Assembly (NCBI GenBank): GCA_022771805.1
Contig: JALELM010000008.1
Coordinates: 1 to 64,000, forward strand
Source of the DNA: Veillonellaceae bacterium
GTDB taxonomy: Bacteria > Bacillota > Negativicutes > Veillonellales > Negativicoccaceae
Direction of reading: 5' to 3'
DNA length: 64,000 nucleotides
The notes under the pieces were generated by a model. The model saw nothing but the letters and a program-made list of their open reading frames with translations. It ran no database searches and was not told the DNA's origin. A program made the translations under genes and the position numbers. Positions 1 through 64,000 of this stretch are shown piece by piece (the first letter of the stretch is position 1; every line of letters begins with the position of its first letter).

Positions 1-27
1 ATCTAATGCGTCTTTGATAGTAGGCAT
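1..27 (-). CDS. 5' end of a leftward gene, product unknown (partial)
   Basis: The first nine codons of a gene that runs off the left edge on the minus strand (Met-Pro-Thr-Ile-Lys-Asp-Ala-Leu-Asp). The start is supported by a strong ribosome binding site, GGAGGT on the minus strand at about 38-43, eight bases before the ATG, and by a near-consensus promoter at 67-95. It diverges from the XRE regulator gene at 154, so that regulator may control both directions (inference). Too little is present to name a product. Confidence 0.6.
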
Positions 28-66
28 ATCCAATTACCTCCTTCGGTGGTACTGTTTCTTACTATT

Positions 67-95
67 ATTATACGCTATTTCTCGTCAAAAATCAA
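67..95 (-). promoter_or_regulatory. Sigma-70-type promoter for the leftward gene
   Basis: On the minus strand there is TTGATT (90-95), a 17-bp spacer and TATAAT (67-72), placed correctly upstream of the leftward gene. It lies in the divergent spacer shared with the XRE gene at 154. No comparably good rightward promoter is visible in the same spacer; only TATAAA at 118-123 without a good -35. Confidence 0.6.
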
Positions 96-153
96 CCATT
101 TGTTGTGACAGAGCCATTATAAATAAAAGCAACAACTAATATGGAGGTGGCGT

Positions 154-390
154 ATGAAAGTTTGTTACGATAAGCTTTGGAAACTTTTAATAGATAAGAA
201 GATGAAAAAAACTGATTTAATCCGAGAAGCGAAGATAAGTTCTAATGTTTTGGCTAAAATGGGGAAAGAGGAGTCGGTGTCTTTGGAAAGTATCGGAAAG
301 ATATGTGCCATGTTAGGTTGCAATGTTGACGATATATTAGAATTTCGGTTGCCAGAGCAAATAGTAACCGACAGCGGAGATAAAAATTGA
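154..390 (+). CDS. XRE/Cro-type helix-turn-helix regulator
   Basis: A 78-residue protein made almost entirely of one Cro/CI-type helix-turn-helix domain: an N-terminal helix (about 5-15), a KKTDLIREAKIS turn region (about 18-30), then recognition and support helices ending in CAMLGCNVDDILEF (about 51-64). GGAGGT at 143-148 sets the ATG. The stop overlaps the start of the methyltransferase gene, so the two are co-transcribed. Small regulators of this kind commonly sit directly before DNA methyltransferase genes and act as control proteins for restriction-modification genes; that role here is inference from position. The DNA is AT-rich like the rest of the island. Confidence 0.85.
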   Translation: MKVCYDKLWKLLIDKKMKKTDLIREAKISSNVLAKMGKEESVSLESIGKICAMLGCNVDDILEFRLPEQIVTDSGDKN

Positions 391-2249
391 TGAGATATTT
401 AGGAAATAAAGAGTCGATATTGACTGAAATAAGTGATTTACTTGAATCACAAGGGCTATTAAAAGAAGGATATACATTTTTTGATGCTTTTTGTGGTTCT
501 GGTTCTGTGGCAGATTATTTTAAATCATATTATAATATCATTATAAATGACAATTTGACATGGTCTGTAAAATATGCAAAAGGTCGTGTTTGCGCCCCAG
601 TCTGTACTTTTGAAACATTGGGTTTTGATCCGTTTGAATACTTGAATTCAAATGAAAACATAGTTCAAGGCTTTATGTATAAGAACTATGCACCTACAGA
701 AAGTGCAAGAATGTACTTTACGCCGGAAAATGCTGGAAGAATAGATTATTTTCGAAAGCAAATCGAAGATTGGAAAAATGCTAATCTTCTTTTGGAAGAA
801 GAATACTGTTATTTACTTGCGTGTCTCATAGAATCCGTTTCTGATGTATCAAACACAGCAGGTGTTTATGGAGCATTTCTTAAGAAATGGGATTCAAGAG
901 CTACGAAAAAAATTATGTTCAACAAAGTTGATTTTCAACCTGAGAAGCATAAGTCGATAAGAACATATAATGCAAAAATTGAGGATATCATCGAAGAAAT
1001 AGAGTGTGACATTCTATATTTAGATCCTCCGTATACACAGAATCAGTATGGTACACAGTATCATCTGTTAGAAACGCTTGTGCTTGACGATAATCCTTCT
1101 ATTAGTAAAGTTACAGGTTCTCGAAGTACGGCACCTATGCGCTCTGATTGGTCAAAAGAATATAAGGCTAATATTTTGTTTGACCGTATTCTTGCGAAAA
1201 CAAAGGCAAAATACATTATTTTGAGCTATAATAATGATGGTTTTATGTCTAAGGAATACATTGAAGCGGCTATGAAACGCTATGGTAAACCGGAAACTTA
1301 CGTGTGCAAGAAAATAGCATATAAAAAATACAAAAACTGGAAATCTCAGAATGAGAATAAACATTTTGAATATCTTTTTTTTGTAGAGAAGAAGGAGATT
1401 TCTAATGTGATTTTTGAATGTCCGTTGAATTATATTGGTAGTAAAGCCAAGGTTATCCCAGATATTTTAAAATTCCAGCCAAGAAACTACGATACATTTA
1501 TAGATGCATTTGGTGGTGGATTTAATGTTGGAATCAATATTTGTACAGACAAAATAATATATAATGATTTGAATTATTTGGTTGCAAATTTGATTCAATC
1601 ATTTAGAGAATATGATACATACAACTATCTGCTTTATATAAAACGTATTATCAAAAAGTTTGGATTGGAAAAAGCAAATGGATCAGCGTATCTGGAAGCA
1701 AGAAGCTACTATAATTCTCTTCCGCCAGAAAAAAGAGATTCTAGATTACTATTTACCATTATTATGTATGGATTTCAGCAGCAGATACGATTTAACAGCC
1801 AACATGACTTCAATAATCCTGTAGGGATGCGATGGTTTAACGATAAGATTTTAGAAAAAATGATTAGTTTCTCAAGGAAGATAAAAGAGGGAAATTATGA
1901 GTTTTACTGTCAAAACTATAAAGAGTTAAGAAACCAAATGACCCAATCTTCTTTTGTATATTTTGATCCGCCGTATAATTTGACTACGGGCACGTACAAT
2001 GATGGGAAAAGAGGTTTTGCTGGGTGGAATAAAGAACTTGAAACGGAATTATTTACGTTTGCTGATGAATTGAATCAATCAGGTGTATCATTTATGTTAT
2101 CCTATGTGGTTGAACATAAGGGCGTAATCAATCAGGAATTGCTGGATTGGATAAATAAAAGAGGGTATCGTCTTATTCAGCTTGGTGACGTTATTGGAAT
2201 TTCTGGCAGTCGAAGAAAGGAGGTTTTGATTGTAAATTATGGAATATAG
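390..2249 (+). CDS. Fused double D12-class DNA adenine methyltransferase
   Basis: Two complete Dam/D12 N6-adenine methyltransferase domains in one chain of about 619 residues. Domain 1 has the AdoMet-binding motif DAFCGSGS near residues 32-39 and the catalytic DPPY near 212-215. Domain 2 restarts with NYIGSK near 347, has DAFGGG near 372-377 and DPPY near 526-529. Fusions of two D12 domains are known from M.FokI-type enzymes, where each half methylates one strand of an asymmetric site, so this is probably the protective enzyme of a type IIS-like system. The open frame begins with TTG at 387, but ATG at 390, overlapping the regulator stop, is preferred. The next gene overlaps its 3' end and encodes the probable endonuclease. 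The recognition sequence cannot be read from the protein. Confidence 0.88.
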   Translation: MRYLGNKESILTEISDLLESQGLLKEGYTFFDAFCGSGSVADYFKSYYNIIINDNLTWSVKYAKGRVCAPVCTFETLGFDPFEYLNSNENIVQGFMYKNYAPTESARMYFTPENAGRIDYFRKQIEDWKNANLLLEEEYCYLLACLIESVSDVSNTAGVYGAFLKKWDSRATKKIMFNKVDFQPEKHKSIRTYNAKIEDIIEEIECDILYLDPPYTQNQYGTQYHLLETLVLDDNPSISKVTGSRSTAPMRSDWSKEYKANILFDRILAKTKAKYIILSYNNDGFMSKEYIEAAMKRYGKPETYVCKKIAYKKYKNWKSQNENKHFEYLFFVEKKEISNVIFECPLNYIGSKAKVIPDILKFQPRNYDTFIDAFGGGFNVGINICTDKIIYNDLNYLVANLIQSFREYDTYNYLLYIKRIIKKFGLEKANGSAYLEARSYYNSLPPEKRDSRLLFTIIMYGFQQQIRFNSQHDFNNPVGMRWFNDKILEKMISFSRKIKEGNYEFYCQNYKELRNQMTQSSFVYFDPPYNLTTGTYNDGKRGFAGWNKELETELFTFADELNQSGVSFMLSYVVEHKGVINQELLDWINKRGYRLIQLGDVIGISGSRRKEVLIVNYGI

Positions 2250-2895
2250 AAATATACCGCATTTCGTGATTAAAGCTAATCTTCAAAAATCAAAAAATAC
2301 AGGTGTTTACTTTAGCGATGTTGTTACCCCGGAAGTACTGAGAGATGTTTGTTACCGAATTACGGGTCAAACAGATTTCACACATGAGTATGTTGACAAT
2401 GAATATCAAGACATGTTTTTGGAAAAATCATACAATAAAGGGCGTATGGCTATCATGCAGTATAAAGATATCGTTAGTTATATCAGTTTTTCAGAACTGG
2501 AAATCGGAGGGAGAAATTCCAGTGTTCAGAGTGTGCCGACTGCCTTCAATATGTATTATAGTAATTCGTACCCCAAAAAACGTTTGTATTATTACTTTTT
2601 AAATGTTTCAGGAAATGCAGAGACTGATTATCAGATTTTGATTTATCGTCTGATGAATACTATTGGATTTGAATTTCTGAATGCGAGCGAGAACTTGCTT
2701 ATGCGAATTCGGAGGTTTAATTCTGTTGAAGATATTATATTTAACAGAAAAATTAATGCGGGAAGAAACAGAAGTAATAATTCCACTTTTATTACTAAAG
2801 GACATGCGGGTGAAATTGAAATTTATGGAAAAACATATGGTGCCAACAAATATGAGACAAGTTTAATATGTTATGCATTGTCCAGCTTATGGTAA
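2239..2895 (+). pseudogene. N-terminal half of a probable type II restriction endonuclease, ended by an in-frame stop
   Basis: 218 residues starting at an ATG with AAAGGAGG (2216-2223) upstream and overlapping the end of the methyltransferase gene. The last readable part (GEIEIYGKTYGANKYETSL near 193-211) runs into TAA at 2893-2895. The same frame then stays open through 3441 and encodes an HNH nuclease domain. I read this as the N-terminal part of one roughly 400-residue endonuclease whose gene carries a nonsense mutation, although two separate polypeptides or a sequencing error are possible. I do not recognise the N-terminal domain by itself. Its position next to a double D12 methyltransferase suggests recognition or nuclease function in the same system. 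Confidence 0.7.
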
Positions 2896-3441
2896 CCGGG
2901 ACAGCATATCAAGCTTTATGAGGTACTAGAAGGTGATTTAAAAGAATTGCCTGAAGCAAGCTTAAATGTCATAAAACAAATGGGAATCATTGATGTTGTT
3001 CCGACTGATATGACACTTGAAAAGAGAATCTATGATGGCAAAGAGACTAGTCTACGTTCTCCTAGATATACTTACAATTTGTTTAATAAACTTGGGAATA
3101 AACATTGTGCTCTTTGTAATTGTGAAATTCCTGAACTGATTCAAGGTGCACATATTCTTCCGGTTGCGGCAATTAGGAGAATGAATTCGATTCCGCTTGA
3201 AAAGCGGTTGGAATTGGCGTTGGACGGAGATAATGGTTTATGGTTATGTGAAAATCATCATAAGATGTTTGATGAAGGAATGATCTCCTTCGATAATCAT
3301 GGTGCATTATTATTGAGGAATGGCATCGACCAGCGTCATATGAGATTTATTGATGAGACAACTAGGTATAAAGTTTTACCACCTGAATTTTTAACGGATA
3401 AATTTTTGTGGTATCTAGAACAAAGGAAACTCGTGGGATGA
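2896..3441 (+). pseudogene. C-terminal HNH nuclease half of the same endonuclease
   Basis: Same reading frame as the preceding fragment, directly after its TAA. It encodes a classic HNH (beta-beta-alpha metal) domain: CALCNCEI supplies the first Cys pair, GAHILP the first His, and NGLWLCENHHKMFDEG the Asn-His part with a further Cys. The only in-frame start after the stop is TTG at 2947, with no convincing ribosome binding site, so independent translation looks weak. HNH domains of this kind occur at the C-terminus of several type II restriction enzymes. If the stop is real, restriction is probably lost while modification is kept. The codon usage is AT-rich like its neighbours. Confidence 0.75.
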
Positions 3442-3666
3442 TACTATTCTATGTGAGAAAGTGGAAAAATAAATATAGAAACTATAAGATGAGCAAGTTC
3501 GTGAATTTACATAAAAGAAAGACACTTTTTTGCTCATTTATAGCATAAAAGAGATTATTTGCAGATGTTACTTGTTTTTGGAGGGATTAGTAATGAAAAG
3601 TGATAAATTCATAAACAAGATATAGATATCTGAGAAGTATTTAAATGAAGAAAGGATGTGATAAAT
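3442..3666 (+). other. AT-rich spacer before the NTPase gene
   Basis: About 220 bases between the endonuclease gene and the NTPase gene. It contains several short A/T-rich stretches that could serve as promoters but no pair good enough to assign, and no open frame of note. AAAGGA at about 3650-3655 is the ribosome binding site for the ATG at 3667. Confidence 0.4.
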
Positions 3667-6600
3667 ATGGCGGAAAGAACACATCATTTTGAACGATTAA
3701 CACCGATTGACAATATGGATTTGACTGTTTATGAAGAAGCGATAGATTATGCGTTTGATAATTCTGATATAAAGAATGTCGCTATTTCAGGTGCATACAG
3801 TGCAGGTAAAAGCAGCGTTTTGGCTTCATACAAGAAAAAACATAGTGAGTTGCACTTTCTGCATATTTCTCTCGCACGCTTCAAATCTCCAGAGCAAGAT
3901 GATGAGACGGAAGTAAAGGAATCTGTATTAGAGGGTAAGATTCTTAATCAACTGATACATCAAATTCCATCAGCAAGGATACCGCAGACCAATTTTAGAG
4001 TAAAGAAAAGAGTAAGTGCGAAAAGTGTTTTAAAGCCGACAATTGAAGTAGTTCTATTTTTTATTGCAGCTATTTATTTTACTTGTTTTGACATATGGAA
4101 AAGCTATGTAAATACTCTACCTAACAATTGGTTCAAATCTATATTAACACTATCCACACATCAATATGCTTTGATGGTAGACGGAATTTTAATGGTAACA
4201 TTGCTTTTATTTATCGTATATGGGTTAATGCGTGTGCAAAAAAACAAAAATGTTTTTCGTAAACTGAATTTGCAAGGAAATGAAATTGAGATTTTTGAGG
4301 AAAGCGATGATTCTTATTTTGATAAATATCTCAATGAAGTTTTGTATTTATTTGAGAATGCAGATGCGGATGTAATTGTATTTGAGGATATGGATCGTTT
4401 TAATGCAAACAGAATTTTTGAGCGACTTCGTGAAGTAAACACGCTTGCAAATATTCAACTTCAAAAAGAAGATAAAAAGGTTCTTCGCTTTTTTTACTTG
4501 TTGCGTGATGATATTTTTATATCCAAAGATAGGACAAAGTTTTTTGACTATATTGTTCCTGTCGTGCCTGTTGTTGATGGCTCCAATTCCTACGACCAGT
4601 TTATTTCTCATTTCAAAAAAGGAGGGATATTTGAGAAGTTTGATGAAAGTTTTCTGCAAGGCTTATCTTTATACATTGACGATATGCGTCTTTTGAAAAA
4701 CATCTACAATGAATTTGTGGTTTATTTTAACAGGCTGAATATTACAGAACTTGATTGTAATAAGATGCTTGCCATTATCGCATATAAAAACCTATTTCCA
4801 CGTGATTTTGCTGATTTACAGCTTAATCAAGGATTTGTATATACTCTTTTTGATAGTAAAGAATTATTCATTAAAGAAGAATCAGAAAACCTTTCTGAAA
4901 AAAATTCTGAAGTACTTCATAAAATCGAATTGGCTAAAAATGAACATCTTAAAACAATCAAAGAGTTGGATGCTGCATTTGAAGATAAAAAGTCGATTGA
5001 TTATTGGAATAGAAAACAAGAATTGAGTGCAGCTGATAAAAAGGATTATGCCGAACGAAAGCAAGCAATAGAGAACCGCTTAAATAATACTATTCCAGAT
5101 TTAGAGAGCGCAAAGTTATCACTGGAACAAGAATTGATTTTAACACAAAACAAACCTCTCTCGGATATTATTACAAGAGATAATATTAACAAAATATTCA
5201 GCATTACAAGTACAAATGAAATCGGGTATGTAACAGAGTTTAACGAGATAAAGAGTAGCGAATATTTTGATCTCTTAAAATATCTTATTCGCAATGGATA
5301 TATTGATGAAACTTATGCTGACTATATGACTTATTTTTACGAGAATAGTCTAAGCCGTGTTGATAAAACTTTCCTACGAAGTATAACCGATAAAAGAGCC
5401 AAAGAATATACCTATAAATTGAAAGAGCCAAAGTTAGTGGTTTCACGCCTTAGATTAGTGGATTTCGACCAAGAGGAAACTCTCAATTTTGACCTATTCA
5501 CATATTTGCTCCAGACTTCTCATATCGACTATACAGTAAGATTGATTAATCAACTAAAAGACACAAAGAATTTCAAATTTATAGGTGCTTATTTTGATAC
5601 AACAGTTGAATTGTCAGCCTATATTAAATACTTAAATATGAGTTGGTCAGAAGTATTTTCAATAGCCCTTAGCGAATGGCTACTGACCGAAAATCAAATA
5701 CGCAGATATTCGATTTGTTCTCTTTATTATTCTGACGACGATATTATTGAATTAGTCAATAAAGAAAACTGCTTATGTGACTATATTTCCAATGCACGTG
5801 ACTACCTTGCAATAGATAATCCTGACATTGATAGATTGATTCATTGTTTTACGCTGCTTGGAGTATGTTTCATAGGTTTTGACTACGCAGAACTAAACAA
5901 GGATTTGTTTCGTGCTGTTTATGAAAAATCTTTGTACGAAATCAATACAGAAAATCTGCAACTTATTCAAAGAGAAATCTTAGATGAAAAGAATGAGGCT
6001 GATTTTTTTCACAAGAATTACACGCTATTATATTCGCACCCTGATTCTGCAATAACGCAATATGTCAATCGGAATGTCAATGAGTATTTTGATGTTGTTT
6101 TGCAGATAAGCGGAGGAACTATTCTTGATGACGAAAAGGTAGTTGTTGCTATATTAAATAATTCTGATCTTACTATTGAGCATAAACAATCATATATTTC
6201 TGCTCTGCGAACAATCATTGCTTCTATAAAAGAGATTGAGGATAGTTCCTTATGGGTATCATTGCTAGATGCTGATATAGTACAGTATTCAGAGTATAAT
6301 ATTATGGATTGTTTTAATATTGTGAAGCTCAATGAAAGCGTCATTTCTTATATCAACAGATGTGATATTGATTTGAATTTTTCAAAAACGGAATATGATG
6401 AAGATACCAAAGAAAAACTATTCGATAGTGCGATTATATGCAATGATATCAATAATTCCAAGTACAAACAGATATTGGTGTCATTAGAGTTTTTTTATGA
6501 TAATTTTGATATCGCAGAGATTGCCGATGATAAGATCATTATCTTAATAGATACAGACATTATTAGAATGACAGCTGATAACTTGAAATTTATGCGTGAA

Positions 6601-7275
6601 AATTATTTAAACTTGAAATTTTATTTTATCCGTAAGAATATAGAAAAGTATATTGATATAATGGATGACGCTCTGTTTTCGCAGGAAGAATTGTTAGAGA
6701 TACTTATTTGGGACATTAGCGATGAACTAAAAATCCAATTGCTTGAATTTTCTAATAATGAAATTTCAATAATCGGGAAAAATTATTCTCCTGTTATATG
6801 TTTGCATATTCTTAATAATAATTTTTCGGAATCTGATTTATCGGAGTTGTTTTCATCATTTGAGCAATGGGATGGCTCTATCCAAGCAAAAATATTTGAT
6901 TATGCAGTGAAAAATATAGAAAGTATCATGGATAACCCAATCTCTGTTTCGGAGAAATTAAAAAATAATCTGCTCCATTCAGATAAGGTGAGTCGAGATA
7001 AAAAAATTGATTTCTTAATAGCAATAATGCCTGAGTTATGTAGGGATAGTATAAAAGAGATTCTTACCTTGCTTAACTTAATGGACTATCTCAAAATATT
7101 TGATACTCGCAGTAGACCCAAGTTTGAAATCAATGATGAAAATGAAAAACTACTTACTGCTTTCAAAGAAAACAATTTGATTGATTCTTATCAAGAAAAT
7201 CCTGAAAAGGAGGGCTATTACAAAATTATCAGATTTAAACCGGCAATGAAGACGTTGCCTCAAGAACTATTGTAA
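3667..7275 (+). CDS. Large membrane-anchored YobI-like P-loop NTPase
   Basis: About 1,202 residues. The N-terminal part reads as a YobI/KAP-like P-loop ATPase: Walker A GAYSAGKSS near residues 42-50 and Walker B VIVFEDMDR near 236-244. Two hydrophobic segments lie between them, about 127-143 (VVLFFIAAIYF) and 170-188 (MVTLLLFIVYGL), which would insert the NTPase in the inner membrane. A charged, coiled-coil-like stretch follows (about 400-500), then a long helical C-terminal region with no motif I recognise. The open frame begins with GTG at 3658, but AAAGGA is then only two bases away; ATG at 3667 has normal spacing. Membrane KAP-type NTPases are frequent in anti-phage islands, and the restriction genes next door make a defence role plausible (inference). 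No partner gene follows it. Confidence 0.75.
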   Translation: MAERTHHFERLTPIDNMDLTVYEEAIDYAFDNSDIKNVAISGAYSAGKSSVLASYKKKHSELHFLHISLARFKSPEQDDETEVKESVLEGKILNQLIHQIPSARIPQTNFRVKKRVSAKSVLKPTIEVVLFFIAAIYFTCFDIWKSYVNTLPNNWFKSILTLSTHQYALMVDGILMVTLLLFIVYGLMRVQKNKNVFRKLNLQGNEIEIFEESDDSYFDKYLNEVLYLFENADADVIVFEDMDRFNANRIFERLREVNTLANIQLQKEDKKVLRFFYLLRDDIFISKDRTKFFDYIVPVVPVVDGSNSYDQFISHFKKGGIFEKFDESFLQGLSLYIDDMRLLKNIYNEFVVYFNRLNITELDCNKMLAIIAYKNLFPRDFADLQLNQGFVYTLFDSKELFIKEESENLSEKNSEVLHKIELAKNEHLKTIKELDAAFEDKKSIDYWNRKQELSAADKKDYAERKQAIENRLNNTIPDLESAKLSLEQELILTQNKPLSDIITRDNINKIFSITSTNEIGYVTEFNEIKSSEYFDLLKYLIRNGYIDETYADYMTYFYENSLSRVDKTFLRSITDKRAKEYTYKLKEPKLVVSRLRLVDFDQEETLNFDLFTYLLQTSHIDYTVRLINQLKDTKNFKFIGAYFDTTVELSAYIKYLNMSWSEVFSIALSEWLLTENQIRRYSICSLYYSDDDIIELVNKENCLCDYISNARDYLAIDNPDIDRLIHCFTLLGVCFIGFDYAELNKDLFRAVYEKSLYEINTENLQLIQREILDEKNEADFFHKNYTLLYSHPDSAITQYVNRNVNEYFDVVLQISGGTILDDEKVVVAILNNSDLTIEHKQSYISALRTIIASIKEIEDSSLWVSLLDADIVQYSEYNIMDCFNIVKLNESVISYINRCDIDLNFSKTEYDEDTKEKLFDSAIICNDINNSKYKQILVSLEFFYDNFDIAEIADDKIIILIDTDIIRMTADNLKFMRENYLNLKFYFIRKNIEKYIDIMDDALFSQEELLEILIWDISDELKIQLLEFSNNEISIIGKNYSPVICLHILNNNFSESDLSELFSSFEQWDGSIQAKIFDYAVKNIESIMDNPISVSEKLKNNLLHSDKVSRDKKIDFLIAIMPELCRDSIKEILTLLNLMDYLKIFDTRSRPKFEINDENEKLLTAFKENNLIDSYQENPEKEGYYKIIRFKPAMKTLPQELL

Positions 7276-7716
7276 TTTGTGATTCACTCAAGAACGGAGA
7301 AAAGAAAGTATGGCTACAAAAAGATGATATTTTCTTAAAATGTAGCGAGCAAAGTATGTTTTTAGAGATTGATTTTCTAAGCAGAAACGCTTATAATTTG
7401 AATCGGAACATATTGCTATTATCCACAGTTATAGAGTATGTGTTATCAATGCCGATAACAAAATGATAACATTAGCTCGTATAGGCAGGATAATATGGAT
7501 AAATCAAATAATCAAAAGAATTACAAACATGACAACAAATAATCTCTAAACAAAATTGATTAGTAATTGTCGAGTGGGAGTGAGGGGAGAAATTGCTGCT
7601 GCGGGATCGTGGTGTGTGGCGAAGGTAGACGGTATCAGATTGTCACGTAGTGGTGACGAAATGTGTATTGAGTGTTGAGCAGATCGGGTGCGATCGGAGA
7701 AAAAGGAGGCGGAGTC
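7276..7716 (+). other. Right edge of the AT-rich island
   Basis: About 440 bases without a supported gene. The first 280 remain AT-rich; a start-less frame (about 7244-7466) includes the readable stretch ICDSLKNGEKKVWLQKDD and may be the tail of a lost gene. Composition changes abruptly near 7,560 from AT-rich to G-rich, marking the island boundary. I see no tRNA, integrase or clear attachment repeat at this edge. AAGGAGG at about 7703-7709 belongs to the next gene. Confidence 0.55.
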
Positions 7717-7998
7717 ATGGTTCGTATTGTGTATGAGCCGCAGGATACGCGGGCGGCGGCGTATGACGGCAATCGGGAGGTCGGGAAATGCACGTATTCC
7801 GAGTCCGAGGCGTTGTGGATTATTGATCACACGTTCGTCGACGATGCGTACAACGGGCAGGGGATTGCCGGGCGTCTGGTGGCGGAGTTGGTAGATCAGG
7901 CGAGGGACGCAGGGGTCAAGATTGTGCCGCTCTGTCCGTTCGCCGTGAAAGAGTTTGACAACAAAGAGGAATATGCCGATGTGCGGCATAGCAAATAA
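7717..7998 (+). CDS. Small GNAT-family N-acetyltransferase (COG2388/YjdJ-like)
   Basis: 93 residues, the usual size of the minimal GNAT proteins. The acetyl-CoA-binding loop is recognisable: HTFVDDAYNGQGIAGRLV, matching the Q/RxxGxG/A pattern, followed by the helix VAELVDQARDAG and IVPLCPFAVKEF, typical of the YjdJ/Gtcn subfamily, which ends with a tyrosine-rich tail. The open frame extends further 5', but ATG at 7717 has AAGGAGG at proper spacing and gives the family start MVRIVYEP. The substrate is unknown. It is the first backbone gene right of the AT-rich island and is transcribed alone. Confidence 0.85.
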   Translation: MVRIVYEPQDTRAAAYDGNREVGKCTYSESEALWIIDHTFVDDAYNGQGIAGRLVAELVDQARDAGVKIVPLCPFAVKEFDNKEEYADVRHSK

Positions 7999-8043
7999 GT
8001 CGACGGAAAGCGGCTCCTTGCGAGTCGTTTTTTGTTTGCCGGA

Positions 8044-8080
8044 AATGTGGCGGTTCGTTGCTACGGACGGCGCAGTTCTT
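8044..8080 (+). repeat. 37-bp imperfect direct repeat, copy 1
   Basis: Matches 8180-8216 at 34 of 37 positions by eye, with the core TGCTACGGACGGCGC identical. The copies are 136 bp apart, start to start, in noncoding DNA. They may be a decayed tandem duplication of spacer sequence. Confidence 0.7.
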
Positions 8081-8179
8081 TCCGGATTTGTGCCGGTTGT
8101 GCCGTCACGGGCGGAACAATTTTCACGAGGCGGCGGGAACACGGCGCGGCGTGTGGAGTTCGTGTTGAACGAGTGCGGG

Positions 8180-8216
8180 AATGTGGCGGCTCGGTGCTAC
8201 GGACGGCGCGGTTCTT
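8180..8216 (+). repeat. 37-bp imperfect direct repeat, copy 2
   Basis: Second copy of the repeat at 8044-8080, differing at three positions and sharing the core TGCTACGGACGGCGC. Confidence 0.7.
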
Positions 8217-8372
8217 GCGAAAATGCGGTGGCGAGTGTCATTCGCGCTGTGGGCGGTGTGTGTCATTCGTGCGGGAAAATTTTTCGCGTGGCGGTGGTAC
8301 GTGCGGGCGGGGATTTTTTCGTGCGGCGAGGGATGTGCACCTTGCTTTGCCGTCGCGGATTTGCCGCTGACG

Positions 8373-8381
8373 TGCTATAAT
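8373..8381 (+). promoter_or_regulatory. Extended -10 promoter for ppaC
   Basis: TGCTATAAT at 8373-8381 is a perfect extended -10 element (TGnTATAAT) about 44 bases upstream of the ppaC start. There is no good -35, as is usual for extended -10 promoters. Confidence 0.55.
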
Positions 8382-8424
8382 GGGGCATATAAGATATATT
8401 ACATATGCCGATAGAGGTGAAATT

Positions 8425-9345
8425 ATGGAAAACATCATTTGGGTAGCGGGTCACAAGAGTCCGGATACGGATACGATTTGTTCGGCGTTAGCGTGTGCGT
8501 ACATGCTGGAGCAGGAAGGGAAAGCGGCCGTCGCGGTGCGTGCGGGCGAATTGAATAAGGAAACGCAGTACGCCTTGGCAAAGTTCGGTGCGGCGGCGCC
8601 GGAGTTGAAGACGGAGATCCCGGCGGGGCAGCCGATCATGCTGGTCGATCACAACGAAAGCAAGCAGGCGATTGACGGGCTGAAAGAGGCCGATGTGGTT
8701 GGTTTGGTCGATCATCATCGTTTGGGCGATTTGGAGACGGAAAAGCCGATTTTCATGCTGATTGAGCCGGTCGGCTGTACGGCGACGATTTTGCTGGCGT
8801 TGATGCGGCAGCGCGGGATCGAGATTCCGCCGACGATTGCCGGGCTGATGCTGTCCGCGATCATTTCGGATACGCTCCTGTTCCGCTCGCCGACTTGCAC
8901 GGAACGTGATCGGCAGGCGGTCGAGGAATTGGCGGCGATCGCCGGAGTGGACTATGCGGAATACGGTATGGAAATGCTGCGCGCCGGGGCGGATATTTCC
9001 GATTTGCAGCCGGCGGATATGGTGCAGACGGACAAGAAGGAGTTCGCCGTGAGCAACGGGACGATCAGCATCGCGCAGTTGTCGGTCATGGATACGGCAC
9101 CGGTGCTGGCGCAAAAAGAAGCGCTCTTGCGCGAGTTGGAAGCGGATCGCGCGGCGCATTCGTACGAGGCGTCGTTCCTGATGGTGACGGATATTCTGGA
9201 AGAAGGCACGCAACTTCTGTTCGCGGGCGATGCTGCGAAGGTGGCCGCCGCGTTTGCCGCGGAAGCCGCGGACGGTGAGGTGTATTTGCCCGGTGTCATG
9301 TCGCGTAAGAAACAAGTGGCGCCGCCGCTTTTGGGGGCGTTTTAA
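8425..9345 (+). CDS. ppaC: Manganese-dependent inorganic pyrophosphatase (family II, DHH)
   Basis: Hydrolyses pyrophosphate in the cytosol, pulling biosynthetic reactions forward. 306 residues, close to the usual length of about 309. DHH-superfamily metal motifs are visible: GHKSPDTDT near residues 8-16, DHNE near 73-76 and VDHHRLGD near 95-102, followed by GCTATILL near 116-123, then the C-terminal DHHA2 domain with the basic substrate loop SRKKQ near the end. The open frame begins at ATG 8380, but AGAGGTGA at about 8413-8420 supports ATG at 8425 and the family start. It is monocistronic, with an extended -10 upstream and a hairpin terminator directly downstream. Confidence 0.93.
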   Translation: MENIIWVAGHKSPDTDTICSALACAYMLEQEGKAAVAVRAGELNKETQYALAKFGAAAPELKTEIPAGQPIMLVDHNESKQAIDGLKEADVVGLVDHHRLGDLETEKPIFMLIEPVGCTATILLALMRQRGIEIPPTIAGLMLSAIISDTLLFRSPTCTERDRQAVEELAAIAGVDYAEYGMEMLRAGADISDLQPADMVQTDKKEFAVSNGTISIAQLSVMDTAPVLAQKEALLRELEADRAAHSYEASFLMVTDILEEGTQLLFAGDAAKVAAAFAAEAADGEVYLPGVMSRKKQVAPPLLGAF

Positions 9346-9369
9346 GGGTTGCTCCGGCAGCCCTTTTTT
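9346..9369 (+). terminator. Intrinsic terminator after ppaC
   Basis: GGGTTGC (9346-9352), a four-base loop, GCAGCCC (9357-9363), then six T. It starts immediately after the ppaC stop codon. Confidence 0.85.
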
Positions 9370-9383
9370 CATGAGGAGGAAGC

Positions 9384-13630
<4,247 letters not shown>

Positions 13631-13649
13631 CGAAAAGGCTGCATACCGT

Positions 13650-13657
13650 GCTATAAT
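13650..13657 (+). promoter_or_regulatory. Extended -10 promoter for gatCAB
   Basis: TGCTATAAT (the TATAAT is at 13652-13657) about 28 bases before the gatC start, in the short ligA-gatC gap. The -35 is weak. AGAGGAGG at about 13670-13677 is the gatC ribosome binding site. Confidence 0.5.
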
Positions 13658-13684
13658 GTAGCCATTGTAAGAGGAGGGACAGCC

Positions 13685-13969
13685 ATGGAATTGACTACCG
13701 AAGAGTTGGCCAAAGTGGCGCACTTGGCCCGCTTGGAATGGAACCCCGCGCAGGCTGAAACGCTGGGGAAATCCTTGAATATGATTCTGGCCTACATGCA
13801 GGAACTGAACGAGCTCGACACCGCGGGTGTGGAGCCGACCGTGCATGCAGTGGAAATGACGAATGTCTGGCGCGAGGACGTGCCGCACGACTCCCTGCCG
13901 CATGACGAAGCATTGAGCAATGCTCCGGAACGGGACGGAGAGTATTTCAAAGTGCCGAAATTGGTGTAG
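13685..13969 (+). CDS. gatC: Asp-tRNA(Asn)/Glu-tRNA(Gln) amidotransferase subunit C
   Basis: Small structural subunit of the GatCAB amidotransferase, which converts Glu-tRNA(Gln) and Asp-tRNA(Asn) to the amidated forms; it bridges GatA and GatB. 94 residues, normal length. It opens with ELTTEELAKVAHLARLEW (about 2-19) and ends with the conserved REDVPHDSLPHDEALSNAP and YFKVPKLV. First gene of gatCAB, with gatA starting eleven bases after its stop. Confidence 0.95.
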   Translation: MELTTEELAKVAHLARLEWNPAQAETLGKSLNMILAYMQELNELDTAGVEPTVHAVEMTNVWREDVPHDSLPHDEALSNAPERDGEYFKVPKLV

Positions 13970-13979
13970 GAGGGGTAGC

Positions 13980-15443
13980 GTGAATAAGTGGACCATACAT
14001 GAGTGTCACCGCCGTCTGACGGCAAAGGAAATTTCCGCAACGGAACTGACGCAGACGCTCATTCGCCATAAAGAACGGACGGAACCCGATATCCATGCGT
14101 ACCTTGCCGATACACATGAAGAAGCCTTGCGCGCGGCGGCGGAAGTAGATCGCAAGATCGCGGCGGGAGAGACCGTCTCGCCCTTGGCCGGCGTACCGGG
14201 CGCGATTAAGGATAATATGTGCATACAGGGATTGCCGACGACGGCGGCCTCCCGTATGCTGGAACATTTCGTACCGCCGTATGATGCGACGGTCATCGAA
14301 CGCTTGCGGGCGGCGGATTTCGTCTCGCTCGGCAAGGTGAATATGGATGAATTTGCGATGGGCAGCTCTACGGAAAATTCCGCCTTCGGCCCCTCGCGCA
14401 ACCCGTGGAACACGGATCGCGTACCGGGTGGCTCGTCCGGCGGCAGCGCGGCGGCGGTCGCGGCGAATACCGCGATCTGGTCGCTCGGCTCGGACACGGG
14501 CGGCTCGATCCGGCAGCCGGCGGCGTACTGCGGGCTGGTCGGCCTGAAACCGACCTACGGACTCGTTTCCCGCTACGGGCTGCTGGCGTTCTCGTCCTCG
14601 CTCGATCAGATCGGACCGATCACCAAGGATGTGACGGACTGCGCGCTCGTGCTGAACGCGATCGCGGGCTATGATCCGAAGGACTCGACGAGTATCCCCA
14701 GCGAACGGCCGGACTACACACAGGCGTTGCGTGCCGATGTGAAGGGGCTGAAAATCGGCGTGCCGGAAGAATTTTTCGGCGAAGGCATTGCGCCGGCGGC
14801 GAAAGAAGCCGTGCAAAACGCGCTGAAATTCTACGAAGAACAGGGCGCGGAAATCGTTCCGGTTTCCTTGCCGCGCGCGAAATACGCCATTTCCGCGTAC
14901 TACATCATCGCTCCGGCGGAAGCCGGCTCGAACCTCGCCCGCTATGACGGCGTCGGTTTCGGCCTGCGCGTCGAGGGCGATAACCTGATCGAGATGTACA
15001 AGAAGAGCCGTTCCGCCGGTTTCGGGCCGGAAGTACAGCGCCGGATCCTGCTCGGTACGTATGTCCTGAGTGCCGGCTACTACGATTCGTACTACCTGAA
15101 AGCGCTGCAAGTGCGTACACTTATCAAACAGGATATGCAGGCGGCCTTCGAACAGGTCGACTTGCTCGTCACGCCGACCGTGCCGGGCTATGCGTTCCGC
15201 TTCGGCGAAAAAACGGACAACCCGCTGGCGATGTACATGGAAGATGTCTGCACCGTGCCGGTGAACCTGGCGGGCGTGCCGGCGATCAGCATTCCCTGCG
15301 GCTTTGCGGACAGGATGCCGCTCGGCATGCAGATCATCGGGCCGGTTTTGGCGGAAGAAACGGTCTTGCGCGCCGCCTACACCTTTGAACAGGCGCATCC
15401 GGAATACACCCGCACGCCGGAACGGGGAGAGGTGAAAGAATGA
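13980..15443 (+). CDS. gatA: Amidotransferase subunit A (glutaminase/amidase)
   Basis: Releases ammonia from glutamine and channels it to GatB. 487 residues, normal length. Amidase-signature Ser-cisSer-Lys triad: Lys in GAIKDNM near residue 79, [11 protein letters not shown] near 150-160 and [11 protein letters not shown] near 171-181, the last carrying the nucleophilic serine. The open frame extends upstream through the end of gatC, but GTG at 13980 with AGGAGGGG at 13968-13975 gives the family start. The last bases overlap the gatB start (ATGA). Confidence 0.96.
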
Positions 15444-16882
15444 AGTACGAAAGTGTCATCGGCTTGGAAGTACATACCGAGCTGAAAACGAATACGAAAA
15501 TCTTCTGCGGCTGTCGGACGACTTTCGGCGCGCCGCCGAATACGAATGTCTGCCCCGTCTGCCTCGGCCTGCCGGGCGTCTTGCCGGTGCTGAACAAGCG
15601 CGTGGTGGAATTCGCCGTGCGCGCGGGACTTGCGCTGAATTGTAAGATCGCCCGCTTCACGAAATTCGACCGGAAGAATTATTACTATCCCGACTTGCCG
15701 AAGAATTTCCAGACCTCGCAATACGACCTGCCGATCTGCGAAAACGGCTACCTCGACATTGAAGTGAACGGCGAAACGCGGCGTATCGGTATCACCCGCA
15801 TTCACATGGAAGAAGACGCGGGCAAACTCGTCCACAGCGGCGACACGATCACCGATTCCGACTCGTCGAATGTGGACTACAACCGGACGGGCGTGCCGCT
15901 CTTGGAAATCGTTTCCGAACCGGATTTGCGTTCCGGTGAAGAAGCGGCGGCGTACATGGAAAAACTGCGCTCCATTCTGGAATATATCCGCGTGTCCGAT
16001 GTGAAAATGGAAGAAGGAAGCCTGCGCTGCGATGCGAACGTATCGGTGCGCGAAGTCGGCGCCACGGAACTCGGCACGAAGGTGGAAATGAAAAACATCA
16101 ACTCGATCCGCGGCGTGATGCGCAGCATCGAATACGAAGCGCAGCGCCAGGCGGAAGCGTTGGAAGACGGCGAGACTATCGTTCAGGAAACACGCACGTG
16201 GGACGAAGCCACCGGCGTGACCCGCACGATGCGCGTCAAGGAAGGCGCGGACGACTACCGCTATTTCCCGGAACCGGATTTGACACCGTTCGTCCTCACG
16301 GGGGAATACATCGAGGAAATCCGCCGCAGCCTGCCGGAACTGCCGGACGCACGCAAGGAACGCTACATGCAGACCTACGGCCTGTCCGCGTACGATGCGA
16401 ATGTCGTGACACTGAGCCGGGCGATGGCGGAATATTTCGATGCCATGGTCGCGGCCGGTGCGGATCCGAAAGAGTCCGTGAACTGGCTGATGGGCGACTT
16501 CTCCATGGTGCTGAACGAACACGGCGGCACACCGGAGACCGCGCCCGTCGGGCCGAACGAACTGGCGGGGCTGCTCGCGAAAATCGCGGACGGCACGATC
16601 AGCGGCAAGATCGCCAAGGGCGTCCTGCGCGATATGTGGGACAGCGGCAAGAGCGCGGACACGATCATCGACGAGAAAGGCCTGCGGCAAATTTCCGACA
16701 CGGGCGAATTGGAAAAACTCGTGCGCGAAGTCGTTGCGGCGAACCCGCAATCGGTGGCAGATTTCCGCGCGGGCAAGAAAAAAGCGGTCGGCTTCCTCGT
16801 CGGCCAGCTGATGCGCGCGACAAAAGGCCGCGCCAATCCGCAGGCGGTAAATGAGCTGCTGCTCCGCGTGCTGCAGGAATAG
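15440..16882 (+). CDS. gatB: Amidotransferase subunit B
   Basis: Binds the misacylated tRNA, activates it with ATP and transamidates it. 480 residues, full length. The N-terminal cradle begins [20 protein letters not shown] and has CPVCLGLPG near 37-45 and [19 protein letters not shown] near 76-94; the C-terminal YqeY-like tail ends near [11 protein letters not shown]. It overlaps gatA by four bases and is followed three bases later by a small membrane protein. A bacterium carrying this set probably makes Gln-tRNA and/or Asn-tRNA indirectly. Confidence 0.96.
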
Positions 16883-16885
16883 ACC

Positions 16886-17161
16886 ATGGCACAACAGGAC
16901 TATCGACCGGAAGACGAAGCGCGGGAACTGACACCCGAAGAACGGCGCGAATTCACAGGGACGACACTCACCGCGGCAGGCGAGGAAGACACCCCGCCGC
17001 AACCGCGGCTGCGCATGTTCTACGCCGGCAGCTGGCAGGAACTCCCGCGGCGATATATCTGGGTACTGCTCGGCGGTGCGGCGCTGTTCATCTTCACCGT
17101 GCTCGGCGGCATCTTCCTTTTCTTCGCCCTGTTTCTACGCCTGTTCACACATTTGGGTTGA
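16886..17161 (+). CDS. Small single-span membrane protein, unknown function
   Basis: 91 residues: an acidic, proline-containing cytoplasmic part (EDEAREL, PEERREF, GEEDTPPQP), then one long hydrophobic segment near 55-85 (WVLLGGAALFIFTVLGGIF) close to the C-terminus, a tail-anchored layout. It starts three bases after gatB and is followed immediately by a terminator, so it is the last gene of the gatCAB operon. I do not recognise the family. Conserved position in related genomes would be the best support for its being functional. Confidence 0.75.
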   Translation: MAQQDYRPEDEARELTPEERREFTGTTLTAAGEEDTPPQPRLRMFYAGSWQELPRRYIWVLLGGAALFIFTVLGGIFLFFALFLRLFTHLG

Positions 17162-17166
17162 ACACA

Positions 17167-17191
17167 AGCGAGACGCAAGTCTCGCTTTTTT
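17167..17191 (+). terminator. Intrinsic terminator after the gatCAB operon
   Basis: Perfect 8-bp stem AGCGAGAC (17167-17174) and GTCTCGCT (17179-17186) with a four-base loop, followed by a T run. Confidence 0.92.
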
Positions 17192-17313
17192 CGTGCGCGG
17201 ATTCGCTCCGGCGACATATCGTGCGAGCAGCGGAGATCACGGGAAACGGGCGTTCATTCGCTGCCAACGGATACGAGTAAAAACCGAGCAAAGATTAAGT
17301 AAGGATTTGGTAA

Positions 17314-17373
17314 GGGGGGAATATAGTTCTAAACCACTTTTTTCTTGACAATGCCTGCTCCGATATTTAATAT
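17314..17373 (+). promoter_or_regulatory. Promoter of the autotransporter gene, with nearby G6 and T6 tracts
   Basis: A consensus TTGACA (17345-17350), 17-bp spacer and TAATAT (17368-17373), about 57 bases before the start codon. A run of six G (17314-17319) lies about 25 bases upstream of the -35 and a run of six T ends right before it. The promoter match is strong; any length-dependent switching by the runs is speculation. The remaining spacer (17192-17313) shows nothing recognisable. Confidence 0.75.
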
Positions 17374-17429
17374 AGAATATATTGAATGTGTTAACTGAGA
17401 AATATATTTATTAAAAAGGGGCGTAAAAC

Positions 17430-19982
17430 ATGGTCATGAAAAGGAATATTCGTGCTGCGAAAGCAGCGGCCGCTCTTCTTGTCGGTGCAAGTGTCCTCGG
17501 GATGCAACTTCCCGTCGTACAAGCCGCTGACAGCCAGGGCTTGACCGGATCGTATATCGGTATCGGCACGGCTCCCGAGGAGAGCAAGGTCTTCAAGAAA
17601 GGCCAAGAGGTGATTGAGGACGAGACCGGCGTAGCAGATTATCGCTCGGTGAGCCACATCGGAACGGTTGGCGATAATGCCGACGGGCAAGGCGTCGCAT
17701 GGACCCGCGACAAGGAAACACTGGGCGTGTTTGCCGGCGGCTATGGCGCCTATGCAATGAGCAACTACAGCACCGCTCTCGGGACATACGCCGCTGCGGA
17801 AATGGGCAGTACCGCTCTCGGTGCGGGTACCTATGCAATGAATAACAGCCTGGCGGTCGGCAAGAACTCCTATGCCGGTGCAGGATACTACTTCGGGGCG
17901 GTAGCCGCAGGTATCAATGCGAAGTCCTTCTATGGCGTCGCCATCGGGTACGGCGCAACAGCGGGACGGTTCTATAAATATATCCAGGGCGACGGTATTC
18001 AGTCTAAGTATTCCGCAGAAGGCGTTGCCATCGGGAACAAGTCCACCGCACTCGGCGGTGTCGCCGTGGGGCCGAGGGCGACCTCCGGCGGTCTTTACGG
18101 CACCGCCATCGGGAACCTTGCTTCGGTCGGTTACAGCGGCGTCGCTTTAGGCACTAAGGCATCCGTCACCGTCGATACCGGCGTTGCCTTGGGTGTAGAA
18201 GCCGTGGCGAACCGGGCAATGGGAACCTACGGGTACATCCCCTTCGCGGATGATACCAACGCCTCCCTGATCCCGACGAACGATTCCGAACTGGCATCAG
18301 CCATTGGTGCCAGCGACAGCGTCAAAAATTTCTACACCACCTATGCCACGGAAATCGCGGAATATAGTGGACTGAATCGTGCCTATGCTGAAGCCAGCAA
18401 AAATGCGGATGCGCAGAGGGACATCATACTGGCTACCAAGGGCAGTGCCGATCCTGCGGAACAGCAGCAGTATATCGATGCGGAAAATGCGGAGAGACAA
18501 TATGATGATGAAGCGTCAGCGATAACCCAACAAAGAAATGAATGGCTGGCGGCGCATCCCGAGTTTGCAAAGGCCGTAAATGAGCACTCCCAAGCGCTGC
18601 TCACCTATAAATCCACCGAAGGCGCTGTCAGTGTCGGCGTAAGCGGCTCGCAAACGCGGCAAATCATCAATGTCGCGGCAGGAACCGAGGACACCGATGC
18701 GGTGAACGTAGCGCAGCTGAAGCGCGTAGCCGATGAAATCGGAAAAAAGGCGAACCTGGATGCGAGCAACCTGACAGACGGCGATGTAATGGCGTGGCAA
18801 CAGAAGCTGGGCAACGGCACCGTGACCGAGGGCAACACCGGTCTGGTAACCGGCGGCACCGTTTACACCGCTTTGGAAGGAAAAGCCGACACCAACTTGA
18901 GCAACATCACGGCGGAAGGCGAGACGGTCATTTCCAACATTGCCAAGGACAGCGTTGTTGTTAAGGCCGGTGCGAATGTGACGGTCGATGACGTGACGGT
19001 AGGAAATACTAAAACCTACACCGTCAACGTGAGCAACGACGCGATCAAGGGTGCCGTCCAGGCGGATCTGGACAAGAAAGCCGATGCAACCTACGTGGAC
19101 AGCGAGCTTGATAAAAAGGCGGATAAAGATGCCGGCAACCTGACTGCCGATGATGTAGCGAAGTGGCAGGAAAAGCTGGGCAACGGCAAAAATGAAGCAG
19201 GCAATACCGGCCTGATCACCGGCGACACGCTGAACAAGGCGCTTGCCGAGATTGATATCAGCGGCCAAATCACCAATAAGGCCGATACGGATCTGGGCAA
19301 TATCACGAAGGAAGGCGAGACGGTCATTGCCAATATTGCCAAGGACAGCGTGAAGGTCATTGACGGTACGAACACGACAGTCACGGTCGGCGCCGACGGC
19401 GATGCGACGACATATGCCGTCAACGTGAGCAACGACGCGATCAAGAATGCCGTCAAGGATGATCTGGACAAGAAAGCGGACACGGATGCCGGCAACCTGA
19501 CGGACGGCGATGTAACGAAGTGGCAGGAAAAGCTGGGCGTGCATGACCTGACGGAACAGTTCAACGGACTGGACAGCCGCGTCAATCAGCTGGACGGCCG
19601 CATCGACCGGGTCGGCGCCGGAGCTGCGGCGTTGGCAGCGCTCCACCCCTTGGACTTTGATCCGGAAGATAAATGGACCTTTGCGGCCGGTGTCGGTCAC
19701 TACCGCAGCACCCAGGCGCTTGCGATCGGCGCGTTCTACCGCCCGAACGCCAAAACCATGTTCTCCGTCGCCGGCAGTATCGGCAACGGTGACGACATGC
19801 TGAACCTGGGCGTCTCCTTTAGACTGGGGGATGACGGCGCCTACTCGGGCTACTCCCGCGCCGCGCTCACCACGGTGATCGAGGAGCAACAAGCCACCAT
19901 CGGCGCATTGGAAAATCAGATCGCCGGTCAGCAACAGCAGATCGAAGAAATCCTGCAACAGCTGGCGGAATTGAAGAAATAA
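17430..19982 (+). CDS. Trimeric autotransporter adhesin (YadA-like)
   Basis: 850-residue surface adhesin. Basic N-terminus plus hydrophobic core ending LPVVQA (about 1-32) is a Sec signal peptide. Residues about 75-280 are a YadA head with repeated ALG/AIG motifs (TALGTYAAAEMGSTALGAG; VAIGYGATAG). A helical insert (about 285-390) is followed by a neck region (QTRQIINVAAGTEDTDAVN) and a stalk with repeats of roughly 110-130 residues (NLTDGDVxxWQxKLG; EGETVIxNIAKDSV; VNVSNDAIK). The YadA anchor, about 725-800, includes AALAALHPLDFDPEDKWTFA and MLNLGVSFRLGDDG. Unusually, about 45 residues of Gln/Glu-rich coiled coil follow the anchor. It is transcribed alone. An outer-membrane adhesin implies a diderm cell. 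Confidence 0.92.
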   Translation: MVMKRNIRAAKAAAALLVGASVLGMQLPVVQAADSQGLTGSYIGIGTAPEESKVFKKGQEVIEDETGVADYRSVSHIGTVGDNADGQGVAWTRDKETLGVFAGGYGAYAMSNYSTALGTYAAAEMGSTALGAGTYAMNNSLAVGKNSYAGAGYYFGAVAAGINAKSFYGVAIGYGATAGRFYKYIQGDGIQSKYSAEGVAIGNKSTALGGVAVGPRATSGGLYGTAIGNLASVGYSGVALGTKASVTVDTGVALGVEAVANRAMGTYGYIPFADDTNASLIPTNDSELASAIGASDSVKNFYTTYATEIAEYSGLNRAYAEASKNADAQRDIILATKGSADPAEQQQYIDAENAERQYDDEASAITQQRNEWLAAHPEFAKAVNEHSQALLTYKSTEGAVSVGVSGSQTRQIINVAAGTEDTDAVNVAQLKRVADEIGKKANLDASNLTDGDVMAWQQKLGNGTVTEGNTGLVTGGTVYTALEGKADTNLSNITAEGETVISNIAKDSVVVKAGANVTVDDVTVGNTKTYTVNVSNDAIKGAVQADLDKKADATYVDSELDKKADKDAGNLTADDVAKWQEKLGNGKNEAGNTGLITGDTLNKALAEIDISGQITNKADTDLGNITKEGETVIANIAKDSVKVIDGTNTTVTVGADGDATTYAVNVSNDAIKNAVKDDLDKKADTDAGNLTDGDVTKWQEKLGVHDLTEQFNGLDSRVNQLDGRIDRVGAGAAALAALHPLDFDPEDKWTFAAGVGHYRSTQALAIGAFYRPNAKTMFSVAGSIGNGDDMLNLGVSFRLGDDGAYSGYSRAALTTVIEEQQATIGALENQIAGQQQQIEEILQQLAELKK
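18736..19540 (+). repeat. Tandem stalk repeats in the adhesin gene
   Basis: The stalk-coding DNA holds repeated units, for example the near-identical segments around 18918-18952 and 19312-19346 encoding EGETVIxNIAKDSV, and 19028-19048 and 19421-19441 encoding NVSNDAIK. Such internal repeats allow stalk-length change by recombination and may cause assembly collapse. Confidence 0.7.
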
Positions 19983-19995
19983 CGCACCTCGTCCT

Positions 19996-20028
19996 GCGCG
20001 TATACCGGAGCGGATTCGGTATACGCGC
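19996..20028 (+). repeat. 12-bp perfect inverted repeat after the adhesin gene
   Basis: GCGCGTATACCG (19996-20007), nine-base loop, CGGTATACGCGC (20017-20028). It is not followed by T, so it is not a standard terminator. It could stabilise the adhesin mRNA 3' end or bind a protein. A true terminator lies about 20 bases further on. Confidence 0.75.
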
Positions 20029-20046
20029 GCGGCGGGAACGCAAACA

Positions 20047-20096
20047 GGACTGTGAAGCGATGATACATTCATTACTTCGCAGTCCGTTTTCTTTTT
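20047..20096 (+). terminator. Intrinsic terminator of the adhesin gene
   Basis: Eleven-bp stem, 20047-20057 with 20075-20085, one G-T wobble, 17-base loop, followed by GTTTTCTTTTT. Confidence 0.8.
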
Positions 20097-20229
20097 GCGC
20101 TGCTCCCCGCCGTTGCCGCCGCATTCGCCGCCATGCCGGAACACTTTCCCGCACGGCGACACCCTCAGCGAGATACCGCGCGACACCTTCGTCGACATAT
20201 CCGGAGAGACCGCGCGAGGAGCGGAAATT

Positions 20230-20259
20230 TTGGTAAACGGCGCTTTTATTTGGTACACT
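20230..20259 (+). promoter_or_regulatory. Probable promoter of the hsd operon
   Basis: TTGGTA (20230-20235), 18-bp spacer, TACACT (20254-20259), 135 bases before hsdM. It is the best match in the 297-base gap between the adhesin terminator and hsdM; no other feature is recognisable in that gap. Confidence 0.45.
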
Positions 20260-20393
20260 ATTAACTAAGGGATAAAAATATTTCCTGTAACGTATTTTAC
20301 ACAGCGGCGGAATTTCCGCGGCGGTCTGGCGATCGATGCGATAGCCGCGAGGAATGCTACCGATATATAACGGACTGAAATGAGGTAGAACAC

Positions 20394-21977
20394 ATGGCGG
20401 AACACGTGAGCCGATCCAGCAAGGAAACCATGCAACGTGCAGAGTTGCACAAAAAAATCTGGGCGATTGCCGATAATGTGCGGGGAGCGGTAGACGGCTG
20501 GGACTTCAAGCAATACGTCCTGGGGATTTTGTTTTATCGCTTTATTTCTGAAAATCTTACTGAGTATTTTAATAAAGGAGAACATGCCAGCGGAAATTTA
20601 GACTTCGAGTATGCGAACATTTCCGACGAGCTTGCGGAGCGGGATTTTCGTCCGGACACCGTGGAAGACAAAGGCTTTTTCATTTTGCCGAGTCAATTGT
20701 TCGCCAATGTGGTCAAAGCGGCACCGACTAATGAAAACCTGAACGTCGATCTGGCGAATGTATTCCGAGATATCGAAGGAAGCGCCGTCGGCTACCCTTC
20801 CGAAGATGATATCAAGGGACTGTTCGAAGACATGGATACCACGAGCAACCGGCTGGGAGGGACGGTCGCAGAAAAGAACAAGCGACTTACCGATATACTC
20901 ACTGGTATCGCTTCTATCCGTTTCGCTGATTTCCGCAATAACGACATCGACGCATTCGGCGACGCCTATGAATACCTGATCTCGAACTATGCCAGCAATG
21001 CCGGCAAATCCGGGGGCGAATTCTTCACTCCGCAGACGGTATCCAAGCTGTTGGCGCGATTGGTCATGGACGGGCAAAAAGAGGTCAACAAGGTCTATGA
21101 CCCCACTTGCGGCAGCGGCAGCTTGCTTTTGCAAATGAAGAAACAGTTTGAAGAGCACATCATTGACGAAGGTTTCTTCGGGCAGAAAATCAATATGACC
21201 AATTTCAACTTGGCGCGTATGAATATGTTCCTGCATAATGTGAATTACAATAACTTTTCTATTAAACGGGGCGATACGCTGCTCAATCCCCAACATCAGG
21301 AAGAGAAACCGTTTGATGCGATCGTGTCCAATCCGCCGTATGGGCTTAAATGGGTGGGAGATGCCGATCCGACGTTGATCAATGACGAGCGATTTAGCCC
21401 GGCGGGTGTATTGGCACCGAAGTCCAAGGCGGACTATGCCTTCATCATGCACGCGCTGCACTACCTCTCCAGTCAGGGACGGGCGGCGATCGTCTGCTTC
21501 CCGGGCATTTTCTACCGCAAGGGCGCGGAAAAGAAGATCCGCCAATACCTTGCGGACAATAACTTCATCGACTGCGTGATCGATCTCCCGCCGAATCTGT
21601 TTTTCGGCACGTCCATTCCCACCTGCATCCTCGTCTTGGCGAAGAACAAGACGGAAAACAAGGTGCTCTTCATCGACGCGAGCCGGGAATTCAAAAAAGA
21701 AACGAACAACAATATCCTGGAAGAAAGCAATATCGAACAGATCGTCGCGGCCTTCCGCGAACGGACGGATACGGAATACTTTTCCCGCTATGTCGACAAA
21801 GCGGAAATCGAAGCGAATGACTACAACCTCTCCGTATCGACCTATGTGGAAAAGGAAGACACGCGCGAACGGATCGACATCCGGGCATTGAATCGGGAGA
21901 TCGCAACGACCGTCGCCAACATCGACAGACTGCGCGCGGCGATCGACGAAATCGTAAAGGAGCTTTCCGATGAGTAA
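20394..21977 (+). CDS. hsdM: Type I restriction-modification methyltransferase subunit HsdM
   Basis: N6-adenine methyltransferase subunit; with HsdS it methylates the bipartite target, with HsdR it forms the restriction complex. 527 residues, the EcoR124 (type IC) size. The N-terminal HsdM helical domain is recognisable ([26 protein letters not shown]). AdoMet motif [13 protein letters not shown] lies near 234-246 and catalytic NPPY near 310-313. It overlaps hsdS by eight bases, so translation is coupled. A diverged fragment of another hsdM lies at 27131-27267. Confidence 0.95.
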
Positions 21978-22562
21978 GATGGCAGAGTTGCTGCACGGCG
22001 AACAAGTGGAATGGAAGAAATTGGATCTTCTGTTGGATTATGAGCAGCCGACAAAATACATCGTTAAGTCAACGGAGTATGACGATAGCTATGCGACACC
22101 TGTTTTAACGGCGGGGAAAAGCTTTATTTTGGGATTTACGAATGAAACGGAAAACATATATGTTGCAAGTAAAGAGCAACCCGTCATTATTTTTGATGAT
22201 TTTACAGCCGGCAACCAGTGGGTAGATTTTAGCTTTAAGATTAAATCTTCCGCAATGAAAATATTGAAGCCTAAAGAGGGAGTAAATCTGAGGTATTGTT
22301 ATCACTGTATTCAAACTATCAATATAGATGTTACGGAACACAAACGACTATGGATTTCAAAGTTCTCACAAATTGAAATTCCAGTTCCCTCACTTAAAGT
22401 TCAAGAAAAGATCGTAGAAACACTTGACAAATTCACCGATTGTGTTACTGAATTACAGGCTGAATTACAGGCACGTTCCAAGCAATACGAGTATTATCGG
22501 GACATGCTCCTGAGCGAGGAATATTTGAATAAATTAGCCGAACAACTTGAAAATGAGGGGGG

Positions 22563-22578
<16 letters not shown>
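21970..22578 (+). CDS. hsdS: HsdS specificity subunit, module 1 (half-subunit in the sequenced phase)
   Basis: 202 residues: one target-recognition domain (about 10-145) followed by a conserved helical spacer ([14 protein letters not shown], then [12 protein letters not shown] near 169-180). The spacer contains a 12-bp tandem repeat giving ELQA twice. A normal HsdS has two such modules in about 400 residues. Here the frame stops at TAA (22576-22578), just past a G6 tract (22557-22562). One extra G would continue into module 2, giving 412 residues. Half-HsdS proteins are known to pair and give a symmetric target, so this short form may be active. Alternative: frameshift mutation or sequencing error in the G run. 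Confidence 0.9.
22450..22473 (+). repeat. 12-bp tandem repeat in the HsdS spacer (two copies)
   Basis: GAATTACAGGCT followed by GAATTACAGGCA, in frame, encoding Glu-Leu-Gln-Ala twice in the helical spacer after recognition domain 1. In EcoR124/EcoDXXI enzymes a 12-bp, four-residue spacer repeat (Thr-Ala-Glu-Leu) changes copy number and alters the gap length in the recognised sequence. The similarity in place, length and composition is the basis for the call. Confidence 0.8.
22557..22562 (+). repeat. G6 homopolymer at the hsdS module 1/2 frame break
   Basis: Six G starting immediately after an out-of-frame TGA (22554-22556). The frames of modules 1 and 2 overlap only at 22557-22578, so the shift joining them must fall here, and the G tract is the only slippage-prone sequence in that interval. 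Adding one G, or removing two, joins the modules. Confidence 0.85.
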
Positions 22579-23831
<1,253 letters not shown>

Positions 23832-23857
<26 letters not shown>

Positions 23858-26852
23858 TACTTCCGCGATTGCGGAGATGACGAACGGGATCATCTTGGCG
23901 CGTTTTGATAAGGAAAGGGGAACGCGGGAGACGACATACCAGACGGAAGCGGAGTTGGAGCGGCGGTTGCTGGCGGATCTCGTTTCGCAGGGGTATGCGC
24001 CCGTGGAGGTTCGGTCGCAGGAGGAGCTGTATGCGAATCTGAAGGTGCAGCTGGAGCGGCTGAACGGGGTGTCGTTTTCCGCGTCGGAATGGGGCCGGTT
24101 TTTGCGTGAGTATTTGGACGCGCCGAATGACGGCATGGTGGAAAAGACGCGCAAGGTGCAGGAGGATCATGTGTATGATTTCACCTTTGACAGCGGCGAG
24201 TTGCGGAATATCCGGATCATCGACAAGGCGAATATTCATCACAATTTTTTGCAGGTCACGCATCAGGTCAGTCAGACGGGGCGGCATCGCAATCGGTATG
24301 ATGTGACGATACTGGTGAACGGGTTGCCGCTGGTGCATGTCGAGCTGAAGAAGCGCGGCACGAATTTGCACGAGGCGTTCAATCAGATTCACCGGTACAG
24401 CAAGGAGAGTTTTAACGCGGACAATTCGCTGTACAAGTATGTGCAGCTGTTCGTGATTTCCAACGGCACGTATACGCGGTATTTTGCCAATACGACGGCG
24501 CAGAGTAAGAATAATTACGAGTTCACGTGTGAATGGGCGGATGCGAAGAATAAGACGATTTGCGATTTGGCGGATTTCACGCGGACGTTTTTCGAGAAGC
24601 GTGTTTTGTTGGAAGTGTTGACGAAGTATTGTATTTTCGATGTGAATGATACCTTGCTGGTGATGCGGCCGTATCAGATCGCCGCGACGGAGCGGATTTT
24701 GTGGAAGATTCGGTCCGGGTATGAGATGAAGAAGGCGGGGCGGCCGGAAGCGGGCGGGTTCGTCTGGCATACTACGGGGTCGGGGAAGACGCTGACTTCG
24801 TTCAAGGCGGCGAAGTTGGCGACGGGGCTGGAGTTCATCGACAAGGTGTTTTTCGTGGTGGATCGGAAGGATCTCGATTACCAGACGATGAAGGAGTACC
24901 AGCGGTTTCAGCCGGACAGCGTGAACGGGAGCAAGGACACGAAGGAGCTGAAGCGGTGTATCGAGAAGAATGATAATCGCATCGTCGTGACGACGATTCA
25001 GAAGTTGAATGAGTTCGTGAAGAAGAATCCGGGGCATCCGATTTATGACCGGCATTGTGTGCTGATCTATGACGAGTGTCACCGTTCGCAGTTCGGCGAC
25101 GCGCAGCGGAATATTCGCCGGGCGTTCCGGAAGTATTACCAGTTCGGGTTCACGGGCACGCCGATTTTCGCGGAGAATTCCGTGAGCGGGGAGACGACGG
25201 CAGGGATTTTCGGGGCGCAGTTGCACAGCTATGTCATCACGGATGCAATCCGTGACGGCAAGGTGCTGAAGTTCAAGGTGGATTACAATAACATCACGCC
25301 GAAGTTCCGCACGGCGGAGCAAGAGGCCGACGAGCAGCCGCCGGCGCTGCCGGAGAGCAGGCTGTTGCTGCATCCGGAGCGGGTGCGGGAGATCACGAAG
25401 CATATTTTGCAGGTGTTCGACACGAAGACGCACCGGAATCAGTTTTTCAGTGTGGCGGAGCGGCGGCTGAACGGGTTCAATGCGATGTTTGCCGTGCAGA
25501 GTGTGGCGGCGGCGAAGTTGTACTACGAGGAGTTTGCCCGGCAGCAGGCGGACGTGCCGGAGGAAAAGCGGCTGAAGGTGGCGACGATCTACAGTTTCGC
25601 GGCGAACGAGGAGCAACGGGCGATCGGGGAAATCGCCGAGGAGGATTTGGAGGCGACGGCGTTGCAGGCGACGGACAGGGAGTTCCTCGAGCGGGTGATC
25701 GGCGACTACAATGCGCAGTTTCGGACGAATTTCTCCACGGACGGGAACGAGTTCCAGAATTACTACAAGGATTTGTCCTTGCGGGTGAAGGAACGGCAGG
25801 TGGATTTGCTCATTGTCGTGGGGATGTTCCTGACGGGGTTTGACGCGTCGACATTGAACACGCTGTTTGTCGACAAGAACCTCCGGTATCACGGGCTGAT
25901 TCAGGCGTATTCACGGACGAATCGGATTTTGAATAAGGTGAAGACGTTCGGGAATATCGTTTGTTTCCGCGATTTGGAGCGAGCGACACGGGATGCGATC
26001 AAGACATTCGGCGATGAGAAAAGCGTGCATGTGATTCTGGAGCGAAGTTACAAGGACTATCTCCACGGGTTCCGCGACGAGGAGACGGGCGAGGAGCACA
26101 AGGGGTACGCGGAGATTTGCCGCGAGTTGCTCGAGCGGTTTCCGGAGCCGACGGAGATCGTGCTCGATGCGGACAAGAAGGAGTTTGCGAAGCTGTTCGG
26201 GGAATTGCTGAAGGCGGAGAATATTCTCCGGAATTTCGATGAGTTTGCTTCGCTGGAGAAGCCGATTTCCGCGCGGCAGATGCAGGACATGAAGAGCGTC
26301 TACGTAGATATTCGCGAGCAGCTGTTCAAACGGGATCCGGGCGAGTCGGTCGCGCCGACGGTCGATTTTTCGGATGTGGAGTTTCAGATCGATCTCTTGA
26401 AGACGGACGAGATCAATTTGGATTATATTTTGGCGTTGATTTTGGAGAAGTACCGCGAGAACGAGAATATGGATGCTTTGCAGGCCGAGGTGCGCCGCGC
26501 GATTCGTTCCAGTCTCGGCACGCGTGCGAAGGAGGAGCTGATTCTCGACTTTATCCACGGGCAGCCGTTGGGAGAATTGACCGGCACGGACGATATCCTG
26601 GAGGCGTTTTATACCTTTGCGCGGCAGGAAAAGCAGGCGAAGGTTGCGGCGCTGATCGGCGAGGAACAGCTGAAAGCGGGCGCGGATTATTTCATCGAGC
26701 GGGCGATTGCGAAGGGCTACGCGGAGCATGTGGGGGATCAGCTGGATCGCATCATTCCGCCGACTTCCCGACTCGGCGGTGCGCGTGCGAGAAAAAAGGA
26801 AACGGTATTGGAAAAGATCCGCAGACTGGTATCCGTATTCAGCGGGATCTGA
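23832..26852 (+). CDS. hsdR: Type I restriction endonuclease/translocase subunit HsdR
   Basis: Motor and nuclease subunit that translocates and cuts unmodified DNA. About 1,006 residues, EcoR124-like. The N-terminal PD-(D/E)xK nuclease includes VHVELKKRG near 167-175; then superfamily 2 helicase motifs: Walker A TGSGKT near 314-319, DECHRSQFGD near 414-423 and FTGTPIF near 438-444; then the helical C-terminus. The open frame begins at 23628, overlapping hsdS out of frame, but ATG at 23832 with AAGGAG (23818-23823) gives the family start. The gene is full length. Its last 177 bases are repeated at 29236-29412. Confidence 0.94.
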
Positions 26853-26858
26853 GGGAAG

Positions 26859-26909
26859 AGCAGGGGCTGCCCGGCGCACGGGGTATTGCGGCGGGGCCCC
26901 TGCTTTTTT
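26859..26909 (+). terminator. Intrinsic terminator of the hsd operon
   Basis: AGCAGGGGC (26859-26867) pairs with GCCCCTGCT (26896-26904) across a long GC-rich loop, followed by a T run. Confidence 0.8.
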
Positions 26910-26955
26910 CGTGCGCGCGGATTTACTGCGCGGCGGCGGGGCGTGGCGGGAATGT

Positions 26956-26984
26956 TTGGTCTCGGCGGAGTAATCGTTTATAAT
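26956..26984 (+). promoter_or_regulatory. Duplicated scpA promoter (left copy)
   Basis: TTGGTC (26956-26961), 17-bp spacer, TATAAT (26979-26984), identical in layout to the functional copy at 29518-29546. It now drives only a truncated scpA head. Confidence 0.7.
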
Positions 26985-26993
26985 AAAATAGGT

Positions 26994-27146
26994 ATGGAAT
27001 ATACGGACAGCGCGACGGAAGTGGCGGAAGTCCGGCTGAGCCTGCCGGCATTTGACGGGCCGCTGGATTTATTGCTGCATCTGATTCGCAAGAACAAAAT
27101 TGATATATACGATATTCCCGTGCAGGCGGTGCCTACGAATACCTGA
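26994..27146 (+). pseudogene. Truncated 5' copy of scpA
   Basis: The first 46 codons match scpA at 29556 almost exactly ([35 protein letters not shown]). At 27131-27132 the sequence switches into an hsdM fragment and a stop follows after five foreign codons. It has promoter and start codon, so a 50-residue peptide could be made. It is a remnant of the duplication that inserted the following segment. Confidence 0.9.
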
Positions 27147-27267
27147 TCTCGAACTACGCAAGCAATGCCGGCAAATCCGGCGGCGAATTCTTTACGCCGC
27201 AGACCGTATCCAAACTGCTGGCACGGCTTGTCATGGGCGGAAAAACGACGATCAATAAGGTGTACGA
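27131..27267 (+). pseudogene. Internal fragment of a second, diverged hsdM
   Basis: Reads [20 protein letters not shown] and [21 protein letters not shown], matching hsdM at about 20964-21102 at protein level but with many synonymous differences and MGGKTTI in place of MDGQKEV. It therefore comes from another hsdM gene and is not a copy of the local one. It has no start, and both ends are broken. Confidence 0.88.
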
Positions 27268-27415
27268 GGAACCAGTCACCGAAATGATACGGACTGCGTA
27301 ACGATTGATAGGCAAAAATCCTTGCAAAGCCGTTGATACAAGGACTTTCTGACACCGAGGGGGGTGCAGAGGTCTTGTTTTTTATCTCCGAAATCCGAGT
27401 GTACGAGTTTGATAC
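27268..27415 (+). other. Unassigned scrap between gene remnants
   Basis: About 150 bases with no coding frame. It contains the 10-bp direct repeat TTGATACAAG at 27333-27342 and 27409-27418, the second copy ending exactly where the next gene remnant begins. A related TTGATACAA is at 27611-27619. No integrase is nearby. Confidence 0.5.
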
Positions 27416-27528
27416 AAGATCGAACGGGACGGCAAGCTCGCCTACCTCTACGACCGCGGCCTGGACATTGCGCCCATCGATAAAGAAAGCGAAAAGGCCC
27501 TGGCAAAGGTGCTGAAAAAATTTAACTA
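27416..27528 (+). pseudogene. 3' fragment of a second copy of the 75-residue unknown gene
   Basis: Matches the last 37 codons of the gene at 28962-29189 (IERDGKLAY, then YDRGLDxAPIDxESEKALAK and LLKKFN-like end) with several substitutions. It lacks any 5' part and is fused to unrelated DNA. Together with the intact copy it shows the small gene was once duplicated, or came in twice, in this segment. Confidence 0.85.
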
Positions 27529-27587
27529 AAGCTTTGGCAGATGAGTGTGCGCAGGAGAGAATCCTGCGCGCCATTCATTGCGCAAGG

Positions 27588-27646
27588 CTGAGGTAAAAAG
27601 CTGTAAAATCTTGATACAATCCGCATAAATCGCTGGCTATGATCCG
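27588..27646 (+). repeat. Diverged copy of the upstream region of the small unknown gene
   Basis: About 60 bases resemble 28842-28902 upstream of the intact small gene: both contain TAAAAAG(C/T)TGTAAAA, CATAAATCGCT and GCTATxATCC with similar spacing. The match is clear by eye but far from identical. The Fic gene is inserted between this copy and the intact set. Confidence 0.65.
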
Positions 27647-27648
27647 CT

Positions 27649-28698
27649 TTAGCGCTTGCGGATGTATGCCGTGGCCGGGCCGGCGCCGATTTTGATGATA
27701 TAGCCTTCTTTGAGCAGACTGGACAAAGTGCGTTCTATCGTTCCCTGGCTGATATCCGGGCAACGTTCCATTAAATCCTTTTTGCTGATTTTTCCCAGTG
27801 CCTGGGAGAAGATGGCCTTGATCCGATCTGGCTTGGACATCTTTCTGGTTATCAGATATTGAATCCGGTCTTCGAATTCATCATATGCTTTTATGATGAT
27901 ACCCAAATAGTATTTCACAAAAGGAGCATAGGTGTTTTGGCTTTCGTGCCAGCCGGAAGAACTTGCCTGAAGAGATTCGTAGTAAGTGGCTTTCGTTTTT
28001 TCAATCAGCATTTCCAAGCTGATGTATTTCCCGACGATGTAGCCGGCACGATATAAAAGAAGGAGTGTCAGGAGTCGGCTCATCCGTCCGTTCCCGTCAT
28101 TGAACGGGTGAATGCAGAGAAAATCCAGGATGAACATGGGAGTCAGCAGCAATTTATCCGTTATGTTTTCCTGCCAGGCATTTTGGAATGATTGACATAG
28201 AGAATCCATAGCGTCAGCTGTCTGAAATGCGGGAACGGGAACAAACCTCGCCGTTTGATGTCCTTGCGCGTCTGTTTCCGCAATGACGTTATCTGCGTTT
28301 TTATAGTCTCCGCCCGTGACTCCTGTTGCGTAAGAATACAGATCCCGGTGGAGCTGCCTGATGACATTGGGGACAGGGGAAATATAGTCATGATTTTCAT
28401 GAATCAAGGCGAGTACTTCCCGATATCCGGCAATTTCCTGTTCAGACCGATTGTGAGGTTCAGATTTTTGGCTGACCAGTTCCTTTAATCGTTTGTCACT
28501 GGTACGTATCCCTTCAATGCGGTTGGAAGCCCCTGTACTCTGGATCAGGGCAACGTCTACCAGTGTTTTCAGTTCGTCTGTATTCGCTTCCAGAAATAAA
28601 TCCTGCCGTCCTTTGTGTTCATGGATACGAGTGAGAAGCTGGACGATTTCAGGTGTTAGCAAATTTTGTATTTCCTGCGAGTAGTTGAATGTACGCAT
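27649..28698 (-). CDS. Fic-domain protein with N-terminal inhibitory motif and C-terminal winged helix
   Basis: 349 residues. Fic enzymes usually transfer AMP from ATP to hydroxyl groups of proteins. The active-site loop is HPFNDGNGRMSRLL near 197-210, matching HPFxxGNGR with the catalytic His. An inhibitory motif of the (S/T)xxxE(G/N) type, SNRIEG, sits near 58-63 before the core, which places it among self-inhibited class II Fic proteins. The C-terminal part (KISKKDLMERCPDISQGTIE) is a winged helix likely to bind DNA. The start has AAAGGAGA at proper spacing. It is antisense to its surroundings and lies in the inserted segment. Such Fic-HTH proteins often autoregulate; the repeats over its promoter fit. 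Confidence 0.92.
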   Translation of the reverse strand: MRTFNYSQEIQNLLTPEIVQLLTRIHEHKGRQDLFLEANTDELKTLVDVALIQSTGASNRIEGIRTSDKRLKELVSQKSEPHNRSEQEIAGYREVLALIHENHDYISPVPNVIRQLHRDLYSYATGVTGGDYKNADNVIAETDAQGHQTARFVPVPAFQTADAMDSLCQSFQNAWQENITDKLLLTPMFILDFLCIHPFNDGNGRMSRLLTLLLLYRAGYIVGKYISLEMLIEKTKATYYESLQASSSGWHESQNTYAPFVKYYLGIIIKAYDEFEDRIQYLITRKMSKPDRIKAIFSQALGKISKKDLMERCPDISQGTIERTLSSLLKEGYIIKIGAGPATAYIRKR

Positions 28699-28719
28699 AA
28701 AAATCTCCTTTATTTGTCT

Positions 28720-28776
28720 GCTATCTGCAACATTTTAGCATTAAATGAGGCAGATAGCAAGAGAATGAGGCAGATA
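28720..28776 (-). promoter_or_regulatory. Fic promoter with repeated operator-like sequences
   Basis: On the minus strand: TTGCTA (28755-28760), 17-bp spacer, TAAAAT (28732-28737). ATGAGGCAGATA occurs on the plus strand at 28745-28756 and again at 28765-28776, exactly 20 bp apart, so both copies face the same side of the helix. GCTATCTGC (28720-28728) and GCAGATAGC (28750-28758) form a perfect 9-bp inverted repeat around the -10. These are good candidates for a binding site of the Fic winged helix (inference). Confidence 0.65.
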
Positions 28777-28961
28777 AATACGGCAAATGCGGAGAAGGGA
28801 GATGAAACAGCATGACCCATAACGTCATCGCGCAAAAGTGTAGTAAAAAGTTGTAAAAATATCGATAAAATCTACATAAATCGCTTGCTATTATCCTCCT
28901 TTAGAGTGATATATATACAACGAAGGGGAAACGCCCCGCGGAATTAAAGGAGGAAACAACC
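28777..28961 (+). other. Leader region of the small unknown gene
   Basis: AT-rich, with the repeated upstream element at about 28842-28902 (diverged partner at 27588-27646), a small GGGG-AAACG-CCCC hairpin near 28924-28936, and AAAGGAGG before the ATG at 28962. I cannot assign a confident promoter. Confidence 0.45.
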
Positions 28962-29189
28962 ATGTGGACAAAAGGAATTTTGAAGATCGGAAATAGCATT
29001 TTCACCTACTGCGTTAAGCACTACAAAGAAGCAAGCGAGGACGACGGGATTGATTGCGGCAGAATTTCAAAGCTGATGATCGAACGGGACGGCAAGCTCG
29101 CCTACCGCTACGACCGCGGCCTGGATCTTGCGCCCATTGACAGGGAAAGTGAAAAGGCCCTGGCAAAATTGCTGAAAAAATTTAACTAA
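28962..29189 (+). CDS. 75-residue protein of unknown function
   Basis: A compact, charged protein with a possible beta-rich start (GILKIGNSIFTYCVKHY) and a helical, basic C-terminus (ESEKALAKLLKKFN). The ribosome binding site AAAGGAGGAAAC is excellent. A truncated second copy lies at 27416-27528, and the upstream regions of the two are also related, so it behaves like cargo of a mobile or recombining segment. I do not recognise the family with confidence. No membrane segment or signal peptide is visible. Confidence 0.75.
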   Translation: MWTKGILKIGNSIFTYCVKHYKEASEDDGIDCGRISKLMIERDGKLAYRYDRGLDLAPIDRESEKALAKLLKKFN

Positions 29190-29235
29190 AGCCTTTGCTG
29201 AGGGGCAGGGTTACCCGTACTCATCGGCTAAGATT

Positions 29236-29412
29236 GCGGGCGCGGATTATTTCATCGAGCGGGCGATTGCGAAGGGCTACGCGGAGCATGTGGGGGATCA
29301 GCTGGATCGCATCATTCCGCCGACTTCCCGACTCGGCGGTGCGCGTGCGAGGAAAAAGGAAACGGTATTGGAAAAGATTCGCAGGCTGGTATCGGTATTC
29401 AGCGGGATCTGA
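29236..29412 (+). pseudogene. 3' fragment of hsdR
   Basis: The last 58 codons of hsdR plus stop (DYFIERAIAKGYAEHVGDQL, then RKKETVLEKIRRLVSVF), nearly identical to 26676-26852 but detached from the rest of the gene. No start or promoter. Confidence 0.9.
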
Positions 29413-29419
29413 GGAAAGA

Positions 29420-29470
29420 AGCAGGGGCTGCCCGGCGCGAGGGGTATTGCGGCGGGGCTCCTGCTTTTTT
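29420..29470 (+). terminator. Duplicated copy of the hsdR terminator
   Basis: AGCAGGGGC (29420-29428) with GCTCCTGCT (29457-29465), one G-T wobble, then a T run. Same structure as 26859-26909. Confidence 0.75.
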
Positions 29471-29517
29471 CGTGCGCGGGAAAATTCGCGGCGGGCGGCT
29501 GGTCGTGGCGGGAATGT

Positions 29518-29546
29518 TTGGTCTCGGCGGAGTAATCGTTTATAAT
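29518..29546 (+). promoter_or_regulatory. scpA promoter, almost touching the start codon
   Basis: TTGGTC (29518-29523), 17-bp spacer, TATAAT (29541-29546). The scpA ATG begins at 29556, so the mRNA would carry only a few bases before the start codon. No Shine-Dalgarno sequence is visible upstream of the ATG. Confidence 0.7.
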
Positions 29547-29555
29547 TAAATAGGT

Positions 29556-30266
29556 ATGGAATATACGGACAGCGCGACGGAAGTGGCGGAAGTCCGGCTG
29601 AGACTGCCGGTATTTGACGGGCCGCTGGATTTATTGCTGCATCTGATTCGCAAGAATAAAATTGATATATACGATATTCCCGTGCAGGCGGTGACGGAGC
29701 AATACATGGCGTACTTGCGGGCGGCGGAGGAGTTCAATCTCTCGCTCGGCACGGAGTTTTTCGAGTTGGCGGCGACGTTGCTGGCGATCAAGGCGCGTTT
29801 GCTGCTGCCGAAGCCTGCCGCGCCGGAGGAGGATGTCGATCCGCGGGAAGAGCTGGTCGTGCGCCTGCAGGAATGGGAAGCGGTGAAGGAGCTCCAGCGG
29901 CGGATCAGCGAGGGGTTGGCGGCCGGGGAGGATTACCTGGAGAAGAAGCCGACGGTGCTGCCTTCCGCGCGTTTGCGTACGGACGTGCAATGGGCGCGTT
30001 TGGCGCGGGTGTGGGAGCGGCTGCAGGAGGAGAAACCTCAGGACGAGGTGCGGGTCGTGGTGAGGGAGGATATTTCGCCGGTGTTGTTGCGCGCGCGGTT
30101 TCGGGCGGCGTTGCGGCAGGGGCCGGTGTATCTGACGGAGTACCTGGGCGCACTCACCACGCGGTTGCAGCGGATCACGGTGTTTTTGGATGTACTCGAA
30201 TTGGTGCGGATCGGCACGGCGATCGTGGCGGAAGATGCACACGGGATTTATGTGGGTGAGAAATGA
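29556..30266 (+). CDS. scpA: Segregation and condensation protein A (kleisin)
   Basis: Kleisin subunit linking SMC heads in the chromosome-condensing complex. 236 residues, usual length. The N-terminal signature [24 protein letters not shown] lies near 21-44, then the middle part FFELAATLLAIKARLLLP near 68-85, and a C-terminal winged helix that binds SMC. It overlaps scpB by four bases. The chosen ATG gives about 15 residues before the family core; an in-frame GTG at 29583 is the alternative. Its first 46 codons are duplicated at 26994. Confidence 0.93.
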   Translation: MEYTDSATEVAEVRLRLPVFDGPLDLLLHLIRKNKIDIYDIPVQAVTEQYMAYLRAAEEFNLSLGTEFFELAATLLAIKARLLLPKPAAPEEDVDPREELVVRLQEWEAVKELQRRISEGLAAGEDYLEKKPTVLPSARLRTDVQWARLARVWERLQEEKPQDEVRVVVREDISPVLLRARFRAALRQGPVYLTEYLGALTTRLQRITVFLDVLELVRIGTAIVAEDAHGIYVGEK

Positions 30267-30766
30267 GACAGGAACAATTGGGCCTCCTGGAGGCATTGCT
30301 GTTCGTCGCGGGCGAGCCGGTCGCGTTGGCGGATATGGCGCAAGTGTTGGGCGTGTCGGCGGCGGAAGCGGCGGCGCTGGCGGAGGAATTGCGGGAGCGC
30401 AAGGGGCGGGACGCGGGCGGTTTGGCGGTGCGGCGGGTCAAGGATACGTACCAGTTGTGCACCGTGCCGGCATACGGGCAAGTACTGAAGGAGCGGTATG
30501 CCGTGCCGCTGTCGCTCAGCAATGCGGCGTTGGAAACATTGGCGATCGTCGCGTTCAAAGGGCCGGTCACGCGGGCGCAGATCGAGGAGTTGCGCGGGGT
30601 CGGTTCGGATCGATCGCTGGCGGGGTTGTTGGAGAAGGATCTGATCATGGAAGTCGGGCGGGCGGATGCACCGGGGCGGCCGATTTTGTATCAAGTGACG
30701 CCGTTTTTTGAGCGGCGGGCGGGGAATCCGTTGCCGGAAGGTGCGGCAGAGGGAGAAGAGGCATGA
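30263..30766 (+). CDS. scpB: Segregation and condensation protein B
   Basis: Dimeric winged-helix partner of ScpA in the SMC complex. 167 residues, slightly short for the family but complete. Recognisable starts of both winged helices: LGLLEALLFVAGEPV near 6-20 and ALETLAIVAFKGPVTRAQIEE near 92-112, followed by the conserved GVGSDRSLAGLLEKDLI near 116-132. It overlaps scpA and rluB by four bases each. Confidence 0.93.
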   Translation: MRQEQLGLLEALLFVAGEPVALADMAQVLGVSAAEAAALAEELRERKGRDAGGLAVRRVKDTYQLCTVPAYGQVLKERYAVPLSLSNAALETLAIVAFKGPVTRAQIEELRGVGSDRSLAGLLEKDLIMEVGRADAPGRPILYQVTPFFERRAGNPLPEGAAEGEEA

Positions 30767-31485
30767 AGGAACGATTACAGAAACTGATCAGCCGGGCGGG
30801 TTTGGCTTCCCGGCGGCAGGCGGAAGAGTGGATCACGGCGGGGCGTGTCACCGTGAACGGGAAGGCGGTCACGGAGCTCGGCACGAAAGCGGATCCGGAG
30901 CGGGATACGATCCGTGTGGACGGGAAACCGCTCCCGCAGGAGGCGGCGGTCTATTACGCCTTGTTCAAGCCGAAGGGGGTGCTGAGCACCTTGCGCGATC
31001 CGGAAGGGCGCACGACGGTGGTGGACTATCTCCGCGGGATCAAGGAGCGGGTGTATCCCGTCGGGCGGCTGGATTACAATACGGAAGGGCTGCTGCTCCT
31101 GACGAATGACGGCAAGCTGGCGAATTTGCTCGCGCATCCGTCTTCGGAGATCGAGAAGGAATACGAAGTGAAGATCAAGGGGCAAATCCCGCCGAGTATG
31201 TTGGAGACGTTTCGCAACGGCGTGCCGCTCGAGGACGGGGTGACTGCGCCGGCACAGGCGGCGGCGCAGTTCGATGTGCGGACGGGGATCACGACCGTGC
31301 AGCTGGTGATTCATGAGGGGCGCAATCGGCAGGTGCGCCGGATGTGCGAGCATTTCGGCTATCGCGTGCACAGTCTCAAGCGGGTTCGGTATGCGTTTCT
31401 GACGTTGCAGGGACTGAAGCGCGGCAGTTATCGTAAGTTGACCGAAGCGGAGGTGCAACAGCTGTATGCCCAAGCCACGAACTGA
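30763..31485 (+). CDS. rluB: Pseudouridine synthase, RsuA/RluB family
   Basis: Modifies uridine in 23S rRNA (RluB) or a related site. 240 residues. N-terminal S4 RNA-binding domain (LQKLISRAGLASRRQAEEWI near 4-23), then the catalytic signature YPVGRLDYNTEGLLLLTNDG near 97-116 with the active Asp. GRNRQVRRM near 186-194 is the conserved C-terminal motif. Assignment to RluB and not RsuA or RluE follows the usual annotation of scpB-linked genes; the exact target base is not provable here. Confidence 0.88.
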   Translation: MKERLQKLISRAGLASRRQAEEWITAGRVTVNGKAVTELGTKADPERDTIRVDGKPLPQEAAVYYALFKPKGVLSTLRDPEGRTTVVDYLRGIKERVYPVGRLDYNTEGLLLLTNDGKLANLLAHPSSEIEKEYEVKIKGQIPPSMLETFRNGVPLEDGVTAPAQAAAQFDVRTGITTVQLVIHEGRNRQVRRMCEHFGYRVHSLKRVRYAFLTLQGLKRGSYRKLTEAEVQQLYAQATN

Positions 31486-32722
31486 TGTCCTGGTGATCGG
31501 CGGCGGCGCGGCCGGGCAAATGGCGGCGATTGCGGCGGCGACGGCGGGGGCGGCGACGGTCGTCCTGGAAAAAATGCCGCAGCTCGGGCTGAAAATGGGC
31601 TTGACCGGCAAGGGGCGCTGCAATCTGACGCATCACGGCGCGATGGAGGAATTCATCCGCAATACGCCGGGCAACGGCAAATTTCTTTACGGTGTGTACC
31701 GGCGGTTTACCAACGAGGATTTGTTGGCGCAGGTGCACGCGTGGGGCGTGGCAACGAAAGTGGAGCGCGGCGGGCGCGTATTTCCCGTGTCGGATTCCGC
31801 GCAGCAGGTGCGGCGGGCGTTCCGCGAGGAAATGGAGCGGCTCGGCGTGTGGGTGCGGACGGGGCTGCCCGTCACCGCGTTGCGGCGGACGGCGGACGGC
31901 TTTTGTGTGCAGACGGCGGAGCGGGAATTTCAGGCGCCGACGGTGGTGCTGACGACCGGGGGCGCGTCCTACCCGCAGACGGGTTCGGACGGTAGCGGGT
32001 TTCGCCTAGCGAAAAGCCTCGGCCATCACATCGTCACGCCGCGGCCGGCATTGGTTCCGCTGTTGTGTGAGGAGCCGGTGTGCAAGGAGCTGCAGGGGTT
32101 GTCGCTGCGGAATGTGGAATTGACGCTGCTGTGCGGCGGCAAGGCGGTCGCGACCTTGCGCGGCGAGATGCTGTTCACGCATTTCGGCGTTTCCGGGCCG
32201 CTGGTGTTGCGGCACAGCGATCGCACGTCGGCGGCGTTGGCTGCCGGCGAGGATGTGAGTCTGCTGCTGAATTTGAAGCCGGCGCTGCGACCGGAGCAGT
32301 TGGACGCGCGGTTGCAGCGGGAAATACAGGAACATCCGGCGAAGACGCTGCAGAATCTGTTGCTCGCGCTGTTGCCGCAGCGACTGGTGGCGCCGGTGCT
32401 TGCGAGGAGCGGCGTCGCCGCGGACTTGCGCGGGGCGGATCTGCCGAAAGCGGCGCGGCAGCAATTGGTGGCGGCGTTACAGGCGTTTCCGCTGACGGTG
32501 ACGGGCACGCGCCCGTTGCGGGAGGCGATCGTGACGGCGGGCGGTGTCGATGTGCGCGAAGTGCGGCCGAATACGATGGGCTCGAAGTTGGTGCCGGGGC
32601 TGTATTTCGGCGGCGAAGTATTGGATATTCACGCCTATACGGGCGGTTATAATTTACAGGCGGCGTTTTCCACGGGTTTCGTGGCGGGAAGCGAGGCTGC
32701 CGCGGAGAGTATACATGGCTAA
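31466..32722 (+). CDS. FAD-dependent oxidoreductase of the HI0933/BaiN-like family
   Basis: 418 residues, full length. N-terminal dinucleotide-binding motif VIGGGAAGQMAAIAAA near 11-26, GLTGKGRCNLTHHG near 46-59, TTGGASYPQTGSDGSG near 165-180 and the C-terminal VTAGGVDVREV and GGEVLDIHAYTGGYNLQ near 387-403 are family hallmarks. The physiological substrate of most members is not known, so I give no symbol. It overlaps rluB by 20 bases and cmk by eight. Confidence 0.88.
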   Translation: MPKPRTDVLVIGGGAAGQMAAIAAATAGAATVVLEKMPQLGLKMGLTGKGRCNLTHHGAMEEFIRNTPGNGKFLYGVYRRFTNEDLLAQVHAWGVATKVERGGRVFPVSDSAQQVRRAFREEMERLGVWVRTGLPVTALRRTADGFCVQTAEREFQAPTVVLTTGGASYPQTGSDGSGFRLAKSLGHHIVTPRPALVPLLCEEPVCKELQGLSLRNVELTLLCGGKAVATLRGEMLFTHFGVSGPLVLRHSDRTSAALAAGEDVSLLLNLKPALRPEQLDARLQREIQEHPAKTLQNLLLALLPQRLVAPVLARSGVAADLRGADLPKAARQQLVAALQAFPLTVTGTRPLREAIVTAGGVDVREVRPNTMGSKLVPGLYFGGEVLDIHAYTGGYNLQAAFSTGFVAGSEAAAESIHG

Positions 32723-33398
32723 ACGAATTGCGATTGCCATCGACGGACCGGCGGGCGCCGGCAAGAGTACGATGGCGAAGTGGTTGGCGGAACGGCTCGG
32801 TTATGTCTATGTCGATACGGGCGCGATGTATCGTGCCGTCACGCTGTACATGCTGGAAAAGGGGGTTTCACCCGCGGCGGAGGCGGCGGTCTGCGCGGCG
32901 TTGCCCGCGATCCGTCTGGATCTGACGCATACGCCGCAGGGGGATCGCATCGTCGTGAACGGCACGGATGTGACGGCGGCGATCCGCACGCCGGAGGTCT
33001 CGGCGGCGGTTTCGCAGGTCTCGTCGTATGCCTGCGTGCGCGCGCTGCTTGTGGAGCGACAGCGCGAATGGGGCGCGGCGGGCGGCATCGTCATGGACGG
33101 TCGGGATATCGGTACGGTCGTCCTGCCGGAGGCAGAGCTGAAGATCTTTTTGACGGCTTCGGTGCGGGTGCGCGCGTTGCGGCGTTTGGCGCAGTGGCAG
33201 CAGGAATACCCCGACCGACCGCAGGAATTGGCGGCGGTGGAGGAAGGCATTCGGGCGCGGGATCGTGCCGACAGCGAGCGGAAAATCTCGCCGTTGCGGC
33301 AGGCGGAAGACGCCGTGCTCGTGAATACCGATGAGCTGACACCGGAGGAAACGTTGGCGCGGTTGCTCACGTTGGCAAAGAAGGTGACGACATGCTGA
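32715..33398 (+). CDS. cmk: Cytidylate kinase
   Basis: Phosphorylates CMP and dCMP with ATP. 227 residues. P-loop IDGPAGAGKSTMAKWLA near 9-25; YVDTGAMYRAVTLY near 35-48; GRDIGTVVLPEAELKIFLTA near 129-148; the lid region RDRADSERKISPL near 183-195. The open frame extends upstream inside the oxidoreductase gene, but ATG at 32715, overlapping its stop, gives the family start. It overlaps plsC by seven bases. Confidence 0.95.
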   Translation: MAKRIAIAIDGPAGAGKSTMAKWLAERLGYVYVDTGAMYRAVTLYMLEKGVSPAAEAAVCAALPAIRLDLTHTPQGDRIVVNGTDVTAAIRTPEVSAAVSQVSSYACVRALLVERQREWGAAGGIVMDGRDIGTVVLPEAELKIFLTASVRVRALRRLAQWQQEYPDRPQELAAVEEGIRARDRADSERKISPLRQAEDAVLVNTDELTPEETLARLLTLAKKVTTC

Positions 33399-33982
33399 TC
33401 GCCTGTGTGCGTTGGATTTTCACCATGCTGTTTACGAAAATCTGGGGTCTGAAAATTTACGGGCGGGAACATGTGCCCATGGCGGGCGGCGCGATTGTCG
33501 TCGCGAACCACCGCAGTAACTGGGATCCGCTGATTGTCGGGGTGGCGTTGCCGCGGATGGTGTATTTCATGGCGAAAGAGGAATTGTTTCGCAATTACTT
33601 TTTGGGCATGATCTGTCGGATTCTCGGCGCGTTTCCGTTGCAGCGGGGCAAGGTGGACAAGGTGGCCATGCGGACGGCGTTCGGGATTTTGCAGCGGGGG
33701 GATCTGCTGGGGATTTTCCCGGAAGGCACGCGGATTCGCCGGCCGGGACTGGGGCGTTTCCACAGCGGTGCGGCTTCGCTTGCGCTGCGGTTGGGGATGC
33801 CGCTGATCCCGATCGCACTGATCGGTACGGATCGCATGGGCAAGGGCGGGCTGCCGATTGCCGTCATCGGAGAGCCGATCGCGGTGGAAAAGGGCAAACC
33901 GACACCGGAACGGGTGGATGAAGTTAATGATATGATTAGAAATGAAATAGAAAAGATGCAAGGAGCGCATCGGAGCCAATGA
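33392..33982 (+). CDS. plsC: 1-acylglycerol-3-phosphate acyltransferase
   Basis: Second acylation step in phosphatidic acid synthesis, at the inner membrane. 196 residues. The catalytic HxxxxD motif is ANHRSNWDPL near 38-47 (His and Asp present); the glycerol phosphate-binding motif is FPEGTRIRRPG near 109-119. The N-terminus is hydrophobic. The neighbourhood also contains plsY and gpsA, so three phospholipid genes lie within 6 kb. Confidence 0.93.
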   Translation: MLIACVRWIFTMLFTKIWGLKIYGREHVPMAGGAIVVANHRSNWDPLIVGVALPRMVYFMAKEELFRNYFLGMICRILGAFPLQRGKVDKVAMRTAFGILQRGDLLGIFPEGTRIRRPGLGRFHSGAASLALRLGMPLIPIALIGTDRMGKGGLPIAVIGEPIAVEKGKPTPERVDEVNDMIRNEIEKMQGAHRSQ

Positions 33983-33983
33983 C

Positions 33984-35924
33984 ATGAAGATCGTAGTTGC
34001 CAAAAAACTGGGCTTTTGCTACGGGGTGAAACGAGCCATCCAAATCGCCGAAAAAGTCGGCAATTCGGGCGAAAGGACGGTCACCCTGGGGCCGATCATC
34101 CACAATCCGCAAGTGGTCGCGGCATTGCGGGAAAAGGGGATCGGCTATGTGGACGATTTACAGGAAGTCACGGATGAAGCCGTGATTATTCGTTCGCACG
34201 GAGTAGGCCCATCGTGTTATAATATTGCCAATGGAAAAAATATAAAGATTATCGATGCTACGTGTCCTTTTGTGTTGCGCGCACAAAAAGAAGCGAACAG
34301 CCTGGTTCGTGCCGGCAAGACGGTATTGATCTTCGGTGAGAAAAATCATCCCGAAGTTCGCAGTATCGCCGAGTGGGCATTGGATCGGGCCATTGTAGTC
34401 GAGTCGGTTGATGAATTGGAGGCACTGCCTGATTTCGATGAGGTCAGCGTTGTTTCCCAAACCACGTTTTCGCAGCGGCTTTTTCAGGAAATGCTGGACG
34501 TATTGTCCCGCAAAGCCGAGACGGTCGATGTGTATCGCACGATCTGCAATGTGACGGAAGAACGGCAAAGCGCCGTAATCGAACTGGCGGAACATTGCGA
34601 TGCGGTGATAGTTATCGGCGGTAAAAAAAGCGGGAACACCCGCAGACTCTATGAGTTGGCACAGGCTTCGGGCAAACCGGCGTTTCATATCGAGACGGCG
34701 GCAGAGCTGAAACGTACGTGGTTTACACGCGATATGACCGTGGGCATCACGGCCGGTGCATCCACACCGGACTGGATAATCGAGGAGGTAGTGTTGGCAA
34801 TGGAAGACATGAACAAAACGTTCGAAGAAATGGAAATGGAGTACGATTTCCGCAAGGGCAGTGAAGTGGAAGGTACGGTTGTGGAACTGACGGATGACGA
34901 AGCTTACGTCTCTTTCGGTTACAAGACGGAAGCCGTCCTGACCGCGCGTGAGTACTCGTTCCCGGCGCCGAAGTCGATGAAAGACGTGCTGGCGGTCGGT
35001 GATACGGTGCAGGCGGTCATCACCAATGCCGTGAAGGAAGACGGCACCATCTACATTTCCAAGATCAAGTTGGATCGCTTGGCGGACTGGGATATCGTCG
35101 AAAGCGCATTGGAAAAAGACGAGCCGGTCGAATGCGAAGGCATCGAAGCCATCAAGGCGGGCCTCTTGGTGCAGATTCAATCGTTGCGCGGGTTCATTCC
35201 GCTGTCGCAAGGGGATTTGCGTTTTGTTCGTTCGCTGTCCTTCCTGGTAGGCTCCAAGTTCCCGGCCAAAGTGCTGGAAGTGGATCGCCAGAAGAACCGT
35301 CTGGTGTTGAGCCGCAAAGCGGTACTGGAAGAACATCGCGAAGAAGAAATGGTAAATATGCGCGAAGCATTTGAAAATCACTCGGTCCTGACGGGCGTCG
35401 TCAAGAAGATCATGCCCTACGGCGCGTTTATCGATGTCAACGGCATTGAAGGCCTGTTGCACATTTCCGATATTGCCTGGAACAAAGTGGACAAAGTGGA
35501 AGACGTGCTGGAACCGAATCAGGAAATCGAAGTCGTGATCAAATCCTTCGATGAAGAAAAGCAGCGTATTTCCTTCAGCCGTAAGGAAACGCTTCCGGAT
35601 CCGTGGTTGGAAAACATCGAAAATTACGCGGTCAGCGATGCCGTCGTCGGTAAAGTGGTGAAACTCATTGATTTCGGCGCGATCGTGGAATTGGAAGACG
35701 GTCTGACCGGTCTCCTGCATATCAGCGAAATCACGAAAGACCGCAGCAAGAAAGTTGCGGATGTGTTGCAGGAAGGCGACAAGGTCGAAGTACAGATTAT
35801 CGGCATCAATAAAGCGCGGAAACGCATCAGCTTCAGCCTGATTGAAGTCGAAGAACGTACTGCAGCCGAAGAACCTGCTGCGGAAGAACCGGCGGAAGAA
35901 GCGTCGGAAGGCGATCAGGAATAA
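33984..35924 (+). CDS. ispH: IspH (HMBPP reductase) fused to four S1 RNA-binding domains
   Basis: 646 residues. The N-terminal part (about 1-285) is 4-hydroxy-3-methylbut-2-enyl diphosphate reductase, the last step of the MEP isoprenoid pathway. Its iron-sulfur cysteines are visible in LGFCYGVKRA (near 9-18), DATCPFV (near 91-97) and TICNVTEERQ (near 190-199). The rest holds four S1 domains, the third and fourth with classic PYGAFIDV/DFGAIVEL and EGLLHISDI/TGLLHISEI motifs. The acidic tail is AEEPAAEEPAEEAS. The fusion is known from Clostridia and Negativicutes, and the S1 part may act as ribosomal protein S1. A strong bidirectional terminator follows. Confidence 0.95.
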   Translation: MKIVVAKKLGFCYGVKRAIQIAEKVGNSGERTVTLGPIIHNPQVVAALREKGIGYVDDLQEVTDEAVIIRSHGVGPSCYNIANGKNIKIIDATCPFVLRAQKEANSLVRAGKTVLIFGEKNHPEVRSIAEWALDRAIVVESVDELEALPDFDEVSVVSQTTFSQRLFQEMLDVLSRKAETVDVYRTICNVTEERQSAVIELAEHCDAVIVIGGKKSGNTRRLYELAQASGKPAFHIETAAELKRTWFTRDMTVGITAGASTPDWIIEEVVLAMEDMNKTFEEMEMEYDFRKGSEVEGTVVELTDDEAYVSFGYKTEAVLTAREYSFPAPKSMKDVLAVGDTVQAVITNAVKEDGTIYISKIKLDRLADWDIVESALEKDEPVECEGIEAIKAGLLVQIQSLRGFIPLSQGDLRFVRSLSFLVGSKFPAKVLEVDRQKNRLVLSRKAVLEEHREEEMVNMREAFENHSVLTGVVKKIMPYGAFIDVNGIEGLLHISDIAWNKVDKVEDVLEPNQEIEVVIKSFDEEKQRISFSRKETLPDPWLENIENYAVSDAVVGKVVKLIDFGAIVELEDGLTGLLHISEITKDRSKKVADVLQEGDKVEVQIIGINKARKRISFSLIEVEERTAAEEPAAEEPAEEASEGDQE

Positions 35925-35973
35925 GAGTCTGCCGCCGGCTGTGCTTGTGTATGCGAGTGCCCGGTAGCGACTG

Positions 35974-36005
35974 AAAATACGGGAGCGGATCGGCTCCCGT
36001 ATTTT
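35974..36005 (+). terminator. Intrinsic terminator after ispH-S1
   Basis: Perfect 13-bp stem AAAATACGGGAGC (35974-35986) and GCTCCCGTATTTT (35993-36005) with a six-base loop; A and T runs on both sides make it work in either direction. Confidence 0.93.
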
Positions 36006-36026
36006 ATTTAATAATGAGGAGTAACT

Positions 36027-37361
36027 ATGGATAAACCGTTAGTGGCCGTGGTCGGACGACCCAATGTCGGCAAGTCGACATTGTTCAACGCCATCATCAA
36101 CAAACGTATATCCATCGTCGAGGACGTGCCGGGCGTGACACGCGACCGCATCTATTACGATGCGGAGTGGCTCGGGAACGAATTTACTTTGATTGATACC
36201 GGCGGGATCGAGTTTCTCGTGCCGGAGGCGGATCGGATCGCGGTCGGCACGCGGGCGCAGGCGCAGCTGGCGATCCTGGAAGCGGATGTGATCCTGCTCG
36301 TCTGTGACGGGCGCACGGGGATCACGGCCGACGATGAGCAGGTGGCGAATCTGCTGCGTTCCGCCGGCAAGCCGGTATTGCCTGTCGTGAACAAAATCGA
36401 CAGTCCGGCACAGGAAATGAATACGTACGAGTTCTACAACTTGGGGCTGGGCGATCCGTGGCCCGTATCGGCAGCGAATCGGCTCGGGTTGGGCGATTTG
36501 CTGGACGAGGTGGTGCGGCTCTTTCCGACACATACGCTGGATCCCGCGGAGGATGCGCTGGTTCATATCGCCTTGGTCGGCCGTCCGAATGTCGGCAAAT
36601 CGTCCCTGACGAATGCGCTGCTCGGCGAGGAGCGGGTATTGGTGACGGATGTGCCGGGCACGACACGCGACTCGATCGACACGCATTGGAAGTTCAACGG
36701 GGAAGAATTTGTTTTGATCGACACGGCGGGGATGCGCCGCAAGGCGAAGGTGGATTTGCCGGTCGAGCATTACAGTGTCCTGCGCTCGCTGCGCGCGATC
36801 AATCGGTCGGACATTGTCGTCCTGGTATTGGACGCAATGACGGGCGTGACCGAGCAGGATACGAAGATCGCGGGGTATGCCCATGAGGCGGGGAAAGGGC
36901 TGATCATCCTCGTCAATAAGTGGGATTTGCCGACAAAGGACAATCATACGATGGCGGCGTATACGGAAGAAATCCGCAATAAGCTGGCGTTTGCTCAGTA
37001 CGCGCCCATTCTGTATGTTTCGGCGAAAACCGGACAGCGGTTGCATCGCTTGGGTGAAACCGTGCAGGCCGTTGCGGAGCAGCAGAGCCTGCGTGTTTCC
37101 ACCGGCGTGCTGAACGAATTGCTGGCGGATATGAAGTTGGTGAATCCGCCGCCGATGAAGTACGGACAGGCGGTTCGGCTCTACTACATGACGCAGGTCG
37201 GTGTCAAGCCGCCGACGTTTGTCGTCTTCGCCAACCATGCGGAATATGTGCATTTTTCGTACGTTCGCTTCATCGAGAATCGCCTGCGCGAATCGTTCGG
37301 CTTTGAAGGAACGCCGATCCGGCTGGTGTTGCGCGGCAAAAAGGACGGCGATGACGAATGA
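36027..37361 (+). CDS. der: GTPase Der (EngA), ribosome assembly
   Basis: Double-GTPase factor for 50S subunit maturation. 444 residues, normal length. G domain 1: GRPNVGKSTLFN near 10-21, DTGGI near 57-61, NKID near 118-121. G domain 2: GRPNVGKSSLTN near 185-196, DTAGMRRK near 233-240, NKWD near 298-301. C-terminal KH-like domain. GAGGAG (36015-36020) precedes the ATG. Its stop overlaps the plsY start (ATGA). Confidence 0.97.
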   Translation: MDKPLVAVVGRPNVGKSTLFNAIINKRISIVEDVPGVTRDRIYYDAEWLGNEFTLIDTGGIEFLVPEADRIAVGTRAQAQLAILEADVILLVCDGRTGITADDEQVANLLRSAGKPVLPVVNKIDSPAQEMNTYEFYNLGLGDPWPVSAANRLGLGDLLDEVVRLFPTHTLDPAEDALVHIALVGRPNVGKSSLTNALLGEERVLVTDVPGTTRDSIDTHWKFNGEEFVLIDTAGMRRKAKVDLPVEHYSVLRSLRAINRSDIVVLVLDAMTGVTEQDTKIAGYAHEAGKGLIILVNKWDLPTKDNHTMAAYTEEIRNKLAFAQYAPILYVSAKTGQRLHRLGETVQAVAEQQSLRVSTGVLNELLADMKLVNPPPMKYGQAVRLYYMTQVGVKPPTFVVFANHAEYVHFSYVRFIENRLRESFGFEGTPIRLVLRGKKDGDDE

Positions 37362-37945
37362 TTGCAACGGTAGCGGCAATCCTGGGGGCGTATCTGTTGG
37401 GCTCGATCCCCAGCGGGTTGCTGTTGGGGAAATATTGCGGTGGCGTGGATTTGCGGACGGTCGGCAGTCATAATATCGGGGCGACGAATGCCTATCGCAT
37501 TTTGGGTGCGAAGATCGGCGCGGTCGTGTTCCTCTGCGACCTGCTCAAAGGGATCGTCGGGACGGCACTGGGCGGGGCGGATCCGTACCTCGTGACGGCG
37601 TGCGGCGCGGCGGCGCTGCTGGGGCATATTCGCTCCGTGTTTCTCGGCTTTCAAGGCGGCCGCGGCGTGGCCACCGGCTTGGGCGTGCTGCTGTGTCTCT
37701 CCTGGCCGGCGGCACTGGTCGCGGCGGCGGTGTGGGCGCTGCTGCTGAGCTGGAAGCGGATCGTGTCGCTGGCGTCGATGGCGGCGGCGTTGTCGGCGGC
37801 ACCGGCGGCATGGCTTTTCGGCGCACCGGCGGTGTATTGCGTGTTCATTCTGATCGGCGCCGTGGCGATTGTGGTCAAGCATAAAGACAATATCGGGCGT
37901 TTGTTGCGGGGCGAAGAACAACCGATTCGAACGCAGAAGAGGTGA
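37358..37945 (+). CDS. plsY: Acyl-phosphate:glycerol-3-phosphate acyltransferase
   Basis: Inner-membrane enzyme that starts phospholipid synthesis with acyl-phosphate. 195 residues, mostly hydrophobic. Family motifs: GSIPSGLLLGK near 15-25, GSHNIGATNAYRILG near 36-50, GHIRSVFLGFQGGRGVATGLG near 88-108. It lies between der and gpsA, and gpsA makes its glycerol-3-phosphate substrate. Confidence 0.95.
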   Translation: MIATVAAILGAYLLGSIPSGLLLGKYCGGVDLRTVGSHNIGATNAYRILGAKIGAVVFLCDLLKGIVGTALGGADPYLVTACGAAALLGHIRSVFLGFQGGRGVATGLGVLLCLSWPAALVAAAVWALLLSWKRIVSLASMAAALSAAPAAWLFGAPAVYCVFILIGAVAIVVKHKDNIGRLLRGEEQPIRTQKR

Positions 37946-37949
37946 GCAG

Positions 37950-38957
37950 ATGAAGATAGTGATGCTGGGGTCCGGCAGCTGGGGTACGGCGATGACCTCG
38001 CAGCTGGCGCAAAAGCATGCAGATATTACGCTCTACTCCCGTAATGCGGAAGTGGTGGAAACGATCCGCGCCACGGGCGAAAACAGCGCCTATCTGCCCG
38101 GCGTGTCCATACCGGCGCATGTGAAGCTGAGCAATGATTTGGAAGCGGCGGTGCACGGTGCCGAGGTCGTCGTCCTGGCGACACCGGCCAAGGCGATTGC
38201 CGAGACGGCGGCATCCGTTCGCGAGTGGCTGGCGCCGCAGGCATTGGTCATTTCCACGGCGAAGGGCTTGTCGGCGACAGGCCGCCGTCTGTCGGAGGAA
38301 ATCCGCGATGCGCTCGGCGACAAGACGGAGCATATCGCGGTGCTTTCGGGGCCGAATCATGCGGAGGAAGTCGGGCGCGGCCAGCCGGCAGCGACGGTGG
38401 TGGCGGCGGCAAGCAAGGAAACGGCGATGCGGGCGCAGGAAGTGTACATGATGCCGCGCTTGCGAGCCTACTACAGCACTGATCTGCTCGGGGTGGAATA
38501 CGGCGGCGCATTGAAGAACATCATCGCGCTCGCGGCCGGTGTCGTGGACGGTCTCGCCTATGGCGACAACACGCAAGCGGCGCTGATCACGCGCGGGCTG
38601 ACGGAGATTGCCCGCTATGCCTGCGCCTGCGGAGCGAAACGGGAGACGCTGTTCGGCTTGGCGGGCATGGGAGATCTGATCGTCACCTGTACGAGTTCGC
38701 ACAGCCGTAACCATACGGCGGGGCTGCTGCTTGCCCAAGGCAAGACGGCGGCGGAGATCGTCGCGGGAACGCGCATGGTCGTCGAAGGGATCCGGACGAC
38801 GGGCATCGTCTATCCGCTGGCGCGCGAGCGCGGCATCGAGATGCCGATCACGGAGCAGGTGTACTTGCTGCTGGAAGGCAAGATCCGGGCGACGGAAAGT
38901 TTGCGGATCCTGATGGAACGCGAAAAGAAGCACGAATTGCAGGAACCGACCTGGTAA
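37950..38957 (+). CDS. gpsA: NAD(P)-dependent glycerol-3-phosphate dehydrogenase
   Basis: Reduces dihydroxyacetone phosphate to glycerol-3-phosphate for phospholipids. 335 residues. The N-terminal Rossmann motif GSGSWGTAMTSQLA lies near 7-20, STAKGLS near 107-113, the catalytic lysine in YGGALKNIIALAAGVVDGL near 190-208, and GLAGMGDLIVTCTS near 235-248. The open frame starts upstream inside plsY, but ATG at 37950 with AGAGGTGA before it gives the family start. Confidence 0.95.
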   Translation: MKIVMLGSGSWGTAMTSQLAQKHADITLYSRNAEVVETIRATGENSAYLPGVSIPAHVKLSNDLEAAVHGAEVVVLATPAKAIAETAASVREWLAPQALVISTAKGLSATGRRLSEEIRDALGDKTEHIAVLSGPNHAEEVGRGQPAATVVAAASKETAMRAQEVYMMPRLRAYYSTDLLGVEYGGALKNIIALAAGVVDGLAYGDNTQAALITRGLTEIARYACACGAKRETLFGLAGMGDLIVTCTSSHSRNHTAGLLLAQGKTAAEIVAGTRMVVEGIRTTGIVYPLARERGIEMPITEQVYLLLEGKIRATESLRILMEREKKHELQEPTW

Positions 38958-38967
38958 ATTTTTATAA

Positions 38968-38996
38968 TTGACCCGTAGTAATGCGGTTGCTATAAT
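38968..38996 (+). promoter_or_regulatory. Strong promoter of the rsmD-coaD operon
   Basis: TTGACC (38968-38973), 17-bp spacer ending TTGC, TATAAT (38991-38996). The TATAAT is 17 bases before the rsmD start, and AAAGGAGC sits between them, so the 5' leader is only about 10 bases. Confidence 0.8.
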
Positions 38997-39013
38997 ACTA
39001 CAAAGGAGCAAGT

Positions 39014-39571
39014 ATGCGAATTATCGGCGGCAGTCGCCGCGGACATCGTTTGTTCACGCCGCGCGGGCTGACGACACGCCCGACACAGGATCGTGTACGG
39101 GAGTCGATATTCAACGTGCTGTCTTCCCACGGTTGGGACGGCACGCGGGTACTGGACGCCTTCGCCGGAACGGGAGCGTATGCTTTGGAAGCACTGAGCC
39201 GCGGCGCGGAGTCGGCGGTAGCGATCGATCTTCGCACGACCGCGCTGATCCGGCGCAATGCCGAGCATTGTCGCTTCACTGCGGAGTTGCAAGTCATTCC
39301 GGGCAAGGCGACCGCCGTGCTGGAACGTCTGGCAGCGGAAGGAGCGCCGCCTTTTACTTGTATCTTTTTGGATCCGCCCTACCGGCAGAATTTAGTGCGG
39401 CCGGTGTTGCAAATCTTGGCGGAGCGGGGCTTGGCTGTGCCGGGCGCATTGCTGGTCGTTGAACACGCCGGCGAGGAGACGGGTATCGCAGACGATACCT
39501 ACCGGCTCATCAAGGAAAAAAACTACGGAGATACTACGGTATCCTATCTGGAGTTTCAGGGAGGCGGATGA
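39014..39571 (+). CDS. rsmD: 16S rRNA guanine-N2 methyltransferase RsmD
   Basis: Methylates G966 of 16S rRNA. 185 residues. The start MRIIGGSRRGHRLFTPRG, then RPTQDRVRESIFNVL near 21-35, AdoMet motif LDAFAGTGAYALEALSRGA near 47-65 and the catalytic FLDPPYRQ near 116-123. coaD begins immediately after its stop; rsmD-coaD pairing is common in Firmicutes. Confidence 0.94.
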   Translation: MRIIGGSRRGHRLFTPRGLTTRPTQDRVRESIFNVLSSHGWDGTRVLDAFAGTGAYALEALSRGAESAVAIDLRTTALIRRNAEHCRFTAELQVIPGKATAVLERLAAEGAPPFTCIFLDPPYRQNLVRPVLQILAERGLAVPGALLVVEHAGEETGIADDTYRLIKEKNYGDTTVSYLEFQGGG

Positions 39572-40084
39572 ATGCGAATCGGTATCGTTCCGGGGAGTTT
39601 CGATCCGGTCACGAAGGGGCATGTGGACATCATCGAACGCAGCGCACCATTGGTGGACAAACTGGTGGTGGCGGTGTTTGTCAATCCGGGCAAAGACCCG
39701 TGGTTCAGCATGGCGGAGCGAGTGGCACTGTTGCGGGAAGCGACGGCGCACTTGCCGAATGTGGAAGTGGACAGCTTTTCCGGACTGCTCAACGACTATG
39801 TGCAGCAGCGCGGCTCGCGGCTGATTATCCGCGGCTTGCGGGCATTCAGCGACTTCGAGTATGAATTCCAGCGGGCATTGTTGCTCAAATCCCAGGAGCC
39901 GTTGATTGAAACCGTATTTATGATGACTCGCGGAGAGTATTCCTATATCAGTTCTTCGGGAGTGAAAGAATTAGCCTTGTTCGGCGGTAATGTGGCGGCG
40001 ATGGTGCCGGCCGGTGTCGGAGCCGCTTTGCAGGAAAAAATAAGAGAACGCAGACAAAGGAGTGGAGCAAATGGACACACGTAG
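39572..40084 (+). CDS. coaD: Phosphopantetheine adenylyltransferase
   Basis: Adenylates 4'-phosphopantetheine, the penultimate step of coenzyme A synthesis. 170 residues. Nucleotidyltransferase motif PGSFDPVTKGHVDII near 7-21 (the T/HxGH site), RGLRAFSDFEYEFQ near 90-103 and the C-terminal SYISSSGVKELALFGGNV near 127-144. It slightly overlaps the next gene. Confidence 0.96.
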   Translation: MRIGIVPGSFDPVTKGHVDIIERSAPLVDKLVVAVFVNPGKDPWFSMAERVALLREATAHLPNVEVDSFSGLLNDYVQQRGSRLIIRGLRAFSDFEYEFQRALLLKSQEPLIETVFMMTRGEYSYISSSGVKELALFGGNVAAMVPAGVGAALQEKIRERRQRSGANGHT

Positions 40085-40550
40085 ATTGCTTGAGGAATTG
40101 GAGGAGGCCGTTTCGGGTAAGGCGGTTATCCCGGTCATCCACAAGAGTTTGGTCGATCCGGAGGAAGTAACGCGCATTGTCGATGCGATCAATGCTTCAT
40201 TGCCGAATGAATTGGACAATGCCAAGCGGGTTGTCGCGGAAAAAGAAGTTATTATTATGGACGCGCAGAAGCAGGCGGAAAATATCATCGCGCAGGCGAA
40301 GGATTACATCGCCAAAATCACGGAAGAGAGCGAACTCGTTCGTGCCGCCCAGGAACGTGCGGATGAAATTGTCGCCGCCGCGCAAAAATCTGCCGACGAC
40401 TTGCAGCAAAGCGCCTTGGTATACGCCACGGATGTCTTGAAGTACGTAGAAGGAAATATGGAAGGGACGCTTGATGCGTTGCGTAAAAATAGAGAAAGCC
40501 TGATGCAACAGAATCGCATGCCGTCCGACGAACAGCACGGTCAGGAATAG
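40071..40550 (+). CDS. Coiled-coil protein of unknown function downstream of coaD
   Basis: 159 residues, predominantly charged helix. Residues about 45-135 (AKRVVAEKEVIIMDAQKQAE, KITEESELVRAAQERADEIV) look like an Ala/Glu-rich coiled coil resembling ATP synthase b/H-subunit-like proteins. No enzyme motif, signal or membrane segment. ATG at 40071 is preferred over the upstream GTG because AAAGGAG (40056-40062) is at correct spacing. Last gene of the rsmD operon. The position next to coaD is often conserved in Firmicutes, but the role is not known to me. Confidence 0.75.
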   Translation: MDTRRLLEELEEAVSGKAVIPVIHKSLVDPEEVTRIVDAINASLPNELDNAKRVVAEKEVIIMDAQKQAENIIAQAKDYIAKITEESELVRAAQERADEIVAAAQKSADDLQQSALVYATDVLKYVEGNMEGTLDALRKNRESLMQQNRMPSDEQHGQE

Positions 40551-40560
40551 GGAAAGAGAG

Positions 40561-40591
40561 AAGGGCTTGACTGGTTCAAGCCTTTCTTTTT
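40561..40591 (+). terminator. Intrinsic terminator after the rsmD-coaD operon
   Basis: AAGGGCTTGA (40561-40570) pairs with TCAAGCCTTT (40576-40585) across a five-base loop, one wobble, followed by CTTTTTG. Confidence 0.83.
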
Positions 40592-40624
40592 GTATATGGA
40601 AGCACCGAGAACGGAGGAAAACAG

Positions 40625-43084
40625 ATGCAGGAAAAATATATCCCGGCAGAGATTGAAGCCAAATGGCAGGAGCGCTGGTTTGCCGAAAATACATTCAAAA
40701 CCGTTGCGGATGAAACGAAGGAGAAATACTACGTATTGGAAATGTTTCCCTATCCTTCGGGCAATTTGCACATGGGGCATGTACGCAATTATGCGATCGG
40801 CGACGTCTTGGCGCGTTTCAAAACGATGACCGGATACAATGTCTTGCATCCGATGGGGTGGGATGCGTTCGGGATGCCGGCGGAAAATGCCGCCATCCAG
40901 CGGAATATTCATCCGGCGGACTGGACGTACAGTAATATCGAAAACATGAAGAAGCAGCAAAAGCAACTCGGTCTGTCCTATGATTGGGGGCGCGAGGTGG
41001 CGACCTGCCGCGAGGATTATTATCGCTGGACACAGGAGCTGTTTTTGCTGTTCCTCGAACGGGGTCTGGCTTACAAGAAAGAAGCGAAAGTCAACTGGTG
41101 CGAGCAGTGCCGCACCGTATTGGCCAATGAACAGGTCATCGAGGGGCGGTGCTGGCGCTGCGACAGTCAAGTGGTGAAGAAGAATCTGTCGCAGTGGTTT
41201 TTCAAGATTACGGATTATGCGGATCGTCTGCTGGAGGATTTGGATTTGCTTTCCGGCTGGCCGGAACGGGTCAAGACGATGCAGCAGAACTGGATCGGCC
41301 GCAGCGAGGGGACGGAGTTTTGCTTCGCGGTGAAAGATTTCCCGGCGGAAACGATTGATGTGTACACGACTCGCGTGGATACGGTGTACGGCGTTTCGTA
41401 TGTCGTGTTGGCGCCGGAGCATCCGCTGGTCGAGCGTTTGCTGATGAAGTCGGATCGGGCGGACGAAGTGCGGGCATTCGTTGATTCCGTACGGAATTTG
41501 AACGAGATCGACCGCACGGGTGAGAACGTGGAAAAAGTCGGTGTCTTCACGGGGACGTATGCGATCCATCCGCTGACGGGGCGGGAAGTGCCGATCTGGG
41601 TTGCCAATTACGTGCTGTATGAATACGGCACGGGCGCGGTCATGGGCGTACCGGCGCATGACGATCGCGATTATCTTTTCGCGCATAAATACGGTTTGCC
41701 GCGGCCGGTCGTGATTCGGCCGAGTGCGGGCGAGGCACCGGTGGATGCGGCGTTCACGGAAGACGGCGTGTTGATCGACTCGGGCGACCATACGGAGCTC
41801 TCGAGTGCCGAGGCACGGGAGGCGATCACCCGGGAATTTACCGAACGGGGGATCGGCGCAAAGCGGGTCAATTACCGGCTGCGCGACTGGCTCGTTTCCC
41901 GTCAGCGGTATTGGGGAACGCCGATTCCGGTCATCTATTGCCCGGACTGCGGGATCGTTCCGGTGCCGAAAGAGGATTTGCCCGTGCGGCTGCCGGAGGA
42001 CGTGCAGTTTGAAAGTCAGGCGACCTCGCCGCTGGAAACGAATGCGGAGTTTTACCACACGACCTGTCCCCGCTGCGGGAAGGCTGCCCGCCGGGAAACG
42101 GATACGATGGATACCTTCATCGACTCGTCCTGGTACTACCTGCGCTATTGCGATGCGAATAATGACAAGCAGGCGTTCGCGAAAGATAAAGCGGACTACT
42201 GGATGGCGGTGGATCAATATATCGGCGGTATCGAGCACGCGATTTTGCACCTGCTCTATGCGCGCTTCTTCATGAAGGTGCTGCGCGATGCGGGCATGGC
42301 GACTGCGAGCGAGCCGTTTGAACGGCTGTTGACACAGGGCATGGTGCTGAAAGACGGCGGCAAAATGTCCAAGTCGAAGGGCAATGTCGTTTCGCCGGAA
42401 GAAATCGTCAAGAAGTACGGTGCCGATACGGCGCGGCTCTTCATTCTCTTTGCAGCGCCGCCGGAACGCGATCTCGAATGGAGCGATCGCGGCGTGGAAG
42501 GGGCGTATCGCTTCCTGAACCGCGTCTGGCGGATTGTCGACCGTTACCTTGCGATGCCTGTGGCGGCGCGGGAGCTGCAGCCGGCGGAAACGGATTTGCG
42601 GCGGGTACTGCACCGGGCGGTGGATAAGGTAACGCATGATTTGGACGGGCGTTTCAATTTCAATACGGCCATCAGTATGATCATGGAACTCGTCAATGCG
42701 ATGCATGCCTATGCGGATGCCCGGACGGATATCGAAGCGGGCTTCCGCGACGAACTGCTGCGCGATCTGCTGATCATGCTGGCGCCGTTCACGCCGCACA
42801 TTACGGAAGAATTGTGGCAGGCGATCGGCGCGCCGGAATCCAGTGTCCATGCGGCGGCCTGGCCGCAGGTGGACGAGGCAGCTCTTGCCGTGGCGACGCT
42901 GGAAATCGCCGTACAGGTCAACGGTCGTGTCCGCGATACGCTGACGCTTGCGGTGGATGCGCCGGCAAGCGAAGCGGAAGCGGCGGCACTCGCCCTCCCG
43001 CGGGTGCAGGAATTCACGGCGGGCAAAACGGTACGGAAAGTCATCGTGGTCCCGAATAAAATCGTAAATATCGTTGTCGGCTGA
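40625..43084 (+). CDS. leuS: Leucyl-tRNA synthetase
   Basis: Class I synthetase charging tRNA(Leu). 819 residues, complete. HIGH-type motif [20 protein letters not shown] near 40-59, editing domain in the middle ([19 protein letters not shown]), zinc-like CPDCG and CPRCG near 440 and 482, KMSKS in [18 protein letters not shown] near 578-595, and anticodon-binding C-terminus. GGAGG at about 40614-40618 supports the ATG. It stands alone between two terminators. I see no T-box in the short gap upstream. Confidence 0.97.
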
Positions 43085-43090
43085 TAACAG

Positions 43091-43127
43091 ACAGCCCCGA
43101 ATTCCGTGAGGATTCGGGGCTGTTTTC
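43091..43127 (+). terminator. Intrinsic terminator after leuS
   Basis: ACAGCCCCGAATTCC (43091-43105) pairs with GGATTCGGGGCTGT (43110-43123), one bulged T, four-base loop, short T run. Confidence 0.85.
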
Positions 43128-43203
43128 GTACGCACAAGCAAAGACAAAGCGGTTTATCTCATGGTATACTTATCTATATACACCAAGAAGCGGGAGGTCT
43201 GCT

Positions 43204-43668
43204 ATGAAGTGTCCCTTTTGTCATTATCAGGATTCGCGCGTGACGGATTCACGCGAGACGGACGACGGCAACGCCATTCGCCGCCGGCGCGAGTGTCAGG
43301 AATGCCATCGTCGTTTTACGACCTATGAATTGGTGCAGGAGTCGCCTTTGCATGTCATCAAGCGTGACGGTCATTCGGAAATGTTTGACCGGGATAAGTT
43401 GTTGCGCGGGCTGATGCGGGCCTGCGACCGGCGCGGTATAGAAATTGCCCAACTCAATGAATTGATTTTCGAGGTCGAGCGGGAGTTGCGAAACCGGCTG
43501 GTGCAGGAAGTGTCGTCGGAAGAATTGGGCGAACTGGTGCTGGCCAAGTTGAAGGATCTCGACCAGGTCGCATACATTCGCTTTGCGTCCGTGTATCGGC
43601 GGTTCAGCAATATCCGTGATTTTATGAACGAGTTGGAGCGTTTACAGCCGGAGAGCGGCAAAAAATAG
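43204..43668 (+). CDS. nrdR: Transcriptional repressor NrdR
   Basis: Zinc-ribbon/ATP-cone repressor of ribonucleotide reductase genes. 154 residues, usual length. The N-terminal zinc ribbon has CPFCHYQDSRVTDSRE near 3-18 and RRRECQECHRRFTTYE near 28-43; the ATP-cone includes VIKRDGHSEMFDRDKLLRGL near 50-69. It heads an operon with a dipeptidase and the heptose genes, an unusual setting. TATACT near 43163-43168 may be its -10. Confidence 0.95.
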   Translation: MKCPFCHYQDSRVTDSRETDDGNAIRRRRECQECHRRFTTYELVQESPLHVIKRDGHSEMFDRDKLLRGLMRACDRRGIEIAQLNELIFEVERELRNRLVQEVSSEELGELVLAKLKDLDQVAYIRFASVYRRFSNIRDFMNELERLQPESGKK

Positions 43669-43679
43669 GAGGCGAGAAT

Positions 43680-44747
43680 ATGTTAATCGACTTGCATTGC
43701 GATACGTTGATGAAATTGTTGGACGAACCGGCCGGCGGCGATTTATACAAAAACTGCTGGAATATCGATATTGAAAAACTGCGTAAGAGTCATTACTTGA
43801 TGCAGGATTTTGCGATCTTTGTCGATCTGGAAGAATTTGCGGATCCCTATCGCCGCTACGAAGAAATGAAAGAAGTCTTCGATACGCAAATGGATACCTA
43901 TGCAGAGTATATGCGCCGTATCCATACCTTTGAAGATCTGGAAGACTGCCGCCGCGACGGGAAGATCGGGGCGCTGCTTTCTGTGGAAGAAGGCGGCGTA
44001 TTCGGCGGTTCGCTTGAAAAACTCGAGCAGGGTTTTCGGGACGGCGTCCGCCTGATCACGCTGACTTGGAATTATCCGAACGAATTGGCGTGGCCGAACG
44101 GCACGGAAGGTGCGGACAAAGGTCTCACGCCGCGCGGTTGGGAATTTGTCGAATGGATGCAGGCGCACGGCATCATCGCGGATACGAGCCATCTGAACGA
44201 TCAGGGTACGCGCGAATTGCTGGAACGCACGGAGGTTCCGGTGATGGCTTCGCACTCCAATGCGCGCGAGGTCTTTTCGCATCCGCGCAATTTGCCGGAT
44301 GATTTGTTGCGGCTGTTCGGCGAAAAAGGCGGCATTATCGGTTTGAATTTCTCGCGGAACTTCGTCGGCTCGGAGCCGATCACCGCGCCGGATCAGATCA
44401 ACAATCCGCGCATGATTTTCGCGCCGGTAACGGAGGCGGAGTACCATGCGATCGCGACCGGCAAGAAGCCGCACCCGCCGGTTGATTTGCGTGAACCGCT
44501 GCGCGTTTCGAAAGCGGCGGATATCGCCAAGCACGCCAAGTACATGGCGAATCTGGCCGGGGTGGAAACGATTGCCCTCGGGACGGATTTTGACGGCATT
44601 CAGCCGTTTTTGGAAATTCATGATGCGGGAGAAATGGAAAAACTTCTGCAGGCATTGAAGGATGTCGGTTTCACGGCGCATGAAATCGACCTGATTTGCG
44701 AGAAGAACGCATGGCGTTTCCTCGCGGAAACGTTGCCGCGGCGGTAA
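43680..44747 (+). CDS. Membrane dipeptidase-family peptidase (M19)
   Basis: 355 residues, complete. Binuclear-zinc renal dipeptidase family: the HxD motif DLHCDT near 4-9, the bridging Glu in LLSVEEGG near 99-106, TSHLND near 166-171 and SHSNAR near 189-194 supply metal-binding His residues; ALGTDFDGIQ near 298-307 is the C-terminal signature. Hydrolyses dipeptides, often with a D-residue or dehydro side. No signal peptide, so cytoplasmic. AGGAGG precedes the ATG. Confidence 0.9.
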   Translation: MLIDLHCDTLMKLLDEPAGGDLYKNCWNIDIEKLRKSHYLMQDFAIFVDLEEFADPYRRYEEMKEVFDTQMDTYAEYMRRIHTFEDLEDCRRDGKIGALLSVEEGGVFGGSLEKLEQGFRDGVRLITLTWNYPNELAWPNGTEGADKGLTPRGWEFVEWMQAHGIIADTSHLNDQGTRELLERTEVPVMASHSNAREVFSHPRNLPDDLLRLFGEKGGIIGLNFSRNFVGSEPITAPDQINNPRMIFAPVTEAEYHAIATGKKPHPPVDLREPLRVSKAADIAKHAKYMANLAGVETIALGTDFDGIQPFLEIHDAGEMEKLLQALKDVGFTAHEIDLICEKNAWRFLAETLPRR

Positions 44748-44754
44748 ACGGAAT

Positions 44755-45312
44755 ATGAGAGCGACAATTTGCATGCGGGAGCATGCGGAGGTGGTGACGG
44801 CGTTTGCCGCACAGGCGGAGGAGATCGAAGCGATCGGCCGTTTGTGGATCGACACCCTGCAGTGCGGCGGGACGATTTTCTTCTGCGGGAACGGCGGCTC
44901 GGCTGCCGATGCACAGCATCTCGCGGCGGAACTGGTGGTGCGCTATCGCAACGAACGGCATTCCTGGCCGGGGCTGGCGCTGACGACGGATACATCCGTG
45001 CTCACGGCGGCGGGCAATGATTACGGGTATGAATATGTGTTCTCCCGTCAAATTGAAGGACTGGGCAAGGCGGGCGACCTGCTTGTCGCCATTTCGACGA
45101 GCGGAACGAGCAAGAATGTCGTACTGGCGGCGCAAGCGGCGAAAGCCAAGGGGATGACGGTGGTAGCCATGACGGGAGCGGATGCTCGCGCTCTGGGCGA
45201 ACTGGCGGATCGGGTATTGGCAGTGCCGAGCACGACGACGGCACGGATTCAGGAGATGCATATCCTAGCCGGGCATATTTGGTGTGAGATGGTGGATAAC
45301 GATGCAAACTGA
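44755..45312 (+). CDS. gmhA: Sedoheptulose-7-phosphate isomerase
   Basis: First step of ADP-heptose synthesis for LPS. 185 residues. SIS-fold motifs: FCGNGGSAADAQHLAAELVV near 43-62 and AISTSGTSKNVVLAA near 112-126; catalytic His in MHILAGHIWCEMVD near 168-181. It starts seven bases after the dipeptidase and overlaps hldE. A heptose pathway points to an LPS-bearing outer membrane. Confidence 0.94.
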   Translation: MRATICMREHAEVVTAFAAQAEEIEAIGRLWIDTLQCGGTIFFCGNGGSAADAQHLAAELVVRYRNERHSWPGLALTTDTSVLTAAGNDYGYEYVFSRQIEGLGKAGDLLVAISTSGTSKNVVLAAQAAKAKGMTVVAMTGADARALGELADRVLAVPSTTTARIQEMHILAGHIWCEMVDNDAN

Positions 45313-46765
45313 CTGGCGGGATTTTCTCGGGCAATTGCCGCAGCTGCGGATCGCGGTGGTCGGCGATGTCATGCTGGATCGCTACCTGTTCGGGGATGTG
45401 ACGCGGATTTCGCCCGAAGCGCCGGTGCCGGTACATGCCGTGCGGCAACGTGACGATCGTCCCGGCGGGGCGGCGAATGTGGCGGCAAACCTTTGCGGTG
45501 CGGGCTGTCGGGTGTTTTTGTTCGGCAGGCTCGGCAACGATGCGGAAGGGCGCGACCTCGAACGTTTACTGCAACGAATCGGCCAGGACACGCGAGGACT
45601 GGTTACAACGGAGACCGTGCCGACAACGACAAAGATGCGGATCATCGGCGCGCGCCAGCAAATGGTGCGTATTGATTTCGAGCGAGCGGAAACGATTGCC
45701 GCGGAAGTGTTGCGGGAATTGCTGGAACGTTTGCGCGCTTGCCTCTCGGAGGGGATCGATGCGCTGGTTCTTTCCGATTACGGCAAAGGTGTGTGCTCAC
45801 CGGAATTGTGTCACGGAGTGATTGCGCTGGCGGAAACATACGGTGTGCCGGTACTCGTCGATCCGAAGGGAACCGATTGGCAAAAATATGCCGGTGCGGC
45901 TGTGCTTACGCCGAATGTCAAGGAGCTGAGCGAGGTCGCCGGCTATGCGGTGGCGAATACGGATGCCGCGATTACGGCGGCGGGACGCGAGGTGCTGGCG
46001 CATGTGGCGGTCGGGGCGTTGGCCGTGACCCGTTCCGAGCGGGGGATTACCCTGCTGCGGGCGGACGGCGGAAGCGCACATGCCCCGGCGACGGCAAGGG
46101 AAGTATTTGACGTCTCGGGGGCGGGCGATACGGCGGTGGCCATGCTTGCGACCGGTTTGGCGGCACGGCTGCCGGAGCAGCGGATGCTGCATTTGGCGAA
46201 CCGGGCGGCCGGCTATGTCGTCGGCAAGGTCGGAACCTATGCCGTTACCAAGCGGGATTTGCTTGAAGCCTTGGGAGACGAAGTGCCGGAGGAGCGCTAT
46301 CTGCTGACCTCGGCGGAGTTGACCGAACAATTGGCGGCCTGGCGGGCAGCGGGCAAGCGTATCGTTTTTACCAACGGCTGTTTTGATATTTTACATCGGG
46401 GGCATATCAGTTATTTGCAACAGGCGGCGGCACTCGGCGATGTGCTCCTGGTCGGGCTGAATTCCGATGCGTCGGTTCGGCGCTTGAAGGGGCCGGAGCG
46501 GCCGCTTCGCACGGCGGAGGATCGCGCCTGCATGCTGGCCGCGCTGCGAGCCGTGACGGCGGTCGTCGAATTCACCGAAGATACGCCGGCGGAGTTGCTG
46601 GCGCAGGTACGGCCGGATGTGCTCGTCAAAGGCGGCGACTATCGGGTCGAGGAACTGGCGGGACGGGAATATGCCGGGGAGACGGTCATTCTGCCGTATG
46701 TCGAGGGATATTCCACGACCGGTTTGGTGGAAACAATTCGGGGAAAAGGAGAGACCATTGGCTAA
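45302..46765 (+). CDS. hldE: Bifunctional heptose-7-phosphate kinase / heptose-1-phosphate adenylyltransferase
   Basis: 487 residues. Residues about 1-325 are a PfkB/ribokinase-type kinase (VVGDVMLDRYLFGDVTRISP near 18-37; RPGGAANVAANL near 53-64; the catalytic VSGAGDTAVAML near 271-282). Residues about 345-487 are a cytidylyltransferase-like domain (FTNGCFDILHRGHISYLQ near 356-373, KGGDYRVEEL near 442-451). The fusion performs the kinase and adenylyl-transfer steps of ADP-heptose synthesis. ATG at 45302 is preferred over 45284. Confidence 0.95.
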   Translation: MQTDWRDFLGQLPQLRIAVVGDVMLDRYLFGDVTRISPEAPVPVHAVRQRDDRPGGAANVAANLCGAGCRVFLFGRLGNDAEGRDLERLLQRIGQDTRGLVTTETVPTTTKMRIIGARQQMVRIDFERAETIAAEVLRELLERLRACLSEGIDALVLSDYGKGVCSPELCHGVIALAETYGVPVLVDPKGTDWQKYAGAAVLTPNVKELSEVAGYAVANTDAAITAAGREVLAHVAVGALAVTRSERGITLLRADGGSAHAPATAREVFDVSGAGDTAVAMLATGLAARLPEQRMLHLANRAAGYVVGKVGTYAVTKRDLLEALGDEVPEERYLLTSAELTEQLAAWRAAGKRIVFTNGCFDILHRGHISYLQQAAALGDVLLVGLNSDASVRRLKGPERPLRTAEDRACMLAALRAVTAVVEFTEDTPAELLAQVRPDVLVKGGDYRVEELAGREYAGETVILPYVEGYSTTGLVETIRGKGETIG

Positions 46766-47273
46766 ACGAGCGGTTTTTTTGGATCGGGACGGAGTTCTCA
46801 ATGAAGACGCAGGCTATGTTTCTCGGGCTGAGGATGTAGTCTGGCTGCCGGGGGCGAAAGAGATCGTCGCGGAGCTTACCCGGGCAGGGCTTGCCGTGTT
46901 TGTCGTGACGAATCAGAGCGGTGTGGCTCGCGGCATGTATACGGAAGAAGATGTCCGGAATCTGCATGACTGGATGCAGGAGGAACTGGCGCAGGCGGGC
47001 GGCCGCATTGACGAATTTTTTTATTGCCCGCATTTGACGCACGCGGCCGTTCCGGAATACGATGTGGATTGTGTGTGCCGTAAACCGCGGCCGGGAATGA
47101 TCATTCGTGCTCTCGGTAAACATCGCATCGAGCGCGACGATGCCGTCCTGTTCGGCGACAGCGAGCGGGATGTGGCGGCGGCGGAACGGGCAGGTATTGC
47201 CGGCTATCTTTTCACCGGCGGCAATATCGGCGACTTCATTCGGCAGGTGCTCAAGGAAAAGAAATGGCTGTAA
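46758..47273 (+). CDS. gmhB: Heptose 1,7-bisphosphate 7-phosphatase
   Basis: HAD-family phosphatase acting between the two HldE reactions. 171 residues. FLDRDGVLNEDAGYV near 7-21 (nucleophile Asp), TNQSGVARG near 54-62, zinc-binding CPHLTHAAV and CVCRKPRPGM near 91-117, and FGDSERDVAAAERAG near 132-146. The start is TTG at 46758 (AAAGGAGAG upstream), overlapping the hldE end; the longer open frame upstream is out-of-frame hldE sequence. It overlaps the next gene by ten bases. Confidence 0.93.
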   Translation: MAKRAVFLDRDGVLNEDAGYVSRAEDVVWLPGAKEIVAELTRAGLAVFVVTNQSGVARGMYTEEDVRNLHDWMQEELAQAGGRIDEFFYCPHLTHAAVPEYDVDCVCRKPRPGMIIRALGKHRIERDDAVLFGDSERDVAAAERAGIAGYLFTGGNIGDFIRQVLKEKKWL

Positions 47274-48292
47274 CGAAGGACTATGAGCGCATTCTGATCA
47301 TCAAGATGAGCTCGCTCGGTGATATCATCGCGGCATTGCCGACATTGTACGCCCTGCGGCAGCGTTTTCCGCAGGCGCATATCAGCTGGGTCGTGCAGCA
47401 GGAATTTGCGGCGGTATTGCCGGGGAAACCCTATATTGATGAGTTGATTTTCATTGACCGGAAACGGTTGCGGCAGCCTTCCTATTGGTGCGAGTTGCGG
47501 CGGGAATTGCGGCGGCATTCGTTTGATCTCGTTCTCGACTTGCAGATGATCGCCAAGAGCGCGCTGGTCGCGTTTTTGAGCGGCTGCCCTACACGCTACG
47601 GCTATTGGGAGGCGCGTGAGGGGAGCGGCCTGGTCAGCAAGGCGATCAGCGGGCCGCAGCGGAACGGCCACATCAGCGCCCGGCTGCTCGACGTGGCGGC
47701 GTATCTCGGCGCGCCGACGGAGGAAATTCGCTATCCTTTGCCGGATTTTTCCGCCGAACGGGAAACAATTCGCGGCGAATTGCGAGAGCTGGGGATCACG
47801 GGCGACTTTGTCGTGCTGGCGCCCGGTTCGCGCGGGGCGGTGAAGAATTGGCCGCCGGAGCATTGGGCGGAGCTGGCGACTCGGATTACGGCGGACGGCA
47901 CGGCCGTCGTCATCGCGGGAGCGGCCGGCGACCGTGACTTGGCGGAACGCATCATGGCGAAGGCGGAAAACCCGCGGGTGTACGATTTCACCGGACGGAC
48001 GAGTCTGCGCGGCCTGATGGCATTGGAATCGCTGGCTACGATGCATATTTCAGCAGATACTGGGCCTTTGCACATCGCCAATGCGGTGCGGACATCGCTC
48101 ATCGGCCTTTTCGGGCCGACGCGCCCCGAGCGCAGCGGGCCGTTCGGCAATCTCCGCGGAGACAGCATTGCCGTGTCGAGCGGCGCAAACGGTGCGCGGC
48201 AAAAGAAACGAGACGATACGATTCGCATGACGGATATTGCCGTAGCGGATGTGTATGCATTGTATTGTGCAAAAAGAAAATGTGAAAACTAA
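47264..48292 (+). CDS. Glycosyltransferase family 9 (LPS heptosyltransferase)
   Basis: 342 residues. Transfers heptose from ADP-heptose to the LPS inner core at the cytoplasmic face. ILIIKMSSLGDIIAALPTLY near 10-29 is the GT9 start; PGSRGAVKNWPPEHWAELA near 188-206 is the nucleotide-sugar part; DTGPLHIANAVRTSLIGLFGPT near 265-286 is the C-terminal signature. WaaC and WaaF cannot be told apart here, so no symbol. Last gene of the operon, with a bidirectional terminator behind it. Confidence 0.9.
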   Translation: MAVTKDYERILIIKMSSLGDIIAALPTLYALRQRFPQAHISWVVQQEFAAVLPGKPYIDELIFIDRKRLRQPSYWCELRRELRRHSFDLVLDLQMIAKSALVAFLSGCPTRYGYWEAREGSGLVSKAISGPQRNGHISARLLDVAAYLGAPTEEIRYPLPDFSAERETIRGELRELGITGDFVVLAPGSRGAVKNWPPEHWAELATRITADGTAVVIAGAAGDRDLAERIMAKAENPRVYDFTGRTSLRGLMALESLATMHISADTGPLHIANAVRTSLIGLFGPTRPERSGPFGNLRGDSIAVSSGANGARQKKRDDTIRMTDIAVADVYALYCAKRKCEN

Positions 48293-48323
48293 AACGCAGC
48301 CTGCGAAAAGCGGGCTGCGTTTT
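48291..48323. terminator. Bidirectional terminator between the LPS operon and the MATE gene
   Basis: AAAACGCAGCC (48291-48301) and GGCTGCGTTTT (48313-48323), perfect 11-bp stem with A and T ends, between two convergent genes. Confidence 0.92.
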
Positions 48324-48336
48324 AGTTTTCACTATT

Positions 48337-49695
48337 TTATTGCGCGATTGCTTTGCGCCGCCGCCGGTCGAGCCGGATCAGGCGCGTATTGTACGCGATT
48401 GCCGAGGCGATCAGACTGACGATGAAGCCGATCCAATACCCGTACGGACCCAGTTCGGTAAAACGGGCGAGAGAAATGCCCGTCGTCAGACCGATGCCCC
48501 AATAACAGCAAAGCGAAGTAATGAAGACGAAACGTACGTCTTTATAACCGCGCAGAGCACCTTGGATCGGCACCCCGAGCGAATCGGAAAAAGTGAACAT
48601 AAGAGCGAACGGCAGGAAACTGGAAATCAGGGGGAGCATGGTGGGATCCTTCGTATACATACCCGCCACCCGAGACAGATTCAGTACGGCCAAGACGAAG
48701 AAGACGCTCGCCAGACCGACCGTGAACATTTGCACGATGCGCGCATACCGCAGCGCAAAATCAAAGCGTTTGGCGCCCAGCTCAAAGCCGCAAAGAATGG
48801 TCGCGGCAATGCCCGCGGAAAGCGGCAGCGTGTAGAGCAGGTTGGAGAAATTGGTCGCGGCCTGATGGGCGGCAATGATTCGCGTGCCGTAGCTTGCCAT
48901 CAGCAGACCGACAATGGAAAACAAACTGACTTCCATGAAATTGGCACCGCCGATCGGGATGCCGATACGTAATTGCTCTTTCCATTGCTTCCAGTTCACA
49001 GGCTCCGGACGACTGAACAGCCGGTAGCGGCTGAACGGGGGCATCCGATAGTACAGCAAGAGAAAAAGACAGCAGTTCACCAAGTTGGAAGCGGCGATGG
49101 CCGCTCCGGCACCGGCGCCGCCCATGGCCGGGATAAAGGCGTTGCCGTCGATGAAGCAATAGTTCAGAAGAATATTGACGGTAAAACCGATCAGCATGAC
49201 GCAGAGAGAAATACGGGTGTAGCCGTGTGCGTCCATGGCATTGCGGAGCGTAATGGCGACAAAGGTCGGAACTACGCCCAGGCCGATCCAGCCGAGGAAG
49301 CGCAACGCAATATCGTAGACTGTCGGCTCCAGACCCAGTCCGCCCAAGACCAGAGGAGCGACCCAATAGCCGATGCTGATGATCAACAAGCCGAGCGCGA
49401 TCGCCAGATAAACCGCTTGGCGGAGTATGGTCGGGATATTCTTTTTATCGTCCGCGCCGAGCAGGTGTGAAACGATCGGCGTAAGCCCCGTGAAAAGACC
49501 GATGGACGCAACGAGAATCGGCATCCATAAATTGTAGCCGACAGCGGCGCCCGCCAAGTCCGCCGTGCTGTGTCGCCCCGCCGTTGTTGCTGCAAAAAAG
49601 CCGCCGGCTACAAGCGACAGCTGAGTGAGAAAGAGCGGTGCCCAAATATAAAGAAATTGACGCCACATAGCGCGTTTTGAATCCAGATGTTGCAT
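48337..49695 (-). CDS. MATE-family multidrug/Na+ efflux transporter
   Basis: 452 residues, very hydrophobic with about twelve membrane segments in two halves. Family features: the first segment IWAPLFLTQLSLVAGGFFAA near 17-36, VGYNLWMPILVASIGLFTG near 52-70 and the second-half start RIGIPIGGANFMEVSLFSIVG. Exports drugs or metabolites using a Na+ or H+ gradient; the substrate is unknown. It is transcribed leftwards, converging on the LPS operon. Confidence 0.92.
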   Translation of the reverse strand: MQHLDSKRAMWRQFLYIWAPLFLTQLSLVAGGFFAATTAGRHSTADLAGAAVGYNLWMPILVASIGLFTGLTPIVSHLLGADDKKNIPTILRQAVYLAIALGLLIISIGYWVAPLVLGGLGLEPTVYDIALRFLGWIGLGVVPTFVAITLRNAMDAHGYTRISLCVMLIGFTVNILLNYCFIDGNAFIPAMGGAGAGAAIAASNLVNCCLFLLLYYRMPPFSRYRLFSRPEPVNWKQWKEQLRIGIPIGGANFMEVSLFSIVGLLMASYGTRIIAAHQAATNFSNLLYTLPLSAGIAATILCGFELGAKRFDFALRYARIVQMFTVGLASVFFVLAVLNLSRVAGMYTKDPTMLPLISSFLPFALMFTFSDSLGVPIQGALRGYKDVRFVFITSLCCYWGIGLTTGISLARFTELGPYGYWIGFIVSLIASAIAYNTRLIRLDRRRRKAIAQ

Positions 49696-49903
49696 ATATT
49701 TCCTTTCCGCAGTGAAATAAGTTATACGCTGTTATTGTAACATATTCCATGGTTTCGATGAAAATACGGACGGTACTTTTCGTGCCTGTAGCACTTGCCG
49801 GTTTCGCCGATTTAATCTGAGTTATTTCTCGGGATCCTGCGGCGGCCTGCCCCACTCCTTATTGTGCTTCTCATTTTATCCTCGCATCCTCTCATGCGGG
49901 CGT

Positions 49904-49911
49904 GTTATAAT
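49904..49911 (+). promoter_or_regulatory. Extended -10 promoter of the macA-like operon
   Basis: TGTTATAAT (TATAAT at 49906-49911), 40 bases before the GTG start of the adaptor gene; no good -35. The remaining spacer back to the MATE start (49696-49900) holds the leftward MATE promoter region, with no single convincing match. Confidence 0.5.
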
Positions 49912-49950
49912 GAGTTCAAGTGTACACGAATCAGCAAAGGGGGATGGGCA

Positions 49951-51015
49951 GTGAAGAATAAGTTGTGGTGGGCAGCAGCCGCTGTGCTGCTGGTGCTGAT
50001 TGCGGTCGGCGTATACCTTTTTGCCGGCAACAGCGGCGGGCAGGAACAGACGTATACAACGGGGAAAGTGACGCGCGGCAAAATCGAGACCAGTATCGAC
50101 GCCAGCGGGCTGTTGGAGCCGGTAGAGCAGGTCAGTTTGAGTGCGAATATTGCGGGAACTTTGCGTCATGTGTATGTCAAGGAAAATGAAGAGGTCCGGC
50201 GCGGTCAGACATTGGCGGTTATCGAAGCGAAAACGGCGGACAGCCAGTTGAGCCAGGCGGAAAGCACATTGGCGCATGCGCGCAGCATGTATGAACGCTA
50301 TCAAAAATTGTATGAAGAAGGCGCGATTTCCTACCAAAAGTTGGACGATGCCAAGTTGGCATACGACAGCGCCGTTGCGACCCATCTGAAAGCGAGCGCC
50401 GACATGGCGGAGACGGTCATCGTATCGCCGATGGACGGCGTGGTGATCGGCAAGCCGATGAAGGAAGGCGAAACCTTTTCCCAAGGATTGGCCAGTCAGA
50501 TGATCATCCTTCAGGTTGCGGATTTGAGCCATATGCGTATTCGTCTGCTGGTGGACGAAACCGATATCGGCCAGATTCGTGAGGGGCAAAAAGTCACCTT
50601 CACGGTGGATGCATATCCGAAACAAGAATTTGTCGGTTATGTCGGAGATATTTCCCGTTCGCCGAGCGACAGTTCCGGCAGTTCCGTCGTGTACTACACG
50701 GTATACGTACCGATTGAAGCGACCGGCGAGGACGGTCTGTATCCGTCGATGACGGCGCGGGCGGTCGTCCACGGGCGTAAGGAAGAGGCGGCGCTGCTCG
50801 TCCCGATCACCGCATTGCGCAGCGATTTGCAGGGACAATTCGTGTATGTCGTGCAGGGGAATGAAGCAAAGAAAACCTATGTGCAGATCGGGATTACGGA
50901 TGATCAGCACGTGGAAATTCTTTCGGGGCTGCAGGAAGGCGAGACGATTGTAGTCAGCGGGACGGCCGGCGAGGATAAGGTCACGAACAAGTCGTCCTGG
51001 CAGGTACGTTGGTGA
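49951..51015 (+). CDS. Periplasmic adaptor (membrane fusion) protein, MacA/HlyD-like
   Basis: 354 residues. N-terminal signal anchor (KLWWAAAAVLLVLIAVGVYL near 4-23), a lipoyl/barrel-sandwich part (ANIAGTLRHVYVKENEEVRRGQ), a helical hairpin (about 90-150: SQLSQAESTLAHARSMYERY), then beta-barrel and membrane-proximal domains (AVVHGRKEEAALLVPITALR). Links the inner-membrane ABC transporter to an outer-membrane channel. No TolC-like gene is adjacent. GTG at 49951 with AAGGGGGA before it is the start; the longer frame upstream lacks support. Confidence 0.9.
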   Translation: MKNKLWWAAAAVLLVLIAVGVYLFAGNSGGQEQTYTTGKVTRGKIETSIDASGLLEPVEQVSLSANIAGTLRHVYVKENEEVRRGQTLAVIEAKTADSQLSQAESTLAHARSMYERYQKLYEEGAISYQKLDDAKLAYDSAVATHLKASADMAETVIVSPMDGVVIGKPMKEGETFSQGLASQMIILQVADLSHMRIRLLVDETDIGQIREGQKVTFTVDAYPKQEFVGYVGDISRSPSDSSGSSVVYYTVYVPIEATGEDGLYPSMTARAVVHGRKEEAALLVPITALRSDLQGQFVYVVQGNEAKKTYVQIGITDDQHVEILSGLQEGETIVVSGTAGEDKVTNKSSWQVRW

Positions 51016-51019
51016 GCGT

Positions 51020-51712
51020 ATGGCAGAACCGGTAATCGTTTTACGTGATGTCGTCAAAAATTATTACCTCGGCAGCATGACTGTGCCCGTCCTGCGCGGG
51101 ATTTCCATGGCGGTGAACGAGGGGGACTTCCTTTCCATCATGGGACCTTCCGGCTCGGGTAAGTCGACGCTGATGAATATCCTCGGCTGTTTGGATCGGC
51201 CGACATCCGGTTCGTACCTGCTCGCCGGGGAGGAAGTGGCGACGCTGAATGACACGCAACTGGCGCATACGCGCAACAAGCGCATCGGCTTCGTATTTCA
51301 GAGCTTTAATTTGCTGACGAAATTGTCCGCCTTGGATAATGTGATTTTGCCGCTGATCTATGCCGGTGTTCCCGCTGCGGAACGGCGCGAACGGGCGACG
51401 CGGTTATTGCAGGCGCTCGGCCTGGGGGAGCGGCTCGACCATTTGCCCGCGGAACTGTCCGGCGGACAGCGGCAGCGGGTGGCGATTGCCCGCGCTCTGG
51501 TCAATGATCCGTCGATTGTCATGGCGGACGAACCGACGGGGAATTTGGACAGCCGTTCCGGCTATGAAGTGATGGAGATTCTTTCCGAACTGCATCGGCA
51601 GGGACGGACCATTTTGCTTGTCACGCATGAACAGGATATTGCGGAATATGCCACCTCGCATGTAGAATTGCATGACGGGGTGATCATTAACGAAACGGAC
51701 GGAACGACATGA
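51020..51712 (+). CDS. ABC transporter ATP-binding protein, MacB/LolD type
   Basis: 230 residues. Walker [16 protein letters not shown] near 36-50, Q-loop FVFQSFNLL near 91-99, signature [15 protein letters not shown] near 147-161, Walker [15 protein letters not shown] near 165-178, switch His in LLVTHEQ near 197-203. It starts five bases after the adaptor and overlaps the permease gene. In this family ATP powers a mechanical push of substrate from the periplasm. Confidence 0.94.
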
Positions 51713-52926
51713 ACAGTATGTACATGGAAAATGTCCGCATGGCATGGCAGGCGGTCGTCAGCAATAAACTGCGCTCGTTGCTGACCATGTTGGGCATCAT
51801 CATCGGCGTGGCTTCCGTCATTGCGCTGGTCTCTGTCGGCTACGGCGTGCAGCGGGATGCGGAGGCGCGTTTCTCCAAACTCGGCTCCAATCTGCTCATC
51901 GTCCTCCCGGGAGCACCGCGTAAGCCGGGGCTGCACCCGGTGGGCGGGACGATGGAATCGCTGACGTACAGTGATTTCGAGGCGATTACCCGTCTGCCCG
52001 GCGTGGCAAGCGGCTCGCCTGCCGTCAGCGGTACATTTACGACTGTCGCGGGGAATAAAAACTGGCAGACCCGCGTCGTCGGTGTCAACGCCGCATATCG
52101 CTATGTGCGTGCCGCCGAAGTGGAAAGCGGCCGCTACTGGACGGAGCGGGAGTATATCGGCCGGGAACGTGTAGCGCTTCTCGGGGCGACCGTAAAAAAA
52201 GAGCTGTTCGGTGATGTCGATCCGATCGGCAGCAAGATCCGAATCAACAACGATCCGTATGTCGTCATCGGTGTGCTGGAGTCTCGCGGCGCCAGCGGCG
52301 GCGAGGATCCGGACAATCGCGTCATCGCACCGTTTACGACGGTGCAGGAACGCCTGTTGGGCATTCGGCATTTGAATTTGATCAATATCAATGTGGAGTC
52401 GCCGGAACAGATCGACCATGTGCAAGCGGATATTACGAATTTACTGCGTATCCGCCACGGGGTTTTGCCGAATCAGGAAGATGATTTTACCATTGAAAAC
52501 ATGGCGGATATCCTGGAAACGGTAAAAGAAACGATGAACACGCTGACGCTTTTCCTGGGCGCGGTGGCGGCGATTTCTCTGCTGGTCGGCGGGATCGGGA
52601 TCATGAATATCATGCTGGTATCGGTAACGGAGCGCACGAAGGAGATCGGGATCCGCAAGGCGCTGGGGGCGACATATCGCATGATCATTATTCAGTTCTT
52701 GATCGAATCGGTGACGCTCAGCTTGGCGGGCGGTATCATCGGCATCGGGGTGGGCATTTTGCTTGCTTACGTCTTGACGGCCGTCGGGAATATTTCGACG
52801 GCGATCACCCCCCTGCCGGTCATCGGTTCGTTCCTGTTCGCAATGACGATCGGGCTGGTTTTCGGGCTGTATCCTGCCCGCAAGGCGGCAAAACTGAACC
52901 CGATCGATGCATTGCATTATGAGTGA
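51709..52926 (+). CDS. ABC transporter permease, MacB type
   Basis: 405 residues. One N-terminal membrane segment (SLLTMLGIIIGVASVIALVS near 24-43), a large periplasmic MacB-core domain (about 50-275), then three C-terminal segments with the family signature SVTERTKEIGIRKALGAT near 303-320 and a final LFAMTIGLVFGLYPARKAA. With the preceding two genes it forms a complete MacA-MacB-like pump; substrate unknown (antibiotic, peptide, lipid or heme-like compound). Confidence 0.93.
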   Translation: MNSMYMENVRMAWQAVVSNKLRSLLTMLGIIIGVASVIALVSVGYGVQRDAEARFSKLGSNLLIVLPGAPRKPGLHPVGGTMESLTYSDFEAITRLPGVASGSPAVSGTFTTVAGNKNWQTRVVGVNAAYRYVRAAEVESGRYWTEREYIGRERVALLGATVKKELFGDVDPIGSKIRINNDPYVVIGVLESRGASGGEDPDNRVIAPFTTVQERLLGIRHLNLININVESPEQIDHVQADITNLLRIRHGVLPNQEDDFTIENMADILETVKETMNTLTLFLGAVAAISLLVGGIGIMNIMLVSVTERTKEIGIRKALGATYRMIIIQFLIESVTLSLAGGIIGIGVGILLAYVLTAVGNISTAITPLPVIGSFLFAMTIGLVFGLYPARKAAKLNPIDALHYE

Positions 52927-53366
52927 GGGCTGGCGGCGTGGATTTCAAGGAGAAGTTGCACGAAAGGATGATGGTCAATCCGTATGACCGCTACATGAAC
53001 TACCGGATATGTGAAGCGGAACACGGGCGGATCGTGATGGAAACGGTCGCGGAGCGGAGAATTTTCGAGAACTCGAAACAATCGATCCATGGCGGTTTTC
53101 TGTTCGGGATGGCGGATGTATACATGGGAGCGGCCTGCTTGACGGTCGGGCGCTCCGTGACGACGATGAATCTGAACCTTTCGTATTTTCGGCCGACACA
53201 GCCGGACAGTACCGTGCGCGGCGAAGCACGTGTGATTCACGCCGGGCGGCGAACCGTCGCCGCCGAATGTGATTTTTATGACGCGGAGGGGAAGCTGCTG
53301 GCACACGGCATCGGTACTTATTTTGTCGTCGGTACGGTGGCGTTTACGGAGGATGACGATGACTGA
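52923..53366 (+). CDS. Hotdog-fold thioesterase (PaaI-like) 1
   Basis: 147 residues. PaaI/DUF4442-type hotdog: HGGFLFGMADVYMGAACLTVG (about 57-77), the HGG loop and Asp before the long helix, then VTTMNLNLSYFRPT and RTVAAECDFYDAEGKLLAHG. Probably hydrolyses acyl-CoA thioesters. Start GTG at 52923 overlaps the permease stop; GTG at 52938 has a better ribosome binding site and is an alternative. A related paralogue follows with an eight-base overlap. Confidence 0.85.
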   Translation: MRAGGVDFKEKLHERMMVNPYDRYMNYRICEAEHGRIVMETVAERRIFENSKQSIHGGFLFGMADVYMGAACLTVGRSVTTMNLNLSYFRPTQPDSTVRGEARVIHAGRRTVAAECDFYDAEGKLLAHGIGTYFVVGTVAFTEDDDD

Positions 53367-53790
53367 TCCGAGTCTTGCGGCGTTTCAGGAGCGGGCCTCA
53401 CGGCAGGATCCGTATTTCCAATTTACGAAAATACAAGTAGAGGAATTGCAGCCGGGAGAAACGCATTTCAGCCTGTTTATTGAGGACGGTTTCCATACGA
53501 ATCGGCTCGGGATGGCGCACGGAGCGGTACTGTCCACCATGACGGACGCATCCATGGGTTGGGCGGCAAGGACACTCGGCTACCATGTCGTCACATTGAA
53601 TATCGAGGTGACATTTGTCCGCCCGGCAAAGGCCGGAACACGGATTTATTCACATGGTAAAATTGTTCATCACGGTACACGGACGCTGGTCGGCGAGACT
53701 CATTTTTACGATGAGGAAGGACATTTGCTCCTGCTCGGTCGCGGCACGTATTGTATCGTGAAAGGAATAGATCTCGCAACGGAAATATAA
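53359..53790 (+). CDS. Hotdog-fold thioesterase (PaaI-like) 2
   Basis: 143 residues. Same fold as the preceding gene: MAHGAVLSTMTDASMGWAAR near 51-70 (HG motif, Asp), VVTLNIEVTFVRPAKAG near 77-93, and ETHFYDEEGHLLLLGRGTY near 117-135. GGAGG at 53348-53352 favours the second of two close ATGs (53359). The tandem pair and the acyl-CoA dehydrogenase behind suggest a small acyl-CoA-handling operon; the real substrate is unknown. Confidence 0.87.
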   Translation: MTDPSLAAFQERASRQDPYFQFTKIQVEELQPGETHFSLFIEDGFHTNRLGMAHGAVLSTMTDASMGWAARTLGYHVVTLNIEVTFVRPAKAGTRIYSHGKIVHHGTRTLVGETHFYDEEGHLLLLGRGTYCIVKGIDLATEI

Positions 53791-53800
53791 GGAGGCAAGT

Positions 53801-54937
53801 ATGTTGCAAAAAACGGCGGAACAGGAAGCCATTATTCAAATGGCAAGGGAAATCACGGAAAAGGAAATCGCGCCGCGGGCGTTGGCGATGGACAAGGATG
53901 GTGAAGTACCGGCGGAATTGTGGCGGATTTTGCATCAGGCGGGGCTGACAAGCTTGGCGGTACCGCAAGCGTATGGCGGGGTAGATCTGGCGGCCGATAC
54001 GTTGGCCTATGTGTATGAAGAGATAGCGCGCGGCTGTGCCGGCATTGCGACCGCCTGTGCGGCAAATATGCTGGCATTTCTGCCGGTAAAATTCGGCGGT
54101 ACGGAGGAACAGATTCGCGAGTTTTGTGATGCGCTGCTTGCCGGCCACATGGCGGCGTTTGCGCTGACGGAGCCGAATGCCGGCTCGGATGCTTCGGCGA
54201 TTGCGACGCGGGCGGACAAGGCGGACGGCGGCTACCTGCTGAACGGGACGAAGCATTTTATCACGAACGGCCCGCTGGCAAAGAAGGTCGTCGTTTTCGC
54301 GAATGCGAAGCCGGGGAAGGGTGTTCGCGGCTTGACGGCGTTTCTTGTCGACAGCGAAACGGAAGGTTTCAGTGTCGGCAAAGTAGAGGACAAAATGGGG
54401 ATTCGCGCTTCGGCGACTTCGGAAATTATCCTGCAGGATTGTTTCGTGCCGGAAAGCGCCCGCGTCGGCCGTGAGGGCGGCGGGTTCCGGTTGGCGATGC
54501 AGACACTGCACGCATCGCGACCTTTTGTCGGCGCGATTGCGGTCGGGATTGCACAGGCGGCGCTGGAAGCGACCTATCGCCATGTGCACACGCGGGAACA
54601 GTTCGGAGCGAAGCTGATCGCCTTGCAAATGGTGCAGCAAATCGTTGCGGACATGGCCATGCAGACGGAAGCGGCGCGGCTGATGGTGCATCGTGCGGCG
54701 GCCATGCAGACGGAGGGACATCGGGATGCCGGCGTGTATGCCTCGATGGCGAAGTGTTTCGCCTCCGATGCGGCGATGAAAATCACGACGGATGCGGTGC
54801 AGGTGCTCGGCGGTGTCGGCTACTCGCGGGAAGCACCGGTGGAAAAGTATATGCGTGATGCCAAAGTCATGCAGATTTTTGAAGGCAGCAACCAGGTTCA
54901 GCGCGGAATTATTGCCAACGGCCTGCGTTTGGAATAA
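53801..54937 (+). CDS. Acyl-CoA dehydrogenase
   Basis: 378 residues. FAD enzyme oxidising short-chain acyl-CoA to enoyl-CoA. FALTEPNAGSDASAI near 119-133 and GTKHFITNGPLA near 148-159 are FAD/substrate motifs; the catalytic glutamate is in KVMQIFEGSNQVQRGIIA near 352-369, the position of short-chain enzymes. No electron-transfer flavoprotein genes are adjacent. AAGGAGG precedes the ATG. Ends at a terminator that overlaps the T-box promoter. Confidence 0.93.
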   Translation: MLQKTAEQEAIIQMAREITEKEIAPRALAMDKDGEVPAELWRILHQAGLTSLAVPQAYGGVDLAADTLAYVYEEIARGCAGIATACAANMLAFLPVKFGGTEEQIREFCDALLAGHMAAFALTEPNAGSDASAIATRADKADGGYLLNGTKHFITNGPLAKKVVVFANAKPGKGVRGLTAFLVDSETEGFSVGKVEDKMGIRASATSEIILQDCFVPESARVGREGGGFRLAMQTLHASRPFVGAIAVGIAQAALEATYRHVHTREQFGAKLIALQMVQQIVADMAMQTEAARLMVHRAAAMQTEGHRDAGVYASMAKCFASDAAMKITTDAVQVLGGVGYSREAPVEKYMRDAKVMQIFEGSNQVQRGIIANGLRLE

Positions 54938-54944
54938 GAAACAG

Positions 54945-54972
54945 GCGGCGGACACTTGTCACGCCGCTTTTT
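54945..54972 (+). terminator. Terminator after the acyl-CoA dehydrogenase
   Basis: GCGGCG (54945-54950) and CGCCGC (54962-54967), 11-base loop, then five T. The loop contains the -35 of the pheST promoter. Confidence 0.65.
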
Positions 54973-54984
54973 CCTTGCTATACT
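54956..54984 (+). promoter_or_regulatory. Promoter of the T-box-pheST operon
   Basis: TTGTCA (54956-54961), 17-bp spacer, TATACT (54979-54984), just upstream of the T-box leader. Confidence 0.75.
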
Positions 54985-55208
54985 TAGAGAAATACAGGAC
55001 TGTGATCGAAAGGTGTCCGGACAGCATGCGTTCCAGGGAGTCGGTTCCGAGACTGGAAGAATCGGCGCGCGGAGACGGGCAGTTCATTCGGGAGTCGTGG
55101 ACTGAACGGAGTAGGTTCACCGTATGTCGGCGTTAACGATACAGAGTACTAATTTGGGTGGTACCGCGGAAGAGATTTCGCCCCATGGCGGGGTCTTTTT
55201 TTATTGGA
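54985..55208 (+). ncRNA. T-box riboswitch, phenylalanine specific
   Basis: Leader that senses uncharged tRNA(Phe) and permits transcription of pheST. The T-box GGGTGGTACCGCGG is at 55156-55169; its TGGT (55159-55162) fits an ACCA tRNA end. In the 3' part of stem I, TTC at 55083-55085 sits in CAGTTCATTC, the position of the specifier in known leaders, and codes for Phe, matching the downstream gene. Stem I (about 54998-55100) has a distal region with AG-rich bulges. The terminator follows at 55173-55204. Confidence 0.9.
55173..55204 (+). terminator. Regulated terminator of the Phe T-box
   Basis: GCCCC (55180-55184) pairs with GGGG(T) (55190-55194), extended by AGA/TCT, then a long T run. It competes with the antiterminator formed by the T-box sequence. 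Confidence 0.8.
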
Positions 55209-55219
55209 GGAGGATTGTG

Positions 55220-56242
55220 ATGAAAGCACAGATGGAGGAACTGCAAGCCCGGGCGCTCGTACGAATCCGGCAGGCGCAAGACGAAGCGCAGCTGCAAGAT
55301 GCACGGGTGGCCTTCCTGGGGAAAAAGGGTGAATTGACGGCCGTGTTGCGCGGCATGAAAGACTTGAGCGCAGCGGAGCGTCCGGTCATCGGCGCGCTGG
55401 CAAATGAAGTGCGCGCGGTGTTGGAAGCGGCGATTGACGAGCAGCGAACGGTGCTGAAAGAAGCGAAGCTGGCGGCGCGCTTGGCGAGCGAACGCATTGA
55501 TATTACGCTGCCGGGACGGCGCCCGCTGACAGGGCATATCCATCCCTTGACGAAGATCAATCGGCGGATCAAGGATATCTTTATGAAGATGGGCTACACC
55601 GTGGCGGAAGGGCCGGAAATGGAAAGCGATTTCTATAATTTCCAATGCCTGAACTTCCCGCCGGATCATCCGGCTCGCGATATGCAGGACTCTTTTTATA
55701 TTACCGATTCGATTCTCTTGCGTACGCATACTTCGCCGGTGCAGGCGCGGACGATGCAGGCGCATGAGCCGAACACGCCGCTGCGGATCATCGCGCCCGG
55801 CAAGGTGTTCCGCTGGGATTATGACGCGACGCATTCGCCGGTCTTCCATCAGGTGGAAGGGTTGGTCCTGGATAAGGGCATCACGTTTGGGGATCTGAAA
55901 GGGACGATCGAACATTTTTGTCGGGAGATTTTCGGCAGCGATACGCAGGTGCGTTTCCGCGCCAGCTATTTCCCGTTTACGGAGCCGAGTGCGGAAGTCG
56001 ACATTTTATTCAGGAAGCGTCATACGAAGGGCAGCACGGTTCGGACGACCGAGAGCTGGCTTGAAATCCTCGGTTGCGGCATGGTGCATCCGAATGTCTT
56101 GCAGCTGAACGGCTACGATCCGGCAGAAATCAGCGGGTTCGCTTTCGGCATGGGCGTGGAACGCATTGCCATGCTGGTGTACGGGATCGATGATTTGCGT
56201 CTTTTCTTTGAAAATGATCTGCGCTTCCTGGCGCAGTTTTAG
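55220..56242 (+). CDS. pheS: Phenylalanyl-tRNA synthetase alpha subunit
   Basis: Catalytic class II subunit. 340 residues. N-terminal coiled coil, then HPLTKINRRIKDIFMKMGY near 109-127, EGPEMESDFYNFQCLNFPPD near 130-149, motif 2 region VFRWDYDATHSPVFHQVEGL near 195-214 and motif 3 FGMGVERIAMLVYGIDDLR near 308-326. The longer open frame starts inside the T-box and is not real; GGAGGAGG at about 55206-55213 sets ATG 55220 (GTG at 55217 is possible). Confidence 0.96.
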   Translation: MKAQMEELQARALVRIRQAQDEAQLQDARVAFLGKKGELTAVLRGMKDLSAAERPVIGALANEVRAVLEAAIDEQRTVLKEAKLAARLASERIDITLPGRRPLTGHIHPLTKINRRIKDIFMKMGYTVAEGPEMESDFYNFQCLNFPPDHPARDMQDSFYITDSILLRTHTSPVQARTMQAHEPNTPLRIIAPGKVFRWDYDATHSPVFHQVEGLVLDKGITFGDLKGTIEHFCREIFGSDTQVRFRASYFPFTEPSAEVDILFRKRHTKGSTVRTTESWLEILGCGMVHPNVLQLNGYDPAEISGFAFGMGVERIAMLVYGIDDLRLFFENDLRFLAQF

Positions 56243-56253
56243 GAGGGAATACT

Positions 56254-58671
56254 ATGTTGGCTTCATTGCAATGGCTGCGTAAGTATGTTGCGGTCGAAGG
56301 TGTGCCGCAAGAGCTGGCCGATGCCTTGACGATGGCGGGGATTCCCGTCGAAGAGGTGCGCGAGCCGGGCGTGGAAATCAAGAATGTGGTAACGGGGAAA
56401 ATTCTTTCCGTTGAGCCGCATCCGAACGCGGATAAATTGGTCGTCTGTCAGGTGGATATCGGCACGGAAACGTTGCAAATCTGTACGGGCGCTACCAATG
56501 TGAAACCGGGGCAGATTGTTCCGGTAGCCAAGCCGAATTCCTACCTGCCCGGGGGCGTGCATATCACGACTTCCAAGTTGCGCGGTCTGCCGTCGTACGG
56601 CATGATGTGCTCCGCGCAGGAACTGCGGCTGGACGCACAATTCTTCCGTGAAGCGCCGGCGGACGGGATCCTGATCATGGCACCGGAAACGCCGGTCGGC
56701 GAAGATGTGCAGCCGTATCTGGGCTTGGCCGATACGATTTTTGAATTTGAACTGACACCGAACCGGGCGGACTGTTTCTGTATGGTCGGCTTGGCTCGCG
56801 AATTTGCCGCATTGTTCGGCAGTCCGCTGCATTTGCCGGAAGTGAAGGTGCAGGAAAGCGGCGCTCCGGCAAGCGAGGAGGCACGGGTGGCGATTGCCAC
56901 GCCTTTGTGCGAGCGGCTGACGGCACGGCTGTTGCGCGATGTACGGGTAACGGACTCGCCGGCTTGGCTCGTGGAAGCCTTGCGCTCCGTCGGGATCCGG
57001 AGTATCAACAATGTGGTCGACGTGACCAACTATGTCATGTTGGAATTCGGGCTGCCCTTGCATGCGTATGATTTCACGACCTTGGCGGACGGTCTGCTGC
57101 AATGTCGGGAGACGCGGGCGGACGAAACCGTCGTGACATTGGACGGTACGGAACGTAAACTTGCCGCCGGCCAACTTGTCATGGCAGATGCGACAGCGGC
57201 GGCCGGACTGGCGGGGATCATGGGCGGTGAACGCACGGAAGTGCGGCCGGCTACGACGACGGTACTGTTGGAAGCGGCGGTGTTCAACGGCGCCGAGATC
57301 CGCAGGACGTCGCGGGCGCACGGATTGCGCTCGGAAGCATCCGGGCGGTATGAGCGCGGCGCCAATCCGGAAATGACACGGCTCGCGCTGGATCGGACGG
57401 CGCAGCTGCTACAGGAAATGGCGGCCTGCACCGTAGCGCCGGGCTACCTCGACGAGTATCCGCAACCGCGGCCGGCCGTGCAGCTGACGGTCACGGCGGA
57501 TGCCGTGCGCGGGGCGATCGGTGCGGATATTCCGACGGCGGAAATGGTACGCATCTTGGAGGCGCTGTACTTCAAGGTCGCCGAGCAGGACGGCACACTG
57601 ACCGTGGACGTGCCGGCGTTCCGCCGCGATGTCACGCTCTTTGCCGATATCGTCGAAGAAGTGGCGCGGCTGTACGGCTACAATCGTATCCCGAGTCTCT
57701 TGCCGTACGGGCGCACGAAGAGCGGTCGGCTGAGCCGCCTGCAGGCTTGTGCGGAAACGGTTCGGGATACCTTGAGCGAGGCGGGGCTGGCGGAAACGAT
57801 CTCCTTCAGCTTTATGACACCGCAGGATTTGCAAAAATTGCAGTTTGCGCCGGAGCATACCGTGTACCATGCCGTGCCCGTACGCAATCCGATCACGGAG
57901 GAAATGCCGCAAATGCGGACGACATTGCTGCCGGGCTTGCTGGCTGTTCTTCAGACCAATCTTGCCAAAAAGAATGAACAGGTGGCGATTTATGAGTACG
58001 GCGCGGTATTCCTGCCGGACGAACTGCCCTTGCAGGATCTGCCGCGGGAAGCGCAGCGGGTGAGCGGCCTTCTCTACGGCGACCGGGGCAGTACACGCTG
58101 GCCGGCAACGGCTCGACCCGTCGATTTTTACGATCTGAAAGGAATTCTGGAAACGGTCGTAGAAAAGCTGGGTATTCGGGAGTATACCTGGCAACGTACG
58201 GACGAGCAGCCGTACCATCCGGGTAAGGCCGCCGCCTTGACGGTCAATAAGCAGGAAGTAGTGACCTGCGGTGAATTGCATCCGGCGGCGCAGGAGGCAT
58301 ACGAACTGCCGGGGGCGGTATACCTCTTTACCTTGGACATGGAGTTGTTGGCGGAATTGGCGGATACGACGGTTGTCTATGAGCCGCTGCCGAAATTCCC
58401 TGCCGTGGAACGGGATTTGGCGATTCTGGTGCCGACCGATGTCGAGCACGAGACGCTGGTCTACAATATTCGCCGTCAGGGCGGTGACCTGCTGCAGGCG
58501 GTCGAGCTGTTCGACCTCTATGCGGGCGACCAGGTTCCGGACGGCTTCGTGAGCATGGCGTTTGCGTTGCGGTTCAGTGCGCCGGATCGCACGCTGACCG
58601 ATGCGGATGTCGACCAACGCATTCAAAAAATTATGCACCGGCTGCAATCGTTTAATTGTCGTTTGCGCTGA
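56254..58671 (+). CDS. pheT: Phenylalanyl-tRNA synthetase beta subunit
   Basis: 805 residues, full length. tRNA-binding EMAP domain (about 40-150), B3/4 editing domain (IMGGERTEVRPATT near 326-339), B5 domain (RRDVTLFADIVEEVARLYGY near 454-473), class II-like core and the C-terminal anticodon-binding FDX domain (PAVERDLAILVPTDV). It starts eleven bases after pheS. Confidence 0.97.
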   Translation: MLASLQWLRKYVAVEGVPQELADALTMAGIPVEEVREPGVEIKNVVTGKILSVEPHPNADKLVVCQVDIGTETLQICTGATNVKPGQIVPVAKPNSYLPGGVHITTSKLRGLPSYGMMCSAQELRLDAQFFREAPADGILIMAPETPVGEDVQPYLGLADTIFEFELTPNRADCFCMVGLAREFAALFGSPLHLPEVKVQESGAPASEEARVAIATPLCERLTARLLRDVRVTDSPAWLVEALRSVGIRSINNVVDVTNYVMLEFGLPLHAYDFTTLADGLLQCRETRADETVVTLDGTERKLAAGQLVMADATAAAGLAGIMGGERTEVRPATTTVLLEAAVFNGAEIRRTSRAHGLRSEASGRYERGANPEMTRLALDRTAQLLQEMAACTVAPGYLDEYPQPRPAVQLTVTADAVRGAIGADIPTAEMVRILEALYFKVAEQDGTLTVDVPAFRRDVTLFADIVEEVARLYGYNRIPSLLPYGRTKSGRLSRLQACAETVRDTLSEAGLAETISFSFMTPQDLQKLQFAPEHTVYHAVPVRNPITEEMPQMRTTLLPGLLAVLQTNLAKKNEQVAIYEYGAVFLPDELPLQDLPREAQRVSGLLYGDRGSTRWPATARPVDFYDLKGILETVVEKLGIREYTWQRTDEQPYHPGKAAALTVNKQEVVTCGELHPAAQEAYELPGAVYLFTLDMELLAELADTTVVYEPLPKFPAVERDLAILVPTDVEHETLVYNIRRQGGDLLQAVELFDLYAGDQVPDGFVSMAFALRFSAPDRTLTDADVDQRIQKIMHRLQSFNCRLR

Positions 58672-58674
58672 CGG

Positions 58675-58714
58675 ATACGGAAGCATTGCTTTTGGGCAAT
58701 GCTTCCGTATTTTT
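58675..58714 (+). terminator. Intrinsic terminator after pheST
   Basis: Perfect 15-bp stem: ATACGGAAGCATTGC (58675-58689) and GCAATGCTTCCGTAT (58696-58710), six-base loop, T run. Confidence 0.95.
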
Positions 58715-58756
58715 GCAAGCGGAACTGCGGGAGAAATAATGGATACTGCGCCATAC

Positions 58757-58765
58757 ATGATATAA
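58757..58765 (+). promoter_or_regulatory. Extended -10 promoter of the miaB-mutSL operon
   Basis: TGATATAAT (about 58757-58765), a TGnTATAAT element 28 bases before the P-loop/Asp23 gene; no good -35. Confidence 0.5.
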
Positions 58766-58793
58766 TAAAGTATCGAGGTGAGAATACAGGCGT

Positions 58794-59627
58794 ATGAAGG
58801 TAATTGCTTTTGTCGGACCGAGCGGGACGGGGAAAAGTCATCGCGCTTCGGTCATCGCACATAAAAACGGTATCGATTGTATCATTGATGACGGTATCCT
58901 GATTTATCAAAATCGTCTGGCGGCCGGCTTTTCCGCGAAAAAAGAGGAGAGCCGTCTGAAAGCGGTGCGCCGCGCCATTTTCCAGGATCCGGAGCAGGTG
59001 GCAGCCGTCCGCAGTAAACTGGCGGAAATTCGCCCGAAAAAACTGCTGATTCTCGGCACATCGGAGCGCATGGTCGATAAAATTACCCGCGCCTTGGAAT
59101 TGCCGTTGCCGAGCCGGTATATTCGGATTGAAGATGTGGCGACGGCACAGGAGATCGAAAAAGCCAATGAATCCCGCCTGAAAGAAGGGAAGCATATCAT
59201 TCCGCTGCCGACAATGGAATTGAAACCGCATTTTCGCGGTTACCTTGTCGATCCGATCAAGTCGTTTTTTAAGCGCGGCCGCAAGAATAAGGGCGTACGC
59301 AGCGAGGAAAAGTCCGTCGTTCGCCCGATTTTCAGTTATTACGGTAAGCTGACTTTTGCCGACCGGGTAATCGAGGCACTGATCCGGCGGGCGGTGGAGC
59401 AGACGGAAGGCGCCGTCGCCGCGCATGACATCGCCATCGCCAAAACGAAGCGCGATACGAACGGTCTGGAGTTGGAGTTTTCCGTTTCCGTCGCCTACGG
59501 CTATGATATGCGCCGTCTGATGAGTCGGATCCAGCGCGCCGTGCGCGAGGAAATCGAGTATACAACGGGGATGTCGGTACAAATGCTGAAAATTTCGGTA
59601 CACGACATGGTCAATCAGCGTAGATAA
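58794..59627 (+). CDS. P-loop NTPase fused to an Asp23/YloU-like domain
   Basis: 277 residues. Residues 5-16 carry a Walker A, FVGPSGTGKSHR, followed by a nucleotide-kinase-like part (about 1-140). The C-terminal 100 residues (FSYYGKLTFADRVIEALIRR, SVSVAYGYDMRRLMSRIQRA) resemble the Asp23/alkaline-shock family. Clear full-length gene, first of the operon with miaB, mutS and mutL. Function unknown; a link to envelope stress or RNA repair is guesswork. Confidence 0.82.
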   Translation: MKVIAFVGPSGTGKSHRASVIAHKNGIDCIIDDGILIYQNRLAAGFSAKKEESRLKAVRRAIFQDPEQVAAVRSKLAEIRPKKLLILGTSERMVDKITRALELPLPSRYIRIEDVATAQEIEKANESRLKEGKHIIPLPTMELKPHFRGYLVDPIKSFFKRGRKNKGVRSEEKSVVRPIFSYYGKLTFADRVIEALIRRAVEQTEGAVAAHDIAIAKTKRDTNGLELEFSVSVAYGYDMRRLMSRIQRAVREEIEYTTGMSVQMLKISVHDMVNQRR

Positions 59628-59637
59628 GGAGAAGAAT

Positions 59638-60975
59638 TTGGAAGGAAAGTACTGCATCATCACGTACGGCTGTCAAATGAACGAGAGCGATTCGGAGCGT
59701 CTGGCGGGGCAGCTGGAAGAGCTCGGCTATCATTCCGTTGCCGAGCCGGACGGAGCCGATGTCATCATTATCAATACCTGCGCCATTCGGGAGACGGCCG
59801 AGCAGAAAGTCTACGGCAAAATCGGCGAACTCAAGCATTTGAAGCAAGAAAAGCCGGACGTGCTGATCGGCATCACGGGCTGCATGGCGCAAAAGAATAA
59901 AAAGGCTCTGTTTGAGCGGGCGCCGCACTTGGATTTTGTGCTCGGACCGTACAATATTCATCATTTGAAAGAATTGGTTCGGGCGGGGTCGAAGCGTTCC
60001 GCCCATGTCCTGAAAACGGAAATGCGCGGCGCCAATATCGAGGATTTCACTGATCTGAAAGCGGCGCGCAAAAGCGATGTATTCGCTTGGGTGCCGATCA
60101 TGCAGGGCTGCAACAAGTTTTGCTCGTACTGCATCGTGCCGTATGTGCGCGGGCGGGAGTGGAGTCGTCCGTTGCGCTCGATCGTGCGGGAAGTGGAGGA
60201 ACTTGCGGCCGCCGGCTACAAAGAAATTACTTTGCTCGGGCAGAATGTCAATGCCTACGGGCTGGATTTCGGCGACGGCACGAACTTTGCCGATGTATTG
60301 CGTGCGGTAGAGGAAGTGCCGGGGATTTTGCGTATGCGCTACATGACCTCGCATCCGCGTGATATGACGCGGGAAATGATCGATACGATTGCGGCGTGCT
60401 CCAAAGTCGTAACCCAGATGCATTTGCCGGTACAGCACGGCTCCGATGCCGTGTTGCAGGGGATGAATCGCGGCTATACGATTGCGCATTATCGAAATCT
60501 GGCGGACTACATTCGCAAGCAGATCCCCGCCGTGGTGCTGACGACGGATCTCATCGTCGGCTTCCCCGGAGAGACGGAGGAAATGCATCGGGAAACGCTG
60601 GCATTACTGCAGGATATCCGGTACGATATGGCGTACACCTTCATTTTTTCCCCGCGTTCCGGGACGCCGGCTGCCCGCATGACGGACAAGGTCTCGGCGG
60701 AAGATGCCTCGCGGCGTTTGCAGGAATTGATGCAGGTGCAAAACGCAATCAGTCTGGAGCGCAACAGAGACATGGTCGGTCAGGTGCATGAGGTGATCGT
60801 GGAAGGGCCGACGAAAAACAAGCCGGAGAATTGGTTCGGCAGGACGTCCGGCAACAAGATGATTATTTTCCCGTATGCGGACGGGATGCGAATCGGCGAT
60901 GTCTTGGGAGTCCGGGCGGATGCCGCGCAAACCTGGCTGCTGCGCGGCACGCCGGTAGAGGAGAAACGGTCATGA
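59638..60975 (+). CDS. miaB: tRNA-2-methylthio-N6-isopentenyladenosine synthase
   Basis: Radical-SAM methylthiotransferase acting on A37 of tRNAs. 445 residues. N-terminal UPF0004 domain with YGCQMNESDSE near 10-20 and NTCAIRE near 45-51, radical-SAM cluster CNKFCSYCIVPYVRGRE near 157-173, and a C-terminal TRAM domain. TTG at 59638 with AAGGAGAAGA before it. Overlaps mutS by four bases. Confidence 0.96.
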   Translation: MEGKYCIITYGCQMNESDSERLAGQLEELGYHSVAEPDGADVIIINTCAIRETAEQKVYGKIGELKHLKQEKPDVLIGITGCMAQKNKKALFERAPHLDFVLGPYNIHHLKELVRAGSKRSAHVLKTEMRGANIEDFTDLKAARKSDVFAWVPIMQGCNKFCSYCIVPYVRGREWSRPLRSIVREVEELAAAGYKEITLLGQNVNAYGLDFGDGTNFADVLRAVEEVPGILRMRYMTSHPRDMTREMIDTIAACSKVVTQMHLPVQHGSDAVLQGMNRGYTIAHYRNLADYIRKQIPAVVLTTDLIVGFPGETEEMHRETLALLQDIRYDMAYTFIFSPRSGTPAARMTDKVSAEDASRRLQELMQVQNAISLERNRDMVGQVHEVIVEGPTKNKPENWFGRTSGNKMIIFPYADGMRIGDVLGVRADAAQTWLLRGTPVEEKRS

Positions 60976-63536
60976 GCGATAAGTTGACGCCGATGATGGC
61001 GCAGTACCATGCCATCAAAGCGGAACATCCGAATGAAATATTGTTTTTCCGTCTGGGCGATTTCTATGAGATGTTTTTTGATGATGCACTGCTGGCTTCG
61101 CGTGAGCTGGAACTGACCTTGACGGGGAGGTCGGCGGGAAACAAAGAGCGGGCGCCGATGTGCGGCGTGCCTTTTCATTCCGCCGATACCTATATTCAAC
61201 GTTTGATCAAAAAAGGCTACCGCGTGGCGATTTGCGAGCAGTTGGCGGATCCGAAGGAAACGAAGGGGATCGTCGAGCGCGGTGTGATTCGTATTATCAC
61301 GCCCGGCACGGTGCTGCTGGAAAACTCGGTGGAAGAACGGCAACGCAACTACCTGGCGTATATCTGCGGCAGGAAGAAGGAAGTTGCCGTGACTTTGGCC
61401 GAGGTGTCGACCGGGGAATGTCGCTGGGGGCTGTTCGACTCGACTGTCGAAGCGCGGTTGTACGATTTGCTGCATACATATGCACCGAGTGAAATTATTA
61501 TCGCTCTGCCCGAGGAGACGGCGGAGACGGTGCGAGCCCGCTTGGCGCAGATCCTGCCGGAAGCGTTGCTGGTGCGGACGAACCCGGATGAGCCGGTGCG
61601 GGAAGCCGGCTATGGTGGTATTGCGACGGCGGATTTGCCGGAAAACGAAACGGTGCGTAAGGCCTTGGCGGGAATGTTCGCTTTTCTTGCGAATATGCTG
61701 AAAAGCGAGGCCGGCCACATCACGCAGCTGCTGCCCTTGCAGGAAGAGAGTCATATGTTTTTGGACTATGACTGCTTGCGGCACTTGGAGATCACGCAAA
61801 ATCTGCGGGACGGCGGTCGCCGCGGTACGTTGCTGGAATTGGTCGATGCGACGATGACCGCGATGGGCGGACGCCTGTTGAGCCGCTGGCTGCAGGCGCC
61901 GTTGACGGACATCGCAGCGATCGAGGAACGGCAGGATGCCGTTGCCGCCGCCCTGGCGCGGGATCGGGCGAAGAACCGGCTGCGCGAAGAACTCGGCTCC
62001 GTTTTTGATTTGGAGCGGATTTTGACGCGGGTGGAAATGCAGCAGGCGACACCGAAAGATCTTGTCGCGCTGCGTGAATCGCTGGCGGTGTTGCCGGGAC
62101 TGCGGGAAGAGATGGGCGAGTTGGCGGCGGTGCGGTGGCGACGGCTCGCCGAACGCACGGAAGAACATCGCGACATATATGATTTGCTGGTGCGAGGAAT
62201 TGCGGAAAACGCAGGCTTGCAACGAGACGGGAACTATATCCGGGACGGGTATGATGCGGAGTTGGACGAATTGCGTCTGCTCGTACGGGATAACCGCCGC
62301 TGGCTGGCGGATTTGGAAGCGCGCGAAAAAGAACAGGCGGGCGTCAAGCTGAAGATCGGCTTCAACAATGTATTCGGCTACTATTTTGAGGTGCCGCGCA
62401 GTCAGGCCGAACAGGTGCCGGAATATTTTGTACGCAAGCAGACGCTGGCGAACTCCGAGCGGTATATTACGCCGGAATTGAAAGAGTTTGAAGTGCGGGT
62501 TCTGCACGCGCAAGACGAGATCGTGCGACTGGAAGCGAAACTCTACCGTGAAATTTGCGACAGAATTCGGCCGGTATTGCCGCAGCTGCAGCGGACGGCT
62601 CGGCAACTGGCGGAGGCCGACGTGCTGCTGTCCCTGGCGGAAACGGCGCAGAAGCGGCGCTATGTCCGGCCGAGTTGGAATATGCGGCGGCGGATCGAAA
62701 TTCGCGACGGCCGGCATCCGATGCTGGCGGCCGCGATGAAAAATGAAGTGTTCGTACCGAATGATACGGTACTGGATTATGACGGCTGCCGCATGATGCT
62801 GATCACCGGTCCGAATATGGCGGGAAAATCGACATATATGCGCCAAGTGGCGGTGCTGATGCTGTTGGCGCAGATCGGCTCGTACATTCCGGCGCGGGAA
62901 GCGTCGCTTTGTGCGGTGCATCGCATTTTTACGCGGATCGGTGCCAGTGACGATATCGGCGGCGGTCGCAGTACGTTCATGGTGGAAATGGCAGAAGTGT
63001 CGCATATCCTGCGGGAAGCGGACGAACACAGTCTGGTTCTGCTCGATGAAATCGGCCGCGGGACGAGCACCTATGACGGCATGAGCATTGCGGGCGCGGT
63101 GGTGGCGTACATCATGGAAAAAGTGGGCGCATTTGCTTTGTTCGCGACACATTACCACGAGCTGACGGAATTGGCGGAGCAGTATCCGCAGCTGGAAAAT
63201 TTCACGGTGGCGGTAAAGGAAAACCGGGGCGATATCGTTTTCCTGCGCCGCATCGTACCGGGACGAGCGAACCGCAGCTACGGCATTCATGTGGCCAAGT
63301 TGGCGGGAATCCCCGCGCCGGTTCTGGCACGGGCGGAAAAAACGCTTGCGGAATTGGAAGCGGGACAGCGACCGACCGCCCCGGCGGCTGAACCGCAGAA
63401 CGGCTTGGAGGATCTGTTTACGGCGGGTCTTTGGGAGGAACTGGCGAGCCTGGATGTGTTCAGCCTGACCCCGCTGGAAGCGATGGAAGTGCTGCTCCGC
63501 CTGAGCAACGAGGCCAAGGAAAGGAAGGGACTGTAA
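60972..63536 (+). CDS. mutS: DNA mismatch repair protein MutS
   Basis: Recognises mismatches and recruits MutL. 854 residues. Mismatch-binding motif [15 protein letters not shown] near 25-39 with the conserved Phe-x-Glu (FYEMF); connector, lever and clamp domains; Walker [15 protein letters not shown] near 612-625; [20 protein letters not shown] near 689-708; [12 protein letters not shown] near 724-735. ATG at 60972 overlaps the miaB stop; the longer frame upstream is out-of-frame miaB sequence. Confidence 0.97.
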
Positions 63537-64000
63537 TGGCACGGATTCACGTACTGGATGCCGTCACGGCGAACCAAATCGCGGCGGGCGAGGTCGTGGA
63601 ACGGCCGGCATCCATTGTGAAGGAATTGGTGGAAAATGCCATCGATGCCGGCGCAACCGAAATTGAAATCGAAATCGCCGAGGGCGGTTTGAGTTATTTG
63701 CGAGTGACGGATAACGGCAACGGCATGGAGCCGGAAGATGCGGAGCTGGCATTTGTGCGACACGCGACGAGCAAAATCCGTACGGCGGAAGATATTTTTG
63801 CCGTGGCTTCGCTCGGCTTTCGCGGTGAGGCGTTGCCGAGTATCGCCTCGGTTGCCAAGGTGCGCCTGCAGACGCGCCCGGCAACACGGGAAACCGGGGT
63901 TTTCCTGGCGATCGAAGGCGGCAAAGAGACAGAGCGCGGCGAAATCGGTGCGCCGAGCGGGACGACCGTCGAAGTGCGGGATCTGTTTTACAACACGCCG
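63536..64000 (+). CDS. mutL: DNA mismatch repair protein MutL (5' part)
   Basis: First 155 codons; the gene runs off the right edge. GHKL ATPase motifs: [20 protein letters not shown] near 15-34, [12 protein letters not shown] near 36-47, DNGNGM near 59-64 and [16 protein letters not shown] near 93-108, then [14 protein letters not shown] at the edge. Its ATG overlaps the mutS stop by one base. Confidence 0.96.

What the first reader, a model, noticed from the sequence alone, without database searches (positions are those of the whole stretch)
3667..7275. Large membrane YobI-like NTPase in the restriction island: candidate defence protein
A P-loop domain interrupted by two membrane segments, followed by roughly 900 residues of helical protein with no recognised motif, lies next to restriction genes in DNA of foreign composition. 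Single-gene, membrane-anchored NTPases of KAP/YobI type are often found in anti-phage islands. The long C-terminus could be a sensor or effector that has not been described.
Basis: inference. Interest (0 to 1): 0.6.

Follow-up and report, generated by a model that had tools for sequence, protein, structure and literature searches.

The report
Tmn-like membrane NTPase in defence island
The gene encodes a large membrane-anchored ATP-binding protein that travels between bacteria in defence islands and prophages and is a full-length distant relative of Tmn, an anti-phage protein already proven in E. coli, so it is probably a single-gene phage-defence protein rather than a new kind of system.

Summary
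Window 3667-7275(+) encodes an intact 1202-residue protein (31% GC in a 58% GC genome). It has a YobI-type P-loop domain (Pfam E=7e-122), two membrane helices between Walker A and Walker B, and about 810 further helical residues.

The closest curated defence model is Tmn, a single-gene anti-phage protein proven in E. coli. A plain scan matches only residues 7-434. Profile-profile comparison aligns the two families over 1110 columns (E=4e-84), and the C-termini alone at E=4e-23 (reversed control 0.11). So the C-terminus is not new. It is modelled as a HEAT-like alpha-solenoid with no enzyme fold found, which suggests sensor or scaffold rather than hidden effector.

The gene is rare, patchy and mobile: 5 of 398 Bacillota genomes, a 98.7%-identical 16-kb element in different Bacillota orders, and a 50%-identical homologue in Qin-like E. 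coli prophages. Six of its seven closest relatives have nearby Gabija, restriction-modification or candidate defence genes.

Best reading: a Tmn-like, membrane-tethered, NLR-like phage sensor of the YobI branch. Defence is inferred, not shown for this branch. Even Tmn's mechanism is unknown. New member of a known kind; interest moderate.

The parts
3667..7275 (+). YobI/Tmn-family transmembrane P-loop NTPase gene, 1202 aa, 31% GC
   Evidence: single copy in the genome
3730..4842 (+). YobI-ATPase domain PF20693 (residues 22-392), containing both membrane helices
   Evidence: fold matches ORC/Cdc6/TnsC ATPases with Foldseek probability 1.00 though E only 0.02-0.06
3790..3816 (+). Walker A GAYSAGKSS (residues 42-50); G42, G47, K48 and S49 invariant
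4039..4095 (+). membrane helix 1 (residues 125-143)
   Evidence: helix in the model
4171..4227 (+). membrane helix 2 (residues 169-187)
   Evidence: helix in the model
4372..4398 (+). Walker B VIVFEDMDR (residues 236-244); E240, D241, D243 and R244 invariant
4858..5145 (+). long helices, coiled-coil-like and variable (residues 398-493)
   Evidence: model; conservation about 0.3
5182..5526 (+). conserved linker domain (residues 506-620)
   Evidence: conservation 0.63-0.68, dN/dS 0.06-0.11
5527..7101 (+). HEAT-like alpha-solenoid with degenerate internal repeats (residues 621-1145), probable sensor or scaffold
   Evidence: models; repeat score 31.0 vs at most 18.0 in 6 shuffles; Foldseek; dN/dS 0.10-0.19
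7114..7236 (+). small C-terminal strand-helix-hairpin element (residues 1150-1190), wing-like, unassigned
   Evidence: models
154..390 (+). small XRE-like regulator upstream of the restriction genes (associated, not shown to be part of the system); a homologue lies directly before the YobI gene in L014
390..2249 (+). double D12-class type II adenine methyltransferase (island neighbour)
2239..3441 (+). MAG4270-family HNH restriction endonuclease gene interrupted by in-frame TAA at 2893-2895 (island neighbour)
   Evidence: intact single-ORF homologue

Best explanation
The gene is a stand-alone, horizontally moving anti-phage gene of the YobI branch of the Tmn family. The protein sits in the inner membrane through a two-helix hairpin inserted in an ORC/Cdc6/TnsC-like P-loop NTPase, with the NTPase and the C-terminal HEAT-like solenoid in the cytoplasm. 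Most likely mechanism: the solenoid holds the NTPase in a resting state and recognises a phage component or phage-caused change. Recognition permits nucleotide exchange and ring or higher oligomerisation at the membrane, and the assembled complex stops infection, by membrane damage or growth arrest, or by blocking phage DNA at the membrane. Shown here: domain anatomy, intact and conserved nucleotide-binding motifs, full-length homology to Tmn, mobility, defence neighbourhood, purifying selection. Inferred: that this branch defends; that the solenoid senses; the oligomerisation; the effector step, for which nothing here separates membrane damage from DNA blocking. The trigger and mechanism of Tmn itself are unsettled in the literature (PMC11846954).
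For: Full-length homology to Tmn: hhalign of 51 family members against 5 Tmn-type proteins, probability 100%, E=3.9e-84 over 1110 columns; C-termini alone E=4e-23 over 720 columns; reversed control E=0.11. Intermediates link the two: the Sutcliffiella, Alteromonas and same-order (G032) proteins match the Tmn profile to positions 1004-1095 of 1273, and the first two also align to the window protein over 86-98%. Tmn blocks T2, P1, phiVi and phiX (PMC11846954). Neighbours of the closest relatives: GajA+GajB (L025), two type II methyltransferases (L026), type I RM (L029), candidate defence families PDC-S53, PDC-M22B and PDC-S01 (L027, L028, L058); the window has type II RM. Immediate neighbours in about 64 loci hit 426 PADLOC models (up to 6 genes per model) against 175 (up to 2) for genes more than 6.5 kb away. 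Mobility: DNA similarity to relatives is confined to the gene, 3640-7575; 16 kb at 98.7% identity in Vagococcus, Erysipelothrix and a Clostridiaceae MAG; Enterobacterial prophage copies nested among Bacillota; 32 of 5426 E. coli genomes, all chromosomal, in Qin-like prophages where examined. Selection: dN/dS 0.02-0.07 in the NTPase core, 0.10-0.19 in the solenoid.
Against: No member of this branch was tested here, and I found no paper that names YobI as a defence gene. Sequence identity to Tmn is only 22% overall and 16% in the C-terminus. The plain PADLOC scan covers only the NTPase half. The neighbour enrichment has a coarse control (more distant genes of the same loci). pTM of the full model is 0.40, so domain placement is not reliable. 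The ORC/TnsC-like fold match has Foldseek probability 1.00 but E only 0.02-0.06.
Confidence: 0.72

Rival explanations
1. A mobile-element fitness gene unrelated to phage: for example a membrane NTPase that excludes or stabilises competing plasmids or conjugative elements, carried by islands because they are its own hosts.
For: Carried on conjugative and mobilizable plasmids, integrated elements and prophages; integrases are among the neighbours.
Against: Closest relatives lie beside Gabija, RM and candidate defence genes, and the homologous Tmn restricts phages (PMC11846954). Plasmid exclusion and phage defence may coincide.
Confidence: 0.12
2. An ordinary DNA-binding ORC/TnsC/QatA-like NTPase of a defence or transposition module whose membrane hairpin only localises it; it needs partner genes and is not a stand-alone system.
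For: Fold matches to ORC, Cdc6 and TnsC with DNA (probability 1.00). QatA, also a KAP-family NTPase, binds DNA and forms heptamers or octamers but is dispensable for part of QatABCD defence (PMC13279940).
Against: No partner gene recurs next to it: DNA similarity between relatives is confined to the gene, and the top Pfam family among 124 immediate neighbours occurs in only 4. Tmn works as one gene.
Confidence: 0.08
3. A housekeeping membrane NTPase.
For: Only its strong conservation and purifying selection.
Against: Absent from the three other genomes of the family at this locus, present in about 1% of Bacillota, foreign composition, cross-order transfer.
Confidence: 0.02
4. A decayed or inactive passenger gene.
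For: The adjacent restriction endonuclease gene carries a premature stop.
Against: The NTPase frame is intact, its motifs are complete and dN/dS is 0.12-0.14 overall against five relatives.
Confidence: 0.06

Closest known systems
Tmn (transmembrane NTPase; E. coli example WP_235412070, PADLOC PDLC02220)
   Same: Same order of parts: P-loop with a two-helix membrane hairpin between Walker A and Walker B, then a long helical C-terminus; similar length (1202 vs 1273 aa); full-length profile homology; single gene on mobile DNA.
   Different: 22% identity overall, 16% in the C-terminus; separate, fully supported clade in the tree; activity, trigger and phage range not known for this branch.
YobI-ATPase family (Pfam PF20693; NCBI name 'YobI family P-loop NTPase')
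   Same: Full-profile match, E=7e-122; the 50%-identical E. coli prophage protein WP_001278661 carries this name.
   Different: None found. The family name carries no function, and no paper in the library describes it as defence.
KAP-family NTPases of other defence systems (QatA)
   Different: QatA is one of four proteins and was purified as a DNA-binding oligomer. No operon partner recurs here.
STAND/NLR sensors such as Avs3, NOD2, NLRP9
   Same: General layout of nucleotide-binding switch plus repeat superstructure; they appear among weak fold matches of the full model.
   Different: No sequence relation found (PADLOC scan lists only Tmn); fold matches E 0.006-0.03 and TM-scores 0.07-0.18; resemblance of layout only.

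Membership tests
Tmn anti-phage family | Full-length sequence homology to proven Tmn proteins | tested here: met
   hhalign E=3.9e-84 over 1110 columns and E=4e-23 for C-termini alone, reversed control 0.11; intermediates
Tmn anti-phage family | Match to the PADLOC Tmn model over most of its length by plain hmmscan | tested here: not met
   Residues 7-434 to model positions 25-475 of 1273, E=3.3e-68. The test is limited by divergence; a profile comparison extends it
Tmn anti-phage family | Two membrane segments inside the NTPase domain | tested here: met
   125-143 and 169-187 here, 158-176 and 200-218 in Tmn, both between Walker A and Walker B
Tmn anti-phage family | Phylogenetic placement inside the Tmn clade | tested here: not met
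   the Tmn-type proteins form their own 100-supported clade; the window protein groups with Bacillota YobI proteins. It is therefore a sister branch, not Tmn sensu stricto
Tmn anti-phage family | Restriction of phage plating | not testable with these tools
   needs a phage challenge
YobI-ATPase (PF20693) | Full-profile match above the curated cut-off | tested here: met
   407.9 bits vs 27 cut-off, profile 1-363 of 363
KAP NTPases | P-loop NTPase with membrane segments inserted between Walker A and Walker B | tested here: met
   definition from the literature as cited in PMC11846954
STAND/Avs sensors | Sequence match to an Avs or STAND model | tested here: not met
   the PADLOC scan to E=10 lists only Tmn and Pfam only YobI-ATPase
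STAND/Avs sensors | Works like: NTPase switch plus repeat sensor | tested here: inconclusive
   solenoid model and weak fold matches; no functional test

The most novel reading that the evidence does not exclude
The YobI branch is a functionally distinct defence system within the KAP NTPases: a membrane-tethered, NLR-like receptor whose faster-changing HEAT-like solenoid recognises a phage pattern different from the one Tmn responds to, and whose ORC/TnsC-like NTPase assembles on activation. This would make the mechanism of the whole Tmn/YobI group testable in E. coli through the prophage-encoded homologue.
Probability: 0.25. Interest if true: 0.6.

Novelty: new member of a known kind. Interest (0 to 1): 0.35.

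Why it matters
It puts the named but functionless YobI family into the proven Tmn anti-phage family over its full length. That supplies a likely function for the E. coli genes annotated 'YobI family P-loop NTPase' in Qin-like prophages and for the hundreds of Bacillota homologues. The E. coli copy can be tested in a laboratory strain, which would give a second, diverged member with which to solve the unknown Tmn mechanism.

Tried and rejected
New C-terminal domain: rejected as stated, since it aligns to the Tmn C-terminus. Hidden C-terminal enzyme: no catalytic fold among the fold matches, only HEAT-like solenoids, and no solved relative by sequence. The small C-terminal strand-helix-hairpin element looks like a winged helix, but its element order is not canonical, so it is left unassigned. 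Linked operon with the restriction genes: rejected, because shared DNA with relatives starts at 3640 and close homologues of these restriction genes are not next to any other copy. Housekeeping: rejected by distribution. Assembly neighbour: the RND efflux operon that precedes the DHH-pcrA-ligA block in relatives lies elsewhere in this genome (C2), so the left border of the island could not be closed. Promoter and terminator scans were at chance and no Rfam match was found. The viral structure library gave nothing useful. The full text of the Gao 2020 and Aravind 2004 papers is not held.

Full report
WHAT IS THERE. Window 3667-7275(+) is one intact gene of 1202 codons, single copy in its genome. 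The window is the first 64 kb of a 181-kb contig, so position 1 is a contig end and the island is cut there. The gene lies in about 7.5 kb of 31-35% GC DNA next to genes of about 58% GC. Upstream are a small XRE-like regulator (154-390), a double D12 methyltransferase (390-2249) and an HNH restriction gene (2239-3441). The last has an in-frame TAA at 2893-2895. A 72%-identical homologue on a Pusillibacter plasmid is a single open frame of the MAG4270 family directly after a methyltransferase gene.

ANATOMY. PF20693 YobI-ATPase covers residues 22-392. Walker A (42-50), two membrane helices (125-143, 169-187) and Walker B (236-244) follow each other in that order. Across the family, G42, G47, K48, S49, E240, D241, D243 and R244 are invariant. 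AlphaFold2 with 47 family members gives mean pLDDT 83.7 but pTM 0.40, so the folds of the parts are credible and their arrangement is not. Residues 398-493 form long coiled-coil-like helices, 506-620 a conserved linker domain, and 621-1145 an alpha-solenoid. The C-terminal part modelled alone has pLDDT 89 and pTM 0.66. Degenerate internal repeats are supported by a profile self-alignment (score 31.0 vs at most 18.0 in six column shuffles). Fold searches give ORC/Cdc6/TnsC ATPases for the NTPase (probability 1.00, E about 0.02-0.06) and HEAT-type solenoids, with NLRP9, NOD2 and Avs3 among weak hits, for the whole. No enzyme fold stands out in the C-terminus.

RELATIONSHIP TO TMN. The only PADLOC match is Tmn, over residues 7-434. 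Sutcliffiella, Alteromonas and same-order proteins match the Tmn profile as far as positions 1004-1095 of 1273, and the Sutcliffiella and Alteromonas proteins also align to the window protein over 98% and 86% of its length. Profile-profile comparison settles it: 100% probability, E=3.9e-84 over 1110 columns, and E=4e-23 for the C-termini alone against 0.11 for a reversed control. In a tree of 61 proteins the Tmn proteins form their own clade and the window protein sits among Bacillota YobI proteins, closest to an 83%-identical protein of a Clostridiales MAG (L024). It is therefore a sister branch of Tmn and works, by inference, like Tmn. Tmn is a single-gene system restricting T2, P1, phiVi and phiX. 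Its mechanism was called unexplored in 2025, with phage escape mutations in the DNA-modification gene nmad5 (PMC11846954).

DISTRIBUTION AND MOBILITY. The family is rare: 5 of 398 Bacillota genomes above cut-off, the window's own included, and 4 of 61 genomes of the order, the window's own included, by protein search. It is absent at the orthologous place in the three other genomes of the family, where an RND efflux operon precedes the DHH-pcrA-ligA block. A scan of GTDB genomes gave 369 candidate loci, of which 80 were kept. A 16-kb segment carrying a homologue is 98.7% identical between Vagococcus, Erysipelothrix and a Clostridiaceae MAG, and 10 kb of it is 97.9% identical in a Clostridium. 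Homologues at 50% identity lie in Enterobacterial prophages. One is in 32 of 5426 complete E. coli genomes, all chromosomal; in the two loci read it sits in a Qin-like prophage between ydaT-like and hok-type genes. No relative was found in 50,697 deposited phage records.

DEFENCE CONTEXT. Six of the seven closest relatives have defence or candidate defence genes next to or near the gene: Gabija GajA and GajB (L025), two methyltransferases (L026), PDC-S53 (L027), PDC-M22B/LmuB-like (L028), type I RM (L029), PDC-S01 (L058). L024 has recombinase-like genes and a nearby contig end. Over about 64 loci the immediate neighbours hit 426 PADLOC models against 175 for genes more than 6.5 kb away. In Pfam, N6_Mtase occurs 4 times against 1, and Phage_integrase 4 and DNA_methylase 3 times with no such entry in the 25 families shown for the distant set, which shows mainly household enzymes. 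The two sets are not independent of island size, so this is supportive, not a measured enrichment. DNA similarity to relatives is confined to 3640-7575: the gene itself is the unit that recurs.

SELECTION. Pairwise dN/dS against five relatives is 0.12-0.14 overall, 0.02-0.07 in the Walker B half of the NTPase and 0.10-0.19 in the solenoid. dS is high in several segments, so the absolute numbers are rough. The gene is under purifying selection, with a constrained engine and a more changeable solenoid, as expected for a sensor but also for many scaffolds.

MECHANISM. Shown: the parts, motifs, homology and context. Inferred: membrane anchoring by the hairpin, recognition by the solenoid, nucleotide-dependent assembly, and arrest of infection by membrane damage, growth arrest or blocking of phage DNA. 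The comparison with ORC/TnsC folds and with the DNA-binding oligomer QatA (PMC13279940) keeps the DNA-blocking version open. No result here chooses between them.

VERDICT. Its defence guess is well supported, and its hope of an undescribed C-terminus is not. This is a diverged member of the Tmn kind. The useful outcome is the Tmn-YobI link and a ready test in E. coli.

Noticed in passing
window 2239-3441: The MAG4270-family HNH restriction gene is split by an in-frame TAA (2893-2895), leaving an intact methyltransferase beside a probably dead nuclease (or a sequencing error); a 72%-identical Pusillibacter homologue is intact.
   Followed up: yes
window 20394-26852: Type I restriction-like locus (hsdM, three hsdS-like frames, hsdR) with a (AGCA)9.5 tandem repeat at 23166-23203 at the junction of two hsdS-like frames, a candidate phase-variation switch.
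   Followed up: partly
L041, L042, L069, L086: A segment up to 16 kb at about 98-99% identity with a YobI gene in Vagococcus, Clostridium, Erysipelothrix and a Clostridiaceae MAG: very recent transfer between orders.
   Followed up: partly
L118 and similar plasmid records: A second Tmn-like lineage (38% identical to Tmn, sometimes annotated 'pcar') is common on enterobacterial plasmids and may be missed or undernamed by current annotation.
   Followed up: no
L014:206-391 and window 154-390: A small XRE-like regulator with 53% identity stands directly before a YobI gene in a same-order genome, and before the restriction genes in the window.
   Followed up: no
L010:5920-11016: The Enterococcus faecium plasmid homologue is interrupted by an IS256 element.
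   Followed up: no
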